From Thalassobaculum sp. OXR-137 (GTDB lineage Bacteria; Pseudomonadota; Alphaproteobacteria; Thalassobaculales; Thalassobaculaceae): a stretch of 64,000 bases of DNA. Where the stretch lies: the NCBI RefSeq assembly GCF_034377285.1, contig NZ_CP139715.1:930001-994000 (forward strand), in the 5' to 3' direction. A program made the position numbers and the translations under genes. This document shows, piece by piece, positions 1 to 64,000 of the stretch; the first letter of the stretch is position 1; each line of letters begins with the position of its first letter. The notes below the pieces were generated by a model, which did no database searches, was not told the DNA's origin, and was given only the letters and a program-made list of their open reading frames with translations.

Positions 1-67
1 CATGATGCTGGCCCTGCTGGACATGGCGGTCGCCGATACGAGCGGAGGCGACCATGCCCGACACTAA
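1..67 (+). CDS. C-terminal end of a probable LON-substrate-binding domain protein (partial)
   Basis: An open frame enters the window at its left edge and stops with TAA at 65-67, leaving a helical tail (reading [10 protein letters not shown]) typical of the C-terminus of small LON-domain proteins that precede Trm112 genes in many alphaproteobacteria. The 14-base overlap with the next gene suggests translational coupling. Only about 21 codons are visible, so the family call rests mainly on gene order. It could be any upstream gene of the same operon. Confidence 0.4.
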
Positions 68-293
68 CGCGCCGGCACCAGACTCCGGCCCCGCCAGGCC
101 GGCCGCCGGCGGGGTGGACCCGAAGCTCCTGGAGATCCTGGTCTGCCCAGTGACCAAGCAGGCCCTGACCTACGACCGCGACCGCCAGGAGCTGATCAGC
201 GAGAAGGCGGGCCTGGCCTTCCCGATCCGCGGCGGCGTGCCGATCATGCTGGTGGAAGAGGCGCGGCGGCTGGACGAGGGATCGCCGGCGTGA
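54..293 (+). CDS. Trm112/YcaR family protein
   Basis: Small 79-residue protein. After a Pro/Ala-rich, probably disordered N-terminus of about 20 residues comes the Trm112 core: the [11 protein letters not shown] segment with one Cys, then [20 protein letters not shown]. In this family the core is a zinc-ribbon-like fold; eukaryotic and archaeal Trm112 activates methyltransferases, while the bacterial role is unclear. Only a single Cys is present, so classical four-Cys zinc binding is not expected. The ATG at 54 overlaps the upstream gene, and the stop overlaps the next start by four bases, so it is part of an operon with the DUF971 gene. Confidence 0.85.
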
Positions 294-673
294 CCGACCC
301 GGAAGCCGCGGACGCCGTCACCGACGACTGGCCGACCGAACTGCGGGTTACCCGCGACCGGGCGGCGTTGTCCGTGACCTTCGAGAGCGGCGTGTCCGGG
401 GCGATCCCGGCCGAGCTGATGCGGGTGGAAAGCCCCTCGGCGGAGGTCCAGGGCCACAGCGCCGCCGGCAAGACCCTGGTGGCCGGCAAGCGCACGGTCA
501 CGATCAAGGCGGTGGAGCCGGTCGGGAACTACGCGGTGCGCATCGTCTTCAGCGACGGCCACGATACCGGCCTGTTCACCTGGCGGTACCTGCGCAAGCT
601 GGCGCAGGACGGCCAGACGATGATGGCCGCCTACGAGGACGCCCTGGCGAAGGCCGGTCTGTCGCGCGGGTGA
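290..673 (+). CDS. DUF971 (GBBH-like N-terminal domain) protein
   Basis: A 127-residue single-domain protein matching the DUF971 or gamma-butyrobetaine-hydroxylase-like N-terminal domain: [10 protein letters not shown] near the start, [18 protein letters not shown] in the middle and the characteristic [17 protein letters not shown] stretch near residues 85-100. DUF971 proteins are small beta-rich proteins sometimes fused to Mrp/ApbC iron-sulfur carriers, so a link to Fe-S metabolism is possible but unproven. ATG at 290 overlaps the Trm112 stop (ATGA-type coupling), and the gene ends 75 bases before the convergent ubiH-like gene. Confidence 0.85.
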
Positions 674-747
674 TCCGACCTCTCCCGATCCGACCGCGCG
701 ACCCGGAATTAATCGGGGGAGCGCGGAGAAGGGATGAGCCGAACCGG

Positions 748-2031
748 CTAAACCGGTTCGCCCCGCAGCAGCCGGGGCAGCGTGCCCAGGGTCCCCATGG
801 CGTGGCGGATCGCGGCGCGCTTGAAGGCCGGCACCCGCTCCACTATCGACAGGCCGATCCGCCGGGCCGAGCGCACCGGAGCGATGTCGTTGGAGAACAG
901 CCGCGTCAGCCCGTCGGTCGACGCCACCATGGTCATGATGTCGAACCGCCGCCGGCGCTGATAGTCGCGCAGCACCGGCGCGCCGCCGATGTCGAGCCCG
1001 AGACGGGACGCGTCGGCCAGCACCTCGGCCAGCACCGCGATGTCGCGCACGCCCACGTTGAAGCCCTGGCCGGCGATCGGATGCAGGGCGTGGAAGGCAT
1101 CGCCCACCAGCGCCACCCGTTCGGCGATCCCGGACTCCGCCAGTGTGAGGGTCAGCGGATACACCCGGCGCGGCCCGACCGGCGTCATCCGTCCCAGGGA
1201 GTCGCCGAAACGCTCCTCCAGGGCGGCGGCGAAGGAGGCGTCGTCGAGCTGGGCGATGCGCTCGGCGACGGCGGTGCGTTCGGTCCAGACCAGTGCGGAC
1301 CGGTTACCCTGGAGCGGGAGAAGCGCCAGCGGACCGCCGGGCAGGAATCGCTCATGGGCCAGATTGTGGTGGCTCTCGGCATGGGCGATCGTGTCGACGA
1401 CGGCGGTCTGGTGATAGTCGACGGTGGTATGGCGAATGCCGGCGAGCGCCCGCACCCGCGAGCCGCGCCCGTCGGCGGCGACCACCAGGGGCGCCGACAG
1501 CACCCGGCCGTCCTCCAGAGTCAGGGTCGCCCGCCCTGCCGTCACGTCCAGGGCGGCGGCCGACCCCGGCTCGGCGAAGGTCACCAGATCCGAATGCTCG
1601 ACAAGGCGGGCCAGCAGCGACGCCTTCAGCGCGCCGTTGTCGACGATATGGCCCATCGGCTCGTCGCCGACCGCGCTGTGGTCGTAATGCAGATATCGGC
1701 TCGACCCGGCGTCGGAGACCCGGATGTCGTGGATCGGGCCGGTCCCGTCGGCCACGGCCTGCCAGGCGCCCAGCACGGTGAACAGCCGCCGCGACGACAG
1801 CGAGATAGCGGTGGTGCGGATATCGGCGCGGCCGGCGACGGCGGCGCGCGGATCGACCCGGTCGACGATGACGCTGGACAGCCCGGCCTCGGCCAGGGCC
1901 AGGGTGAGGGTCAGTCCGGACAGCCCGGCGCCGACAATCAGCGTATCGGCATCGGGCCCGGCGGCGCGCTGGGTGCCCGCGTCGGGCGCTGGGGTGTCAC
2001 CGGTCGGCCGTGCCCGCGAAGTCGATGCCAT
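748..2031 (-). CDS. ubiH: UbiH/UbiF/VisC-type FAD-dependent hydroxylase
   Basis: About 427 residues. The N-terminus has the FAD dinucleotide fold LIVGAGLSGLTLTLALAEAG (near residues 30-50); the second FAD motif LVGDAFHALHPIAGQGFNVG lies near residues 315-335, the arrangement of the UbiH/UbiF/UbiI family that hydroxylates the ubiquinone ring at the membrane. Which ring carbon it modifies cannot be read from the sequence, so the symbol is provisional. ATG at 2031 is preferred; a TTG immediately upstream at 2034 is the alternative. It is convergent with the DUF971 gene and divergent from glnK. Confidence 0.8.
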   Translation of the reverse strand: MASTSRARPTGDTPAPDAGTQRAAGPDADTLIVGAGLSGLTLTLALAEAGLSSVIVDRVDPRAAVAGRADIRTTAISLSSRRLFTVLGAWQAVADGTGPIHDIRVSDAGSSRYLHYDHSAVGDEPMGHIVDNGALKASLLARLVEHSDLVTFAEPGSAAALDVTAGRATLTLEDGRVLSAPLVVAADGRGSRVRALAGIRHTTVDYHQTAVVDTIAHAESHHNLAHERFLPGGPLALLPLQGNRSALVWTERTAVAERIAQLDDASFAAALEERFGDSLGRMTPVGPRRVYPLTLTLAESGIAERVALVGDAFHALHPIAGQGFNVGVRDIAVLAEVLADASRLGLDIGGAPVLRDYQRRRRFDIMTMVASTDGLTRLFSNDIAPVRSARRIGLSIVERVPAFKRAAIRHAMGTLGTLPRLLRGEPV

Positions 2032-2119
2032 CAATCGGTCTCCTCATATCCTGAAGTCAGAATGGCGTGCGGGGCGGCCAGGACAAGAGGCAGATGGTCG
2101 CGCGGCGCGCAAATCATAT

Positions 2120-2161
2120 GCATAAATTTTAGGCATTTCAAATTTCCCGCCCAATTTATGC
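2120..2161. repeat. AT-rich inverted repeat in the ubiH-glnK gap
   Basis: Perfect 9-base arms GCATAAATT (2120-2128) and AATTTATGC (2153-2161) separated by 24 bases, in an unusually AT-rich patch 90 bases upstream of ubiH. A second palindrome, GAATCA-N5-TGATTC, lies at 2218-2234. These look like protein-binding sites in the divergent ubiH/glnK promoter region. No matching consensus (for example NtrC TGCACC-N5-GGTGCA) was recognised. The rest of the 359-base gap (2032-2390) holds no convincing reading frame. Confidence 0.35.
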
Positions 2162-2249
2162 CCAAATTCCGAAGGACCCCAGTTGCGCAACCGCTGCGTA
2201 TCTAGACTAAGCCCTCGGAATCAATCAATGATTCAGTACCCCCACCTTT

Positions 2250-2265
2250 CGGCATGGTTCTTGAT
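2250..2265 (+). promoter_or_regulatory. Candidate sigma-54 (RpoN) promoter for glnK-amtB
   Basis: The segment CGGCATGGTTCTTGAT matches the TGGCACG-N4-TTGCW sigma-54 consensus at 9 of 12 specified positions, including the GG of the -24 element and TTG of the -12 element; the final C of -12 is A. It lies about 125 bases before the glnK ATG. Nitrogen-regulated glnK-amtB operons are commonly RpoN/NtrC dependent, which fits. No NtrC site was identified upstream, so this remains a candidate. Confidence 0.35.
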
Positions 2266-2288
2266 GAAAGAACCACTGGCCTGCATGA

Positions 2289-2729
<441 letters not shown>

Positions 2730-2752
2730 GTAGCGGCGGGGAGCACCTATCG

Positions 2753-4084
2753 ATGAAGAAGTTCATGTCCTTCAGCCTGCTGGCCCTCGCGGCGTCCGTC
2801 GCGACGGTTGGCTTCACCAAGAGCGCGTCTGCCGACGTTTCGGTCGAGACCGCGTTCATCTTCAACTCATTCTCGTTCATCTTCCACGGCGCGCTGGTCA
2901 TGTGGATGGCCGCCGGCTTCGCGATGCTCGAAGGCGGCCTGGTCCGGACCAAGAACACGACCATGCAGCTCACCAAGAACATCGCCCTCTATTCCATTGC
3001 GGGGCTGATGTACTGGGTGATCGGCTACAACCTGATGTATGCCGACGTCACCGGCTTCTTCGGCACCCCGGGCCCGTGGTCCGCGGCCGATCCGATCGAC
3101 GCCGAGGGTCTGTTCACCGGCGACGATGCCGCCGGCTACAGCGCGGCCTCCGACTGGTTCTTCCAGATGGTGTTCGTCGCCACGGCCGCCTCGATCGTGT
3201 CCGGCACCCTCGCCGAGCGCATCAAGCTGCTGCCGTTCCTGGTGTTCACGGTCGTCCTGACCGGCGTCCTCTACCCGATCCAGGGCTCCTGGAGCTGGGG
3301 CGGCGGCTGGCTGTCCGAAGCCGGCTTCCTCGACTTCGCCGGCTCCACCATCGTGCACTCGGTGGGCGGCTGGGCGGCTCTGACCGGCGCCATCATCCTC
3401 GGTGCCCGTAAGGGTAAGTTCAACGCGGACGGCTCGATCAATCCGATGCCGGGCAGCAACCTGCCGATGGCCGCGCTGGGCACGTTCATCCTGTGGCTCG
3501 GCTGGTTCGGCTTTAACGGCGGCTCGCAGCTCGCCATGGGCTCCGCCGCCGACGTGGTCGCCATCGCCACCATCTACATGAACACCAACCTGGCCGCCGC
3601 GGCCGGTGTGGTGGTCGCCCTGATCCTGACGGGCGTCATGTACAAGAAGGTCGACCTGACCATGCTGCTGAACGGCGCCCTGGGCGGTCTGGTGGCCATC
3701 ACGGCCGAGCCGCTGGCCCCGTCGCCGTTCACCGCGATCGTCGTCGGCGGTATCGGCGGCGTGCTGGTCGTCTTCGCGGTGCCGCTGATCGACAAGCTGA
3801 AGATCGACGACGTGGTCGGTGCCATTCCGGTCCACCTGGTCTGCGGCATCTGGGGCACCATCGCGGTGATCTTCTCCAACGGCGATGCGACCATCGTCGG
3901 CCAGCTCACCGGCATCGTCGGCGTGGCGGTCTTCATGATCATCACCTCGGCCATCCTGTGGTTCGTCCTGAAGCTGATCTTCGGCCTGCGGCCGAGCGAA
4001 GAGGACGAGTCCCTCGGTCTCGACCGTGCCGAGAACGGCATGGAGGCCTATCCGGAGTTCGGTCGCGGTTCCCAGACCTTCTGA
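2753..4084 (+). CDS. amtB: Ammonium transporter
   Basis: A 443-residue Amt/MEP/Rh-family inner membrane channel. A cleavable signal-like N-terminus (LLALAASVATVGF, ending SASA) precedes about 11 hydrophobic helices. Recognisable motifs are GFAMLEGGLVRTKN, the first pore histidine in FAGSTIVHSVGGWAAL, GWFGFNGGSQLA, and the second pore histidine in GAIPVHLVCGIWG. A purine-rich Shine-Dalgarno GGCGGGGAG precedes the ATG. Cotranscribed with glnK, whose product plugs the channel when nitrogen is sufficient. A GC hairpin follows the stop. Confidence 0.96.
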   Translation: MKKFMSFSLLALAASVATVGFTKSASADVSVETAFIFNSFSFIFHGALVMWMAAGFAMLEGGLVRTKNTTMQLTKNIALYSIAGLMYWVIGYNLMYADVTGFFGTPGPWSAADPIDAEGLFTGDDAAGYSAASDWFFQMVFVATAASIVSGTLAERIKLLPFLVFTVVLTGVLYPIQGSWSWGGGWLSEAGFLDFAGSTIVHSVGGWAALTGAIILGARKGKFNADGSINPMPGSNLPMAALGTFILWLGWFGFNGGSQLAMGSAADVVAIATIYMNTNLAAAAGVVVALILTGVMYKKVDLTMLLNGALGGLVAITAEPLAPSPFTAIVVGGIGGVLVVFAVPLIDKLKIDDVVGAIPVHLVCGIWGTIAVIFSNGDATIVGQLTGIVGVAVFMIITSAILWFVLKLIFGLRPSEEDESLGLDRAENGMEAYPEFGRGSQTF

Positions 4085-4109
4085 TCTGGACCGATCGACC
4101 TACCCAACG

Positions 4110-4133
4110 GCGGGACCGCTCCGGCGGTCCCGC
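4110..4133 (+). terminator. Hairpin after amtB, possible terminator
   Basis: Perfect 9-base stem GCGGGACCG (4110-4118) and CGGTCCCGC (4125-4133) with a six-base loop, 26 bases beyond the amtB stop. It lacks a following T-run, so intrinsic termination would be weak; it may act as a 3' stabilising hairpin. Confidence 0.4.
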
Positions 4134-4377
4134 TCCCCAGCGGCAGGGTCCTTTCGACGCCGCACTCTCCCTCGACTCGGGCTCGATGCAGGTCATCGGG
4201 CCCGCTTTCTGTTTGAGGGGATTCGATTTTTTCTGATCTTGTCTGTGAAGGTTGCCCGCTAACTCCCTGTCGTATAGAGTTGATCGGCGTTTGGAACAAA
4301 CCCGATACGCGCGAATCGCCCGGAGCCGAGCCTCCGGCGGCTCCGCGCGTCTCCGAAATCTGGGAGGGCTGAGGCGC

Positions 4378-6831
4378 ATGGCACGGGCGTCCGGCAGAAA
4401 CGAAAATCGAACCCTTCTGCCGGTCGAGGCGACCCGGTACCTGCAGCGGCGCGGCGAGGAGGCGGGCGGTCTGGCCCTGATCGCCGCCGCCGGATTGCTG
4501 GCGGCGACCATCGGCGCCTACGACCCGGCCGATCCCTCGCTCAACGCGGCCGGATCCGGCACGATCTCCCATCCGTTCGGCTATCTCGGCGCGGTGATCG
4601 CCGATCTGCTGCTGCAATCGCTCGGCGCCGCCAGCGCCCTGCTGGTGCTGATCCCGGCCGTGTGGGGCTGGCGGATCCTGCGGCACGAGCGGGTCGGCCG
4701 CTGGCCCCTGCGAATCGCCCTGTTGCCCCTCTCCATGGTCCTGGCGACCGCCGCCCTCGCCCTCGTCACCCCACCCTCGGCCTGGCCGCTGCGCGCCGGG
4801 CTCGGCGGCTTCCTCGGTCCGCTGATGCTGACCCCGGCCGGCGCCTTCGCCAGCCACCTCGCCCCCCTGGGCGGATTGCTGCCGGTCGCCATCCTCTCCG
4901 GGCTGCTGTCCGTCGCCATCGGCCTGTGGTCGGCGGGGATCGGTCTGATGGACGCCGCCCGCGGCGTGCTCGGCCTGTTCCGCCACGCCGCCACCGGTGC
5001 CGCCAGCGGCGCGCGCATGGGCGCCCGCGGTGCCGGCGCCGGGGTGCGTCTCAGCGCCCGGCTCGGCGCCGGCTTCAGCTCGGGCATGCGCCGCAAGGAG
5101 CCGCGCCTGAACGACGATGACAACGGCGACGACGAGGACGACGTCCCCTGGAAGGAGGAACGCCAGGAGCCCGAAGCGCCGCGCCAGGCCGTGCGCGCCG
5201 CCAAGGCCGCCGCCGTGCGCGATCCGGAACCGTCGGTGCGTCGGGTGGAGAAGCCGGCGACTCCCGTCAAACCGCGCCAGGCGACCCAGCGTCAGTTCGA
5301 TCTCGGCCCGAACGACGGCAGCTACGCCTATCCCGATCTCGACCTGCTGACCGATCCGCCGGCCGCCGCGAGCGGCCCGGACGAGGATTCCCTGGAACAG
5401 AACGCCCGGATGCTGGAAAGCGTGCTGGCCGATTTCGGGGTGAAGGGGACCATCGGCAAGGTCCGCTACGGTCCGGTCGTCACCCTATACGAGCTGGAGC
5501 CGGCCCCCGGCACAAAGTCGTCCCGGGTGATCGGCCTGTCGGACGACATCGCCCGCTCCATGAGCGCGGTGTCGGTCCGCGTCGCCGTGGTGCCCGGCCG
5601 CAACGTGATCGGCATCGAACTGCCGAACGCCCGGCGCGAAACCGTGTATTTCCGCGACGTTCTGGAATCCGAAGCGATCAACGCCTCGTCCCACAAGCTG
5701 GCGATCGCGCTCGGCAAGGATATCGGCGGCACGCCGATCGCCGTAGACCTCGCGCGCATGCCGCACCTGCTGATCGCCGGCACCACCGGCTCGGGCAAGT
5801 CGGTGGCGGTCAACACGATGATCCTGTCGCTGCTCTACCGCCTGCCGCCGGATCGCTGCCGCTTCATCATGATCGACCCGAAGATGCTGGAACTGTCGGT
5901 CTATGACGGCATCCCGCATCTGCTCTCCCCGGTCGTCACCGATCCGAAGAAGGCGGTCGTCGCGCTGAAATGGACCGTGCGGGAGATGGAGAGCCGCTAC
6001 CGGGCCATGTCCAAGCTCGGCGTGCGCAACATCGACGGCTACAACGCCCGCATCGCCGAGGCGGTGAAGAAGGGCGAGGTGCTGAAGCGCCGGGTGCAGA
6101 CCGGCTTCGACGCCGACAGCGGCAAGCCGGTGTTCGAGGAGGAGCCGCTCGATCTGGTGCCGCTGCCCTATATCGTCGTGGTGATCGACGAGGTGGCCGA
6201 CCTGATGCTGGTCGCCGGCAAGGACATCGAAGGCGCGGTCCAGCGCCTGGCGCAGATGGCCCGTGCCGCCGGCATCCACGTGATCATGGCGACCCAGCGC
6301 CCCTCGGTCGACGTCATCACCGGTACCATCAAGGCCAACTTCCCGACCCGGATCTCGTTCCAGGTCACCTCCAAGATCGACAGCCGTACCATCCTGGGCG
6401 AGCAGGGGGCAGAGCAGCTCCTGGGCATGGGCGACATGCTCTACATGGCCGGCGGCGGGCGGATCACCCGCGTGCACGGGCCGTTCTGCTCCGACGAAGA
6501 GGTGGAGGACGTGGTCCGCCACCTGAAGACCCAGGGCGAGCCGGAATACGACGAGACCATCACCGAGGACGACGACGGTGCGGCCGACCCACTCGGCTTC
6601 TCCGGCGCCGGCGAGGGCGGCGGCGGCTCGGGCGACGAGCTGTACGACCAGGCAGTGGCCATCGTGGCGCGCGAGGGCAAGGCGTCCACCAGCTTCATCC
6701 AGCGCCACCTGAAGATCGGCTACAACCGGGCGGCCACCCTGATCGAACGCATGGAATCCGAAGGCGTGGTCAGCCAGGCCAACCATGTGGGCAAGCGCGA
6801 GGTGCTGGTCGGCGACCATTCGGCCGACTGA
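4378..6831 (+). CDS. ftsK: DNA translocase FtsK
   Basis: The ATG at 4378, preceded by GGGAGGG, gives about 817 residues; an earlier TTG at 4252 is unlikely. Four N-terminal membrane helices (about residues 30-200) anchor it at the division septum. A charged linker follows (residues 235-340), shorter than in E. coli. The motor has Walker A GTTGSGKS near residue 470 and Walker [13 protein letters not shown] near 602. The C-terminal gamma winged helix (from about 757, [22 protein letters not shown]) is the KOPS-reading module. It pumps chromosome DNA and activates XerCD at dif. lolA follows, a common alphaproteobacterial order. Confidence 0.96.
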
Positions 6832-6939
6832 CCGGCGCGGCGGAGCGCCGTCGACGGCAGACGGTCGTGGCGCAATCGTGACGCGGCCGTCTCCGATTTG
6901 CCGCTTGCCATCCGCGTCGCGACACGCCAAGTCAGCATC

Positions 6940-7590
6940 ATGATCCGAGCCCGCTCCTTCCTAGCCGCCCTCCTGTTCACCGTCGCCGCCGCGGGGGCCG
7001 TCACCGGCATGCCCAGCCCGGCTGCCGCCCAGGGCCTCACCGCCGAGCAGAAGGCCGAGGTCCAGCGGGTCGAGGACTACTTCAACCAGCTCACGTCCAT
7101 GCGTTCCACCTTCCTGCAGGCGAGCTCCACCGGGCTGGTGGCCCGCGGCGTGGTGTGGCTGGAGCGTCCGGGCCGCATGCGGTTCGAATACGCGCCGCCC
7201 TCGCCGGTGCTGATCACCGCCGACGGCATCTGGCTGACCTATCAGGACAACGACCTGGAGCAGACGACCCAGATCCCGCTGATCAGCTCGCCCCTGTCGG
7301 TGCTGGTCTCCGACGATGTGGACCTGATGGACGAGCTGGTGGTGGAAGACGTGCAGAAGGGCGCCAACGTGATCCGCCTGCAGCTCCGCCAGCGCGACGA
7401 ACCGGACCAGGGCACCGTGGTCCTGACCTTCCAGGACAAGCCGCTGTCGCTGAAGCAGTGGATCATCACCGACGCCCAGGGGGTGGAAGTGAAGGTGGCG
7501 CTGCTCGACCCGGTCTTCGGCCTGGACCTGCCGGCCGACCTGTGGCGCCCGAACGATTTCGGCCGGCCGTCGGACGACGTGGGGCGGTAA
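6940..7590 (+). CDS. lolA: Outer-membrane lipoprotein carrier protein LolA
   Basis: Starting at the ATG at 6940 gives 216 residues with a standard signal peptide (RARSFLAALLFTVAAAGAV, cleavage near SPAAA). The mature part shows the LolA pattern: VEDYFNQLTSMRSTFLQ, then LERPGRMRFEYAPPSPVLI and ITADGIWLTYQDNDLEQT. LolA shuttles lipoproteins across the periplasm from LolCDE to the outer membrane. An upstream TTG at 6898 would place 14 polar residues before the signal peptide and is rejected. It lies 108 bases after ftsK and ends before a complex repeat region. Confidence 0.9.
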   Translation: MIRARSFLAALLFTVAAAGAVTGMPSPAAAQGLTAEQKAEVQRVEDYFNQLTSMRSTFLQASSTGLVARGVVWLERPGRMRFEYAPPSPVLITADGIWLTYQDNDLEQTTQIPLISSPLSVLVSDDVDLMDELVVEDVQKGANVIRLQLRQRDEPDQGTVVLTFQDKPLSLKQWIITDAQGVEVKVALLDPVFGLDLPADLWRPNDFGRPSDDVGR

Positions 7591-7622
7591 GGGCCGAGTT
7601 TCCTTGCTCTGATCTGGTTCGA

Positions 7623-7894
7623 CCCTTCGACACGCCCCTACGGGGCTGCTCAGGGCGAGGTCACCTTTGCCCAAAGCCTCAGGTCGAGGTCTTTTGCCCA
7701 AAGCCTCGGGCCACGTCATCTTTTGTCCAAAGCCTCAGAGCCAGATCATCTTTTGCCCAAAGCCTCACGGCGAGTTCAACTTTTCGCCCAAAGCCTCGGG
7801 CCAGGTCATCTTTTGCCCGAAGAATTGACCCCGACCTCGAAAGAATTGACCTCGCCCTGAGCAGCGCCCGCGCAAGCGGGGGCGTGTCGAAGGG
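7623..7894. repeat. Large inverted repeat between convergent lolA and cupin genes
   Basis: The left arm (7623-7663) and right arm (7847-7894) are reverse complements apart from their centres: both have CCCTTCGACACGCCC at the outside and GCTGCTCAGGGCGAGGTCA at the inside. Each arm contains its own short hairpin (CCCCTACGGGG on the left, CCCGCGCAAGCGGG on the right). The space between holds tandem 30-base repeats. This fills the 312-base lolA-cupin gap; no gene is seen. The arms look like two copies, in opposite orientation, of a palindromic intergenic element. Confidence 0.8.
7661..7820. repeat. Imperfect ~30-base tandem repeat, about six units
   Basis: Units are anchored on CTTTTGCCCAAAGCCTC and recur at about 7661, 7690, 7716, 7746, 7776 and 7806; the last four are exactly 30 bases apart. 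There are no unrelated spacers, so this is not a CRISPR array. A 30-base period keeps reading frame, giving ten-residue periodic peptides on both strands, but no start codon with a ribosome-binding site leads into it. Confidence 0.85.
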
Positions 7895-7902
7895 TAGCCC
7901 CC

Positions 7903-8274
7903 TCACAGAAATTTGTTGGGCTTCAGAAACGTTCCCAGGAGCAGGGCGCCGTTGCGCGATCTCGCCACGTGCTTGGAGCCCGCCGGGCGCCATACGAAAT
8001 TGCCGGCGGTCACCTCGCCCTCCTCGTCCTCGATGGAGCCCTCCAGCACGAAGGTCTGCTCGATCCGCGTATGCTCGTGCAGCGGCAGCTCCGATCCCGG
8101 CGCCCATTTGAACAGGGCCGTCAGCAGCCCGCTCTCCTCGTCGCGCAGGAGGACCTTCCATTCCACGCCGGGGAACTGGGTCGGCTCCCAGTCCATGGCA
8201 TCGACATCCACGTAACGCGAGTCCAACGGGCCGAGCCCGGTATGGTTCGCGGCCTTCGGGGTCAGGGCGGTCAC
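7903..8274 (-). CDS. Cupin-domain protein
   Basis: GTG at 8274, with GGAGGAGG eight to ten bases upstream, gives 123 residues; longer open frames upstream are not needed. The single cupin barrel is visible: LFKWAPGSELPLHEHTRIEQTFVLEGSIED carries the first metal-binding motif (His-x-His and Glu), and AGNFVWRPAGSKHVARS the second, with His. Enzymatic activity is not predictable; relatives include acetylacetone-cleaving-enzyme-like and quercetinase-like cupins. It follows the Rid-family gene by 32 bases on the same strand, so the two probably form an operon. Confidence 0.8.
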   Translation of the reverse strand: MTALTPKAANHTGLGPLDSRYVDVDAMDWEPTQFPGVEWKVLLRDEESGLLTALFKWAPGSELPLHEHTRIEQTFVLEGSIEDEEGEVTAGNFVWRPAGSKHVARSRNGALLLGTFLKPNKFL

Positions 8275-8306
8275 GGCGGTCCTCCTCCGGTTATGGGTTC
8301 GTTGCG

Positions 8307-8720
8307 TCAGTCCTCTTCCGGGATGACGGCGATCACGTCGATCTCCATCAGCCATTCCTCCTTGGCCAGCCCGGCGACCATCAGGCCGGTGGACACCGGG
8401 AACACGCCCTTCAGCCATTTGCCGACGGTGCGGTAGACCGGCTCCCGGTCCTGGCGGCGGGTGATGAAGATCGTGATCTTCACGATGTCCTCCAGCCGCG
8501 CCCCGGCCTCGGAGAGCAGGGTCTCCACGTTGCGCATGGCCTGGTCGGTCTGGGCGGCCGGGTCGCCGGCGCCCACAAGATTGCCGTCGAAATCGGTGCC
8601 GACCTGGCCGCGCAGATAGACGGTGCCGTTGGCGACCACCGCCTGGCACAGGTCGTTGTCGAGCGACTGGTCGGGATAGGTGTCGCGGGTGTTGAACTTG
8701 CGAAGACGCGTGTGCGGCAT
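8307..8720 (-). CDS. RidA/YjgF/YER057c/UK114-family protein
   Basis: A 137-residue Rid-superfamily protein (VVANGTVYLRGQVGTDFDG, the NVETLLSEAGARLEDIVKI core, and C-terminal WLMEIDVIAVI). RidA proper deaminates reactive enamines and imines using an Arg in a (A)RS-x-V motif; here that position reads PVSTGLMVAGLA, so the catalytic Arg appears to be absent while the C-terminal Glu remains. This points to one of the Rid subgroups of unknown activity. It is upstream of the cupin gene and divergent from the DMT transporter gene. Confidence 0.85.
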   Translation of the reverse strand: MPHTRLRKFNTRDTYPDQSLDNDLCQAVVANGTVYLRGQVGTDFDGNLVGAGDPAAQTDQAMRNVETLLSEAGARLEDIVKITIFITRRQDREPVYRTVGKWLKGVFPVSTGLMVAGLAKEEWLMEIDVIAVIPEED

Positions 8721-8852
8721 GTCGGTGCACCATGAGAACGGGAATGGGGCGATTGTTTCGTGTGGCGGCCCTTCCGGCAAGCGCGTAAACCGGAGGGCAT
8801 CCGTCCACGCCTGCCCGCCATCCCACAGGCTCCCGCCCATGAACGCCGTCCC

Positions 8853-9743
8853 ATGACAAAAGGCCGTGCCACCCTGATCGGCTTCACCGCCGTGCTGAGC
8901 TGGGCGCTGCTCGCCCTGTTCACCGCCCTGTCCGGCGACGTGCCGCCGTTCCAGCTCCTGGCGATGACCTTCAGCGTGGCCACGGCGATCGGCATCGTCG
9001 CCTCCCTGGCCCGGGGCACGTCGCCGCTGGCCCATCTGCGCCAGCCGCCGGTGGTCTGGTTGCTCGGGGTCGGCGGACTGTTCGGCTACCACTTCTTCTA
9101 CTTCCTGGCCTTGCGCAACGCGCCGGCGGTGGAGGCGAGCCTAATCGCCTACCTCTGGCCGCTCCTGATCGTGGTATTTTCCGCCCTGCTGCCGGGCGAG
9201 CGGCTGCGCTGGTTCCATGTGGGCGGCGCCCTGCTCGGCCTTGCCGGGGCCGCGCTCCTGGTCACCAAGGGGCAGAGTCTGGAGATCGACCCGCGCTACA
9301 CGCTCGGCTACATGGCGGCCGGGGTCTGCGCGCTGACCTGGTCGACCTATTCCGTCGCCTCGCGTCGTTTCGGCGACGTACCGACCGATGCGGTGGGCGG
9401 ATTCTGTGCGGCCGCCGCGATCCTGGCCGTGCCCTGCCATCTGATCTTCGAGACCACGATCTGGCCGCAGACCACCGCCGAATGGCTGGCGGTGCTGGCG
9501 CTCGGTCTGGGGCCGGTCGGCGGCGCGTTCTTCACCTGGGACATCGGCGTGAAGAAGGGCGATATCCAGGTGCTCGGCGCGTCCTCCTACGCCGCCCCGC
9601 TGCTATCGACCCTGGTGTTGGTGGCGGCCGGCCTGGCCCCGGCCTCGGCGGAGGTGGCGATCGCCTGCGTGCTCATCGTCGGCGGCGCGGTCCTGGCGGC
9701 ACACCGCCTGTTGCGGCGCCGGGAGGCGGACCCGGGTCTTTAG
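8853..9743 (+). CDS. EamA/DMT-family transporter (YddG-like)
   Basis: From the ATG at 8853 the protein has 296 residues and about ten hydrophobic helices arranged as two EamA repeats (about residues 5-135 and 150-290). The opening RATLIGFTAVLSWALLALF and the helix FGYHFFYFLALRNAP are typical of drug/metabolite exporters, and the overall look is nearest the YddG aromatic-amino-acid exporter subgroup. The substrate is not deducible. An upstream in-frame ATG at 8760 would add about 31 Arg/Pro-rich residues without a good ribosome-binding site. The stop overlaps the convergent DUF985 gene by four bases. Confidence 0.85.
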   Translation: MTKGRATLIGFTAVLSWALLALFTALSGDVPPFQLLAMTFSVATAIGIVASLARGTSPLAHLRQPPVVWLLGVGGLFGYHFFYFLALRNAPAVEASLIAYLWPLLIVVFSALLPGERLRWFHVGGALLGLAGAALLVTKGQSLEIDPRYTLGYMAAGVCALTWSTYSVASRRFGDVPTDAVGGFCAAAAILAVPCHLIFETTIWPQTTAEWLAVLALGLGPVGGAFFTWDIGVKKGDIQVLGASSYAAPLLSTLVLVAAGLAPASAEVAIACVLIVGGAVLAAHRLLRRREADPGL

Positions 9744-10192
9744 CCCCCCGACGGTTTCCTCGGCGTCGGGCGCCAGTCCGGCGGGGCCATTTCGAAGCCG
9801 GCGAACTCGAAGGCCGGGGCCACGGTGCAGCCGCACAGGGTCCAGCGGCCCAGGCTCTCCGCCGTCTGCCACCAGCCCGGCGGCACCACCACCTGGGGCT
9901 TCTGGCCGGCCAGCACGTCGCCGCCCAATGTATGGGCCTCGGCGTCGTGGCCGTTCGACGACAGGGTCAGCACCAGCGGCGCGCCGGCGTAGTGATGCCA
10001 GATCTCCGTGGCGTCGTTGACCCGGTGCCAGGCGGACAGCTCGCCCGCCGACAGCAGGTAATAGATCTGCGTGACCGCCCCGCGCCCGCCGCCTTCCGGG
10101 GCGTCGCGGTAGGTCTCCGTGTACCAGCCGCCTTCCGGATGGGCCTGGAGGCCCATCCGGTCGATCAGGCGTTTGACCTCGTCATCCGCCAT
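9740..10192 (-). CDS. DUF985 cupin-superfamily protein
   Basis: A 150-residue protein of the DUF985/cupin_5 family: it opens with LIDRMGLQAHPEGGWYTETYR, continues with the TQIYYLLSAGELSAWHRVNDATEIWHHY cupin strand region carrying conserved His and Glu, and ends with LCGCTVAPAFEFAGFEM. Family members are small cytoplasmic beta-barrels of unknown function. It follows the GST gene by four bases on the same strand and overlaps the convergent transporter stop. Confidence 0.88.
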   Translation of the reverse strand: MADDEVKRLIDRMGLQAHPEGGWYTETYRDAPEGGGRGAVTQIYYLLSAGELSAWHRVNDATEIWHHYAGAPLVLTLSSNGHDAEAHTLGGDVLAGQKPQVVVPPGWWQTAESLGRWTLCGCTVAPAFEFAGFEMAPPDWRPTPRKPSGG

Positions 10193-10196
10193 CGGC

Positions 10197-10808
10197 TCAG
10201 CCGACCGGCTTGGTCGCCTGCATGGACGGCCGGGCGGAGAACCGCTCGTACCAGGTGGCCAGCGCCCGGTTCTCGCCGCGCCAGTCCTTGTCCGGGAAGC
10301 GGAAGTCGAGATAGCCGAGCGCGCAGCCGGCGCTGATGGTGCCGATATCGACCCGGTCGCCGAAATCCTCCGACCAAGTGTTCAGCGCGGCCAGGGCGCC
10401 GTCGACCTTGCTCATCTGGGCGTCGGTCCAGGGCTTGAAGTGCAGCTCCTCGGGACGGATCCGGCCCTCGTAGATGATCAGCAGGGCGGCATCGAGCAGG
10501 CCGTCGGCGGCCGCCTGGACGCGCAGGGCGTGCCAGCGGGCGTTGCCCGGCTCCGGGAACACCTTCGGGCCCTCGTGCTGGCTGTCCAGGTATTCGCAGA
10601 TCACCGGCGAGTCGAACAGGGACAGGCCGTCGTCGGTCACCAGGGCCGGGATCTTCTTCACCGGGTTGGCCTTGGCCACATCGGCATCGGGTGCGCCGGG
10701 CGCCGTCTTGACCGCCGCAAGCTCGATCTGGTCGATCAGGCCGATCTCATGGGCGACGACCACGACCTTGCGGACATAGGGAGAGGCGGGCGACTGGTAC
10801 AGCTTCAT
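10197..10808 (-). CDS. Glutathione S-transferase family protein
   Basis: A 203-residue two-domain GST. The N-terminal thioredoxin-like domain opens KLYQSPASPYVRKVVVVAHE, placing the usual Ser/Cys active-site region at SPASPY, and has the glutathione-binding segment NPVKKIPALVTDDG and then LFDSPVICEYLD with the conserved Ser. The C-terminal all-helical domain includes SAGCALGYLDFRF. It acts in the cytoplasm on unknown electrophiles. It sits in a minus-strand run with the DUF985 cupin and, 68 bases upstream, glyoxalase II, all compatible with glutathione-linked detoxification. Confidence 0.9.
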   Translation of the reverse strand: MKLYQSPASPYVRKVVVVAHEIGLIDQIELAAVKTAPGAPDADVAKANPVKKIPALVTDDGLSLFDSPVICEYLDSQHEGPKVFPEPGNARWHALRVQAAADGLLDAALLIIYEGRIRPEELHFKPWTDAQMSKVDGALAALNTWSEDFGDRVDIGTISAGCALGYLDFRFPDKDWRGENRALATWYERFSARPSMQATKPVG

Positions 10809-10876
10809 CTAGGTTTCCTCGCAGGAAATGCCCCGGGTCGACGTGGCCAGGGGGTCTTGGTTGGGACGTCGGTCGG

Positions 10877-11647
10877 TCAGAAATTATCCTTGCCCTTGCG
10901 CACGGCGGCGAAGACCTCGACCGGATCGGCGCCCGGCTTGCCGACCGCGGCGGCGATCTCCGGATCGTCGGCGCGCAGGAACGGGTTGATCGCCTTCTCC
11001 TGGCCAAGCAGCGACGGGATCGTCGGCTCGCCATTGGCCCGCAGCTCCTCGATCTCCTTCGCCCGTGCCTTCAGGGCGTCGTTGCCGCCGTCGATCGACA
11101 GGGCGAACTTGGCATTGGAGGCGGTGTATTCGTGGCCGCAGTAGATGTAGGTCGTGTCGGGGAGCTTCCGCAGCTTGGACAGGGAGTCCCAGAACTGGGC
11201 CGGCGTGCCTTCGAACATCCGCCCGCAGCCGAGCGAGAACAGGGTGTCGCCCGGGAACAGGGCGTCGCTGTCGGCGAAGTAGAGGGAGATGTGGCCCGTG
11301 GTGTGGCCCGGCGTGTCGAACACCTGGGCGGTATGGCCGGCGAAGTCGTAGGTGTCGCCCTCGGCCACGGTCACGTCCATGTCGGGGATGCGGGCCGCCT
11401 CGGCCTTCGGGCCGACCAGGGTGGCGCCGTACTTCGCCTTCAGCGCCTCGTTGCCGTCGATATGGTCGGCGTGGTGGTGGGTGTTGAGGATATGGGTCAG
11501 TTTCCAGCCACGCTCGGACAGGGCCGCCTCCACCGGAGCCGCCTCGCCGGGATCGACCACGGCGGTCGCACCGGAGGCCGCGTCGTGCAGCAGATAGACG
11601 TAATTGTCCGACAGGGCCGGGACGAGAACGATTTCGAGAGCAGGCAT
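10877..11647 (-). CDS. gloB: Hydroxyacylglutathione hydrolase (glyoxalase II)
   Basis: Starting at the ATG at 11647, the protein has 256 residues, the usual glyoxalase II length. The metallo-beta-lactamase motif THHHADH occupies residues 56-62; further ligands occur in DTPGHTTGH, in FPGDTLFSLGCGRMFEG and in CGHEYT. The C-terminal helical glutathione-binding domain ends with NPFLRADDPEI. It hydrolyses S-lactoylglutathione to lactate and glutathione in methylglyoxal detoxification. It heads the minus-strand run that contains the GST gene. Confidence 0.95.
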   Translation of the reverse strand: MPALEIVLVPALSDNYVYLLHDAASGATAVVDPGEAAPVEAALSERGWKLTHILNTHHHADHIDGNEALKAKYGATLVGPKAEAARIPDMDVTVAEGDTYDFAGHTAQVFDTPGHTTGHISLYFADSDALFPGDTLFSLGCGRMFEGTPAQFWDSLSKLRKLPDTTYIYCGHEYTASNAKFALSIDGGNDALKARAKEIEELRANGEPTIPSLLGQEKAINPFLRADDPEIAAAVGKPGADPVEVFAAVRKGKDNF

Positions 11648-11882
11648 CGGCGGGTTTCCTCGCGTTCTTGTGACGGTTCGGTGCTGCACGCTGAGATGGG
11701 GTGGATCGCCCCGGTGTCGATAGGAAAGTCGGCCGAACCCTAGCACCGGGACCGGCGGCCGGCCAATCGGTCAATCGGGGCGTCACCGGGAACCGCCGCC
11801 CGATCCGGGCTCGACAGAACGCGCCCCGCGCAGCCTAAGATGGCGGATAAGAAAACCACCGATACCGCCAGGGAGACCGTCC

Positions 11883-12977
11883 ATGAAGATCGCCGCCGTC
11901 GAGGCCATTCCCCTCCGCATCCCGTTCAGCCATAGCGGCGAGACCAAGGCCTTCGCGACGGGCAAATGGGCGATGCTCGACACCTGCCTGGTCAAGGTGA
12001 CGACCGATACCGGTCTGGTGGGCTGGGGCGACGCCTTCGCCTATCACTGCCTGGACGCGGTGACGGCGGCGGTGGAGCACATGATCGCGCCGGCCGTGAT
12101 CGGCGAGGACGCGCGCGACATCGCCGGGCTGAACCACCGGCTGCAGCAGAAGATGCACCTGTTCGGCCGCCACGGGATCACGATCTTCGCCATCTCCGGC
12201 CTGGACCTCGCCCTGTGGGACATCGCCGCCAAGGCGGCCGGCATGCCGCTGTGCCAGCTCTTCGGCGGCTCGCCGTCCATCCAGCTCCCGGCCTACTCCT
12301 CCCTGTTCATCCTGCGCGACCGGGAGGCGGTCGTTAAGGATGTGAAACAATCCCTGGAGGAGGGCTACAAGTACATCAAGCTGCACGAGATCGCCGCCGA
12401 GGAGGTCGGCGCGGCGCGCGAGGCGGCCGGCGACGACATCCCGATCATGGTCGACACCAACTGCCCCTGGACGCCGGATCAGGCGCGGCGCATGGCGGTG
12501 GAGCTGGACGAGTTCGACCTGCACTGGCTGGAGGAGCCGATCTTCCCGCCGGAGGATTTCGCCAGCCTCGCCCATCTGCGCCGGGAGACCGGCGTGCCGA
12601 TCGCCGCCGGGGAGAACTGGTGCACGGCGATGATGTTCGGCCAGGCGGTGCAGGCGGGCGCGGTGGACTATGCGCAGCCGAGCGTGACCAAGGTCGGCGG
12701 CATCACCGAGTTCCGCAAGACCGCGGCGATCTGCGAGGCGGCCGGCGTGCAGATCATGCCGCACTCGCCGTATTTCGGCCCGGGCTTCCTGGCGACCCTG
12801 CACCTGGCGGCGGGGCTGGCCAATCCGGGGCTGATCGAGCGGTTCTACATCCGCCCGGAGGCGATGCTGTACCAGCGCTGGCTGGATCCGGTGGACGGGT
12901 TCTTCGCGGTCCCCGACATGCCGGGGCTGGGCCCGGAACCGGATGCGGATGTGATCAAGGAGTATGGGGTGCGGTAA
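11883..12977 (+). CDS. Mandelate racemase/muconate lactonizing-type enolase superfamily enzyme
   Basis: A 364-residue enolase-superfamily protein with the N-terminal capping domain (to about residue 125) and the C-terminal barrel. Metal ligands are readable at D191 (MVDTN), E217 (WLEEP) and E243 (AAGEN); H294 in IMPHSPYFGPG aligns with the acid/base His of mandelate racemase. The usual Lys-x-Lys of the second barrel strand reads K166-x-H168 (YIKLHE), so the classic second Lys is replaced. Substrate is unknown; sugar acids are likely. GGGAGA precedes the ATG. Divergent from gloB. Confidence 0.85.
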   Translation: MKIAAVEAIPLRIPFSHSGETKAFATGKWAMLDTCLVKVTTDTGLVGWGDAFAYHCLDAVTAAVEHMIAPAVIGEDARDIAGLNHRLQQKMHLFGRHGITIFAISGLDLALWDIAAKAAGMPLCQLFGGSPSIQLPAYSSLFILRDREAVVKDVKQSLEEGYKYIKLHEIAAEEVGAAREAAGDDIPIMVDTNCPWTPDQARRMAVELDEFDLHWLEEPIFPPEDFASLAHLRRETGVPIAAGENWCTAMMFGQAVQAGAVDYAQPSVTKVGGITEFRKTAAICEAAGVQIMPHSPYFGPGFLATLHLAAGLANPGLIERFYIRPEAMLYQRWLDPVDGFFAVPDMPGLGPEPDADVIKEYGVR

Positions 12978-13002
12978 CGGGCACCATTCTCTAAACTCCC
13001 TT

Positions 13003-13115
13003 CTCTTTACACTCCCCCGGATTTATTCCGGGGTGAGGCCGGGGTTCGCGCGAGCCACTGGAGCTAGGCGCGGCTCCATATGTCACCCCGGAATAAATCC
13101 GGGGAGTGTGAAGAG
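13003..13115. repeat. Palindromic intergenic element, type A copy 1
   Basis: Arms of about 33 bases (13003-13036 and 13083-13115) are reverse complements apart from one substitution and one extra C; their core is CCCGGATTTATTCCGGGG. The element lies between the convergent stops of the enolase-superfamily gene and sdhB. A related element with core CCCCGGACTTGTTCCGGGG occurs at 51757-51858. Confidence 0.85.
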
Positions 13116-13135
13116 GGGGAGAGGTAGAGAAGAAA

Positions 13136-13163
13136 AACCCGGCGCCTTTGGGAGCGCCGGGTT
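13136..13163 (-). terminator. Rho-independent terminator of the sdh operon
   Basis: Perfect ten-base stem AACCCGGCGC / GCGCCGGGTT with an eight-base loop. Read on the minus strand, the stem is followed by TTTTTCTTCT, making a classical intrinsic terminator about 45 bases after the sdhB stop. On the plus strand a weaker TTCTTTGTTT follows, so it may work in both directions. Confidence 0.85.
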
Positions 13164-13208
13164 CTTTGTTTCAGCCGCCGGGGTCGGGCCGCGTCGGGCC
13201 CGCCCAGA

Positions 13209-13988
13209 CTACTGGCGCAGCACCATGAGCTTCTTGATCTCGGCGATCGCCTTCGCCGGGTTCAGGCCCTTCGGGCAGGTCTTGGTGCAGTTCATGATCG
13301 TGTGGCAGCGGTACAGGCGGAACGGATCCTCCAGCGCGTCCAGACGATCGCCGGTGCGCTCGTCGCGGCTGTCGGCGATCCAGCGATAGGCCTGCAGCAG
13401 CACGGCCGGACCCAGATAGCGGTCGCCGTTCCACCAGTAGCTCGGGCAGGACGTCGTGCAGCAGAAGCACAGGACGCATTCCCACAACCCGTCGAGCTTC
13501 TCGCGCTCCTCCGGCGACTGCCGGCGCTCCTCGGTCGGCGAGGGCGGGGTGTCGGCCTGCAGCCAGGGCTCCACCGAGGCGAGCTGCGCGTAGGGCACCG
13601 AGAGATCCGGGACCAGGTCCTTGATCACCGGCATGTGCGGCAGCGGGTAGATGTGGACGTCGCCCTTCACATCCTCGATCGGCTTCAGGCAGGCCAGCGT
13701 GTTCGTGCCGTCGATGTTCATCGAGCACGAGCCGCAGATGCCCTCGCGGCAGGACCGGCGGAAGGTCAGGGTGGTGTCGATCTCGTTCTTGATCTTGATC
13801 AGCGCGTCGAGAACCATCGGCGCGCAATCGTCCATGTCGATCTCGTAGGTATCCAGGCGCGGATTGGCGCCCTTGTCCGGATCGTAACGGTAGATCTTGA
13901 ACTTCTTGACCCGCTTGGCCCCCTCCGGCGCCTTGTACGTGTCGCCGATCTTGACCTTGGAATTCGCGGGCAGAGTGAACTCGGCCAT
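13209..13988 (-). CDS. sdhB: Succinate dehydrogenase iron-sulfur subunit
   Basis: A 259-residue subunit of complex II. The N-terminal ferredoxin domain carries the 2Fe-2S ligands C80, C85, C88 and C100 ([10 protein letters not shown]...LAC). The C-terminal domain has CVLCFCC-x3-C (C171, C174, C177, C181) and C228, C234, C238, which together hold the 4Fe-4S and 3Fe-4S centres. It relays electrons from SdhA flavin to ubiquinone at SdhCD. Last gene of sdhCDAB, 47 bases after sdhA, followed by a strong terminator. Confidence 0.98.
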
Positions 13989-14035
13989 CGGTGTTTTTCC
14001 TTCGCTATCTGGCTATCCGGTGCGGCGGGCGCGGC

Positions 14036-15826
14036 TCAGTAGACGCGCGCCACCGGCGGGATCACCTCGACCTCGTTCGAAAGCGTGTTCATGTGGACGT
14101 CGCGATACGAGACCCGGGTCTCGTTCTTGTCGTTCAGCCACATGACCGTGTGCTTCATCCAGTTGTCGTCGTCGCGGTCCGGGAAGTCCTCATGGGCGTG
14201 GGCGCCCCGGCTCTCCTGGCGCAGCGACGCCGAATTCAGGGTGACGATCGCCTGACCCATCAGGTTGTCGAGCTCCATGGTCTCGACCAGATCGGTGTTC
14301 CAGATCAGCGACTTGTCGTTGACGCCGACATTCGGCATCGACTTGGCCACCTCGTGGATCTTCTTCAGGCCGTTCTCCATGAGCTCGGTGGTGCGGAACA
14401 CCGCCGCATGGGTCTGCATGGCGCGCTGCATGTCGAGCCGCACCTCGCCGGAGCGCAGGTCGCCCTTGGCGTTGCGGATGCGGTCGAGACGGGCGATCGC
14501 CTTGTCCGACGCGTCCTTGGTGATCGGCTTGTGGCCCTCGCCCGGCTTCACCGTCTCGGCGGCGCGGTGGGCGGCGGCACGGCCGAACACCACGATGTCG
14601 AGCAGCGAGTTGGTGCCCAGGCGGTTGGCGCCGTGCACCGACACGCAGGCCGCCTCGCCGATCGCCATCAGGCCCGGGACGACCCGGTCCGGATTGTCGG
14701 CGGTCGGGGAGATGACCTCGCCGTGATAGTTCGTCGGGATGCCGCCCATGTTGTAGTGCACGGTCGGCAGCACCGGGATCGGCTCCTTGGTCACGTCGGA
14801 GCCGGCGAAGACCTTGGCGGTCTCCGAGATGCCCGGCAGGCGCTGGTGCAGGACGTCCGGGTCCAGGTGCTCCAGGTGCAGCATGATGTGGTCGCTGTTC
14901 GGACCCACGCCGCGGCCTTCGTTGATCTCGATGGTCATCGCCCGGCTGACCACGTCGCGCGAGGCCAGGTCCTTGGCGGTCGGGGCATAGCGCTCCATGA
15001 AGCGCTCGCCCTCGGAGTTCGTGAGGTACCCGCCCTCGCCGCGTGCGCCCTCGGTGATCAGGCAGCCCGCGCCGTAGATGCCGGTCGGGTGGAACTGCAC
15101 GAACTCCATGTCCTGCAGCGGCAGGCCGGCGCGCAGCACCATGGCGTTGCCGTCGCCCGTGCAGGTATGGGCCGAGGTGCAGGAGAAGTAGGCGCGGCCG
15201 TAGCCGCCGGTCGCCAGCACGGTCTGGTGGGCACGGAACCGGTGGATGGTGCCGTCCTCGAGGCAGAGCGCCATGACACCGACGCACTCGCCTTCCTCGC
15301 TCATGATGAGGTCGAGGGCGAAGTACTCGATGAAGAACTCGGCGTTGTTGCGCAGCGACTGCTGATACAGCGTGTGCAGGATCGCGTGGCCGGTCCGGTC
15401 GGCGGCGGCGCAGGCGCGCTTGGCCATCGACTTGCCGTGGTTCAGCGTGTGGCCGCCGAACGGGCGCTGGTAGATCTTGCCTTCGTCGGTGCGCGAGAAC
15501 GGCACGCCGAAATGCTCAAGCTCGATCACCGCCGGGATGGCGTTTCGGCACATGTACTCGATCGCGTCCTGGTCGCCGAGCCAGTCGGAGCCCTTGACCG
15601 TGTCGTACATGTGGAACTTCCAGTTGTCCCCTTCGCCCATGTTGTCGAGCGCCGCACCGATGCCGCCCTGGGCCGCCACGGTGTGGCTGCGGGTCGGGAA
15701 CACCTTGGTGATGCAGGCGGTCTTCAGGCCTTCCAGAGACATGCCGAGGGTGGCGCGCAGACCGGCCCCGCCGGCACCGACGACAACCACGTCGTATTCA
15801 TGATCGATGATGGGATAGGCGTTCAT
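14036..15826 (-). CDS. sdhA: Succinate dehydrogenase flavoprotein subunit
   Basis: 596 residues, standard for the flavoprotein. The FAD fold [16 protein letters not shown] is near residues 13-28; the histidine that binds FAD covalently is H48 in [16 protein letters not shown]. Further motifs include [38 protein letters not shown], and [20 protein letters not shown] near residue 400. It oxidises succinate to fumarate at the inner face of the membrane. Four bases after sdhD, third in the operon. Confidence 0.98.
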
Positions 15827-15830
15827 GATC

Positions 15831-16235
15831 TCAGCCTCCGAAGGCGATTTTCAACACGGCGAAGATCGAGGCGACGGCGAGGATGATCACGGCGAACTTC
15901 ACCAGGACCAGCGTCGCGAGCTTCAGACCTTCGTTGTGGATGTAGTCCTCGATGACGACCTGGAGACCCAACTGGGCGTGGTAGAACGTCGCACCGATCA
16001 GAAGAACCAGGGTGACGGCCACCGACGGCGAGCCGATCCAGACCAGGGCGGCGGGATAGTCCAGGCTGGACAGGCCGGCCACCGACACCACGAACCAGAG
16101 CACCAGCGGCACCAGGGCGAGGGCGGTCAGGCGCTGCATCCACCAGTGGTGCGCGCCCTCCTTGGCCGAGCCCAGATGACGGACCCGCCCCAGGGTGCTC
16201 CGCATCGATGTGCTGCGCATCGAATTCTCAGACAT
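15831..16235 (-). CDS. sdhD: Succinate dehydrogenase membrane anchor subunit
   Basis: A 134-residue protein with three hydrophobic helices (about residues 36-57, 63-84 and 105-130). [20 protein letters not shown] near the start and [19 protein letters not shown] in the middle are typical of SdhD; the His in FYHAQLG is the expected heme/quinone-site region. Polar N-terminus of about 20 Ser/Arg-rich residues; an internal ATG at residue 6 or 11 could be the real start. It lies 14 bases after sdhC. Confidence 0.93.
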
Positions 16236-16249
16236 TTGCGTTCCCCTCG

Positions 16250-16633
16250 TCAGCTGGCGGCGACGATGATCCAGGCGAGAACGGTCAGCGCCACCGAGGC
16301 GCCCACCGCGATCCAGCCCGACTTATACGCCGTTTCCAGCTCGAAACCGTAACCGGCATCCCAGAACAGGTGCCGGATGCCGTTGCACAGGTGATACATC
16401 AGCGCATAGGTGAACCCGAACAGGATCAGCATCCCGAACCACGAGCCCAGGAATCCATGCGCCGTGGCGAAGGCGTCCGGTCCCGCCGCGGCGGCAAGCA
16501 GCCACCACACCAGCAGCAGGGTCCCCACCGCCAGCGCGATCCCGGTCGCGCGATGGGCGATGGACATGATGCTGGTCAGCTGGGGCTTGTAGACCTGAAG
16601 GTGCGGTGACAGCGGCCGATTGTGAGCGCTCAT
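16250..16633 (-). CDS. sdhC: Succinate dehydrogenase cytochrome b556 subunit
   Basis: Starting at the ATG at 16633, preceded by GAGGGA, gives 127 residues beginning MSAHNRPLSPHLQVYKPQ, the conserved SdhC opening; longer in-frame extensions upstream are Arg-rich and unlikely. Quinone-site residues S24 and R28 lie in SIMSIAHRATG, and the axial heme histidine is H81 in HLCNGIRHLFWD. Three membrane helices. First gene of sdhCDAB. Confidence 0.96.
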   Translation of the reverse strand: MSAHNRPLSPHLQVYKPQLTSIMSIAHRATGIALAVGTLLLVWWLLAAAAGPDAFATAHGFLGSWFGMLILFGFTYALMYHLCNGIRHLFWDAGYGFELETAYKSGWIAVGASVALTVLAWIIVAAS

Positions 16634-16764
16634 ACTTCCCTCATACTGGCGGGCCCGTTTCGCAGGCCCCCTGGCAGGCACCGCCGCGAAGCGGCGCCGG
16701 TTCGCCCGAATGGCGGCGCGTCCCCCGGTCCGGATCCGCGCGCCCCCCGACATTTTCGACACGT

Positions 16765-16792
16765 CTTATAGACCATAGGCGTGCGGCCTCAA
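16765..16792 (-). promoter_or_regulatory. Candidate sigma-70 promoter of sdhCDAB
   Basis: On the minus strand, TTGAGG (16792-16787) and TATAAG (16770-16765) are separated by 16 bases, matching the -35/-10 consensus at 4 of 6 and 5 of 6 positions. Transcription would start near 16757, giving a leader of about 125 bases before sdhC. Confidence 0.45.
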
Positions 16793-16848
16793 ACCCGGCG
16801 TAGGGTCGCAGCGCACAAAAGTCTCGTTCTCTTTAAAACAGCCTTCCG

Positions 16849-17030
16849 TTTTCCACAACCGGCCGAGCCGCCCGGAGCTCCCGGCCGAAGCCGTTGATTT
16901 CACACCCTTACCGTGCACTCATCGACAAGAAACTGTGTGGATAAGTCGGTGGATAATAATGGAATTAAATGTTGATAAGTATTCGGCTTCTGTCGTCCAG
17001 ACTAGGGCGGCGATTCTCTGATTTTTTTCT
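16849..17030. other. DnaA-box cluster with AT-rich DNA; candidate replication origin
   Basis: Sequence shows a perfect DnaA box TGTGGATAA (complement TTATCCACA) at 16936-16944 and three one-mismatch versions: GGTGGATAA at 16948-16956, TGTTGATAA at 16970-16978, and TTTTCCACA in the opposite orientation at 16849-16857. AT-rich DNA (16951-16980) and a T7 run (17022-17028) lie beside them, like an unwinding element, and a GANTC methylation site is at 17012-17016. This sits in the longest gene-free stretch of the window, which fits oriC. The alternative is a DnaA-regulated promoter region. No dnaA, hemE or parAB gene is nearby in the window. Confidence 0.45.
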
Positions 17031-17605
17031 TGTCATACCACAGCACCGATGTCACGCTTCTTTCATCGCGCGGGGCCTCGATGCTTCCCCTTCGGTCGAT
17101 CCGACCTTGTCGGATTTGTCCGAGGGCCAGCGGACGGGCCCGGTCCGGGTCGGCATTGTCTCATGGAGGATCCCTCCTGGGGGGCGTGCAGACCGCCGTT
17201 GACGCTTCCGTGCGGTGCGTGCGGCCCCCTTCGGGAGGTGCCGCCGCGGGGATCTCCGCCCCGCGACGCCGGTCTCTCCGAGCCAAGGGGAGGATCGGAT
17301 GCGCGCCGGCCGCAGCGACCGTCCCAACGGACCGGACCGGTGGCGGGAGGGAGTGTCGGCACCGTGCCGGCGGAGTCCGTGCCAAGACAATCGCTCAAGG
17401 CACAGCCGACGCCCTCCGCCCCCGCGCGACTTACACGTTCGAGCGCTGTGTGCGGCCGGACCGGCCTGCGACGGCGGCGTGTCCGGGCAAACCTCTTTGC
17501 CGATCCGATCCCCGTGATAGTCTCCCGCCCGTCGACGCTACCGACGTTCAGAGTCTGACGGGCGCCGCGACAGGCCACCCCGTCGCCCATCGAACAGAGG
17601 CTTGC
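17031..17605. other. GC-rich gene-free stretch with potential hairpins
   Basis: Between the DnaA-box cluster and the pentapeptide gene are about 575 bases with no convincing gene. Several local palindromes stand out, for example GGAGGATCCCTCC (17164-17176) and GCGGGGATCTCCGCCCCGC (17247-17265). An open frame runs through on the plus strand, but its product is Arg/Pro-rich without a recognisable domain. I could not match it to RNase P, tmRNA, SRP or 6S RNA landmarks. A structured RNA or the flank of an origin are both possible. Confidence 0.3.
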
Positions 17606-18136
17606 ATGCCGCGTCCAATATCTGCCCGCCTGCCGACTCTTCCGCGCCTGATCGGCGCCGTGCTCCTGGGAAGCCTGGTGTTCGGGACCACCATCGCCGA
17701 GGCAGCCTGCAGCGATCCGCCGATGCCCGGCGCCGACTGGCGGCGCTGCAACTTCGACCGGGTGGACCTGGAACGCATCGACCTCAGCGGCGGCCGGCTG
17801 GACGATGCCAGCTTCAACCGCGCCAAGCTCGCCGGTTCGATCTTCAACGGCATCCAGGGCGGGCGCGCCCGGTTCCTCGGCGCCAATCTGCAGGGGACGA
17901 GTTTCGAGGGGGCGCTGCTCAAATTCGCCGATTTCAGCCAGGCGGATCTCCAGGGCGCCTCCTTCGCCGGGGCGGATCTGGCCGATGCCCGCATGGTCTC
18001 CGCCAACCTGCGCGGCGCCGACCTGACCGGCGCGCGGCTGCGCGACGTGGATTTCTACCGGGCCGATCTTTCGGGAGCCACCTGGATCGACGGCGACCGC
18101 ATCTGCGCCGAGGGGTCGATCACGTTCTGCCGCTAA
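17606..18136 (+). CDS. Secreted pentapeptide-repeat protein
   Basis: The ATG at 17606 gives 176 residues: a signal peptide (LPRLIGAVLLGSLVFGTTIAEA, cut before ACSDPP), then roughly 20 pentapeptide units of the A(D/N)LxX type from about residue 50 to 165 (ADLQGASFAGADLADARM, ANLRGADLTGARLRDVDF). Such repeats fold into a right-handed quadrilateral helix. A Cys soon after the signal and Cys residues near the C-terminus (ICAEGSITFC) suggest disulfides in the periplasm. Function unknown. The frame remains open 190 codons upstream, but that part has no domain and no matching ribosome-binding site. Confidence 0.85.
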   Translation: MPRPISARLPTLPRLIGAVLLGSLVFGTTIAEAACSDPPMPGADWRRCNFDRVDLERIDLSGGRLDDASFNRAKLAGSIFNGIQGGRARFLGANLQGTSFEGALLKFADFSQADLQGASFAGADLADARMVSANLRGADLTGARLRDVDFYRADLSGATWIDGDRICAEGSITFCR

Positions 18137-18160
18137 GGCACCGGCCCTTAAATTCTCCAT

Positions 18161-18291
18161 CGTCATCCCGGCGACGCCCGTCCCGGATTTAATCCGGGAT
18201 TGATCCGGGTGTCGGCCGGGACCCAGTCCGGCCCGCTGTCCAGGGTCCCGGGCGATGGCCGGATCAGGTCCGGCCAACCCCGGGATGACGG
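18161..18291. repeat. Palindromic intergenic element, type B copy 1
   Basis: The element begins CGTCATCCCGGCG and ends CCGGGATGACGG, so its ends are complementary. Inside are nested palindromes such as CCCGGATTTAATCCGGG and a CGGCCGGGACCC segment also present at 34810-34922. It occupies most of the gap between the pentapeptide gene and the downstream methyltransferase gene, which run in the same direction. Confidence 0.8.
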
Positions 18292-18342
18292 GGTAAGTAA
18301 TGGGCAAAGGCAATCCCCCCGGAAATGCACTAGGCTCCCGGC

Positions 18343-19182
18343 ATGTTCAACGACGCCATCGATCTGCGGGATTTCTACGACGCGCCGCTCGGCCATCTGG
18401 CGCGGCGGATGATCCGCCGTCAGGTGCGCGATCTGTGGCCGGATCTTCGCGGCCAGTCGCTGCTCGGCCTCGGTTTCGCCACCCCCTATCTGCGCCCGTT
18501 CCGCGGCGAGGCCGAGCGGGTGCTGGCGTTCATGCCGGCCCAGCAGGGGGTGCTGCACTGGCCGCCCGAAGGCCCCAACCTCTCGGCCCTGGTGGACGAG
18601 GGCGAGCTGCCGCTGGAGGACGCCTCGATCGACAGGATCGTCGTGGTCCATGCCCTGGAAGGCACCGAGCAGCGCGCGGCCATGATGGCCGAGCTGTGGC
18701 GGGTGCTGGCGGCCAACGGGCGGATCCTGTTCATCGTGCCGAACCGCCGGGGGCTGTGGGCGCGCTTCGACCACACCCCGTTCGGCCACGGCCAGCCCTA
18801 TACGGTCGGCCAGCTCTCGCGGCTGCTGCGCGACAACCGCTTCACCCCGACCCGCACCGTCAACTCGGTCTTCACCCCGCCCTATGTCAGCGGGCTGCTG
18901 ATCCGGTCCGCGCCCGCCATCGAGCGGATCGGCGACCGGTGGTTCAAGACCTTCGCCGGGGTCGTCATGATCGAGGCGCAGAAACAGGTCTATGCCGTGC
19001 GCCAGGACCGCAAGCGGGTGCTGGCCCGGGCCCGGGACCTGATCACCGCCCCCCGACCGACCCCCGCGCCGGCGCCGCGCAGCCTGTATCTGGACGCCGC
19101 CGGTCGGGCTATCCTGCGTGACCGTCTACCCAAAACCAATCAAACTCCCGGAGGAGATCCCGCATGTACGTTGTCGCCGTGA
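18343..19182 (+). CDS. Class I SAM-dependent methyltransferase (Methyltransf_11-like)
   Basis: A 279-residue protein. A Rossmann core is suggested by SLLGLGFATPYLRPFRGEAERVLAF (motif I region, residues 38-64), the acidic DRIVVVHALEGTEQRAAMMAELWRVLAANGRILFIVPN stretch (motifs II-III, residues 96-134), then a 60-residue cap and a Pro/Ala-rich C-terminal tail (PRPTPAPAPRS). Motif I deviates from GxGxG (GLGFAT), so cofactor binding is likely but not certain. Substrate unknown. Its last 19 bases overlap the ABM-monooxygenase gene, suggesting coupling. Confidence 0.8.
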   Translation: MFNDAIDLRDFYDAPLGHLARRMIRRQVRDLWPDLRGQSLLGLGFATPYLRPFRGEAERVLAFMPAQQGVLHWPPEGPNLSALVDEGELPLEDASIDRIVVVHALEGTEQRAAMMAELWRVLAANGRILFIVPNRRGLWARFDHTPFGHGQPYTVGQLSRLLRDNRFTPTRTVNSVFTPPYVSGLLIRSAPAIERIGDRWFKTFAGVVMIEAQKQVYAVRQDRKRVLARARDLITAPRPTPAPAPRSLYLDAAGRAILRDRLPKTNQTPGGDPACTLSP

Positions 19183-19448
19183 ACCTCGTCGTCGATGCCA
19201 AGGACGCCGACGCCTTCGCCGACCGCCTGAAGCAGCACGCCAAGAACAGCCTCACCCAGTCCGGCTGCCTGGGCTTCTCGGTCAGCGCCGACCACGACGC
19301 GCCGGGTTCCTTCCACCTGTGGGAGGTCTACAAGGACGCGGCCGCGTTCGACGAGCACAAGAACGCCGATTTCATGGCCGATTTCCGCGACTTCTCCGCC
19401 CCGCTGGTGAAGAACCGGGTGCTGGCGACCGGCGACCAGATCGCGTAG
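19164..19448 (+). CDS. Antibiotic biosynthesis monooxygenase (ABM) domain protein
   Basis: A 94-residue single ABM domain (ferredoxin-like dimeric alpha/beta barrel): VVAVNLVVDAKDADAFADRL opens the fold, SGCLGFSVSADHDAPGSFHLWEVYKD is the core strand pair, and HKNADFMADFRDFSAPLVKN closes it. Such proteins include quinol monooxygenase YgiN and LsrG; the substrate here is unknown. GGAGG precedes the ATG, which lies inside the end of the methyltransferase gene. Confidence 0.88.
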   Translation: MYVVAVNLVVDAKDADAFADRLKQHAKNSLTQSGCLGFSVSADHDAPGSFHLWEVYKDAAAFDEHKNADFMADFRDFSAPLVKNRVLATGDQIA

Positions 19449-19525
19449 GCCGCGCAAAAGTTCTTGCTTTGTTCTCGTCCTGGGTCTAGGGTCGCGCCGT
19501 TCGAGACCGCGCGAAGGACCGACCC

Positions 19526-20347
19526 GTGACCTAGGCAGCATCCACGTTCCGGGCCCTTCACGACGGGCCCGGAGCCTTCATCATTCCCAACCCCTGGGAC
19601 ATCGGCACCGCCCGCATCCTCGCATCCCTGGGGTTCAAGGCGCTGGCCACCACCAGCGCCGGCATGGCCTTCGCCCTGGGCATCCGGGAAGGTCAGGCCA
19701 CCCCGGACCAGGTTCTGGACCATTGCCGCAGCCTGGTCGCCGCCACCCCGCTTCCGGTCTCTGCCGATCTGGAGAAGGGGTTCGGGGACAGTCCCGACAG
19801 CGTGGCCGAGACGATCCGCGCGGCCGCCGCCACCGGCCTCGCCGGCGGATCGATCGAGGACCATACCGGCGATCCGGACCGGCCGATCTACGAGCTCGAC
19901 CTGGCGGTCGACTGGATCGCGGCGGCGGCGGAAGCCGCCCGTGCGGTACCGGGCGATTTCGTGCTGACCGCCCGATGCGAGAACCTGCTGTGGGGCCGCG
20001 ACGACCTGGACGATACGATCCGGCGGCTCCAGGCCTTCGAGGCCGCCGGGGCCGACGTGCTCTACGCGCCCGGGCTCCACGATCTTGAGACCATCAGGAC
20101 CGTCTGCTCCGCCGTCACCAAGCCGGTCAACGTGGTCATGGGCATGCCGGGCGCGACCTTCGACGCCGACGCGCTGGCGGCGGCCGGGGTACGACGGATC
20201 AGCGTCGGCTCGGCCCTGGCCCGGCGCGCCTACGGGGCGTTCATCGAGGCCGCCCGCGAGATGGCAGGCGACGGCAGCTTCGGCTTCGCCCACAAGGCCA
20301 TGGGCTTCGCCGAGATCGAAGGGCATTTCGCCGCCCGCGCGCCGTAA
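19526..20347 (+). pseudogene. Isocitrate lyase/PEP mutase-family gene with amber codon at codon 3
   Basis: A GAAGGA ribosome-binding site leads to GTG at 19526, but codon 3 is TAG (19532-19534). Thereafter the frame encodes a full family protein closely resembling the next gene (FIIPNPWDIGTARILASLG, PVSADLEKGFGDSP, GGSIEDHTG, LTARCENLL). The only in-frame ATG is at 19664, which would remove about 46 residues including the first strand and the NPWD motif. Either a nonsense mutation (CAG to TAG is the simplest), a sequencing error, or initiation at a rare codon. The isocitrate lyase K-[KR]-C-G-H loop is absent, so a PEP-mutase/oxaloacetate-hydrolase-type enzyme is more likely. Confidence 0.7.
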
Positions 20348-20454
20348 ACCTTTACCGCTTGTCCCATAGGTCGGTCGCCCGCTTGGTCCCTACGTCCCGG
20401 GCGCCGCGCCCCCACCTGCACGCTGCATCCCGCGACCGCAACGAGGTCCCCGCC

Positions 20455-21273
20455 ATGTCGACCGCCGCCTCATCCGCCGACGCCTTCCGACGCCTGCACG
20501 ACGGGCCCGACGCCTTCGTCATCACCAATCCGTGGGACATCGGGTCCGCCCGCATCCTGGCCTCCCTGGGATACAAGGCGCTCGCCACCTCCAGCGCCGG
20601 TATGGCCTTCGCCCATGGCCTCGGCGACGGCAAGGTGGCGCCCGACCAGGTGCTCGCCCATTGCCGCCAGATCGTCGGGGCCACCGACCTTCCGGTCTCC
20701 GCCGACCTGGAGAACGGCTTCGCCGACAGCCCGGAAGGCGTGGCCGAGACGATCCACAGCTTCGCCGGAACCGGCCTCGCCGGCGGCTCGATCGAGGATT
20801 CCACCGGCAAGGCGGACGCGCCGATCTACGATTTCGAGCAGGCGGTCGAGCGGATCGCGGCGGCGGCCGAGATGGCCGGCACCGTCGCCGGCGGCTTCGT
20901 GCTGACCGCGCGGGCGGAGAATTTCCTGCACGGGCGGGCCGACCTGGACGACACGATCCGCCGGCTCCAGGCTTACGAGAAGGCCGGCGCCGAGGTGCTG
21001 TTCGCCCCGGGCCTCCCGGATCTCGACTCCATCCGCACGGTCTGCGCCGAGGTGACCAAGCCGGTCAGCGTGATGATAGGCATTCCCGGGCGCACCTTCT
21101 CGGTGGACGAGCTTGCCGCCGCCGGCGTGCGACGGATCAGCACCGGCCCCGCCCTCGCCCGCGCCGCCTACACCGCCCTGATCGCGGCCGCCGAAGAGAT
21201 CAAAGACAGCGGCACCTTCGACTTCGCGATCCGGGCGCTCGGATCCGGCAAGATCGTGGAGCGGTTCGGCTGA
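20455..21273 (+). CDS. Isocitrate lyase/PEP mutase-family protein
   Basis: A 272-residue alpha/beta-barrel protein, intact paralogue of the upstream gene. Landmarks: ITNPWDIGSARILASLGYKA (residues 23-42), LPVSADLENGFADSP (barrel metal/loop region), GGSIEDSTG, LTARAENFLHG and VSVMIGIPGRTF. The catalytic Cys loop of isocitrate lyases is missing, so C-C or P-C bond enzymes of the PEP mutase branch are the nearest relatives; substrate unknown. ATG chosen because it aligns with the paralogue; 107 bases separate the two copies. Confidence 0.85.
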   Translation: MSTAASSADAFRRLHDGPDAFVITNPWDIGSARILASLGYKALATSSAGMAFAHGLGDGKVAPDQVLAHCRQIVGATDLPVSADLENGFADSPEGVAETIHSFAGTGLAGGSIEDSTGKADAPIYDFEQAVERIAAAAEMAGTVAGGFVLTARAENFLHGRADLDDTIRRLQAYEKAGAEVLFAPGLPDLDSIRTVCAEVTKPVSVMIGIPGRTFSVDELAAAGVRRISTGPALARAAYTALIAAAEEIKDSGTFDFAIRALGSGKIVERFG

Positions 21274-21283
21274 CGCCGCGCCG

Positions 21284-22009
21284 TCAGTCGGTGGCGACGC
21301 TCAGCTTCTCCTGAACCCCGAACTGCTGCAGAAGGCCGGCGATGGTGCCGTCGGCCTTCGCGGTCGCCAGATACGCCGCGATGGCCGCCTGCAGGGCTCG
21401 GTTCTCCGGCTTGGTGCCGACGGCCTGGCGCACGGCGGTGTAGCGGCCGTCGAGGATGCGCTGGCCGCCGAGATCGGCCGCGTTCTCCTTCAGCGCCGGG
21501 CGCAGGCCGGCCAGGGCATCGAGCGTCTCGTTCACGTAGAGATCCAGCGCGCCCTGCAGCCCCTTGGCCCGCACCAGCTCGGCGTGCTTGAGGGTGCGCG
21601 ACAGGTAGAGGTCGTAGGCCGACCGGTCGGACACCGCGATCCGCACCCCCGGCGCATCCACATCGGCCAGGGCCGTCAGCGGCGAGTCCGCCGGCACCAT
21701 GTAGGTCGCCTCGATCTCCACATAGGCGTCGACGAAGGCGATGGTCTTGGCCCGCTCCGGCTCCTCGGCGATGAGCGCGATGTCCCAGGCGTCGTCGGCC
21801 AGGGCGTCCGCCACCTCGCCCGGCGACGCGAACGGCACCAGCTCGACATCCAGGCCCAGATGGGCGGCGATCAGCCCGGCCAGGCTCGGCGCCACGCCTT
21901 CCGGGACGCCGTTGGCCGCCTTGCCGGTCACGAGAAGGATGTTGCCGAGATTGATGCCGGCGCGCAGCACGCCCGGGCGGGTCAGGTCGGTATCGATCGA
22001 GGCGGCCAT
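21284..22009 (-). CDS. SBP_bac_3-type solute-binding protein lacking a signal peptide
   Basis: A 241-residue protein with the amino-acid-type periplasmic binding fold: LRAGINLGNILLVTGK at the start, GVAPSLAGLIAAHLGLDVELVPF, then DIALIAEEPERAKTIAFVDAYVEIEATYMV (ligand-binding core) and the hinge DAPGVRIAVSDRSAYDLYL. It begins MAASIDTDLTRPGVLRAG without any hydrophobic leader, and an in-frame TAG lies 12 codons upstream with no start codon in between, so a signal peptide has not simply been missed. No permease gene is adjacent. It may act in the cytoplasm or be an orphan. Confidence 0.75.
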   Translation of the reverse strand: MAASIDTDLTRPGVLRAGINLGNILLVTGKAANGVPEGVAPSLAGLIAAHLGLDVELVPFASPGEVADALADDAWDIALIAEEPERAKTIAFVDAYVEIEATYMVPADSPLTALADVDAPGVRIAVSDRSAYDLYLSRTLKHAELVRAKGLQGALDLYVNETLDALAGLRPALKENAADLGGQRILDGRYTAVRQAVGTKPENRALQAAIAAYLATAKADGTIAGLLQQFGVQEKLSVATD

Positions 22010-22077
22010 GGCGGGGCTCCGGAATGGGAAGGGAGCGTTATCCTAAGGCTGGTCGGCCGGCTTGCCCATGGCCGCTC

Positions 22078-23877
22078 TCAGGCGGCGGCCCCCGCATCGG
22101 CCAGGATCTGGCGCAGATGGGCGCGCATGTCGGTCAGCGCCTCGGTGATCCGGTTGGAGGACGCCGACATGTGGCCGCTCATGGAGCCGGTCTTCTCGGC
22201 CGCGCTGGCGACCCCCTCATTGACGCCGGCGACCCGGTGGGCGCGGTCGGCCACGTCCTCCACCGTGTCGGTGATCGTGCCGGTCTTCTCGCTCAGGCTT
22301 TCGATGCCGTCGGCGACCTCGCCCATGCCGCTGTCCACCGAGCGCAGGCGCTCCTGGATCGCCCCGGCCGCGTCTGACACCCGGGCGAGGCTGGCGCGGA
22401 ACCCGCTGACCTCCTCGCCGATCCTCAGGGTGGCATCCGCGGTCTGTCCGGCCAGGGTCTTCACCTCTCCGGCGACCACCGCGAACCCGGCCCCCGCCCG
22501 ACCGGCGCGCGCCGCCTCGATGGTGGCGTTCAGCGCCAGCAGATTGGTCTGCTCGGCGATCTCCTGGATCAGCCCGACCACGCTGCCGATCTGCCGCGCC
22601 GTCGCCGACAGGTCGGCCACCGCGACGGCCACATTGTCCGCCTCGGCCGCCACCTCGCTGGTCAGGGCCCGCTGGGAGCGTACGTCGCGGGCGATGTCCC
22701 GGGCGGTGTCGCTCAGGTTGCGCACGACCTCGCGGACGTCCTGGATGAAGGCCGCACTTTCCTCCGCCAGGGCGTGGGATTCGGTGGAGCGGGACAGGGT
22801 GTCGCTCGCCAGCCCGTTCAGCTCGGCGGAGATCGCCACGAGCTGCTCCACGCTGTCGGTCACCACCGAGACCCGCGCGCCCATGCCGGTCTCCAGTTCG
22901 GCGCTGAGGGCGGAGAGCTGGTCGGCAAGCTGGCGCTCGCGGGCGGCGCGCTCGGCCTCGCGCTGCACCCGCATCTCGTCGATCTCCTCCAGCGCCGCCT
23001 TGAAGCGCTGGATGCCGTCGGCCAGGGCGCCGATCTCGTCCACACGGTCGGTGTCGGTGACCTCGGCCTCCTCGCCGTTGGCGATGGCCCCGAGAGCGGC
23101 GGACAGGCGGGACAGCGCCCGGGTCACCATGTGGCGCATCACCGCCCAGACCGCGACATTGGCGATCAGCACGCAGCCCAGGCTGACCGCCGCGATCAGC
23201 ACCAGCGCCCAGGTCAGGGTGCGGTCGACCTGGGCTTCGGCATCGCGGATATGGTCAATCTGGCCGAGAATGGCGGTGCGCGTCGTCTCCGCCGCCAGGG
23301 CCTCGTCGACGATCACGCTCTTCAGTTCCGCCACCTTCCGCTTCAGGGCGTCGGGGCTCGCCGCCGCACCGGTGACCTCGGCCACCTTTGCGGCGACGGA
23401 AGCCGGGTCCGCCCCCGCCAGGACGACTTCCTCGACCGTGTCGGTGAAGGCGTCGTCGGCGAAGATCCCATAGACGATGCCGACCCCGCCGTCGGTCTCC
23501 TTGACCACGATGCCGCCCTCCTGCTGCAGGTCGCGGCGCTCGCCCCGCTTGGTGAAGCGCTCGAGAATGGCGTCGCGGCCTTCGAAGCGCCGGGTCTCGG
23601 TCGGGTAGGCCCCGACGGCCCAGGCCATCAGCACCGGCAGGGCGTCGGTCTGAAGCTGGTCGGGAATGGCGATCAGCTTCTTCTGCAGGCCGAACACCTC
23701 GGCCCGCAGCTCGGCGTTCATGTCGCGCAGCAGACCCGCCCGCGCCTCCTGCTCGGCCATCAGGGTGTTCACCACCGTGATGTAGACGCCGGCGAGCCCC
23801 CCGAGGACGAGGCAGAGGGTGAGCGCGAGAGCGGCGGTCAGCTTGACGTTCACGTGGGACCGGACGAACGCGAGCAT
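22078..23877 (-). CDS. Methyl-accepting chemotaxis protein
   Basis: A 599-residue transmembrane chemoreceptor. TM1 at about residues 12-37, a periplasmic sensor of about 190 residues without a recognised ligand domain, TM2 at about 224-248, HAMP at about 250-300 and a cytoplasmic signalling coiled coil. The hairpin tip [21 protein letters not shown] is intact (about residues 448-468), so it should engage CheA/CheW. There is no CheR/CheB-binding pentapeptide at the C-terminus (ends ADAGAAA). It is a lone receptor without che genes nearby. Confidence 0.93.
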
Positions 23878-24059
23878 GCGGTAGCCTCATTCTGGCCAGG
23901 AGCGAGAACAGCCGCCGCTCGCCGAACCCTCGGCAGGCGGAGGCCATGGGGCGCCGGGGCCCCGCCGGCCAACCTAGTGTCCCGCAGTGACAGAAGGATT
24001 ACCGTTCCTTTTCGGTTTTATGCGTTGGTTTAGTTACGAATTGATCTGTTTTTAGCACG

Positions 24060-26486
24060 TTAGCCGAAGAACGGATCCGACTGGAACAGCCTGCCCTCGA
24101 AGACGCCATGGGTCAGGTAGTGGAGCAGCGGATCCATCCCGTCGGCCGCCACGTCGGGATTGGCCGCCAGATAGGCCTGGGCGTCGAACCGGGCGCTCGT
24201 GTCCCGGCCTTCCAGACTGCCGTGCATATGGTAGTGCAGCAGCGGATTGAGCCCCACCGCCGCGACATCCGGATTGGCCGCCAGATAGTCGCCGCTGTCG
24301 AACAGCGCGTTCGGCGACCGGTCCTCGAACCCGCCGTAAGACAGGTAGTGAAGAAAGGCGTTGCCGATGTCGAAACCGGCCGCCGCCACGTCCTCGTTGT
24401 CGGCGAGATAGAAACCGGCGTCGAAGCCGATCGCGTTCACCCAGACCGGGGCGGAGGCGAGCAGGTTCCCGTTGTCGAAGGCCAGGATCTCGATGTTGCG
24501 CAGGACGTCGCGCCCGTCGACGCCTTCGACCACGGTCTCCCCGCCGGAGACCCCGATTCCGTAGGAGACGGACAGGCCGCTGAACCGGGCGGTGTCGATA
24601 CCGCGCCCGCCGTCCAGGATGTCGTCCCCCGCGCCGCCGGTCAGGCTGTCGCTGCCCCGTCCGGCCATCAGGACATTGGCCAGGGTCGAGCCGGCCAGCA
24701 GGTCGTCGCCGTCGCCGGTATAGAGATTCTCGATCTGGGTGCCCTCGGCCACGCGGAACCCCGCGCCGCCGATGCTGCCGAGGGTTCCGTCGAGATGGAT
24801 CGACACCGACCCGGTCACGGCAGCGGCGTTGATCGCATCGGTGCCGCCGTCGCTGTCGACCAGGATGCTGCGGCCCGCATCCGCCGTCGCCAGGGTCACG
24901 TACTGATCGGTGTAGACATAGCGGTCGTCGGCGGTGGCCGCATCGCCGTAGAGCCTGAGGGTCCAGCTCTCCAGGGTGCCCGCGGTTCCGGTCTCCGTGT
25001 CGGTGACCTTCAGGGTCCACGCGCCGGCGGCGCTCTCGCCGAAATGCTGGGTCGACATCAGGGTCGCGGAATCGCTGGCGAAGAAGGTCTGGTCCGGCAG
25101 CGCATCCAGCAGGCCGTCCTGCCGCGCCAGGACCTCGTAGACCTCGAAATCCGGATTGTAGATCAGATAGCTGGTCGTGCCGTGGGGCGAGGTCAGCTCG
25201 ATCTGGAGCTGGCCGAGATCGCCATGGGGGATGGTCACGTCGACCACCGCGAACTCGACGTCCAGGTTGGCGTCGACGGTCAGCGACTGGGACACGCCGG
25301 CCAAATCGCCGTCGGGCACCGCCACCGCCCCGGTGGAGGCCGCGATGACCACCGTCTGGTTGGCGACGGTGTGGGGCACGGCGTCCCAGGTCTCGGCGAG
25401 GCGGGTGGCCGCGCGGGCGTCGACCTGACCGAACCCGTAATCGTGGCTGGCGGTGAGCCCGCCGCCGTTCCAGTCGGTCGCCCCGTTCTCCACCGTGGTC
25501 CAGGGGTAGGACAGGGCGAGGGAGATGCCCTTCTCCAGGGCGGTGCGGATGGCTTCCGGCCGATCGGCGAGCGCCTCTTCGCTGCCGACCGTCTCGGCCA
25601 GGATCTCGGCCCGGGTCAGCGGATCGGCGCCGGTATCGTAGGCGGAATAGGCCAGGATCTCCTGCACGTCGCGCACGCCAAGCGACGGGTTCGCCTCCAG
25701 AACAAGGGCGGCCACGCCGGCCACGATCGGCGCGGAGAAGGACGTGCCGTCGGTCAGGCCGTAGCCGTCGTCCACGCCGCTGACCCCCAGCACCTGGGCG
25801 CCGGGCGCGGCGACCAGCACGTTCGATCCCGGCGACGAGAAGGTCGCGATCTGGCCGTCGGCGTCGGTGGCGGCGACGTTGATCTGGTACGGGGAGTTCT
25901 GCTCGGGTCCGTGGGTCGACAGGACCGCCTGGAACCGGGAATTGCCGGACGCATAGACATGGACGGTGCCCAATCCCCCGCGGCCGTCGCGGGCCGTATC
26001 GGCGATCGAGGCGAAGGCGTCCGGCTCCAGGGCGAAGATCTCGGTGCCGTAGCTGTTGTTGGTGACGTCGGCATCGGCCGCCTGGCGGATCGCCGCCGCC
26101 GCATTCGTCAGATTGCCGGTCTCGTCGGCGATGCGGATGCCGGTGAAGATCGCATCATAGGCGACGCCCACCACCCCGATGCCGTTGGCCGTGGCGGAAG
26201 AGAAGCCGGCCACCTGGGTCCCGTGGGAATAGGTGCCGGCGATCGGCGTGGCGTCATCCTGCCCGGTGACCACGTTGTAGTCGCTGTCCGCGTCGTAGGT
26301 TCCCGACAGGTCCGGGTGGGTGTAGCGCACCCCGTCGTCGATCACGGTGATGCGGATGCCGGCCCCGGTATAGTCCGGCCAGGCGCCGAGCACCCGGATG
26401 TCCTGGCCGGCGGTGCCGCCGCTCTGCCCCGTATTCAGCAGATACCACTGGTCGCCGAACAGCGGATCGGACGGAAGTACGGTCAT
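24060..26486 (-). CDS. Subtilisin-like serine protease with P domain, RTX-like repeats and C-terminal ~34-residue repeats
   Basis: The ATG at 26486 (GGAGGAG upstream) gives 808 residues. The S8 catalytic triad is D50 (TVIDDGVRYTH), H88 (YSHGTQVAG) and S249 (DGTSFSAP), with oxyanion N182. A proprotein-convertase P domain follows at about 370-520 and a calcium-binding RTX-like stretch (GDGDDLLAG, LTGGAGDDILDGGRG) at about 595-645. The last 115 residues are three repeats of the form FDxxxYLAANPDVAxxGxxPLLHYxxHGxxEGR. There is no Sec signal peptide, so type I secretion is likely, though no T1SS genes are in the window. Confidence 0.9.
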   Translation of the reverse strand: MTVLPSDPLFGDQWYLLNTGQSGGTAGQDIRVLGAWPDYTGAGIRITVIDDGVRYTHPDLSGTYDADSDYNVVTGQDDATPIAGTYSHGTQVAGFSSATANGIGVVGVAYDAIFTGIRIADETGNLTNAAAAIRQAADADVTNNSYGTEIFALEPDAFASIADTARDGRGGLGTVHVYASGNSRFQAVLSTHGPEQNSPYQINVAATDADGQIATFSSPGSNVLVAAPGAQVLGVSGVDDGYGLTDGTSFSAPIVAGVAALVLEANPSLGVRDVQEILAYSAYDTGADPLTRAEILAETVGSEEALADRPEAIRTALEKGISLALSYPWTTVENGATDWNGGGLTASHDYGFGQVDARAATRLAETWDAVPHTVANQTVVIAASTGAVAVPDGDLAGVSQSLTVDANLDVEFAVVDVTIPHGDLGQLQIELTSPHGTTSYLIYNPDFEVYEVLARQDGLLDALPDQTFFASDSATLMSTQHFGESAAGAWTLKVTDTETGTAGTLESWTLRLYGDAATADDRYVYTDQYVTLATADAGRSILVDSDGGTDAINAAAVTGSVSIHLDGTLGSIGGAGFRVAEGTQIENLYTGDGDDLLAGSTLANVLMAGRGSDSLTGGAGDDILDGGRGIDTARFSGLSVSYGIGVSGGETVVEGVDGRDVLRNIEILAFDNGNLLASAPVWVNAIGFDAGFYLADNEDVAAAGFDIGNAFLHYLSYGGFEDRSPNALFDSGDYLAANPDVAAVGLNPLLHYHMHGSLEGRDTSARFDAQAYLAANPDVAADGMDPLLHYLTHGVFEGRLFQSDPFFG

Positions 26487-26707
26487 GGTATGCGTCTCCT
26501 CCAAAGCATTGAGACCGATGCCTTTTCGAATCTGGTACACAATCCTGCGCTCCGGGTCAGGATCGAAAAATCGCTCTGGAGCCAGTTTCGCTGACGCCTG
26601 TGGCTCGGTTTCGGCGGGGGCACCCGTCCGTCGCGGCTTGCCTTAATCGGCGCGCTCCGATAGGTCTTTCCGGTTTTCTCGTGACCGACCTCTCCAGGAA
26701 GTACCGC

Positions 26708-27484
26708 ATGGCGGATGTCGCGCCCTCGCTGGCCCAGCTTCGGGCCGAGATCGACCGCATCGACGACGCGCTGCTCGGGCTGCTCGAAAGCCGGGTGGCG
26801 ATCGGTCGGCGCGTGGCCGCGGCCAAGGGCGACGCCTCGGGTCCGTATCTGCGTCCGGGCCGGGAGGCGGCGATCCTGCGCCGGCTCTGTTCGGCCGCCA
26901 GCGACGACCTGCCGACCGCCACCCTGGAGCGCATCTGGCGCGAGATTCTGGGCGCCAACCTGGCCCGCCAGGTCGACCCGCTGACCGTCGTCTACGCCCC
27001 GGAAGGTGCCGCAGCCGTGCTCGATCTCGCGCGCGACCGCGGCGGGGCGGCGACCCGTCTGGAGGCGGTGGACACGGCGGAAGCGGCGATCGCCGCGGCG
27101 GTCGACGGACGGGCGACCCTGGCCGTCCTGCCGGACGTGGCGGATTCTCGCTGGCGTTGGTGGCCGCAGCTCGTTTCGGACTCCCAACGGAATTCCTCTA
27201 CCCAGAAGCCGCGCGTCATCGCGCGGCTTCCGCTTTTCGGGGAGGGCGACGTGCCGGCCTATGGCGTGGCCCCGCAGGACCCGGACCCGTCCGGCGACGA
27301 CGTCACCCTCTACGCCGTGCCCGGCACCGCCGAGGGCGCGCTGGACACCGCGGAGATCGAAGGGGCCCATTGGTCGCTGATCGCCGCCGACGGCTATCTG
27401 GAGGTCGGGCATATTCCGGCCGGCGCGGCGCTGATCGGCGCCTACGCCCGGCCCGAGACCTCCCGCTCGAAGACGAGCACCTGA
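26708..27484 (+). CDS. Chorismate mutase with a long C-terminal extension
   Basis: A 258-residue protein starting at ATG 26708 (AGGAAG upstream). Residues 5-88 are an AroQ-type chorismate mutase: LRAEIDRIDDALLGLLESRVAIGRRVAAAKG, with the catalytic Arg/Lys series, then RPGREAAILRRL. The remaining 165 residues resemble a much-decayed prephenate-dehydratase/ACT region (VDGRATLAVLP, and an ending GAALIGAYARPE like the GSYPRA end of PheA), but dehydratase catalytic motifs such as TRF are not visible. First gene of an aromatic amino acid operon with hisC-like and tyrC-like genes. Confidence 0.85.
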   Translation: MADVAPSLAQLRAEIDRIDDALLGLLESRVAIGRRVAAAKGDASGPYLRPGREAAILRRLCSAASDDLPTATLERIWREILGANLARQVDPLTVVYAPEGAAAVLDLARDRGGAATRLEAVDTAEAAIAAAVDGRATLAVLPDVADSRWRWWPQLVSDSQRNSSTQKPRVIARLPLFGEGDVPAYGVAPQDPDPSGDDVTLYAVPGTAEGALDTAEIEGAHWSLIAADGYLEVGHIPAGAALIGAYARPETSRSKTST

Positions 27485-27512
27485 CCCTATTCTTCCGTCC
27501 GAGGACTGTCCT

Positions 27513-28610
27513 ATGCCCAGCGTGGCCCCCAAAGCGTCCATTGCCGATCTCGCCGCCTATAAGCCGACCAGCTACCCCAAGAGCCTTCAGCGCATCATCC
27601 GCCTGAACCTGAACGAGGGCGCTCTTGGCCCGTCTCCGAAAGCGATGGAGGCCCTGGCCGGCATCGCGTCGAAGATCCACACCTATCCCGCCGTCGCCGC
27701 CTCCGGCCTGGCCGAAGCCATCGCCGAGCGGCACGGCATCGATCCGGCGCGCATCATCCTGGGCTGCGGCTCCGACGAGCTGATCCAGGTGCTCACGCAG
27801 GCCTATCTGGAGCCGGGCGACGAGGTGATCCACACCCAGTACGCCTTCCTGCTGTTCCCGATGGCGACCAAGATCGCCGGCGGCGTTCCGGTCTCGGCCC
27901 CCGACAACGGCTTCACCGCCAGCGTCGACGCGATCCTGGAGCGGGTGACCGAGCGCACGAAGATCGTGTTCCTGGCCAACCCGAACAACCCGACCGGCAC
28001 CTATGTGCCGATCCCGGAGGTGCGCCGCCTGCGCGCCGAGCTGCCGGACCGGGTGCTGCTGGTGCTCGACGCCGCCTATGCCGAATACGTCCAGCGCAAC
28101 GACTACTCCGCCGGCATCGACATGGTGGAGGAGACCGACAACACGGTGATGCTGCGCACCTTCTCCAAGATGTTCGGCATGGCCGGCCTGCGCCTGGGCT
28201 GGGCCTATTGCCCGGCCCACATCGCCGCCACGCTCTATGCGGTGAAGCCGCCCTACGGCGTCAACACCCCGGCCCTGGTGGCCGGCATCGCGGCGGTGAA
28301 GGACCTGGACTTCCAGGAGAAGTCGGTCGCCCACAACGGCGCCTGGCTGCCCTGGCTGCAGGACGAGTTCAAGAAGCTCGGCCTGGAGCCGTTTCCGTCG
28401 GTGACGAACTTCTTCATCACCCGATTCCCGACGGAGCCCGGCAAGACCGCGACCGAGGCCAAGGACTTCCTGGCCAAGCGCGGCATCATGGTGCGCGGCA
28501 TGGCCGATTACGGCGAGCACGACTTCATCCGCATCTCCGTCGGCCAGGAGGACGAGAACCGGCTGGTCGTCCAGGGCCTGACCGACTTCTTCAACGGAGT
28601 GTCCGCGTGA
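27513..28610 (+). CDS. hisC: Histidinol-phosphate/aromatic aminotransferase
   Basis: A 365-residue fold-type I aminotransferase. RLNLNEGALGPSPKAMEAL opens the family pattern; GCGSDELI binds the phosphate of PLP; LANPNNPTGTYVP and LDAAYAEY hold PLP contacts; the Schiff-base lysine is in RTFSKMFGMAGLRLGW. HisC-type enzymes often also aminate prephenate or arogenate precursors, and its position between chorismate mutase and TyrA argues for a phenylalanine/tyrosine role. The stop overlaps the next GTG start (GTGA). Confidence 0.92.
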   Translation: MPSVAPKASIADLAAYKPTSYPKSLQRIIRLNLNEGALGPSPKAMEALAGIASKIHTYPAVAASGLAEAIAERHGIDPARIILGCGSDELIQVLTQAYLEPGDEVIHTQYAFLLFPMATKIAGGVPVSAPDNGFTASVDAILERVTERTKIVFLANPNNPTGTYVPIPEVRRLRAELPDRVLLVLDAAYAEYVQRNDYSAGIDMVEETDNTVMLRTFSKMFGMAGLRLGWAYCPAHIAATLYAVKPPYGVNTPALVAGIAAVKDLDFQEKSVAHNGAWLPWLQDEFKKLGLEPFPSVTNFFITRFPTEPGKTATEAKDFLAKRGIMVRGMADYGEHDFIRISVGQEDENRLVVQGLTDFFNGVSA

Positions 28611-29539
28611 CCACGCCTGCGCCTTCCGGAGAGCCGGTCTTCGGGACCCTCGCGGTCATCGGAATCGGCAATCTCGGCTCCTCGGTCGCCCGTGCCGTGC
28701 GCAAGTACGGCGCGGTCGAGCGGGTAATCGCCGCCGACCTGTCGAGCGAGGCGCTGACCCGGGCCGAGCAGCTGAACCTGGCCGATGCCTATTACGACGC
28801 CCCGTCCAAGGCGGTTGCCCAGGCCGACGTGGTGGTGCTCTGCACCCCGCTCGGCGCGTTCGGGGCGATCGCCAAGGCGATGGCGCCGCACCTGAAGCCG
28901 GGAGCGGTGGTGACCGATGTGGGTTCGGTGAAGGGCGCGGTGGTCGCCGCCGCCGGCCCCCACATGCCGGCCTCCGTCGCCTTCGTGCCCGGCCATCCGA
29001 TCGCCGGCACCGAGAAGTCGGGACCGGATGCCGGATCGTCCGACCTGTTCGTCGGCCGATACTGGATCCTGACTCCGGACGAGACCACCGACCGCGCGGC
29101 CGTGGCCAAGGTGACCGAACTCTGGACGCGCTGCGGAGCGATCGTCGAGGAGATGAAGGCCGAGTATCACGACAAGGTGCTGGCCGTGACCTCGCACCTG
29201 CCGCACCTGATCGCCTACACCATCGTCGGCACCGCCTTCGACCTGGAGGGCCAGGAGCAGCAGGACGTGATCCGCTTCTCCGCCGGCGGCTTCCGCGACT
29301 TCACCCGCATCGCCGGCTCCAGCCCGATCATGTGGCGCGACATCTTTCTCAATAACCGCGAGGCGGTTCTGGAGATGCTGCAGCGCTTCAGCGAGGACCT
29401 GAGCTACCTCCAACGGGCCATCCGCTGGGGCGAGGGCGACAAGCTGCAGGACCTGTTCACCCGCACCCGCGAGGTGCGCCGCAGCGTGATCGAGGCCAAG
29501 CAGGACAAACCGTTCCCCGAAGGCGGCAACGGCAAGTAG
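28607..29539 (+). CDS. tyrC: Prephenate/arogenate dehydrogenase
   Basis: GTG at 28607 overlaps the hisC stop by four bases and gives 310 residues. The N-terminal NAD(P) fold is LAVIGIGNLGSSVARAVRKYG, followed by VVLCTPLGAFG. The dehydrogenase core carries GHPIAGTEKSGPDAG and the helical domain VTSHLPHLIAYTIVGTAFD with the conserved His. No ACT domain is present, as in the cyclohexadienyl dehydrogenase TyrC type. It oxidatively decarboxylates prephenate or arogenate toward tyrosine. Confidence 0.92.
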   Translation: MTTPAPSGEPVFGTLAVIGIGNLGSSVARAVRKYGAVERVIAADLSSEALTRAEQLNLADAYYDAPSKAVAQADVVVLCTPLGAFGAIAKAMAPHLKPGAVVTDVGSVKGAVVAAAGPHMPASVAFVPGHPIAGTEKSGPDAGSSDLFVGRYWILTPDETTDRAAVAKVTELWTRCGAIVEEMKAEYHDKVLAVTSHLPHLIAYTIVGTAFDLEGQEQQDVIRFSAGGFRDFTRIAGSSPIMWRDIFLNNREAVLEMLQRFSEDLSYLQRAIRWGEGDKLQDLFTRTREVRRSVIEAKQDKPFPEGGNGK

Positions 29540-29631
29540 ACTGCCGCTTCCTACCCCGTTCTTCCTGCTAACTCTTGACGACACTATATTCGATTTGTCG
29601 TACTCGGCTGAGGTGGCTGTGGTACGCAAAT

Positions 29632-29670
29632 TGACCTGAAGCGCCGCTGAATCTTCCGCTTTTCAGGTCA
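29632..29670. promoter_or_regulatory. Inverted repeat upstream of the DUF3800 gene
   Basis: Perfect nine-base arms TGACCTGAA (29632-29640) and TTCAGGTCA (29662-29670) with a 21-base spacer lie 22 bases before the DUF3800 start. The position, between a plausible promoter zone and the ribosome-binding site AAGGTGA, fits an operator or an RNA hairpin controlling that gene. Confidence 0.4.
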
Positions 29671-29692
29671 CCTTCTGGCTAAAGGTGATTAC

Positions 29693-30475
29693 ATGCGGCA
29701 TATATTTATAGATGAAGCTGGCACCAGCGCGGGAGAGCCGGTTACGGTTGTCGCCGGAGTAATAATACGTTCCGACTGCCACTGGCGTCAGTTAGACGAA
29801 TACTTATTGACTATCATAAAGAGGCACATTCCTGAACAGTATCAGGATGGTTTCGTTTTTCATGCGAAGGATATTTCTGCAGGAAATGGTATATTTAGCG
29901 ATCGCAATTTGTGGCCTCCAAAAAGACGATGGGACATCATTAAGGACGTGCTAAGGGCAAACCGTGAAATTGGATATGACATTGTGCTCGGTATTGTGCG
30001 CAAGGACAAAGAAACCAAGTTAACACCAGCGCAAGAAGCTCACATTCGGCATTTATCCGCGTTTGCTCATTGCCTGACTGGGGTCGAACTATTCTTAAAA
30101 AATCTAGCATCAGATGAAATTGCCACGGTGGTAATTGAAGATATACCAGAGCGCCGAAAGCATCTGAAAGAGGTTCAGCAGGATATGCTGAACCCGTCCG
30201 ACAACGCTCCGTGGGATCGCAATGCCGTTCCCTTACGGCATATCGTTCAAACACCGCTATTTGCCGAGAAAGCCGACTCGCGCCATTTGCAGTATGCAGA
30301 TGCTTGTTCGTTTGCGATGCGCGGATACTGCGCCGGCTTTAAAGGTTTCGATCAGTTGGTTTCAGAGATGTTGGTGTCCGGTTCGGTTCAGATAATGCCA
30401 CAAGACAAAGACTTCGGTCACTTCTTGATCACCACCGTCGATCTGCGAACTGGTCAGATTGCCGCGCGCGGTTAG
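29693..30475 (+). CDS. DUF3800-family protein, probably horizontally acquired
   Basis: A 260-residue protein with the DUF3800 layout: FIDEAGTS at residues 5-12 (the Asp/Glu motif of the family), VTVVAGVIIRSDCHW, FHAKDI, then an acidic residue-bearing VVIEDIPERRKH and the C-terminal QYADACSFAMRGYC. The family is functionally uncharacterised; an RNase-H-like nuclease fold has been suggested for it, and members often occur in mobile or variable regions. Base composition is visibly AT-richer and codon use unlike all neighbours (TTA, ATA, AAA are frequent). ATG supported by AAGGTGA five bases upstream. Confidence 0.85.
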   Translation: MRHIFIDEAGTSAGEPVTVVAGVIIRSDCHWRQLDEYLLTIIKRHIPEQYQDGFVFHAKDISAGNGIFSDRNLWPPKRRWDIIKDVLRANREIGYDIVLGIVRKDKETKLTPAQEAHIRHLSAFAHCLTGVELFLKNLASDEIATVVIEDIPERRKHLKEVQQDMLNPSDNAPWDRNAVPLRHIVQTPLFAEKADSRHLQYADACSFAMRGYCAGFKGFDQLVSEMLVSGSVQIMPQDKDFGHFLITTVDLRTGQIAARG

Positions 30476-30621
30476 CTGCACGCTCCACCTGTTCATCGGC
30501 CTCACTGGGGCTTAGTTCGACAGCATCACCAGTTCTAGGGACTTTCCCAGAAACCGCCGGTTCCTGGATGGTGTGACGCGCCCTGGGAAGTCGGATCGGG
30601 CGACCGAGACAAGCCCCTATC

Positions 30622-31239
30622 TCAGAACGGCATCCAGGAGAATTCCCGGCTGTAGTGCAGGTAGCCGATATTGACGCCCGAGCGCAGGCCGACGCCGGTG
30701 CGGATCGGGGCCAGGGTCAGCTCGCCGTCGGACTGGTAGTTCACGCCGACGCCGGCGAAGAAGTAGTAGGACCCCTCCACCCCCGGCACCCGGCGGTAGA
30801 TCTTGTCCGCGGAGTCCAGATTGTAGATCAGGACGAAGACCTTCGAGGCGTTGCCGCCCAGGTCGAAGCCGATCGACGGCCCCTGCCAGTAGACCTTGTT
30901 CCCGCCGCCGCCGGCCATGTTCAGCATGCCCTCGCCGTAGCGCAGGCCGACGCCGATCGCGCCGGAATACTCGCTGCCGGCGATATAGGCGTTCGGCTCG
31001 CCCATGTCCGCGAACACCTTCTCGATGACCTTGGCCAGGCCCTCGGTGGTCTCGCCGAACAGGTCCTTGGCGGCCGAGACGACCTCGGGCTCGCTATAGG
31101 TCTTCGCTCCCGACTTGGTGGAGGAAGAGGTTTCCGACGAGGCGCTGGAGCCGGTCGTGGTGGTCTGCGCATCGGCCTGGACCGGTAACAGAAGCAAGGC
31201 GGTCAGGGCGAATGCGGCGGCGCGCAGCCAACGGAACAT
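30622..31239 (-). CDS. DUF1134 family protein (secreted)
   Basis: A 205-residue protein: signal peptide (LRAAAFALTALLLLPVQADA), a Ser/Thr-rich linker (residues 25-45), then the DUF1134 domain with TYSEPEVVSAAKDLFGETTEGLAKVIEKVF, SGAIGVGLRYGEG, YWQGPSIGFDLGGNASKVF and VGVNYQSDG. The latter half resembles SYLF/YSC84 lipid-binding domains. The family is typical of alphaproteobacteria; its function is unknown, probably envelope-related. GGGAGG precedes the ATG. Confidence 0.9.
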   Translation of the reverse strand: MFRWLRAAAFALTALLLLPVQADAQTTTTGSSASSETSSSTKSGAKTYSEPEVVSAAKDLFGETTEGLAKVIEKVFADMGEPNAYIAGSEYSGAIGVGLRYGEGMLNMAGGGGNKVYWQGPSIGFDLGGNASKVFVLIYNLDSADKIYRRVPGVEGSYYFFAGVGVNYQSDGELTLAPIRTGVGLRSGVNIGYLHYSREFSWMPF

Positions 31240-31342
31240 TGAAACCTCCCAGTGTGTCGGGACCCGTGTCCCGCCGGCGCACTATAGAAGCAACCCGCTG
31301 GCATTTGTGAGAAATCGGGACGGCACGGGGCTCGCCCGTCGG

Positions 31343-32128
31343 CTAATCCGGCTCCCCGCCGGAGCGGAAGGGGCGGATCAGCAGGGCGAGAAAGCCGCGG
31401 TCATGGGCGCGCTCGACCCCGATCGCCATCTCCGGCGTCCGCGGGGTCGGGCTCAGGGTGGCGAAGATCCGGTCCCAGACCGACAGGCCGGTGCCGTAGT
31501 TGGAATCCGTGTCGCGTCGCACGGCGTGGTGATGCACCCAATGGATCGACGGCGTAACGATCACGGCCGACAGGGCCCGCTCCAGCGCGGGGGGAAGCCG
31601 TGTGTTCGAGTGCTGGAACACCGCGGCCACCAGCACCAGGGTCTCGAACGCCAGGACCGAGGCCAGCGGAATGTCGAGCAGCACGATCACCACCGCCCGT
31701 ACCGCCGCCGACATCAGCACCTCGCCGGCGTGGAACCGAACCGCCGAGCTGGCATCCAGGAACTCGTCCAGGTGATGGATCTCGTGGAACCGCCACAGGA
31801 ACGGCACCGCGTGGTTGGCCCGGTGCCAGAAATAGATCCACAGGTCGAGGATCAGCAGGTCGGCGACCAGCGCCCAGCCGCCCTGCAGCCAGGACGGCCG
31901 CCAGTCCAGGGCCACGGAGGCGGCGAATACCGTGATCGGGATCACCGCCAGCCGGGACAGGCCGATATTGACCGCAAACAGGCCGGCATTGCGCAGGATC
32001 CGGGGCCAGCCGCCGCGCCGGGCGACGGCCGGGGCCGCCCGCTCGGCGGTCAGGATCAGCAGGATCCACGCGGCGACGGCGAGGCCCTTGGCGATCGTCA
32101 GGTCCTGCGGGTCCGACATGTCCAACAT
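31343..32128 (-). CDS. Sterol desaturase/fatty acid hydroxylase superfamily membrane protein
   Basis: About 261 residues. Four to five hydrophobic helices surround the eight-histidine di-iron signature: HRANH near residue 101, HEIHH near 115 and HWVHHH near 196. This is the FA_hydroxylase (sterol desaturase) family, which uses O2 and a di-iron centre to hydroxylate or desaturate lipids in the membrane. Bacterial relatives act on fatty acyl chains, carotenoids or alkylglycerols; the substrate here is open. The start could be 32128 or the ATG at 32119; neither has a clear Shine-Dalgarno. Confidence 0.85.
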   Translation of the reverse strand: MLDMSDPQDLTIAKGLAVAAWILLILTAERAAPAVARRGGWPRILRNAGLFAVNIGLSRLAVIPITVFAASVALDWRPSWLQGGWALVADLLILDLWIYFWHRANHAVPFLWRFHEIHHLDEFLDASSAVRFHAGEVLMSAAVRAVVIVLLDIPLASVLAFETLVLVAAVFQHSNTRLPPALERALSAVIVTPSIHWVHHHAVRRDTDSNYGTGLSVWDRIFATLSPTPRTPEMAIGVERAHDRGFLALLIRPFRSGGEPD

Positions 32129-32201
32129 TATCGGGATATGGCATTGTGCGGGCGAAGGGCCAAGCGTCCTTGCCATCCTCGTGACGTTCAGGAGAGTTCG
32201 C

Positions 32202-33008
32202 GTGAGCCGCAGTTCGATCCCCGGCAGTTCCGCACCCGGAAGATTGCCCCTCGTCGGTGTCACCGCCTGCCGCATCATGGGAGAGCACAACGCCAGCCAC
32301 CGGGTGGGCGAGAAATACGTGACCGCCATGTCCGAGGTCGCCGGCGTCTGTCCGGTGATCATCCCGGCCCTGCCCGGCGGCATCGACATCGACAGCCTGC
32401 TCGACCGGCTGGACGGCGTGTTCCTCACCGGCAGCCCGTCCAACGTGGAGCCGTCGCGCTATGACGGCGGCGACAGCGCCACACCCGACGAGCACGATCC
32501 GGCGCGCGACGGCGTGACCCTGGACCTGGCGCGGGCCGCCGTCGCCCGGGGCATCCCTCTGCTCGGCGTGTGCCGCGGCGCGCAGGAGCTGAACGTCGCG
32601 TTCGGCGGCACCCTGCACCAGGAGGTCCACACCAATACCGGCGGCCTCGACCACCGCATGCGCCGGGACGTGCCCTACGACTGGAAATACCGGCCGGCCC
32701 ATTCCCTGGAGCTGGCCGCCGGCGGCGCCCTGGCCGCCATCGCCGGCCCCGGTCCGCATCTGGTGAACTCGCTGCACGGCCAGGCCATCGACCGGCTCGG
32801 CCCGCGGGTGGTGGTCGAAGGCCGCGCGCCGGACGGGGTGGTCGAGGCGATCTCCATTGCCGACGCGCCGGCCTTCGCCCTTGCCGTCCAGTGGCACCCG
32901 GAATGGCCCCGGCCGGTGGAAGGCATCAACCGGGCGATCTTCGAGGCGTTCGGCGCCGCGGCCCGGGCGATGGCGGCGGGCGCCCGGGTCGGTGTGGCGG
33001 CCGAATAA
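32202..33008 (+). CDS. Gamma-glutamyl-GABA hydrolase-like class I amidotransferase (peptidase C26)
   Basis: GTG at 32202, seven bases after GGAGA, gives 268 residues. Peptidase C26 pattern: LVGVTACRIMGEHNASHRVGEKYVTA, FLTGSPSNVEPSRY, nucleophile Cys in LLGVCRGAQELNVAFGG and the His/Glu pair in VQWHPEW. E. coli PuuD of this family cleaves gamma-glutamyl-GABA in putrescine breakdown. No other puu genes are adjacent, so the substrate is inferred only by family. Divergent from the hydroxylase-like gene. Confidence 0.88.
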   Translation: MSRSSIPGSSAPGRLPLVGVTACRIMGEHNASHRVGEKYVTAMSEVAGVCPVIIPALPGGIDIDSLLDRLDGVFLTGSPSNVEPSRYDGGDSATPDEHDPARDGVTLDLARAAVARGIPLLGVCRGAQELNVAFGGTLHQEVHTNTGGLDHRMRRDVPYDWKYRPAHSLELAAGGALAAIAGPGPHLVNSLHGQAIDRLGPRVVVEGRAPDGVVEAISIADAPAFALAVQWHPEWPRPVEGINRAIFEAFGAAARAMAAGARVGVAAE

Positions 33009-33282
33009 GCCGCCCGCAAGGACCGGATTTATTCATATCGACCCCGCAACGACGATGTTTCGGAGCGTGGATCGGATGCTGGCGGACCGGGCGGCGGCGA
33101 TGCGCCCGTCCACGGCTTCCGGGCGCCGGAACGATCGGGGCTGGACCCGGCGGGGGGATGCCCGCCATAGTCTCCCGGCCGAGCGCCCCCCGCCCCGGAG
33201 CACGGCGACGCATCCGTCGCCGATCCGGTGGAGAGATCCGGTCGAATTTCGGCATATCGAGACGAAAAAGGACATTTCTTCA

Positions 33283-33969
33283 ATGGAATATGTGATCACC
33301 CCGCCGCGCACCGTTGCCGTGCCGGTTGCCGGCAGCGACAAGGGTTTCCCGGTGCGCCGCATCTTCTGCGTCGGCCGGAACTATGCCGCGCACGCCCGTG
33401 AGATGGGTCACGATCCGGACCGCGAGCCGCCGTTCTTTTTCATGAAGCCGGCCGATGCGCTGGTCACCGGAGGGGCGGCGATGCCGTATCCGTCCATGAC
33501 GTCCGACGTGCACCATGAGATCGAGCTGGTGGTGGCGCTGTCCGGCGGCGGCCGCGACATCCCGGTGGAAGAGGCCAACAGCCTGATCTGGGGCTACGGC
33601 GTCGGCCTCGACATGACCCGCCGCGACATCCAGGCCGAGGCGAAGAAGATGGGCCGCCCCTGGGACATGGCGAAGGGCTTCGACCATTCCGCCCCGATCG
33701 CCGACCTGCACCCGGTGAGCGAGACCGGCATCATCGAGGACGCGGCCATCTGGCTCGACGTGAACGGCAAGCGCCGTCAGGAATCGACCCTGAAGGCGCT
33801 GATCTGGTCGATCCCGGAGACCATCAGCTACCTGTCCGGCCTGGTCATGCTGGCCCCCGGCGACCTGATCTTCTCCGGCACGCCGGAAGGGGTGAACGCG
33901 GTCGAGCGCGGCGACGAACTGCACGGCCATGTGGACGGCCTGACCGACCTGCATGTGAAGGTGGTCTGA
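33283..33969 (+). CDS. Fumarylacetoacetate hydrolase family protein (fumarylpyruvate hydrolase-like)
   Basis: A 228-residue single FAH domain. RRIFCVGRNYAAHAREMG, PFFFMKPADALV and the metal-binding glutamates in DVHHEIELVVAL are present; the catalytic-site end reads LMLAPGDLIFSGTPEGVNAV. The short length and the FxKP pattern fit fumarylpyruvate/acylpyruvate hydrolases of gentisate-type pathways, but no such pathway genes are near. The 274 bases before it (33009-33282) show no gene. Three bases separate it from exonuclease III. Confidence 0.9.
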   Translation: MEYVITPPRTVAVPVAGSDKGFPVRRIFCVGRNYAAHAREMGHDPDREPPFFFMKPADALVTGGAAMPYPSMTSDVHHEIELVVALSGGGRDIPVEEANSLIWGYGVGLDMTRRDIQAEAKKMGRPWDMAKGFDHSAPIADLHPVSETGIIEDAAIWLDVNGKRRQESTLKALIWSIPETISYLSGLVMLAPGDLIFSGTPEGVNAVERGDELHGHVDGLTDLHVKVV

Positions 33970-33972
33970 CCG

Positions 33973-34764
33973 GTGCGGATCGTCACCTGGAACATCAACT
34001 CCGTCCGCCTGCGCCTGCCGCTGGTGCTGCGCCTCCTCCAGGAGCTGCAGCCCGACGTCCTGTGCCTGCAGGAGACCAAGGCGATCGTCGACGTGTTCCC
34101 CGGTGCCGCCCTGGCCGAGGCCGGCTGGCCACACCAGCTCGTCGCCGGCATGAAGGGCTATAACGGGGTCGCCATCGTCTCCCGCCTGCCCATCGAGGAG
34201 ACGGTCTCGCGCGAGTTCTGCGGACGCACCGACGCGCGCCACGTGGCCGCCCGGATCGACGACGGGCCGGAGGTGCACAATTTCTACGTCCCCGCCGGCG
34301 GCGACGTGCCGGACCCGGCGGTGAACGACAAGTTCGCCCACAAGCTCGAGTTCCTGGCCGAGATGACCACGTGGCTCGGCACCGACCGCAGCCCGGATCA
34401 CCCGATGATCCTGGTCGGCGACCTGAACATCGCGCCGCTGGAGACCGACGTGTGGTCCCACAAGCAGCTTCTCAACGTGGTCAGCCATACGCCGGTGGAG
34501 GTCGAGGCGCTGGACAAGGTCCAGGCGTCGGCCGGCTGGATCGACGCGGTGCGCAAGATCGTTCCCCCGGAGGAACGGCTGTACTCCTGGTGGAGCTACC
34601 GGGCCAAGGACTGGTCGGCGGCGGACAAGGGCCGGCGACTGGACCATGTCTGGGTGACCCCGCCGCTCGACGGCGGCATCCGCCATGCCGAGGTCATCCG
34701 CGACGCCCGCGGCTGGGAGAAGGCCTCCGACCACGCCCCGGTGGTGGTGGACCTGGATCTGTAG
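33973..34764 (+). CDS. xthA: Exodeoxyribonuclease III
   Basis: A 263-residue protein with GTG start. The AP-endonuclease/exonuclease fold is complete: RIVTWNINSVRLRLP, LCLQETKA with the metal Glu, GYNGVAIVSR, HNFYVPAGGD, LVGDLNIAP with Asp/Asn, and the C-terminal RLDHVWVTPPL and SDHAPVVVDL with the catalytic His. It repairs abasic sites and 3' blocking groups. Immediately after the FAH gene, so cotranscribed with it. Confidence 0.95.
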   Translation: MRIVTWNINSVRLRLPLVLRLLQELQPDVLCLQETKAIVDVFPGAALAEAGWPHQLVAGMKGYNGVAIVSRLPIEETVSREFCGRTDARHVAARIDDGPEVHNFYVPAGGDVPDPAVNDKFAHKLEFLAEMTTWLGTDRSPDHPMILVGDLNIAPLETDVWSHKQLLNVVSHTPVEVEALDKVQASAGWIDAVRKIVPPEERLYSWWSYRAKDWSAADKGRRLDHVWVTPPLDGGIRHAEVIRDARGWEKASDHAPVVVDLDL

Positions 34765-34809
34765 GACGAGCGGCGGCAGCGCTGCCGCCTCGCCCTTCCC
34801 ACACTAACG

Positions 34810-34922
34810 CGTCATCCCGGCGGCTCCCCGGACCCGATCCGGGGGCCGGCCGGGACCCGGGAGGCCTCCGCACGGTCCCGGCCTCGCCCCGGGTTAAACC
34901 CGGGGACGATCCGGGATGACGG
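34810..34922. repeat. Palindromic intergenic element, type B copy 2
   Basis: Begins CGTCATCCCGGCGG and ends CCGGGATGACGG, like the element at 18161-18291, and shares its CGGCCGGGACCC segment; inner palindromes include CCCCGGGTTAAACCCGGGG. It lies between the convergent ends of xthA and the downstream methyltransferase gene. Confidence 0.8.
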
Positions 34923-35015
34923 ACTGAATTTTATAATTAACGCATAGCATTGTGGCGCAAGCAGGCAGCTTGTTTTTCATATCGAACCCGGAATGACTAC
35001 CCTCGCAGACGGATG

Positions 35016-35507
35016 TCAGACCCGCTCGTACAGATAGATCCGCCCCGGCTTCACGCCCTGAGGGAGCGGCAGGGCCCTGAATTCCGCGACGCCGTCGAGC
35101 GGCTGGTCGCTGACCACCACGCCGCCAGACGCCAGCAGGTCCGCCACCAGCGGGGCGGCGCGCTGGGACAGGGAGACGCTTTCGTCCTTGTCGCCGGTGC
35201 CGATATCCATATGCGCCAGCACCGCACGGCCGGAGAGATCGGCGATCGCCGCCGGCAGGGTGTCGAACAGGTCGCCTAGATACAGCCGGTCCTCGGGCGG
35301 GATGCAGTCCGGATGGGCGGCGACCTGGCGGTCGAACACGTAGATCTCCCGGTCCGGCAGGATCGAGCGCAGGTGGTCGTAGGTCCGGCCGTTGCCGAGC
35401 CCGAATTCCAGCGCGATGCCGGGCCGGCCCTCCACCCGGGCGGCAGCGTCGTTGAGGGTGGCGCGCTGGGCTTCCAGGCGCCGGATCATGCTGTCCAGTC
35501 TGCTCAT
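35016..35507 (-). CDS. Small SAM-dependent methyltransferase-like protein
   Basis: A 163-residue protein with an N-terminal helix (SRLDSMIRRLEAQRATLNDA) and a compact Rossmann core: IALEFGLGNGRTYDHLRSILPDREIYVFDR contains the SAM-binding glycine motif GLGNG and the acidic strand-2 end; VLAHMDIGTGDKDES follows. It resembles the Methyltransf_17-type family. Substrate unknown. Ten bases after the cyclic-nucleotide-binding gene, third gene of a unit headed by the degenerate ABC protein. Confidence 0.75.
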   Translation of the reverse strand: MSRLDSMIRRLEAQRATLNDAAARVEGRPGIALEFGLGNGRTYDHLRSILPDREIYVFDRQVAAHPDCIPPEDRLYLGDLFDTLPAAIADLSGRAVLAHMDIGTGDKDESVSLSQRAAPLVADLLASGGVVVSDQPLDGVAEFRALPLPQGVKPGRIYLYERV

Positions 35508-35517
35508 CGGCTACGGA

Positions 35518-35964
35518 TCACCGGTTCAGGGCTTCGAGGAGCTGCACGTTGGTGCGCTCCAGACGGGCGGCCAGCTCGCGCATGATCTCGATGGAGATCT
35601 GCGGGAATTCGCTGACCAGGCGGAAGAACAGCTCCTTGGTGATGCGCAGGGTGATCAGCTTGCCGGTCGCTTCCACCGACGCGGTGCGCGGCACGTCGCA
35701 CAGGATGGCGATTTCGCCGACCACGTCGCCCTTGCCCAGTTCGGCGACCTGGATCTCTCCGCTGTCGGTGCGGATGCGGACCGACGCCTCGCCGTCGATG
35801 ATGATGTAGGCCGCATCGCCGATATCGCCCTGCTGGAACAGGCGCTGGCCGTTCTGATAGGTCAGGCGCTCCGACGTGAAGGCCAGCAGCTTCAGCTTCG
35901 ACGGCTCGATCTTCGCGAAGAGCGGTATCTTGCGAAGCAGTTCCACCTCTTCATTGAGGCTCAT
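35518..35964 (-). CDS. Cyclic-nucleotide-binding domain protein
   Basis: A 148-residue stand-alone cNMP-binding domain, without the DNA-binding helix-turn-helix of Crp/Fnr regulators. LLRKIPLFAKIEPSKLKLLAF begins the fold; the phosphate-binding cassette GEIAILCDVPRTASV keeps the ribose Glu (E84) and the phosphate Arg (R93), so real cAMP/cGMP-type binding is plausible. The C-terminal helix (PQISIEIMRELAARLERTNVQLLEAL) may mediate dimers. GGAGGG precedes the ATG. 69 bases downstream of the degenerate ABC gene, it may be its regulatory subunit. Confidence 0.88.
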   Translation of the reverse strand: MSLNEEVELLRKIPLFAKIEPSKLKLLAFTSERLTYQNGQRLFQQGDIGDAAYIIIDGEASVRIRTDSGEIQVAELGKGDVVGEIAILCDVPRTASVEATGKLITLRITKELFFRLVSEFPQISIEIMRELAARLERTNVQLLEALNR

Positions 35965-36033
35965 GGCGACCCTCCTTCATGGACCGGGCCCAGGACACAA
36001 GGTGGAGCGGACGCGAACATTGTGAAACCCCCC

Positions 36034-38673
36034 TCAATTTCGCGCAGCAATTTCGTGGAACACCCGACCCTCACGGTCAAGCTCCTCGACCGTCCCGGTT
36101 TCCGCCAGCCGGCCACCCCGCATCACCGAGAGGACCGGGAACAGACGCGCGATATCGGGACGCTGGGTCGACCAGATCACCGTGCGCTCCGCCATGGCCT
36201 CCAGGATATTGGCGACGAGGCGGCGCTGGGCGGCGGCGTCGAAGGTGGCGACCGCGTCGTTCAGCACCAGGATGTCGGGCCGGCGCAGCAGGGCGCGGGC
36301 GATGCCGATCTTCTGCCGCTGCACCGAGGACAGCTTGGCGCCGGCGATGCCGACCTCGAAATCGAGGCCGACCTCCATCACCGTCGGCCGCAGGTCCAGA
36401 TCGTCGAGCACCGAGCCGATCAGCGCGCCGACCCGGGCGACGCTGTCGGCCTGCCCGTAGGCGATCTTGCCGAACAGGATGTTGTCCTGGAGCGAGGCGG
36501 CGGCGTTGTAGGCGTCGGCGCTGAAGAAGGCGACGGATCCCTGCAGCTCGGCCGGCAGGTCGCGGGCGAAGGCGGCGCGGGCCTCCAGAATGCGGGACTG
36601 GATGTCGCCGTCGAGCATGCCCAGGCGGTGGCGGGCCGGGATCAGCTTGAACGGCAGCGACAGCAACCGGGCGCGATCCTCTTCCGGCACCTTGTCCAGG
36701 CCGATGCGCTCGACCCGGTTCAGCAGCGCCTGGAATTCCGGCAGGTCGTCGGGCGAGATGAAACTGAACTGACCGAAGAACTCGTGGTCGGACGGCAGGT
36801 CGGCGAACAGCTCCACCATGGTGGACGCCACGTCGCGGCCCATCTTCAGCAGATCGTCGGTCAGGCCGACGCTCGCCAGCGTGCTGCGCACATAGGGATG
36901 GGCGGCGATGGTCTCCGGCTGGAACGCCGGACCGACGGGCGTGCCGAACAGCAGGTTCTCCGCCATCGTCGCGTTGGTGTTGTAGCGGTCGGCGGCGAAC
37001 GGCTCGACCAGGTCGACCATCTGCGGGTCGTCGGCCAGCCGCTCGGCGAACGACCGGCGCGCCGCAAGGATCCGCTCGGCGATCTGCGGGCGGGCCTCCG
37101 GATCGATGGTGCCGCGCAGGCCGAGGCCGTAGCAGCCGTCGTCCAGCTCCACCAGGGCGAGGTCCGAGACGATGCGGGCGACCAGCCCGTCGCCGTCGCC
37201 CAGCGCTTCTGGGTCGACCCACGGACCGCCCGCATCGTCGGTGGAGTTCGCCGCCTGGGCCGCGGTCTCCAGGGCGGCGCGGATCGCCGGATCGTCCCGG
37301 GCCGGGCCGGTCGGCCGGTGCATCACCCCGAGCAGCAGGTTCTCGCGGATGGTCGAGCTGAACACGTAGGTCGACGGCCCCACATACCCCATGCGCCGTC
37401 CGGTGATCGCCTCCGGCAGGGTCTGCAGGTCCGCCTGACCAATGGTGATCTTGCCGCTGGTCGGATGCATCAGCCGGGCGATGGTCATCGCCAGCGCCTC
37501 GCTGCCGCCGCCGCCCGTCCCGAACAGGGCCATATGCGTGCCCGGCGGCACGGCCAGCGCCACGCCTTCGAACTGCACGTCGCCGTCGTCGTCCACCAGG
37601 CCGAGATTGCTGGTCCGTAGTTCGCCGTCCAGCGGCTGTGGGGTCTCCGGCTCGGCCACCAGCGTCTCCGCCGGCGTCATGTCGGTCAGGTCGAACTGGT
37701 CGATCACCTGCTCGTACTTGATGCGGGCGTCTTCCTTCTGCTGATAGTAGTTCAGCAGTTCCTTCCAGGGCGCCGAGAGGTCCTTGTAGGCCGCCAGCAC
37801 GGCGACCAGCGCGCCGAGCGACAGGCTGCCCATGATCACCAGATACCCGCCGATCGCGTAGAAGAAGAACGGGGTGAGCTGGGCGATGAAGTTGTTCAGG
37901 AACTTGATGACGAACTTGCGCCGGTAGATCTCGAAGCGGATGTCGTAGATCACCCCGAGCTGGGCGGAGAACCGGGCGAGCATCAGCCGGGCCAGGTTGT
38001 TGGCGTGGATCTCCTGGACGCCGGAGATCGTCTCGCCGATGCGGTCCGACAGGACCCGGACCGTACGGACCCGTTGCTTGCCGAGCGCGTTCACCCGGCG
38101 CTGCAGCTTGGGGATCACATAGGCCTGCACCGGCGACAGGGCGATGGCCGCCGCCCCCAGGATCGGGTCCTGCATGAACATGAAGAACAGGATGGTGATC
38201 AGCGTCCCGCCCTGAAACGCCGGCAACGAGATGGAATCGCCGATGAAGCCGCCCAGGGGTTCGACCTCCTGGGTGACCATCGGGATGATCTCGCCCTGGC
38301 TGACCCGGCGAAAATGCGGGAGCGGAAACCGCAGGATGCGGGTGTAGAGCTCGTAGCGCAGTCGGCGCAGCATCAGCTCGCCCAGGCGGCCGCGATAGAC
38401 GTTGATCCAGTATTTGAAGCCGCCGTTGATGAAGACCAGAACCAGGAACAGTCCCGACAGGGTCCACAGATACTCGAGTTGCTGGAACTCGATGCCGAGG
38501 AAGGTGACAGGGAACTCGGTCTGTCCCTTCGCACCCAGCGCCTCGTTGACGATGCGCTTGGGAAGGTCGAGCGAATAATAAAGAAACGGGAACGAAATGA
38601 ATGTCATCACGAGCAGGATGATCTGCTCGCGTTTCGAATAGCGCAGAATGAAGCGGTAGATCGTGGATTCCAT
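36034..38673 (-). CDS. ABC-exporter-like protein with degenerate ATPase domain and a large repeated insertion
   Basis: The ATG at 38673 gives 879 residues. Residues 1-320 form a six-helix ABC-exporter membrane domain. From 365 comes an ABC-type domain that has lost its motifs: Walker A is GTGGGGS (385-391; Lys replaced by Ser), the Q-loop reads YVGPST, the signature is LSSVQ (781-785), Walker B is ILVLND (801-806; Asp to Asn, Glu to Asp), and the H-loop His is Gln (WSTQRPD). About 280 residues (450-730) are inserted between the Q-loop and the signature, with repeats of an xENLLFG element. ATP hydrolysis is not expected. First gene of a unit with the cNMP-binding and methyltransferase genes. 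A helical scaffold or gated transporter is possible. Confidence 0.8.
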   Translation of the reverse strand: MESTIYRFILRYSKREQIILLVMTFISFPFLYYSLDLPKRIVNEALGAKGQTEFPVTFLGIEFQQLEYLWTLSGLFLVLVFINGGFKYWINVYRGRLGELMLRRLRYELYTRILRFPLPHFRRVSQGEIIPMVTQEVEPLGGFIGDSISLPAFQGGTLITILFFMFMQDPILGAAAIALSPVQAYVIPKLQRRVNALGKQRVRTVRVLSDRIGETISGVQEIHANNLARLMLARFSAQLGVIYDIRFEIYRRKFVIKFLNNFIAQLTPFFFYAIGGYLVIMGSLSLGALVAVLAAYKDLSAPWKELLNYYQQKEDARIKYEQVIDQFDLTDMTPAETLVAEPETPQPLDGELRTSNLGLVDDDGDVQFEGVALAVPPGTHMALFGTGGGGSEALAMTIARLMHPTSGKITIGQADLQTLPEAITGRRMGYVGPSTYVFSSTIRENLLLGVMHRPTGPARDDPAIRAALETAAQAANSTDDAGGPWVDPEALGDGDGLVARIVSDLALVELDDGCYGLGLRGTIDPEARPQIAERILAARRSFAERLADDPQMVDLVEPFAADRYNTNATMAENLLFGTPVGPAFQPETIAAHPYVRSTLASVGLTDDLLKMGRDVASTMVELFADLPSDHEFFGQFSFISPDDLPEFQALLNRVERIGLDKVPEEDRARLLSLPFKLIPARHRLGMLDGDIQSRILEARAAFARDLPAELQGSVAFFSADAYNAAASLQDNILFGKIAYGQADSVARVGALIGSVLDDLDLRPTVMEVGLDFEVGIAGAKLSSVQRQKIGIARALLRRPDILVLNDAVATFDAAAQRRLVANILEAMAERTVIWSTQRPDIARLFPVLSVMRGGRLAETGTVEELDREGRVFHEIAARN

Positions 38674-38914
38674 CGCCCCGGTGACCTGTATCCTCGACCT
38701 GGAATGCTGGGATCGCCCCGCCGCGGTCCGCCGCCCTCTTCCCCCGGCGCGCCGCGAGGGTCGATCTTGCGGCGGAAGGCCGATCGGTGCAATGGCAAGC
38801 TGCGTCAAAAGGTTACCATTTCTCGGGAAGACGCTATGTGCCATAGTGCGGCCCACATCGGCCTCCGCCAGAATCTCCACATTTTCGGGCAGCGATGACA
38901 GCGACGGGGAACCC

Positions 38915-40165
38915 ATGACCAAGACCAAGGCCCCCGCGCCCGCCAGGCCGCTCGCGGACGGCTCGGCAGCCCGGATCCTCATGTACAGCCATGACACGAT
39001 GGGGCTGGGGCATTTGCGCCGGTGCCGTGCCATCGCCCATGCCCTGGTCGAGGATCATCCGGGCCTGTCGGTGCTGATCCTGTCGGGCTCGCCGATCATC
39101 GGAAGTTTCGATTTCCGCACCCGGGTCGATTTCGTCCGCATTCCCGGCGTCATCAAGCTGCGCAACGGCGACTACACCTCGCTCTCCCTGCATCTCGACA
39201 TCGAGGAGACGGTGGCCCTGCGCAGCGCCATCATCCGCCACACCGCCGAGGTGTTCGATCCCGACCTGTTCATCGTCGACAAGGAACCGCTCGGCCTGCG
39301 CGGCGAGGTCAAGGACACGCTGGAACTGCTGAAGGAGCGCGGCACGCCGCTGGTCCTGGGCATGCGCGACGTGATGGACGAGCCCGAACAGCTGGAGCAG
39401 GAGTGGGAGCGCAAGAAGGTGCTGCCGGCGCTCCAGGACCTCTACGACGAGGTCTGGGTCTACGGCGTGAAGGAGGTCTGCGATCCGTATGAGGGTCTGG
39501 ACATCCCGGCCGAGATCAAGCTGAAGACCCGCTATACCGGCTATCTGCGCCGCTCGGTCTCGCGGGCGCCGAGCCCGTCCTCCGCCCTGCCCTTCGGCGA
39601 CGATCCGTTCATCCTGGTGACCGCAGGCGGCGGCGGCGACGGCGAGCAGGTGATGGACTGGGTGCTGCGCGCCTATGAGGAGGACCAGCAGCTTCCCTAT
39701 CCGGCCCTGCTGGTGCTCGGCCCCTTCATGGTCCAGGAGCAGCAGCACGAGTTCATGGAGCGGGCGAGCAAGCTCGACCGGGTGGAGGCGATCACCTTCG
39801 ACAGCCGGATCGAGACGCTCATGGCCCGCTGCGCCGGCATGGTGGCGATGGGCGGCTACAACACGTTCTGCGAGATCCTGTCCTTCGACAAACGGTCGAT
39901 CGTCGTGCCCCGGACCGAGCCGCGCCTGGAGCAGTTCATCCGTGCCCGGCGGGCCGAGGAGCTGGGTCTGCTGCGCATGCTGGTGGACGACGGCGACCGC
40001 GATCCCAAGCGCATGGCCGCCGCCCTGCGCGAGCTGCCTGGCCAGAAGATCCCGTCCCAGGCCAAGGCCCTGGCCATGCTGAACGGGTTGGACCAGGTCG
40101 GCAGGCTGACCGACCGCTGGATCGAAGAGCGGCGGCGCTCCAAATCGGCACGCCGGACGGCCTGA
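38915..40165 (+). CDS. COG4671/MurG-like glycosyltransferase
   Basis: 416 residues from the ATG at 38915. A Rossmann-type GT-B N-terminal half starts RILMYSHDTMGLGHLRRCRAIAHAL, the glycine-rich entry of MurG-like enzymes. The C-terminal half has FILVTAGGGGDGEQVMDWVL, DSRIETLMARCAGMVAMGGYNTFCEILSF and VPRTEPRLEQFIRARRAEELG, the donor-nucleotide-binding pattern. Sugar donor and acceptor are unknown. It starts 241 bases from the divergent ABC-like gene and is followed two bases later by the first GT4 gene. A homologous gene occurs at 43144. Confidence 0.85.
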   Translation: MTKTKAPAPARPLADGSAARILMYSHDTMGLGHLRRCRAIAHALVEDHPGLSVLILSGSPIIGSFDFRTRVDFVRIPGVIKLRNGDYTSLSLHLDIEETVALRSAIIRHTAEVFDPDLFIVDKEPLGLRGEVKDTLELLKERGTPLVLGMRDVMDEPEQLEQEWERKKVLPALQDLYDEVWVYGVKEVCDPYEGLDIPAEIKLKTRYTGYLRRSVSRAPSPSSALPFGDDPFILVTAGGGGDGEQVMDWVLRAYEEDQQLPYPALLVLGPFMVQEQQHEFMERASKLDRVEAITFDSRIETLMARCAGMVAMGGYNTFCEILSFDKRSIVVPRTEPRLEQFIRARRAEELGLLRMLVDDGDRDPKRMAAALRELPGQKIPSQAKALAMLNGLDQVGRLTDRWIEERRRSKSARRTA

Positions 40166-40167
40166 CC

Positions 40168-41466
40168 ATGACCCTGATCGCCGAGAACGACGCGGCGGGC
40201 CGCGGGGGCCTTCCCGGCAAGGTCGGAATCGTGCTGAAAGGCTATCCCCGCCTGTCGGAGACCTTCATCGCCCAGGAGATCCTGGGCCTGCAGGAGCGCG
40301 GGCTGGATTTCCGCATCATCTCGCTGCGCCATCCCACCGACAAGGCGACCCACCCGGTGCACGACGCGATCGCAGCACCGGTGGACTACCTGCCGGAATA
40401 CCTGACCGACGACCTGCGCCGGGTCCGGCGCGGCTGGGCGGCGGCGCGCCGCCTGCCGGGATACGGCAAGGCGCTGCGGACCTGGCTGCGCGACCTGATG
40501 CGCGATCCGACGCCGAACCGGGGCCGACGCTTCGGCCAGGCTTGCGTCCTGGCGGCCGAACTGGATCCGTCGATCACCCATCTCTACGCCCATTTCCTGC
40601 ACACCCCCGCCTCGGTCGCGCGCTATGCCGCGATGATGCGCGGGATCACCTGGTCGGTGTCGGCCCATGCCAAGGACATCTGGACCACCCCGGCCTGGGA
40701 GAAGCGGGAGAAGCTCGCCGATGCCGACTGGGCGGTGACCTGCACGGCGATCGGCGCGCGCCACCTGGCCGACCTCGCCCCCGAGCCGGCCCGGGTCAGC
40801 CTGCTGTATCACGGGCTCGACGCGTCCGGCTTTCCGCCGCCCGGCCCGCGCTCCAAGCGCGACGGCCGCGACCCCGACGCCCCGGTCATCATCGTGTCGG
40901 TCGGGCGGGCGGTGCAGAAGAAGGGCTATGACGACGTGCTCGCCGCCCTGCGGGCGCTGCCGGACGGCGTGAACTGGCGCTTCATCCATATCGGCGGGGG
41001 CGCCCTCGCCTTCCGGCTGAAGCAGGCGGCCGACATCATGGGCCTGTCCGACCGGATCGAGTGGCGCGGCGCCCAGCCCCGCTCGGGCGTGATCGAGGCC
41101 CTGGCCGAAGCCGACATCTTCGTCCTCGCCAGCAAGATCGCCCCGGACGGCGACCGCGACGGCCTGCCCAACGTGCTGATGGAAGCCCAGCTCATGACCC
41201 TGCCGGTGGTGGCCACCTCGGTCTCCGCCATCCCCGAGCTGATCGACGACCGGGTCAACGGCCGGCTGGTGAAGCCGGGGGATCACCCGGCCCTGGCCAA
41301 GGCGCTGGAGGATCTGATCGGCGATCCGTCCGCCCGGCTGCGGCTGGCGGCGGCCGGGCGCGCCCGGGTCATCACCGAGTTCTCCGCCGATGCGGGGATC
41401 GACCGGCTGGCGGCAAAATTCGGCCTGCCGTCCGCACGGGCCGAGGGCCGGCCCGACGCGGCGTGA
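40168..41466 (+). CDS. GT4-family glycosyltransferase
   Basis: 432 residues. The N-terminal GT-B domain includes LKGYPRLSETFIAQEILGL, typical of exopolysaccharide GT4 enzymes, and SVSAHAKDIW. The C-terminal donor-binding domain has IVSVGRAVQKKGYDDVLAAL, HIGGGALAF, the E-x7-E region ASKIAPDGDRDGLPNVLMEAQLMTLPVVATSVSAIPEL. Retaining transfer of a nucleotide sugar is expected; the sugar is unknown. Stop overlaps the next GTG start. Confidence 0.9.
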   Translation: MTLIAENDAAGRGGLPGKVGIVLKGYPRLSETFIAQEILGLQERGLDFRIISLRHPTDKATHPVHDAIAAPVDYLPEYLTDDLRRVRRGWAAARRLPGYGKALRTWLRDLMRDPTPNRGRRFGQACVLAAELDPSITHLYAHFLHTPASVARYAAMMRGITWSVSAHAKDIWTTPAWEKREKLADADWAVTCTAIGARHLADLAPEPARVSLLYHGLDASGFPPPGPRSKRDGRDPDAPVIIVSVGRAVQKKGYDDVLAALRALPDGVNWRFIHIGGGALAFRLKQAADIMGLSDRIEWRGAQPRSGVIEALAEADIFVLASKIAPDGDRDGLPNVLMEAQLMTLPVVATSVSAIPELIDDRVNGRLVKPGDHPALAKALEDLIGDPSARLRLAAAGRARVITEFSADAGIDRLAAKFGLPSARAEGRPDAA

Positions 41467-42560
41467 GGATCGCCTTCCACGCCCCTCTGAAGACCCCGGA
41501 TTCGGCCGTCCCCTCCGGGGATCGACAGGTCGCGCGCCTGCTGATGGCCGCCCTCGCCCAAGCCGGCCACCAGGTCGATCTCGCCACCCGGCTGCGCACC
41601 CGCGACGGCACCGGCGACGTCACCCGGCAGGCCCGGCTGGCCGAGCTCGGAACCCGGCTGGCGGGGCGCTACCTGCGGCTGGTCGCCGAAGGCCGGCGGC
41701 CGCGCCCGGACCTCTGGTTCACCTATCACCTCTACTACAAGGCGCCCGACCTGATCGGGCCGTTGGTCGCCTCGGCACTGGGCATCCCCTATGTGGTCGC
41801 CGAGGCGTCGGTGGCCCATAAGCGGGCCGGCGGTCCCTGGGACCAGGGACACCGGGCGACCCTGACCGCCCTCGCCCGCGCCGATCTCGTGATCGGGCTG
41901 AATCCCCATGACCGGGTGCTGGTGCAGCCCTGCCTGAAGGACGGCGCGCACTATCTCGACCTGCCACCGTTCCTGGAGGTCGAGGGCCCGCCCCCGCCCG
42001 AGCGGCCGGACCGCCCGGCGGAACTGCTGGCGGTCGGCATGATGCGGGCGGGCGACAAGCTGGCCTCCTACCGGGTGCTGGGCGAGGCCCTCGTCCGGGT
42101 GCCCGGCGACTGGCGGCTGACCGTGGTCGGAGACGGCCCCGCCAGGGCGGAGGTGGAGGCGGCCCTGGCCCCGGTGGCCGGGCGGGTGACCTGGCGCGGT
42201 GCCCTGGACGCGGCCGAATTGGAGGCCGCCTATCGGGCCGCCGACCTGCTGGTCTGGCCCGCCGTGAACGAGGCCTACGGCATGGCCCTGCTGGAGGCCC
42301 AGGCGGCGGGTCTGCCGGTGGTGGCCGGCGATACCGGCGGGGTGTCCGCCATCGTGCGGGACGGCGAGACGGGGCTGCTGGTCCCGGTGGGCGCGCCCGA
42401 TCCCTTCGCCGAGGCGGTGGCCGGCCTGGTGCAGGACTCCGCGCGACGTCGCGCCCTGGGCGCCAACGCCGCCGCCGTCACCCGGACCGAGCACGGCCTG
42501 CCCGCTGCCGCGGCGACCCTGGACGCGGCATTGCGGCCGCTGGTGGAGCGGGCGCGATGA
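41463..42560 (+). CDS. GT4-family glycosyltransferase
   Basis: GTG at 41463 overlaps the preceding stop (GTGA); 365 residues. The N-terminal part is RIAFHAPLKTPDSAVPSGDRQVARLLMAAL. The C-terminal half shows LAVGMMRAGDKLASYRVLGEAL, VVGDGPARAEVEAAL and the GT4 signature WPAVNEAYGMALLEAQAAGLPVVAGDTGGV. Acceptor and donor unknown. It is coupled to genes on both sides, placing it in one glycan-assembly transcription unit. Confidence 0.9.
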   Translation: MRIAFHAPLKTPDSAVPSGDRQVARLLMAALAQAGHQVDLATRLRTRDGTGDVTRQARLAELGTRLAGRYLRLVAEGRRPRPDLWFTYHLYYKAPDLIGPLVASALGIPYVVAEASVAHKRAGGPWDQGHRATLTALARADLVIGLNPHDRVLVQPCLKDGAHYLDLPPFLEVEGPPPPERPDRPAELLAVGMMRAGDKLASYRVLGEALVRVPGDWRLTVVGDGPARAEVEAALAPVAGRVTWRGALDAAELEAAYRAADLLVWPAVNEAYGMALLEAQAAGLPVVAGDTGGVSAIVRDGETGLLVPVGAPDPFAEAVAGLVQDSARRRALGANAAAVTRTEHGLPAAAATLDAALRPLVERAR

Positions 42561-43147
42561 CCCGGCTCGCCCTGCTGCGCCACGGCCCGACCGCGTGGAA
42601 CGCCGAGAAGCGGCTGCAGGGCCGGGCCGACCAGCCGCTCTCCCCGGACGGCGAGGCGCAGGTGCGCACCTGGACCCTGCCGCCGGATCTCTCCGGTTTC
42701 CGCTGGCTGACCAGCCCGCTGATCCGCGCCCGGCGCACCGCCGCGCTGATCGGCGTGGAAGCAACGGAGGAGCCCGCCGCCATCGAGCTCGATTTTGGCG
42801 CCTGGGAGGGCCGCCGCCTGTCGGAGATCCGGGCGGAGGACCCGGACGGCACGGCGGCGAACGAGGCCCGCGGGGTGGACTTCACCCCCCCCGGCGGCGA
42901 GAGCCCGCGCGCCGTGCAGGCCCGGCTCGCCCCGCTGCTCGCCAAGCTGGCGGCGGAGGACAGGGACACGGGGATCGTCACCCATAAAGGCGTCATCCGC
43001 GCCCTGTTGTCCCTGGCCACCGGATGGCCGATGGTCGATAAGCCGCCGGTGAAACTGTTCTGGGACCGGGTGCATTTGTTCGACCTCGCCGCCGACGGCA
43101 CGCCGCGCCTGACCCAGCCCAACCTGCCCCTGAAGGCCGACCGATGA
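42557..43147 (+). CDS. Histidine phosphatase (phosphoglycerate mutase-like) family protein
   Basis: 196 residues. The phospho-acceptor histidine is H9 in LALLRHGPTAWN; the rest of the phosphate pocket is LTSPLIRARRTAALIG, FGAWEGRRL, and the second His in IVTHKGVIRALL. Such proteins dephosphorylate sugar phosphates, alpha-ribazole phosphate or others. Its place between two glycosyltransferase genes, with four-base overlaps on both sides, suggests a sugar-phosphate or glycan-intermediate substrate. Confidence 0.88.
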   Translation: MTRLALLRHGPTAWNAEKRLQGRADQPLSPDGEAQVRTWTLPPDLSGFRWLTSPLIRARRTAALIGVEATEEPAAIELDFGAWEGRRLSEIRAEDPDGTAANEARGVDFTPPGGESPRAVQARLAPLLAKLAAEDRDTGIVTHKGVIRALLSLATGWPMVDKPPVKLFWDRVHLFDLAADGTPRLTQPNLPLKADR

Positions 43148-44301
43148 CCCGACCTGTCGTCATGCTCTACGTCCAGAACCTGCTCGGCATCGGCCATCTG
43201 CGCCGGGCCGCGGCGGTGGCCCGGGCCCTGGTGACGGCCGGCGCCGACGTGGCCTTCGTGTCGGGCGGGATGCCGGTGCCGCACCTGCCGCTCGGCGGGG
43301 CGAAGATGGTGCAGCTCCCGCCGATCCGCACCGAGGACGGCAACTTCAAGGTGCTGCTGGACGAGACCGACAAGCCGGTCGACGACGCGTTCCGCGACGC
43401 CCGGCGCGACCGGCTGCTCGCCCTGTTCGAGGAGCTGCGGCCGGCGGCCCTGATCACCGAGCTGTTCCCGTTCGGCCGCCGGCAGATGCGCTTCGAGCTG
43501 ATCCCGCTGCTGGAACGGGCGCGGCAGGCCGACTGGCACCCTCAGGTCTTCTCCTCCATGCGCGACATCCTGGTCACCAAGCCGCGGCGCGACCGCAACC
43601 AGGAGATCGTCGATACCCTCAACGCCTATTACGACGCCGCCCTGATCCATTCCGACCCGGAGCTGATCCGGCTGGACCGCACCTTCCCCATGGCCGCCGA
43701 GATCACGGTGGAGCAGCACTACACCGGCTATGTGGTCAACGCCGACGACATCGCCGTGCCGGAGGCCGATCCGGCGGCGACCGGCGAGGTGCTGGTCTCC
43801 GCCGGCGGCGGCGCGGTGGGCGACCGGTTCATGCCGGCGGTGGCGCGGCTGATCCCCGACCTGCCCCTGGCCGACCGGCCCTGGCGGCTGGTGACCGGCC
43901 ATCACATGCCCGCCTCCGCCCTGGCGCAGATCGAGGCCGCCGTGCCGGCCAACGCGGTGATCGAGCGCAGCGTGCCTAACCTGCCCGAGCTGATGGCCGG
44001 CGCCGCCCTGTCGGTCTCCCAGGCCGGCTACAACACCCTGCTGGAGCTGCTGGCCGCGCGCACCCGGGCGGTGGTCGTGCCCTACGAGGGCGGGGTGGAG
44101 ACCGAGCAGCGGCTGCGCGCCGACCTGCTGGCCGATGTCGGCGCCCTGGAAGTGGTGGCCGAGGACGATCTCTCCGCCGAGACGCTGGGGGCGGCGATGG
44201 AGCGGGCCCGGGCACGGTCGCGCGACGCGGTGCCGAGCGTCGATCTGGACGGCGCGCGCAAGACCGCCGCCTATGTCATGGACCGCCTCGTCCGGCGATG
44301 A
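43144..44301 (+). CDS. COG4671/MurG-like glycosyltransferase
   Basis: 385 residues, homologous in layout to the protein from 38915. VVMLYVQNLLGIGHLRRAAAVARAL opens the GT-B fold; EITVEQHYTGYVVN lies at the domain junction; VLVSAGGGAVGDRFMPAVARL and NLPELMAGAALSVSQAGYNTLLELLAARTRAVVVPYEGG carry the donor-binding signature. Having two relatives at the two ends of the cluster suggests successive transfers in one pathway. Overlaps neighbours by four bases at each end. Confidence 0.85.
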   Translation: MTRPVVMLYVQNLLGIGHLRRAAAVARALVTAGADVAFVSGGMPVPHLPLGGAKMVQLPPIRTEDGNFKVLLDETDKPVDDAFRDARRDRLLALFEELRPAALITELFPFGRRQMRFELIPLLERARQADWHPQVFSSMRDILVTKPRRDRNQEIVDTLNAYYDAALIHSDPELIRLDRTFPMAAEITVEQHYTGYVVNADDIAVPEADPAATGEVLVSAGGGAVGDRFMPAVARLIPDLPLADRPWRLVTGHHMPASALAQIEAAVPANAVIERSVPNLPELMAGAALSVSQAGYNTLLELLAARTRAVVVPYEGGVETEQRLRADLLADVGALEVVAEDDLSAETLGAAMERARARSRDAVPSVDLDGARKTAAYVMDRLVRR

Positions 44302-45065
44302 GCGCACTGAACACCCTGGCGGCCCATCTGGACCGGCGCGGCGAGACGGGCCGGCCGCTGCTCCTGTGGTGGCGCGACGACGATCTGGAGACGCCGTCGG
44401 CCGAACTGTCGGTCTGCCTGGACGCCCTCCACGCCGCCGGGATCGCCGCGGCCTTCGCCGCCATCCCCAGCGGCCTGACGCCTGCGGCGGTGGCGGCCCT
44501 GGACGGTACCGGAGCGGCGCTGTTCGTCCATGGCTGGGCCCATACCGACCACGCGCCGGCAGGCGAGAAGAAATCCGAATACGGCCCGGCACGGCCCGTC
44601 GCAGAGCGGCTGGAGGAGATCGCCCGGGGGCGGGAGGCGGTGGAAGCGATCGGCGGGGACAGGGCCTTTGCCTGCTTCGTGCCGCCCTGGAACCGGATCG
44701 GGGACGACCTGCTTCCCGAACTGGGGGCCGCCGGGATCCTGGCCTTGTCCGCGTTCGCCCCGCCGAGGCGCGCGGCGCCGGCGGCCGCGGTGCCCAGGCT
44801 CGATACCCATGTGGACCTGATCGACTGGCGCGGCACCGGCAAGCCGGTCTCCGGCGACGGCTTCGTGGCACGGCTTTTTGAACACGACGGGGTGGACGGA
44901 CCGGTCGGAATCCTGTCCCATCACCGCGTCACCGACCGGCGGGCATGGACCGACTGGGCGCCGCTTCTGCGGCTGCTGTCGGACCACCCCGCGGTGCGGT
45001 GGCTTTCCCCGGGCGACGCGCTTGCCCGGGTGGGTGTTGAACCGGGGAAACGGAGGTGCTTGTGA
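44298..45065 (+). CDS. Polysaccharide deacetylase-like protein
   Basis: 255 residues. The NodB-type features are an Asp cluster D27-D29 in LLLWWRDDDLE, the His motif VHGWAHTDHAP, the FVPPWNRIGDDL motif and a late His in GILSHHRVTD. It has no signal peptide, so it would act in the cytoplasm, unlike most NodB-family deacetylases. The metal triad looks present but permuted relative to the classical order, so activity is probable, not certain. Part of the overlapping glycan gene chain. Confidence 0.78.
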   Translation: MSALNTLAAHLDRRGETGRPLLLWWRDDDLETPSAELSVCLDALHAAGIAAAFAAIPSGLTPAAVAALDGTGAALFVHGWAHTDHAPAGEKKSEYGPARPVAERLEEIARGREAVEAIGGDRAFACFVPPWNRIGDDLLPELGAAGILALSAFAPPRRAAPAAAVPRLDTHVDLIDWRGTGKPVSGDGFVARLFEHDGVDGPVGILSHHRVTDRRAWTDWAPLLRLLSDHPAVRWLSPGDALARVGVEPGKRRCL

Positions 45066-45667
45066 CAGTGCACCGCTACGAACGCGGCGCGATCGTCTGG
45101 GATATGGCACGGGGCGGGCTCGGACTGGCCGTGACCGGCCTGCCGCTGGTCGTCACGCCGATGGCCACGACCATGGCCGTGATCTTCGGCGGACTCGCCA
45201 CCCTGTTCGGCGTCTATGTCGCGCGGACCTGGCTGCGCTCGGCCCAGGCGATCGAGGTCGGCGCCGAAGGCATCCGCCGCACCGGGCCGCTGGCAATCGA
45301 GATCCCGTGGGACGACCTGGACTCCATGGGGCTGCGGTACTTCTCCACCCGGCGCGACAAGAACGGCGGCTGGATGGAACTGAAGCTGACCGGCAACGGC
45401 AACAAGCTGCCGGTGGAGAGCTCCATCGACGATTTCGAGGGCATCGTGCGCCATGCCATGCTGGTGGCCCGGCGCAACAATCTTGAACTGACCGAGGCCA
45501 CACTCGACAATCTGCGCGCCCTGGGCTTGCTCGGTGCGGCGCCGGACCAGGCCGGGGGCGACGGACCGCCGACCTTCGGGTCGAGCGGACATATCGCCCC
45601 GAAACTGGAACCGGGTCTGCGCCAAGGGGGTATGCAGCAGGGAATTGGACCGGATCGGGACCGCTGA
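45062..45667 (+). CDS. Uncharacterised membrane protein with PH-like domain
   Basis: GTG at 45062, six bases after GGAGG and overlapping the preceding stop, gives 201 residues. Two hydrophobic helices (about residues 19-37 and 40-58) are followed by a soluble domain with alternating strands (AIEVGAEGIRRTGPLAIEIPWDDLDSMGLRYF) reminiscent of bacterial PH/YcxB-like domains, then a Gly-rich C-terminal tail. I do not recognise the family with confidence. It closes the glycan cluster; a 39-base gap separates it from the ABC importer genes. Confidence 0.65.
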   Translation: MTVHRYERGAIVWDMARGGLGLAVTGLPLVVTPMATTMAVIFGGLATLFGVYVARTWLRSAQAIEVGAEGIRRTGPLAIEIPWDDLDSMGLRYFSTRRDKNGGWMELKLTGNGNKLPVESSIDDFEGIVRHAMLVARRNNLELTEATLDNLRALGLLGAAPDQAGGDGPPTFGSSGHIAPKLEPGLRQGGMQQGIGPDRDR

Positions 45668-45706
45668 TAGGCTGCGGATCGAGCCACACCGGAGGGGGAC
45701 GAAGAC

Positions 45707-47596
45707 TTGGATCGCTCAACGCCGCTGCTGCGCGTGCACGACCTGCGGATCGGGTTCGATCTGCCGGAAGGCCGGCTCGTGGCGGTGGACGGCGTGTCGT
45801 TCCAGATCCGCCGCGGGAGCACCGTCGCCCTGGTCGGCGAGTCCGGCTCCGGCAAGTCGGTGGTCAGCCAGGCGATCATGGGGCTGCTGCCGCGCCCGGC
45901 GAAGATCCTGGGCGGCTCGATCCTGTTCGCCGATCCGGAGAAGCCCGGCACCATCACCGACATCGTCCGCCTGCCGGTCGACGGCCGCGAGATGCGCGAC
46001 CTGCGCGGCGGGCGGATCTCCATCATCTTCCAGGAGCCGATGACGTCCCTGTCGCCGCTGCACACGGTCGGCAACCAGATCCGCGAGGCGCTGGAGCTGC
46101 ACCGCGACGTCTCGGCCCGCGAGGCGACGGAGCTGACCCGCGACATGCTGGCCCTGGTCGGTTTCCCCGATCCGGACCGGGCGCTGAAGACCTATCCGTT
46201 CGAGCTGTCCGGCGGGCTGCGCCAGCGGGCGATGATCTCCATGGCCCTGGTCTGCCGCCCCGCCCTGCTGATCGCTGACGAGCCGACCACCGCCCTCGAC
46301 GTCACGATCCAGGCGCAGATCCTGAAGCTGATCAAGGATCTGCAGTCCGAGCTGAACATGGCGATGCTGATGATCACCCACGATCTGGGCGTGGTCGCCA
46401 ACGTGGCCGAGGAAGTGGTGGTGATGTATCGCGGTCGGATCATGGAATCCGGCGACGTGGACGACATCTTCCGTCGGCCGCAGCATCCGTATCTCAAGGC
46501 CCTGATGGGGGCGGTGCCGCGCTTCGACATGGCGCCGGGCGAGCGTCTGAAGCCGCTGCGCGAGATCCAGACCGAGACCGGGCACCTGCTGGCCGACCGG
46601 CCGAAGGCCACGACGGCCGACAACGCGCCGATGCTGGCGGTCGAAGGGGTGACCAAGGCCTATACCATCCGCAAGGGCGGCTGGGTCTCGACCTCCCGCA
46701 AGTCGATCAAGGCGCTGCACGACGTGTCCTTCACCGTGCAGCCGGGCGAATGCCTCGGCCTGGTGGGCGAGTCCGGCTGCGGCAAGACAACCCTGTCCAA
46801 GGTGATCATGCGGGCGCTGACGCCGGACGCCGGCAAGGTGACCTTCACCGACGAAACCGGGCCGACCGACGTCCTCGCCCTCGACGGCAACCGGCTGACG
46901 GAGTTCCGCCAGAAGCTGCAGTTCGTCTTCCAGGACCCGTTCTCCTCGCTCAATCCGCGGATGACGGTGTACGACATCATCGCCGAACCCCTGGTGATCC
47001 ACGGCATCGGCGATCCGGCCTGGCGGCGCGAGATGGTGTCGGAACTGATGCGCCTGGTCGGGCTCGACGTGCGCCACCTGAACCGCTACCCGCACAGCTT
47101 CTCCGGCGGCCAGCGCCAGCGCATCGGCATCGCCCGGGCGCTTGCCCTGAAGCCGAAGATGCTGATCTGCGACGAGCCGGTCTCCGCGCTGGACGTGTCG
47201 ATCCAGGCCCAGGTGCTGAACCTGCTGAAGGACCTGAAGGAAAAGCTCGGCCTGACCTATCTCTTCATCAGCCACAATCTGGCGGTGGTCGACTACGTGG
47301 CCGACCGCATCGCGGTGATGTGCGCCGGCCAGATCGTCGAGCTGGCGCCGCGCGAGGCGCTGTTCCGCGACCCGGTGCACCCCTATACCCAGGCGCTGCT
47401 GGCGGCCGTCCCGGACCCGGATCTGGACAATCCGCTGGACTTCGACGCGGTGATGGACGGCCGCGCCTCCAACCCCGCCGCCTGGCCGGCGCCGTTCACG
47501 GTCGACGACAGCCACGCGCCGGGCTTCGTCGAGCTCGGGGACGGCCATTTCGTGCGCGCCGATCCAGGGATCCTGAACCTGAGGCTGGCCTCATGA
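45707..47596 (+). CDS. Peptide/oligosaccharide ABC importer, fused double ATPase
   Basis: 629 residues from a TTG start at 45707, supported by GGAGGGGG nine bases upstream. Two complete ABC domains are fused, DppD-like then DppF-like. The first has Walker [10 protein letters not shown], signature LSGGLRQR and Walker [13 protein letters not shown]; the second has [19 protein letters not shown] and [12 protein letters not shown]-terminal regions after each Walker B carry the oligopeptide-type extension ([27 protein letters not shown]). It energises import through the two permeases encoded downstream. YejF-like fusion architecture. Unlike the protein at 36034, all motifs are intact. Confidence 0.93.
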
Positions 47597-49542
47597 CCCG
47601 CCTGCTGCTCCTCGCCGCCGTCCTGCTGCTGCTGGCCGCGCCGATGCCGGCGGCGGCCCAGAGCGAACCGCCGCTGCTGGCCGAGGCAGTGGCCACCGGT
47701 GCGCTTCCCGGGATGTGGGAACGGCTGCCGATAGAGCCGCTGGTGGTCGATCTGAAGAGCCAGGACCGCGAACTCGGCGACTATGGCGGCACGCTGAACA
47801 TGGTCATGTCCGGCGCCAAGGACGTGCGCCAGATGGTGGTCTACGGCTACGCCCGGCTGGTCGGCTACGACCCGACGACGATGGAACTGCGCCCCGACCT
47901 CGCCAAGGACGTGATCGTGGAGGACAACCGCTCCTTCACCTTCGTCCTGCGCGAGGGTCACCGCTGGTCCGACGGCACGCCCTTCACCACCGAGGATTTC
48001 CGGTATTTCTGGGAGGATGTCGCCAACGATCCGGACATCTCCCCCACCGGCCCGCCGATCGAGCTGATGGTGAACGGCGAACTGCCCACGGTGGAGATCC
48101 TGTCGCCGACCGAGGTGCGGTATTCCTGGTCGCAGCCCAACCCGGACTTCCTGCCGCAGCTGGCCGGCGCGCGGCCGGTGTACCTGTACCGGCCGGCGCA
48201 TCACCTGAAGCTGTATCACGACCGCTACGCCGAGCCCGACCAACTGAAGGCGCGGGTTGAGAAGGCCGACGCGCGGAACTGGGCCGCCCTGCACAATCGG
48301 GAGGACAACCCCTACAAGTTCGACAATCCTGACCTGCCGACGCTGCAGCCCTGGATGGCGCGCACGTCTCCGCCGTCGAACCGCTACGTCTTCGAGCGCA
48401 ATCCCTACTACCACAAGACCGACAGCACGGGCCGCCAGCTCCCCTATATCGATTCGGTGGTGTTCCAGATCGCCTCTCCGGGCCTGATTCCGGCGAAGAC
48501 CGGCGCCGGCGAGGTCGACCTGCAGGCGCGCTACCTGAATTTCGAGGACTACACGTTCCTGCGCCAGGGCGAGGAGCGCGGCAACTACGAGACCTATCTC
48601 TGGAAGACCGCCAAGGGGTCGCACCTGGCGCTGTTCCCGAACCTGAACGTCGAGGATCCGGTCTGGCGCGAGGTGATGCGCGACGTCCGGTTCCGCCGCG
48701 CCCTGTCGCTCGCCATCAACCGGCACGAGCTGAACGAGGTGATCTATTTCGGCCTCGCCCTGGAAGGCGGCAACACGGTGCTGCCCGCGTCCCGGCTGTT
48801 CGAGCCCGACTATCGCCGGAAATGGGCGGCGTTCGACCTGAAGCGGGCCAACGCCCTGCTCGACGAGATGGGGCTGACCGGGAGGGACGACCGGAGCGTG
48901 CGGCTGCTGCCGGACGGCCGGCCGATGGAGATCATCATCGAGACCGCCGGCGAAAGCACCGAGGAGACCGACCTGCTGGAGCTGATCCACGACACGTGGA
49001 TGGAGGCCGGCATCAAGCTCTACTCGCGGCCGTCGGAGCGCACTGTGTTCCGCAACCGGATCTTCGCCGGCAAGACCATGATGGCGATCTCCTTCGGCAT
49101 CGAGAACGGCATCCCGAGCGCCGAGTCCAGCCCGGTCGAATTCGCCCCCACAGCCCAGACCCAGTACATGTGGCCGCGCTGGGGCCAGTACTACCAGACC
49201 AAGGGCAAGGCCGGCGTGACCCCTGACCTGCCCGAGGCGCTGCGGCTGATGGAGCTGTACGACTCCTGGCGGCGCGCGACCACGGCCGATGCCCGGCGGG
49301 CGGTCTGGCACGACATGCTGGCGATCTGGAGCGACCAGGTCTTCTCCATCGGCCTGATCGCCGGGGTGCTGCAGCCGGTGGTGGTCAGCCTGAAGCTGCA
49401 CAACGTCCCGGTTCAGGCAATCTACAACTGGGATCCGGGTGCGCATTTCGGGATGCACCGCCCCGACACCTTCTTCTTTGGCGCCGAGCGGCCGCGCACA
49501 CCCGACCGGGTGCTGACCTCGGCCGCCCGGTCGCGCCAGTAA
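47593..49542 (+). CDS. ABC importer substrate-binding protein (SBP_bac_5 family)
   Basis: 649 residues with a Sec signal peptide ([22 protein letters not shown]). The family-5 binding protein fold follows: YGGTLNMVMSGAKDVRQM, FTFVLREGHRWSDGTPFTTEDFRYFWE and VRFRRALSLAINRHELNEVIYFG. Length is about 100 residues above typical DppA. This long type is found with both peptide and oligosaccharide importers, so the ligand is open. ATG overlaps the ATPase stop (ATGA). Confidence 0.9.
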   Translation: MTRLLLLAAVLLLLAAPMPAAAQSEPPLLAEAVATGALPGMWERLPIEPLVVDLKSQDRELGDYGGTLNMVMSGAKDVRQMVVYGYARLVGYDPTTMELRPDLAKDVIVEDNRSFTFVLREGHRWSDGTPFTTEDFRYFWEDVANDPDISPTGPPIELMVNGELPTVEILSPTEVRYSWSQPNPDFLPQLAGARPVYLYRPAHHLKLYHDRYAEPDQLKARVEKADARNWAALHNREDNPYKFDNPDLPTLQPWMARTSPPSNRYVFERNPYYHKTDSTGRQLPYIDSVVFQIASPGLIPAKTGAGEVDLQARYLNFEDYTFLRQGEERGNYETYLWKTAKGSHLALFPNLNVEDPVWREVMRDVRFRRALSLAINRHELNEVIYFGLALEGGNTVLPASRLFEPDYRRKWAAFDLKRANALLDEMGLTGRDDRSVRLLPDGRPMEIIIETAGESTEETDLLELIHDTWMEAGIKLYSRPSERTVFRNRIFAGKTMMAISFGIENGIPSAESSPVEFAPTAQTQYMWPRWGQYYQTKGKAGVTPDLPEALRLMELYDSWRRATTADARRAVWHDMLAIWSDQVFSIGLIAGVLQPVVVSLKLHNVPVQAIYNWDPGAHFGMHRPDTFFFGAERPRTPDRVLTSAARSRQ

Positions 49543-49555
49543 AGGAACCGGCCCC

Positions 49556-50554
49556 GTGCTCGACTATCTCGCCCGCCGGATCCTGGTGATGATCCCGACG
49601 CTGATCGCGATCAGCATCATCACCTTCATCATCATCCAGCTTCCGCCGGGCGACTACCTGTCGACCCTGATCGCCGAGATGGAAAGCCAGGGCGAGGCGG
49701 TCGATCCGGCCAAGATCCAGGCCCTGCGCGCCCAGTACGGCCTCGACAGGCCGATGTGGGAGCAGTACGTGGTCTGGGCCGTGGGCATGCTGCGCGGCGA
49801 TTTCGGCTACAGCTTCGAATACCAGCTTCCGGTGAGCGACGTGGTCGGCGACCGGGTGCTGATGACCATCGTGCTGAACTTCAGCACGATCCTGTTCATC
49901 TATCTGGTCTCGTTCCCGATCGGGATCTACTCCGCCACCCACCAGTACAGCGTCGGCGATTACGGCCTGACCTTCCTCGGCTTCCTGGGGCTGGCGACGC
50001 CCAACTTCCTGCTGGCGCTGATCCTGCTCTACTTCGCCAATGTCTGGTTCGGCACGTCGATCGGCGGACTGATGGACCCGTCCTACATCGACCAGCCCTG
50101 GAGCCTCGGCAAGGTGATGTCGGTGCTGGAGCACCTGTGGGTGCCGGTGGTGGTGATCGGCACCGCCGGGACGGCGGCGATGATCCGCCGGCTGCGGGCC
50201 AACCTGCTGGACGAGTTGCAGAAGCAATACGTGGTGACCGCCCGGGCCAAGGGGCTGCCGCCGTTCCGGGCGCTGATGAAATATCCGCTGCGCATGGCCA
50301 TGAACCCGTTCATCGCCGATATCGGCAACATGCTGCCCCAGGTGGTGTCCGGGTCGGCCGTGGTGTCGATGGTGCTGTCCCTGCCGACCACCGGGCCGAT
50401 GCTGATCGGCGCGCTGCAGAGCCAGGACATGTATCTGGCCGGGTCGTTCCTGATGTTCCTGGCGACCCTGACGGTGGTCGGCATGCTGATCTCCGACCTG
50501 GCGCTCGCCTGGCTCGACCCGCGGATCCGGCTGGGCGGAGGAACCGCGCGATGA
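49556..50554 (+). CDS. ABC importer permease, DppB/OppB-like
   Basis: 332 residues with GTG start. First membrane helix LARRILVMIPTLIAISIITFI is typical of DppB-type permeases, a periplasmic loop with LRAQYGLDRPMWEQYVVW follows, and the EAA-like coupling loop reads VVTARAKGLPPFRALMKYP near residues 223-241. Six membrane helices. Thirteen bases after the binding protein and overlapping the next permease by four. Confidence 0.93.
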   Translation: MLDYLARRILVMIPTLIAISIITFIIIQLPPGDYLSTLIAEMESQGEAVDPAKIQALRAQYGLDRPMWEQYVVWAVGMLRGDFGYSFEYQLPVSDVVGDRVLMTIVLNFSTILFIYLVSFPIGIYSATHQYSVGDYGLTFLGFLGLATPNFLLALILLYFANVWFGTSIGGLMDPSYIDQPWSLGKVMSVLEHLWVPVVVIGTAGTAAMIRRLRANLLDELQKQYVVTARAKGLPPFRALMKYPLRMAMNPFIADIGNMLPQVVSGSAVVSMVLSLPTTGPMLIGALQSQDMYLAGSFLMFLATLTVVGMLISDLALAWLDPRIRLGGGTAR

Positions 50555-51723
50555 GCCTCGCCACCCCGCCCCGCCCCAAGGCCCGGCATTTCGTCGACCG
50601 GGCACCCTTCGATCCGGAACGCGACGAGGTCCTCACGCCCGAGCAGGAACGCTACTACATGGCGTCCCAATGGCGGATGATGTGGTGGAAGCTGAAGCGC
50701 CACCGGCTCGCGGTCGTCTCCGGGGTGATCCTGCTGCTGCTCTACGCCTCGGTGCTGATCTCCGAGATGATCGCGCCCTACGCCCTGACCAGCCGCCATA
50801 CCGACCACATCTACGCGCCGCCCCAGGCGGTGAAGCTGTTCCGCGACGGCCGGTTCGTTGGCCCCTATGTGCTCGGCTACGACTACGAACTGGACCTGCG
50901 CAACCTGAAGCGGGACTACACCGCCAATCCCGACAAGGTGCAGCCGCTGCGGTTCTTCTGCTCCGGCGATCCGTACAAGTTCTGGGGTCAGGTGGAGGCC
51001 GATTTCCATCTGGTCTGCCCGGCGGAAGGCGGCACGCTCTTCCTGCTGGGCACCGACCGGCTGGGCCGCGACGTGTTCTCGCGCATCGTCTACGGCACCC
51101 GGGTCTCGCTGACCGTCGGCCTGATCGGCATCATCGTCAGCTTCGTGCTGGGGATCACGATCGGCGGGCTGGCGGGGTATTACGGCGGCTGGGTGGATGC
51201 CTTTGTGCAGCGGGTGATCGAGGTGATCCGCTCGTTCCCGGAACTGCCCCTGTGGATGGCGCTGTCGGCCGCGCTGCCGGTCACCTGGTCGCCGATCCTG
51301 GTGTATTTCGGCATCACCCTGATCCTCGGCCTGCTGGACTGGACCGGCCTCGCCCGGGCGGTGCGCTCCAAGCTGCTCAGCCTGCGCGAGGAGGATTTCT
51401 GCGTCGCCGCCGAGCTGATGGGGGCGAAGCCCAAGCGCATCATCGGCCGCCACCTGCTGCCGAGCTTCATGAGCCACCTGATCGCCTCGGCGACCCTGTC
51501 GATCCCGACCATGATCCTGGGCGAGACGGCCCTGTCCTTCCTCGGCCTCGGCCTGCGCCCACCGATCACCAGTTGGGGCGTGCTGCTGACCGAGGCGCAG
51601 AACATCAACGCGGTGGAACTCTACCCGTGGATCATGACCCCGGTCATCCCGGTGATCCTGGTGGTGCTCGCCTTCAACTTCTTCGGCGACGGCCTGCGGG
51701 ACGCGGCCGATCCGTATAAGTAG
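50551..51723 (+). CDS. ABC importer permease, DppC/OppC-like
   Basis: 390 residues, longer than usual owing to a cytoplasmic N-terminus of about 45 residues and a long first periplasmic loop (about 75-165) containing FFCSGDPYKFWG. Then FLLGTDRLGRDVFSRIVYGTRVSL, the highly conserved DppC entry, and the coupling loop VAAELMGAKPKRIIGRHLLPS. Loops of this kind occur in a subset of oligosaccharide/peptide importers. Last gene of the four-gene importer operon, followed by a palindromic element. Confidence 0.93.
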   Translation: MSLATPPRPKARHFVDRAPFDPERDEVLTPEQERYYMASQWRMMWWKLKRHRLAVVSGVILLLLYASVLISEMIAPYALTSRHTDHIYAPPQAVKLFRDGRFVGPYVLGYDYELDLRNLKRDYTANPDKVQPLRFFCSGDPYKFWGQVEADFHLVCPAEGGTLFLLGTDRLGRDVFSRIVYGTRVSLTVGLIGIIVSFVLGITIGGLAGYYGGWVDAFVQRVIEVIRSFPELPLWMALSAALPVTWSPILVYFGITLILGLLDWTGLARAVRSKLLSLREEDFCVAAELMGAKPKRIIGRHLLPSFMSHLIASATLSIPTMILGETALSFLGLGLRPPITSWGVLLTEAQNINAVELYPWIMTPVIPVILVVLAFNFFGDGLRDAADPYK

Positions 51724-51756
51724 GGGTTCACTTTTCCCCTCCTCCTTTGCCCCTCC

Positions 51757-51858
51757 ATCACTCCCCGGACTTGTTCCGGGGCAACGCTTCCGGTGCGCTT
51801 GGCGGTCGGCGAACACGCACGCTGACGGGATTGCCCCAGAACAAGTCCGGGGAGTGAT
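51757..51858. repeat. Palindromic intergenic element, type A copy 2
   Basis: Arms 51757-51784 and 51831-51858 are 28 bases long and complementary except for one position; core ACTCCCCGGACTTGTTC. It lies between the convergent ends of the importer operon and the methyltransferase gene, as does the related copy at 13003-13115. Confidence 0.85.
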
Positions 51859-51879
51859 TAAAGGCGGCGGTGAGGAAGG

Positions 51880-52980
51880 CTACCGCTTGCCGGCGACGAA
51901 CACTTTCGACAGATAGGCCTTCTCCACCCCATCGACCGAGAAGCCGGCCTCTGCCAGCAGCCCCGGCACATCGCTGCCGATCCAGTCGGCGTAGTACGGC
52001 TCGTGGAACTGGTCGGGGAAACCGCGCAGCACCGGATCGAGGGCGGGGGTGTCGCCGAGCTGGAGCGAGTCCACCAGCACCAGACGGCCGCCCGGTTTCA
52101 GCACCCGCAGCACCTCGGCCAGCACCTCGGCGCGGATCTTCTTCGGTAGTTCGTGGAACAGGTAGGTACTCGTCACCAGATCGACCGAGGCATCCGGCAG
52201 CGGGATCGCCTCCGCCTTGGCCCGGTGCCAGGTGACGTCGCGGCCCGCCAGCCGCCGCTGCGCCTTGTCGAGATAGGCCTGCGACAGGTCCAGCCCGTGC
52301 AGCGCCAAGCCGGGAGCCGCCTGCGCCACGGCCTCGAGCATCGCCCCGGTGCCGGTCGCCAGATCGAGCAGGGTATGGCCGGCGCCGAACCCGGCCCCGT
52401 CCGGCGAGCCGCGCGCCCGCAGCCAGTCGACCACCGGTACGACCCCCTGACGGCGCATGGCCTGGGCGAGGCCACCGAACAGCACCTCGACCTGGGTGTC
52501 GTAGAGATCGGCGGATTCCTCGGTCAGCCAGCCGCCCGACTGATAATGGAAGTTCTGCAGGTAGTAGCGGGGATATCCGTCCTGCGGATCCGCCTGATCC
52601 CGGGCCTCCGCGTAGGTTTCCTGCCCATCCTTCATGCGCCGCCGCAGCGCCACCTTGGGCAGGTCGCGCCAGTATCCGACCATCTCGCCGACCGCGCCGG
52701 GCCGGGGCCGCAGGTCGCCGGGCATCGGATACAGGCCGGCCCGGACATGGGCCGCATCCCGCGCCATCAGGGCCAGCGCGCCGCGGGTCAGCGCCGCCTG
52801 GATCCGGGCGCCCATGAGCCGCCCGCGCAGGGTCGGCCGCCGCTTCTCCGCCGGATCGATCCGCGAGAACCAGGCGCGGGTCGCCAGGTAATTTCCGAGA
52901 TACCAGGCCATCCGCGTGCCCTGGCCGAGGCCGTAGCCGAGCAACGCGCCGGGCCGGCCGGAAGGTGTCGTCATTCCCAT
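51880..52980 (-). CDS. Class I SAM-dependent methyltransferase
   Basis: About 366 residues. The N-terminal 190 residues form a helical region ([55 protein letters not shown]) and the C-terminal half is a Methyltransf_25-like core: [50 protein letters not shown] and [17 protein letters not shown]. The FHYQSGGWL segment is seen in UbiE-like and lipid-modifying methyltransferases of alphaproteobacteria; the substrate is unknown. ATG at 52980 or 52974; neither has a strong ribosome-binding site. Divergent from pgk. Confidence 0.85.
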
Positions 52981-53110
52981 GGGGAAGAAATCGGTCCCGG
53001 CGCCGGTCAATCAAGGGCGCCGTCAGGGTTGTCGCACCGGCCGCAGTGTGGCACATCCCGGCGCAATCCGGAGCGCAAGGGCCGGTTTCGTAGCTGGGGA
53101 GAGACCCGAG

Positions 53111-54304
53111 ATGGCCGATTACCGTACTCTCGACGGCGCCGATGTCGCCGGCAAGCGCGTGCTGCTGCGCCTGGACCTGAACGTGCCGATGAAAGACGGC
53201 AAGGTCACCGATGCCACCCGGATCGAGCGCGCGGCACCGACCGTCGCCGAACTGGCCGACAAGGGCGCCAAGGTCATCGTCGTCTCCCATTACGGCCGGC
53301 CCAAGGGCAAGCCGAACGCCGAGATGTCGCTGAAGCCGATCGTCGGTCCGCTGTCCAAGGCCGTCGGCCGCCCGGTCGCCTTCGCCGAGGATTGCATCGG
53401 CGCCGCCGCCGAGAGCGCGGTCGACAGCCTGTCCGACGGCGATGTTGTGCTGCTGGAGAACCTGCGCTTCCACGCCGGCGAAGAGGCGAACGATCCGGAC
53501 TTCGTCGCCGGCCTCGCCAAGCTGGCCGACCTCTACGTCAACGACGCCTTCTCCGCCGCGCACCGGGCCCATGGCTCGATCGACGGCGTGGCGCGCAAGC
53601 TGCCGGCCCTGGCCGGGCGCCTGATGGAGGCCGAACTCAAGGCCCTGACCCGCGCCCTGGAGCGTCCCGAGCGGCCGGTCGCCGCGGTGGTCGGCGGCGC
53701 CAAGGTCAGCACCAAGCTGGATCTGCTGGGCAACCTGGTCGGCCGGGTCGACGTGCTCGCCATCGGCGGCGGCATGGCCAACACCTTCCTGCATGCGGGC
53801 GGGGTGGAGATCGGCAAGTCGCTGGCCGAGCGCGATCTGGCGGACACGGTGAAGGAGATCCAGGCCAAGGCGGATGCCGCCGGCTGCGAGATCCTGCTGG
53901 CGGTGGACGCGGTGGTGGCCGACACCCTGGCCGCGGGCGTGGCGACACAAACCGTCGATATTCTGGACGTGCCCGCGGATAAAATGATCCTCGATGTCGG
54001 TCCCAAGACCGTGGCCGCCATCGCCAAGCGCCTGGAAGACTGCAAGACCCTGGTGTGGAACGGGCCGGTCGGCGCGTTCGAGACCGAGCCGTTCGATGCC
54101 GGCACCAACGCCCTGGCGAAGGCCGCCGCCGACCTGACCGACCGCGGCCAGATCCTGTCTGTTGCCGGCGGCGGCGACACGGTCGCCGCGCTCGCCCATG
54201 CGGGGGTGATCGACCGCTTCTCCTACGTCTCCACGGCAGGCGGCGCCTTCCTGGAGTGGCTGGAGGGCAAGGACCTGCCGGGCGTGGCGGTGCTCAAGGC
54301 CTGA
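53111..54304 (+). CDS. pgk: Phosphoglycerate kinase
   Basis: The ATG at 53111 yields 397 residues, normal for Pgk. Hallmarks: [83 protein letters not shown] and the C-terminal [12 protein letters not shown]. It interconverts 1,3-bisphosphoglycerate and 3-phosphoglycerate with ATP. Upstream open frame is ignored because it lacks the family start. 150 bases before pckA, so a gluconeogenic pairing is plausible. Confidence 0.98.
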
Positions 54305-54454
54305 GACCACAGGCCGAAGGCCGACGCGACGTATCGCCGCGCCGGACGCGGCTATTTCGCCGGGCGAGTCGTTGCGTTTCGGTGACACTTCGCCTATCCA
54401 AACGGCGGCCGGCCAGAAAATGAGCCGTCGTTCAGCTTTATCTGGAGAGGACAC

Positions 54455-56056
<1,602 letters not shown>

Positions 56057-56080
56057 TCGACTCCAGCCACCTGCCGGGTC

Positions 56081-56110
56081 CACCTGCCGGGTTTCAGTGC
56101 CCGGCAGGTG
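56081..56110. terminator. Hairpin between convergent pckA and clpP-like genes
   Basis: Perfect 11-base stem CACCTGCCGGG (56081-56091) / CCCGGCAGGTG (56100-56110) with an eight-base loop that contains the clpP-like stop codon (56094-56096). The left arm is also duplicated just upstream (CCACCTGCCGGGT twice). No T-run, so it could be a weak bidirectional terminator. Confidence 0.5.
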
Positions 56111-56705
56111 CCTCGCTGCGGGCGACCACGCGGTCGATCAGCCCCCAGTCGACCGCCTCTTCCGCCGTCATGAAGCGGTCGCGGTCCAGGGTGCGTTCCA
56201 CCTCTTCCTCGCTGCGTCCGCAATGCTCGGCATAGAGCCGGATCATCCGCCGCTTGGTGCGCTGCATCTCCTCGGCGTGGATCAGGATGTCCGAGGCCTG
56301 GCCCTGAAAGCCGCCGAGCGGCTGGTGGACGTGGAGGCTGGCGTTGGGCAGGGCCGCCCGCAGGCCCGGCTCGCCCGCCATCAGCAGGAACGACCCCATG
56401 GACCGGGCGGTGCCCATGCACAGGGTCTCCACCGGCGCGCGGATGTAGCGCATGGTGTCGTACATCGCGAGGCCGCTGGTCACCACGCCGCCGGGCGAGT
56501 TGATGTACAGGTGGATCGGCTTGCGCGGGTTTTCGGCCTCCAGGAACAGAAGCTGGGCGCAGACCAGGGCCGAGACCGTGTCGTTCACCTCGCCGTTCAG
56601 GAAGATGATCCGCTCCCGCAGCAGCCGGGAATAGATGTCGAAGGATCGCTCTCCGGCGCTCGACTGCTCCACGACCATGGGGACGAGCTGCATCGCGTCA
56701 CGCAT
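56094..56705 (-). CDS. clpP: ClpP-family protease subunit
   Basis: 203 residues. [30 protein letters not shown] and [22 protein letters not shown] are the ClpP oligomer core; the catalytic residues read S102 ([11 protein letters not shown]), H127 ([10 protein letters not shown]) and D176 ([18 protein letters not shown]). The usual GMAASMG active-site context is slightly altered (GTARSMG). No clpX, clpA or tig gene is adjacent, so it may be a second ClpP paralogue rather than the main one, hence the symbol is tentative. Confidence 0.9.
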
Positions 56706-56750
56706 CGGTGACCTCCTGGATTCCGGTGATGGGGAGTGGGTCGGGGGGTG

Positions 56751-57125
56751 TCAGGCCGCCAGCATGACGGGGCCGCGATCGCTGTTCGCCGGCACCAGCC
56801 GGCGCGCCGACAACCGGGCATCGGTCAGATCGTGGATGATCGTCAGCCGGGTCCCGCCGGCCCGGCCGGGAGCGAGCCGGAACGTCACCACGCTCTCCAG
56901 ATGGGGCGGCTCGGTCTCGCGCATCCGGTAGCGGATCTCCTTGCCCGGAACGGTGTGGATCGGCTCCGGATCCGCAAGATCCTCTGCCGGAAGCCACTTC
57001 TCCCGTACCTCCGGGGAACTGATCGCCCGCCAGGCGCTCTCGACGGAGGCATCAAGGTCATAGTCGAACGTCAGGGTCGCGGGGTGGTCCGTCGCCTTCG
57101 CCGGTACGCGCTTCGGATCGCTCAT
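56751..57125 (-). CDS. SRPBCC/AHSA1-type protein
   Basis: 124 residues. TLTFDYDLDASVESAWRAISSPEVREKWLP is the typical START/AHSA1 entry, and HLESVVTFRLAPGRAGGTRLTIIHDL is the central strand region; the C-terminal helix is short. Such proteins bind hydrophobic ligands and are often encoded next to ArsR regulators. The start overlaps the ArsR-type stop by four bases, so the pair is translationally coupled and controlled by the palindrome at 57439. Confidence 0.85.
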   Translation of the reverse strand: MSDPKRVPAKATDHPATLTFDYDLDASVESAWRAISSPEVREKWLPAEDLADPEPIHTVPGKEIRYRMRETEPPHLESVVTFRLAPGRAGGTRLTIIHDLTDARLSARRLVPANSDRGPVMLAA

Positions 57126-57436
57126 GGCTCCATGTCCTTCAGAAGGTCCGACAAGGCATTGACCCGGGCCGGCCAGTAGGCGCGGTAGCGGTCCAGCCAT
57201 CCCGCGACCAGGGCCAGGCCTTCCGGGTCGATCTCGTAGTTGACGACCCGTCCCTGGCGCTCCTCGCGCACGAGCCGCGCTTGGCGCAGAACGGAGAGAT
57301 GCTGGGAGATGGCCGGCTGGCTGATCGCCATGCCCTGGCGCAGCGCGCTTGCATTCATCCGGCCGGCGGCGAGCTTGTCGAAGATCGCCCGTCGGGTCGG
57401 ATCGGCCAGCGCCCTGAAGATGTCGTTCTCGATCAT
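57122..57436 (-). CDS. ArsR-family transcriptional regulator
   Basis: 104 residues. A winged helix-turn-helix is clear: IFRALADPTRRAIFDKLAAGRMNASALRQGMAISQPAISQHLSVLRQARLVREERQGRVVNYEI. No metal-binding CxC is present in the recognition helix, so it belongs to the ArsR/SRPBCC type sensing an unknown cue. The ATG lies two bases from a perfect palindrome, leaving no room for an ordinary ribosome-binding site outside it; autorepression is likely. Confidence 0.92.
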   Translation of the reverse strand: MIENDIFRALADPTRRAIFDKLAAGRMNASALRQGMAISQPAISQHLSVLRQARLVREERQGRVVNYEIDPEGLALVAGWLDRYRAYWPARVNALSDLLKDMEP

Positions 57437-57438
57437 GC

Positions 57439-57466
57439 AAACACATAAGCACGCACTTATGTGTTT
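57439..57466 (-). promoter_or_regulatory. Palindromic operator upstream of the ArsR gene
   Basis: Perfect 11-base arms AAACACATAAG (57439-57449) and CTTATGTGTTT (57456-57466) around a six-base centre, directly before the ArsR start at 57436. The two-fold symmetry and length fit an ArsR dimer operator. The message must begin inside or just next to it, so initiation may be leaderless. Confidence 0.75.
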
Positions 57467-57490
57467 GGCAAGCGCATGCTCCGGGGAGGC

Positions 57491-58210
57491 CTAACGCCGC
57501 TCGAACACCAGATTGACGAACAGGGCCGGCAGGTAGCGCCGAGCGATCGGCAGCTTGGGCTGCTGCTCCTGGCGGCGGAGCATGGCGATGTTGTCCTGCT
57601 GGTCGTACACCGTCTCGAACAGCCGGCCCTCGATCTCGAAGGGCGTGCGGGCCACGTCGATCCGGCCGTCCACGGTGATCTTGTAGGCGGCGTCCAGTCC
57701 GGAACCGGTCGCGCTGTAGTACATGTCCACGGGCTCCAGGTCCGGGAACAGCTCCAGCAGACCGCGGAACGAGAACCGCCAGAAATCGTCGGGATAGCCG
57801 TGGAACGCCTGGACCCAGGGCACGGCGACATAAAGGGTGCCGGCCGGGGCCAGCAGGCGCGCGACGTTCTCCGCCGCCTCGAAGGGCCGGCGCACATGCT
57901 CGAGAACGTGCTGGCACAGGATGAGGCCGAAGCGGCGGCCGTCGACCGCCTGGTCCAGCCGCTCGAAGGGCCAGCAGAGATCGGCGACCACGTCGACGCC
58001 CTCGCCCTCGGCGATGTCGAGACCGGTGAAGTCGCGGCCCGCCATCCGCTTGCGCCAGCTCGTCTCCACCCGATCGACGACCTCGACCCGGGATCCGATC
58101 TGCAGCACCGGATCGCAGCCGCGGGCGGCAATGCGCGCGGTCTCCACGGCACTGGTGGACGAGACGACATCGATCTTCGGGGCCGGCCCCGCCGGAACAG
58201 TGTCTGACAT
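57491..58210 (-). CDS. Class I SAM-dependent methyltransferase
   Basis: 239 residues. Methyltransf_11-like core: VLQIGSRVEVVDRVETSWRKRM near the start, DVVADLCWPFERLDQAV, FGLILCQHVLEHVRRPFEAAENVARLLAPAGTLYVAVPW, the post-motif region, then FHGYPDDFWRFSFRGLLELFP. The CQHVLEHVRRP stretch is common in hypothetical and sugar/lipid methyltransferases near glycan genes. Substrate unknown. It ends 54 bases before the ArsR gene and starts 82 bases from the phasin stop. Confidence 0.82.
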   Translation of the reverse strand: MSDTVPAGPAPKIDVVSSTSAVETARIAARGCDPVLQIGSRVEVVDRVETSWRKRMAGRDFTGLDIAEGEGVDVVADLCWPFERLDQAVDGRRFGLILCQHVLEHVRRPFEAAENVARLLAPAGTLYVAVPWVQAFHGYPDDFWRFSFRGLLELFPDLEPVDMYYSATGSGLDAAYKITVDGRIDVARTPFEIEGRLFETVYDQQDNIAMLRRQEQQPKLPIARRYLPALFVNLVFERR

Positions 58211-58292
58211 GGAAGTCAGTCCTGCCCCAGAAAGGCCACCCGGATCAAGAGCGGCAGCCCGCGCCGCCGGTCCTGGTACGGTCGGAGGTCCG

Positions 58293-58751
58293 TCAGGCCG
58301 CGGGCGTGCGGGCGACGTCGCTGACCAACTTCTGCCCGATCTCGCCCAGCCGTTTGGCCTCGGCCATGTAGTCGTCGGCCGCCTTCTTCATCCATTCCTG
58401 CTGCATCTCCGCGGCCTGGACGAAGGACCCGCAGCCCGCCAGGGCGTGCCCGAACTCGGCGTCGTAGCGCAGACGCTGGGCGACGAAGCGGGTCATTTCC
58501 TGATTCAGCTCCGCCATCCCCTCGACATACCGGCCGAAGGCCTGGGAGGTCGCCTCCACCAGCGGACCCTGAAGGGCGGTGAGGGTGGCGGCCTGCTTGT
58601 CCGCCGTCTCGGTCCAGCCGTTGGCCTGGGCGGCCTCGCGCGCAGCCTTGGCCACGGTCTTCGACGTCTTCTCCATCGCCTCCTGCCCGGCCTTGATGGA
58701 CTTGTCCACGGACTGTTCGATCTCGGAGGTCTCGGTCGGCTGCTTAGTCAT
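58293..58751 (-). CDS. Phasin-family protein
   Basis: 152 residues, almost entirely helical with no Rossmann or membrane features. The pattern QAFGRYVEGMAELNQEMTRFVAQRLRYDAEFGHALAGCGSFVQAAEMQQEWMKKAADDYMAEAKRLGEI fits the phasin_2 family that coats polyhydroxyalkanoate granules. A Lys/Ala-rich N-terminal region (IKAGQEAMEKTSKTVAKAA) precedes it. No PHA synthase is in the window. The divergent gap to mdh holds an FNR/FixK box. Confidence 0.82.
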   Translation of the reverse strand: MTKQPTETSEIEQSVDKSIKAGQEAMEKTSKTVAKAAREAAQANGWTETADKQAATLTALQGPLVEATSQAFGRYVEGMAELNQEMTRFVAQRLRYDAEFGHALAGCGSFVQAAEMQQEWMKKAADDYMAEAKRLGEIGQKLVSDVARTPAA

Positions 58752-58880
58752 GGTGTGCTCCCTTGACGGTACGATTGACGTTACGACCCCCCGCCCGGGT
58801 CGATGGGCGGCCCGAAGGCGCGCCGCACGGTCTGCGGACCCGGCATTTTCCCAGCGTACCGAATTCAGGTTGCACTCGTG

Positions 58881-58894
58881 TTGATCTGAATCAA
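58881..58894. promoter_or_regulatory. FNR/FixK-type box between phasin and mdh
   Basis: TTGATCTGAATCAA matches the FNR/FixK/ANR consensus TTGAT-N4-ATCAA at all ten specified bases. It lies 130 bases from the phasin start and 196 bases before the mdh start, in a 338-base gap (58752-59089) that holds no gene. A further palindrome AAAATCGATTTT is at 58905-58916. Oxygen-responsive control of phasin or of mdh-suc is suggested. Which promoter it serves cannot be decided from the sequence. Confidence 0.7.
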
Positions 58895-58903
58895 CCGGGT
58901 TGA

Positions 58904-60043
<1,140 letters not shown>

Positions 60044-60080
60044 CGGGTAAGCGCGCTCGCACCGTACGGAGCGGGGAACG

Positions 60081-61249
<1,169 letters not shown>

Positions 61250-61250
<1 letters not shown>

Positions 61251-62125
61251 TGGCCGTTCTTATCGACGAGAACACGAAGGTCATCTGCCAGGGATTCACC
61301 GGCAGCCAGGGCACCTTCCACAGCGAGCAGGCGATCAAGTACGGCACCAAGATGGTCGGCGGTGTGACCCCCGGTAAGGGCGGCCAGACCCATCTCGACC
61401 TGCCGGTGTTCGACACGGTCGAGGACGCGGTGAACAAGACCGGCGCCAATGCCAGCGTCATCTATGTTCCGCCGCCGTTCGCGGCCGACAGCATCCTGGA
61501 GGCGATCGACGCCGAGCTGCCGCTGGTGATCTGCATCACCGAAGGCATCCCGGTGATGGACATGATCAAGGTCAAGCGCGCCCTCACCGGCACCAAGACC
61601 CGCCTGATCGGTCCGAACTGCCCGGGCGTGATCACTCCGGACGCCTGCAAGATCGGCATCATGCCGGGCCACATCCACAAGCGCGGCAAGATCGGCATCG
61701 TGTCGAAGTCGGGCACGCTGACCTACGAGGCGGTGGCGCAGACCACGGCGGCGGGCCTCGGCCAGTCGACCTGCGTCGGCATCGGCGGCGACCCGGTCAA
61801 CGGCACCAGCTTCATCGACGTGCTGGAGATGTTCCTGGCCGATGACGAGACCCAGGGCATCATCATGATCGGCGAAATCGGCGGCTCCGCCGAGGAAGAG
61901 GCGGCCGAGTTCCTCAAGTCGAACTCGAAGAAGAAGCCGGTCGCCGGCTTCATCGCCGGTGTGACCGCCCCTCCGGGCCGTCGCATGGGCCATGCGGGCG
62001 CCATCATCGCCGGCGGCAAGGGCGGTGCCGGCGACAAGATCGAGGCCATGAAGTCGGCCGGCATCAAGGTGTCGGACAGCCCGGCGGCGCTCGGGGAGAC
62101 GATGGTCGCCGCGATGGGCGGCTGA
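61250..62125 (+). CDS. sucD: Succinyl-CoA synthetase alpha subunit
   Basis: 291 residues. CoA-binding Rossmann domain: [25 protein letters not shown], then [15 protein letters not shown] and [12 protein letters not shown]. The phosphohistidine lies in [16 protein letters not shown] near residue 247; [19 protein letters not shown] is the ligase signature. Starts on the last base of the sucC stop. A hairpin lies 22 bases after the stop. Confidence 0.98.
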
Positions 62126-62147
62126 TCGGCCGACCAACAGATCCAGA

Positions 62148-62173
62148 GGACGGGGCTGGCCACAGCCCCGTCC
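62148..62173 (+). terminator. Hairpin after sucD, possible terminator
   Basis: Ten-base stem GGACGGGGCT / AGCCCCGTCC with a six-base loop, 22 bases after the sucD stop. No T-run follows, so it may attenuate rather than end transcription into sucA; sucA lies 231 bases after sucD. A palindrome TGAAT-N7-ATTCA (62241-62257) and hairpin GCCGGGTTGACCCGGC (62281-62296) are also in that gap. Confidence 0.45.
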
Positions 62174-62356
62174 CGGTCTCCCGATACCGGCCCGGCGGCC
62201 TTGATCCGTCGGGAAGATCGGAGGACCATGGAAATATCACTGAATGTTAACTATTCATTTGGTGTAGTGGCAGGGACGACGCCGGGTTGACCCGGCAGGT
62301 GGGGCCGCCGACGCGGGTGGCCGGCTCCGCAGCGAGCGCAGAGGCGGTGAACGCAG

Positions 62357-64000
62357 ATGTCCATGGACTATCAGGACTACACCTTTCTGAACGGTGCGAA
62401 CGCGCCGTTCATGGCGGAACTTTTCGCCCGATACCTTGAGAATCCGGGCTCGGTCGACGAAAGCTGGCGATCGTATTTCGATGCGCTGAGCGACGACGTC
62501 GACGCCGCAACCACGGACGTGCGGGGGCCGAGCTTCGCGGCCCGAACCACCAAGATCATCGGCGCGGCCGATCCGGACGCCGCCCCGGCGAAACCGGGAA
62601 AGAAGCCCGGCGCCAGCGCGCTGTCGACCGACGACGTGCGCGCCGCCACGCTCGATTCGCTCCGGGCGATCATGATCATCCGGGCCTACCGGATCCGCGG
62701 CCACCTCAAGGCCAAGCTGGATCCGCTCGGGCTGGAGGCGCCGACGCCCCATCCGGAGCTCGATCCCGAGACCTACGGTTTCACCGACGCCGACTGGGAC
62801 CGGCCGATCTTCATCAACAACGTGCTGGGTATGGAGACCCCGACCCTGCGCGAGATCATGGAGGTCCTGGAGGGCACCTATTGCGGCTCCATCGGTGTCG
62901 AGTTCATGCACATCCAGGACCCGGCCCAGAAAGCCTGGATCCAGGAGCGCATCGAGCAGATCCGCAACCAGACCGACTTCACCCCGCTGGGCAAGCGCAC
63001 CATCCTGGAGCGGCTGACCGCGGCCGAGAGCTTCGAGAAGTTCCTGGCCGTGAAGTATGTCGGCACCAAGCGCTTCGGCCTCGACGGCGGCGAGACGCTG
63101 ATCCCCGCGCTGGAGCAGATCCTGAAGCGCGGCAGCCAGCTCGGCCTGGAAGAGGTGGTGCTGGGCATGCCGCACCGCGGCCGCCTGAGCGTGCTCTGCA
63201 ACTTCATGAGCAAGCCGTTCCGCGCCATCATCTCGGAGTTCCTGGGCAATCCGGCGAACCCGGAGGATGCGGGCGGCTCGGGCGACGTGAAGTACCACAT
63301 GGGCGTGTCCGCCGACCGCGAGTTCGACGGCGCCAACGTGCACCTCACCCTGAACGCCAACCCGTCGCACCTTGAGATCGTCAACCCGGTCGTGCTCGGC
63401 CGCGTCCGCGCCAAGCAGCAGCAGCGCCAGGACAAGGACCACAAGAAGGTCATGGGCATCCTGCTGCACGGCGACGCGGCCTTCGCCGGCCAGGGCGTGG
63501 TGGCGGAGACCTTCGATTTCTCCGGCCTGCGCGGCTACAAGACCGGCGGCACGATCCACATCATCGTGAACAACCAGATCGGCTTCACCACCAGCCCGCA
63601 CTATTCGCGCTCGTCCCCGTATCCGACGGACGTGGCGAAGATGGTGATGGCGCCGATCTTCCACGTGAACGGCGACGATCCGGAGGCGACCGTCCATGTC
63701 GCCCGTATCGCCGCGGAATTCCGCCAGGAATTCAACGTCGACGTGGTCATCGACATGATCTGCTACCGCCGCTTCGGCCATAACGAGGGCGACGAGCCGC
63801 GGTTCACCCAGCCGCTCATGTACGAGAAGATCGGCGAGCATAAGACGACGCGCGAGATTTATGCCGAGCAGCTCGTCAAGGACGGCACGCTGACCAAGGA
63901 AGAGGCCGACAAGATCCTCGAGGACGAGAACGCCTATCTCGCCGAGGAGTTCGAGGCCGGCCTCTCCTACAAGCCGAACAAGGCCGACTGGCTGGAAGGC
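62357..64000 (+). CDS. sucA: 2-oxoglutarate dehydrogenase E1 component (partial, runs off the right edge)
   Basis: The first 548 codons are visible, without a stop. The N-terminus has the E1o lead MAELFARYLENPGSVDESWRSYF used for E2 contact, then RAYRIRGHLKAKLDPLGL. The catalytic core shows VLGMPHRGRLSVL, the thiamine-diphosphate motif GDAAFAGQGVVAE ending NNQIGFTT, and CYRRFGHNEGDEPRFTQPLMY. It decarboxylates 2-oxoglutarate for succinyl-CoA formation. The ATG at 62357 gives the canonical start; SucB and Lpd genes would be expected beyond the window. Confidence 0.97.
   Translation, partial: MSMDYQDYTFLNGANAPFMAELFARYLENPGSVDESWRSYFDALSDDVDAATTDVRGPSFAARTTKIIGAADPDAAPAKPGKKPGASALSTDDVRAATLDSLRAIMIIRAYRIRGHLKAKLDPLGLEAPTPHPELDPETYGFTDADWDRPIFINNVLGMETPTLREIMEVLEGTYCGSIGVEFMHIQDPAQKAWIQERIEQIRNQTDFTPLGKRTILERLTAAESFEKFLAVKYVGTKRFGLDGGETLIPALEQILKRGSQLGLEEVVLGMPHRGRLSVLCNFMSKPFRAIISEFLGNPANPEDAGGSGDVKYHMGVSADREFDGANVHLTLNANPSHLEIVNPVVLGRVRAKQQQRQDKDHKKVMGILLHGDAAFAGQGVVAETFDFSGLRGYKTGGTIHIIVNNQIGFTTSPHYSRSSPYPTDVAKMVMAPIFHVNGDDPEATVHVARIAAEFRQEFNVDVVIDMICYRRFGHNEGDEPRFTQPLMYEKIGEHKTTREIYAEQLVKDGTLTKEEADKILEDENAYLAEEFEAGLSYKPNKADWLEG

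Follow-up and report, generated by a model that had tools for sequence, protein, structure and literature searches.

What does a protein with the build of an ABC exporter do when its nucleotide-binding motifs are all degraded? The window analysed here, a 64,000-nucleotide stretch of Thalassobaculum sp. OXR-137 (contig NZ_CP139715.1, positions 930,001 to 994,000), encodes such a protein, which an initial annotation had taken for a pseudo-ATPase that still functions and not for a gene in decay. We refer to it as psABC (pseudo-ABC exporter). Its frame is open for 879 residues from an ATG at 38673, and the window copy carries no stops, as had been claimed, and no frameshifts. Within this single chain Pfam places ABC_membrane on residues 54-294 (3.4e-20) and ABC_tran on two stretches (6.1e-13), each above its cut-off. 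The gene and its parts, comprising a transmembrane domain (TMD) and a split nucleotide-binding domain (NBD), are as follows.

36034..38673, minus strand: psABC (P0001), 879 aa
37684..38673, minus strand: TMD, residues 1-330, ABC exporter type (PF00664)
37324..37641, minus strand: N-terminal NBD half, residues 345-450, with degenerate Walker A (37495-37521) and Q-loop (37360-37386)
37327-37356, minus strand: weaker ENLLFG-type likeness directly before the insert
36379..37323, minus strand: insert, residues 451-765, between Q-loop and signature, from the family alignment
36943-36972 and 36469-36498, minus strand: ENLLFG-type repeated segments in the insert
36037..36378, minus strand: C-terminal NBD half, residues 766-879, with signature LSSVQ (36310-36333), Walker B LNDA (36253-36273) and H-loop TQRP (36157-36174)

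Motif columns were checked by alignment to P-glycoprotein and to genuine exporters of the same genome. At these columns one of the latter (L003) reads GPSGAGKST, SQE, LSGGQ, LLLDEA and AHR. In the window protein the Walker A motif is GTGGGGSEA, with Ser for Lys391 and Glu for Ser/Thr392, and does not fit GxxGxGK[ST]; the Q-loop is GPS, with Pro for Gln433; the signature is LSSVQ and departs from LSGGQ; the Walker B is LNDA, with Asn for Asp805 and Asp for Glu806; and the H-loop is TQRP, with Gln for His837. Each substitution listed in the initial annotation was thus recovered in its aligned column, and the Pfam domains and motif columns agree with its description of an exporter-like protein in which all nucleotide-binding motifs are degraded.

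A typical NBD comprises about 240 uninterrupted residues. The NBD of psABC instead departs from the uninterrupted domain of the ABC exporter superfamily through a 315-residue insert (451-765, placed via the 103-row alignment described below), which had been missed previously. The insert is absent from P-glycoprotein, from the other aligned PDB exporters and from those exporters of the same genome that were aligned with it. It is partly a tandem duplication, since hhalign aligned family columns 525-640 with 675-780 (E=1.1e-17, 84 columns).

To place the window copy within its family, we aligned it with 123 loci drawn from part of the genome matches. Counts refer to the 103 rows that stayed after removal of seven duplicates, eight partial or TMD-only rows and the six ordinary ABC loci L003-L008. 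Neither LSGGQ nor a complete catalytic set was found in any of the 103, and motif loss confined to one copy is ruled out by this tally. The Walker B Asp (805) occurs in 19/103 and is missing in 84, with Asn in 67; the catalytic Glu (806) is kept in 54, the H-loop His in 33 and the Q-loop Gln in 18. Degeneracy holds for the family as a whole, but a strict reading is weakened by the Walker A Lys (391), which is retained in 64/103 members. Lys391 is missing in all four species of the window genus where psABC was found, Ser or Asn standing instead, and on these alignments the window genus lies beyond the family norm in motif loss.

The Walker A tally bears on a first alternative, in which the pseudo-NBD would still hold ATP, ADP or another nucleotide through its P-loop Gly and Lys or Arg, without hydrolysing it, and so signal energy state to the membrane part. 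Sulfonylurea receptors act in this way. Lys or Arg occupies position 391 in 92/103 members, Gly390 is kept in 95 and Gly385 in 93, and the acidic residue that follows the Lys (Asp/Glu at 392 in 79/103, Ser/Thr in 6) is a consistent change rather than a random loss. Against this, Lys391 has given way to Ser or Asn in the window genus, the signature and Q-loop residues that surround ATP are mostly gone, and acidic residues at the presumed phosphate-Mg site would be expected to disfavour ATP. We regard a nucleotide sensor of this kind as possible but unlikely. As Lys/Arg is so frequent and Glu806 is kept in about half of the members, ATP binding or low residual activity may persist in the family.

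Homologues of the same architecture with Lys, Asp and Glu intact had been named in advance as the case that would mark the window copy as merely damaged. Three of the 103 have this combination (L063, L070 and L092), and L070 retains Lys, Thr, Asp, Glu and His, with neither the Q-loop Gln nor LSGGQ. All three are scattered within the tree among neighbours that each lack one or more of Lys, Asp and Glu, so the existence of such homologues stands and the conclusion of mere damage does not follow from it. They do suggest that some members of the family may still bind nucleotide.

Conservation along the alignment shows where constraint lies. The TMD is the best-conserved part, with a mean column entropy of 1.48 bits (2.04-2.08 elsewhere) and many invariant residues. 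Within the NBD core, the Walker A Ser/Thr, the Q-loop Gln, both signature Gly, the Glu and the His are conserved no better than the median column, Lys391 and Asp805 lie somewhat above the median NBD column, and Gly407, Gly778, Asn445, Arg793 and Pro799 are nearly invariant. On the TMD tree the minimum number of changes is 20 for Lys391, 13 for Asp805, 19 for Glu806 and 17 for His837. Catalytic states therefore switch often on the tree while psABC stays under purifying selection: compared with three relatives, the window gene has a dN/dS of 0.12-0.15 over its whole length and of 0.10-0.23 in the insert and NBD parts, with every segment of the gene well below 1.

The family is broadly distributed. 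At E<=1e-60, matches occur in 33/61 near genomes and in 131/385 sampled alphaproteobacterial genomes, mostly at full length; these counts include a few partial matches at contig ends and one TMD-only match (G356). Damage or decay of the gene might be suggested by in-frame stops in a few relatives (one TGA in G007, one TGA and one TAG in G244, one TGA in G715). Most matches are listed without a stop, the neighbourhood is conserved and dN/dS is low, and a decaying gene is ruled out by dN/dS together with family conservation; we give this explanation virtually no chance. Low dN/dS and family-wide degeneracy support the earlier view that psABC is probably a functional pseudo-ATPase.

A second line of evidence comes from the genes around psABC.

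35016..35507, minus strand: SAM methyltransferase (PF12692), with a relative in 16/35 loci
35518..35964, minus strand: cyclic-nucleotide-binding domain (CNBD) protein, 148 aa (PF00027, 4.8e-19), partner gene directly downstream of psABC
38906..40165, plus strand: divergent glycosyltransferase GTa, GT28-like C domain
40168..41466, plus strand: glycosyltransferase GTb, GT4, EpsE-like
41463..42560, plus strand: glycosyltransferase GTc, GT4
42557..43147, plus strand: histidine phosphatase family protein
43144..44301, plus strand: glycosyltransferase GTd, GT28-like C domain
44298..45065, plus strand: weak polysaccharide-deacetylase-like protein (18.7 bits against a Pfam cut-off of 23.1, E=0.0018)
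45707..47596, plus strand: ATP-binding protein, probably of an oligopeptide-type ABC importer, at the cluster end, with two Walker A motifs seen by eye in the translation
49556-50554: BPD_transp_1 permease

The CNBD gene, which the initial annotation did not report, is tied to psABC in 101/102 relatives, lying just downstream on the same strand in 90 and fused in 11. The gap between the ends of the matches in those 90 has a median of 55 bases and a maximum of 625. The single exception, L118, has no CNBD within 1500 bases downstream. Fusion requires two changes on the TMD tree. In 47 aligned CNBD rows, which represent loci with long flanks and fused ones (five duplicates among them) rather than all 102 relatives, the phosphate-binding cassette is intact, Arg included: Gly83, Arg93 and Ala99 occur in 47/47, and Glu84 in 41 with Asp in the other six. 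Among the 61 near genomes, a class III cyclase is present in 33/33 with psABC versus 16/28 without it (Fisher p 1.7e-5, uncorrected for kinship or genome size). The partner also matches the TIGR03896 model of bacteriocin-type transport-associated CNBD proteins (1.4e-11), at 44 bits and thus far below the cut-off of 161; proteins of that model belong, by name, with bacteriocin-type transport, whereas the partner studied here has one domain only and goes with psABC. In the predicted single-chain fold of a fused relative (L049) the CNBD is mostly at pLDDT < 50, and no docking site was obtained.

Because the catalytic residues are lost or unprotected and a CNBD is nearly always adjacent, psABC probably acts not as a pump but as a gate or scaffold under the control of a signal. 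Our tentative preference, held at somewhat less than even confidence, is for a former ABC exporter that now serves in the membrane as a gate or scaffold independent of ATP and would be controlled by the nucleotide-sensing CNBD partner. psABC would most likely sit in the inner membrane as a homodimer, its NBDs serving as a structural and regulatory module without hydrolysing ATP. The CNBD protein may sense a cyclic or related nucleotide, dock on the enlarged pseudo-NBD and set the state of psABC, which could form a gate or assembly platform for the product, a glycan or a glycolipid, of the glycosyltransferases encoded nearby. A sister lineage, which consists of the TMD only and lacks any NBD, fits this reading; its loops where an NBD would presumably dock look eroded, and it is often located in copper-resistance islands.

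The glycan part of this proposal depends on the cluster, which was counted in 35 psABC loci with long flanks. At least three of the four cluster glycosyltransferases lie near psABC in 26/35 loci and two in one more (27/35 in total); at the place corresponding to 44298..45065, annotated records have a gene named polysaccharide deacetylase. A relative of the ATP-binding protein at 45707..47596 was found in 22/35 loci, some of these matches being distant ABC ATPases of other kinds. No cluster glycosyltransferase occurs within the stretch examined in 8/35 loci, and a glycan role of psABC is thus not universal. The same counts bear on a pure scaffold that moves nothing, holds the glycosyltransferases at the membrane and frees them on a CNBD signal. 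Its linkage to them in 27 loci and the extensive additional helical surface that the model shows in the NBD would suit such a role, but the eight loci without them do not, and the TMD, with its low entropy and many invariant residues, seems to be conserved beyond what an anchor needs. We consider this quite unlikely.

In its fold, domain order and sequence match over the TMD and both NBD halves, psABC resembles exporters of the MsbA, TmrAB and TM287/288 type (PF00664 and PF00005), from which it differs by catalytic motifs that are lost or free to vary, by the NBD insert and by the CNBD partner. Its predicted TMD consists of long helices, with stretches 149-166 and 296-304 at pLDDT < 50. Among the 50 Foldseek matches listed, the highest TM-scores by target length belong to single-chain TmrAB and TM287/288 (0.56-0.64, rmsd 13-17 A), and P-glycoprotein entries, which rank first by E-value, score lower in TM-score. 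The best 60 PDB sequence matches are all distant exporters and include no member of the psABC family. The TmrAB and TM287/288 scores could point to psABC as the degenerate half of an asymmetric heterodimer, in which a canonical exporter subunit elsewhere gives the working site. Exporters that pair one degenerate site with a working one in a heterodimer are a familiar type (PMC7756269), and the genome contains other ABC exporters. But Walker A, Q-loop, signature, Walker B and H-loop are all altered in psABC, and since one chain carries both a degenerate Walker A and a degenerate signature, neither composite site of a dimer would be spared. A canonical partner half within the cluster has little support among the 35 loci, where an exporter-type TMD+NBD neighbour occurs in one (L127), other nearby ABC ATPases being matched over the NBD only. 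We regard the heterodimer as very unlikely.

A gate or scaffold without ATPase activity would have relatives in function. CFTR and the sulfonylurea receptors (ABCC) are exporter folds that have become a channel or a regulator while retaining one or more sites that work or bind nucleotide. They share with our reading of psABC the use of an ABC exporter scaffold for something other than pumping, and differ in that a psABC homodimer would have no intact site and that its regulator is presumably a CNBD protein. The review PMC7756269 covers CFTR with its degenerate site. In the cyanobacterial ABC exporter HetC (PMC10986499) an attached CNBD is likewise required for function; it binds ppGpp and is not protected by cAMP; a CNBD need not, then, bind a cyclic nucleotide. 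Unlike psABC, HetC is a peptidase-type exporter with an essential ATPase residue and an N-terminal CNBD.

Textbooks present ABC exporters as machines driven by ATP. The exceptions known to us come mostly from eukaryotes and retain one or more nucleotide sites. On the sequences compared, psABC is marked by catalytic loss, purifying selection, an insert with an internal repeat, CNBD linkage with repeated fusion, and a conserved cluster, and it forms a large bacterial family in which catalytic constraint is largely gone, selection is retained and a nucleotide-sensor domain is almost always attached. Records name its members merely ABC transporter, ATP-binding or transmembrane protein, and the label 'ABC transporter ATP-binding protein' carried by many is probably misleading. 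Titles and abstract openings of open-licence papers contained no description of the family, a weak indication given that restriction. psABC also occurs on plasmids of Rhizobium johnstonii 3841 and Sinorhizobium meliloti 2011, so that an ATP-free role of the exporter fold is directly testable by genetics in model rhizobia. As a side observation, pRL110056, an O-antigen biosynthesis gene that matters for root colonisation according to PMC11103875, lies near the psABC cluster by gene counting in the pRL11 record; this placement is unmapped and carries no weight here.

A bolder and rather speculative extension, which we hold to be improbable though worth stating, is that psABC is a bacterial counterpart of CFTR and the sulfonylurea receptors, a CNBD-gated, ATP-free channel or lipid/glycan facilitator, with an NBD-less sister branch serving copper resistance. 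If so, ATP-independent use of the exporter fold would be widespread across a whole bacterial class.

The analysis centred on two neighbouring genes of the window:

36034-38673, minus strand: open frame of 879 residues, psABC (pseudo-ABC exporter; the name also covers its family)
35518-35964: gene with a single cyclic-nucleotide-binding domain (CNBD) by Pfam, next after psABC

In the psABC protein, Pfam recognized an exporter membrane domain (TMD) and an ABC_tran domain split in two pieces. The nucleotide-binding domain (NBD) is divided because 315 residues (451-765), omitted from the initial annotation, are inserted between the Q-loop and the signature. A genuine ABC exporter of the same genome (L003) has GPSGAGKST, SQE, LSGGQ, LLLDEA and AHR in the motif columns; the matched columns of psABC read GTGGGGSEA, GPS, LSSVQ, VLNDA and TQR, and the initial annotation was correct in calling all five degraded. 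Its view that the gene is maintained and not decaying is borne out by dN/dS values of 0.12, 0.15 and 0.15 (Nei-Gojobori) against three relatives of 84-92% identity; by part, these were 0.05-0.12 in the TMD, 0.17-0.23 in the N-terminal NBD part, 0.15-0.17 in the insert and 0.10-0.22 in the C-terminal part.

Catalytic residues were tallied in 103 aligned full-length sequences of the family, none of which has LSGGQ. Lys occupies its Walker A position in 64 sequences, a count that rises to 92 when Arg is included. The next residue, the Ser/Thr that binds Mg in active ABC enzymes, is retained in 6, and 79 have Asp/Glu there. Retention is 18 for the Q-loop Gln, 19 for the Walker B Asp (replaced by Asn in 67), 54 for the catalytic Glu and 33 for the H-loop His. 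All four Thalassobaculum species with psABC lack the Lys. Homologues of the same architecture keeping Lys, Asp and Glu had been proposed as a sign that the window copy is merely damaged; L063, L070 and L092 do retain the trio but lie apart in the TMD tree, among relatives lacking one or more of these residues, and so give no such sign; the whole catalytic set occurs in 0/103. The most complete member, L070, has Lys, Thr, Asp, Glu and His with the signature LSGAQ and without the Gln. Conservation of the Ser/Thr, Gln, Glu, His and both signature Gly columns is median or poor for the psABC NBD, that of the Lys391 and Asp805 columns is somewhat above the median, and Gly407, Gly778, Asn445, Pro799 and Arg793 are nearly fixed. 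Minimum state changes on a quick TMD tree with many weak forks were 20 for Lys, 19 for Ser/Thr (acidic or other), 13 for Asp, 19 for Glu and 17 for His, approximate counts made for this family alone, without a canonical control family. Such frequent changes and poorly conserved catalytic columns are the picture expected of relaxed catalytic constraint, and as judged from the alignment this constraint has been lost in the family. The nearest rival explanation, because of the Lys or Arg in 92 members, is that psABC is a non-hydrolysing ATP sensor. A description of the family was not found in the open-licence literature searched; a review of degenerate sites treats exporters that retain one working site (PMC7756269).

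A CNBD lies downstream on the same strand in 90 of 102 psABC relatives (gap between ends of matches: median 55, maximum 625 bases) and is fused to the C-terminus in 11; at L118 it was neither fused nor within 1500 bases downstream. Pfam confirmed the fusion at L049 and placed a GGDEF domain behind the CNBD, so that L049:8001-11618 encodes TMD, pseudo-NBD, CNBD and GGDEF in one chain, the GGDEF motif looking degenerate by eye. Across 47 CNBD rows from long-flank and fused loci, 5 duplicates included, the cassette Arg is present in 47 and the Glu in 41, with Asp in the other 6. These residues hold phosphate and ribose in known CNBDs. Class III cyclases were found in 33/33 near genomes with psABC versus 16/28 without it, as raw genome counts uncorrected for kinship and genome size, and an annotated adenylate/guanylate cyclase gene adjoins the cluster in Rhizobium johnstonii and one Sinorhizobium meliloti pSymB. 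By gene order and fusion, psABC is linked to the CNBD. HetC is an example of an ABC exporter that can require a CNBD, the ligand of which is not necessarily cAMP (PMC10986499). We favor a model in which psABC would be an exporter fold that has ceased ATP hydrolysis, its pseudo-NBD turned into a docking and relay module for the nucleotide-sensing partner, and in which it would gate or organize the traffic or assembly of glycans at the inner membrane.

The neighborhood points to a surface glycan. At least three of four cluster glycosyltransferases (GTs) are present in 26 of 35 psABC loci with longer flanks, two are present in 1, and none were found within the flanks examined in 8. The usual divergent order is CNBD and psABC on one side, and on the other GT, GT, GT, histidine phosphatase, GT, deacetylase-like protein, small protein and ABC importer ATPase. 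A nucleotide-sugar dehydrogenase lies nearby in Shinella, R. johnstonii and Sulfitobacter indolifex, and an exporter-type ABC neighbor in 1/35 loci (L127). Because of the 8 cluster-less loci and of Ruegeria conchae, where no such cluster is annotated near psABC, psABC and the CNBD are suggested to form the core. A DUF3800 protein (1.9e-9) at window 29693-30475 (plus strand), without a relative in 36 neighborhood loci, is possibly a recent insertion.

The insert contains a tandem duplication: family columns 525-640 align with 675-780 over 84 columns (hhalign E=1.1e-17). The stretch that follows the Q-loop has a weaker end-motif likeness to the third copy (32 columns, E=1.6e-5) and matches the second over 11 columns only. 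Together, this likeness and the duplication suggest three occurrences of the beginning of the helical subdomain (motif ENLLFG). In L092 (G300), G736 and G739, a longer spacer directly follows the Q-loop segment, and matches break at about residues 455-475. An AlphaFold model of the window protein (16 sequences) had a mean pLDDT of 75.8 and a pTM of 0.66; ten-residue blocks scored 81-93 across most of the NBD core and 54-88 within the insert, and fell to as low as 35 in parts of the TMD. Foldseek placed P-glycoprotein entries first by E-value; among the 50 matches listed, single chains of TmrAB, TM287/288, BmrCD and MsbA gave TM-scores by target length of 0.56-0.64 (rmsd 13-17 Å). The best 60 matches of PDB sequence searches were distant exporters only.

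At E<=1e-60, psABC matched 33/61 near, 131/385 class-wide and 29/398 phylum-wide genomes, counts that include a few partial matches at contig ends and a TMD-only match in G356. Of the phylum-wide matches, 28 are in the class of the window; the sole other, from a 3-kb contig, is a TMD-only protein. There is usually one copy per genome. The copies of G007 (L014), G244 and G715 contain one or two in-frame stop codons, through damage or sequencing error. A plasmid collection yielded 339 matching records, mainly from Rhizobium and Sinorhizobium, and in 262 the match spans 80% or more of the query; named matches examined were called ABC transporter, ATP-binding or transmembrane protein. The match in S. 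meliloti 1021 pSymB (NC_003078.1, ~841.7-844.4 kb) exceeds by one base those in most other S. meliloti records, among them 2011.

NBD-less proteins, mostly of 400-500 residues, match about residues 1-325 of psABC at 38-51% identity and end shortly after. They have short deletions in two intracellular loops, probably those that dock onto the NBD in exporters. As read from these sequences, the family TMD also occurs without an NBD in the chain, and an ATPase supplied from elsewhere is conceivable. In 13 of 15 rows the N-terminus carries an additional segment containing an HxxxH motif; the two others are L170 (contig-cut) and L171 (not contig-cut). In 7/7 annotated plasmid loci, chosen from a spread of the 339 matching records, the NBD-less gene lies beside genes for copper proteins (copper-binding protein, azurin, multicopper oxidase), and most of these seven loci also have an adjoining cytochrome c. 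Among the unannotated loci, L165 has a distant, weak copper-gene match only, and copper genes were not found at L168 (3-kb contig), L170 and L171. HxxxH proteins beside copper-resistance genes occur at L152-L158 and, again among the unannotated loci, at L052, L057, L166, L167 and L169, and may represent a new copper-handling membrane protein. The genome of the window also encodes a second, distant ABC_membrane-only protein (L164:8901-10130, minus strand) of ~26-27% identity.
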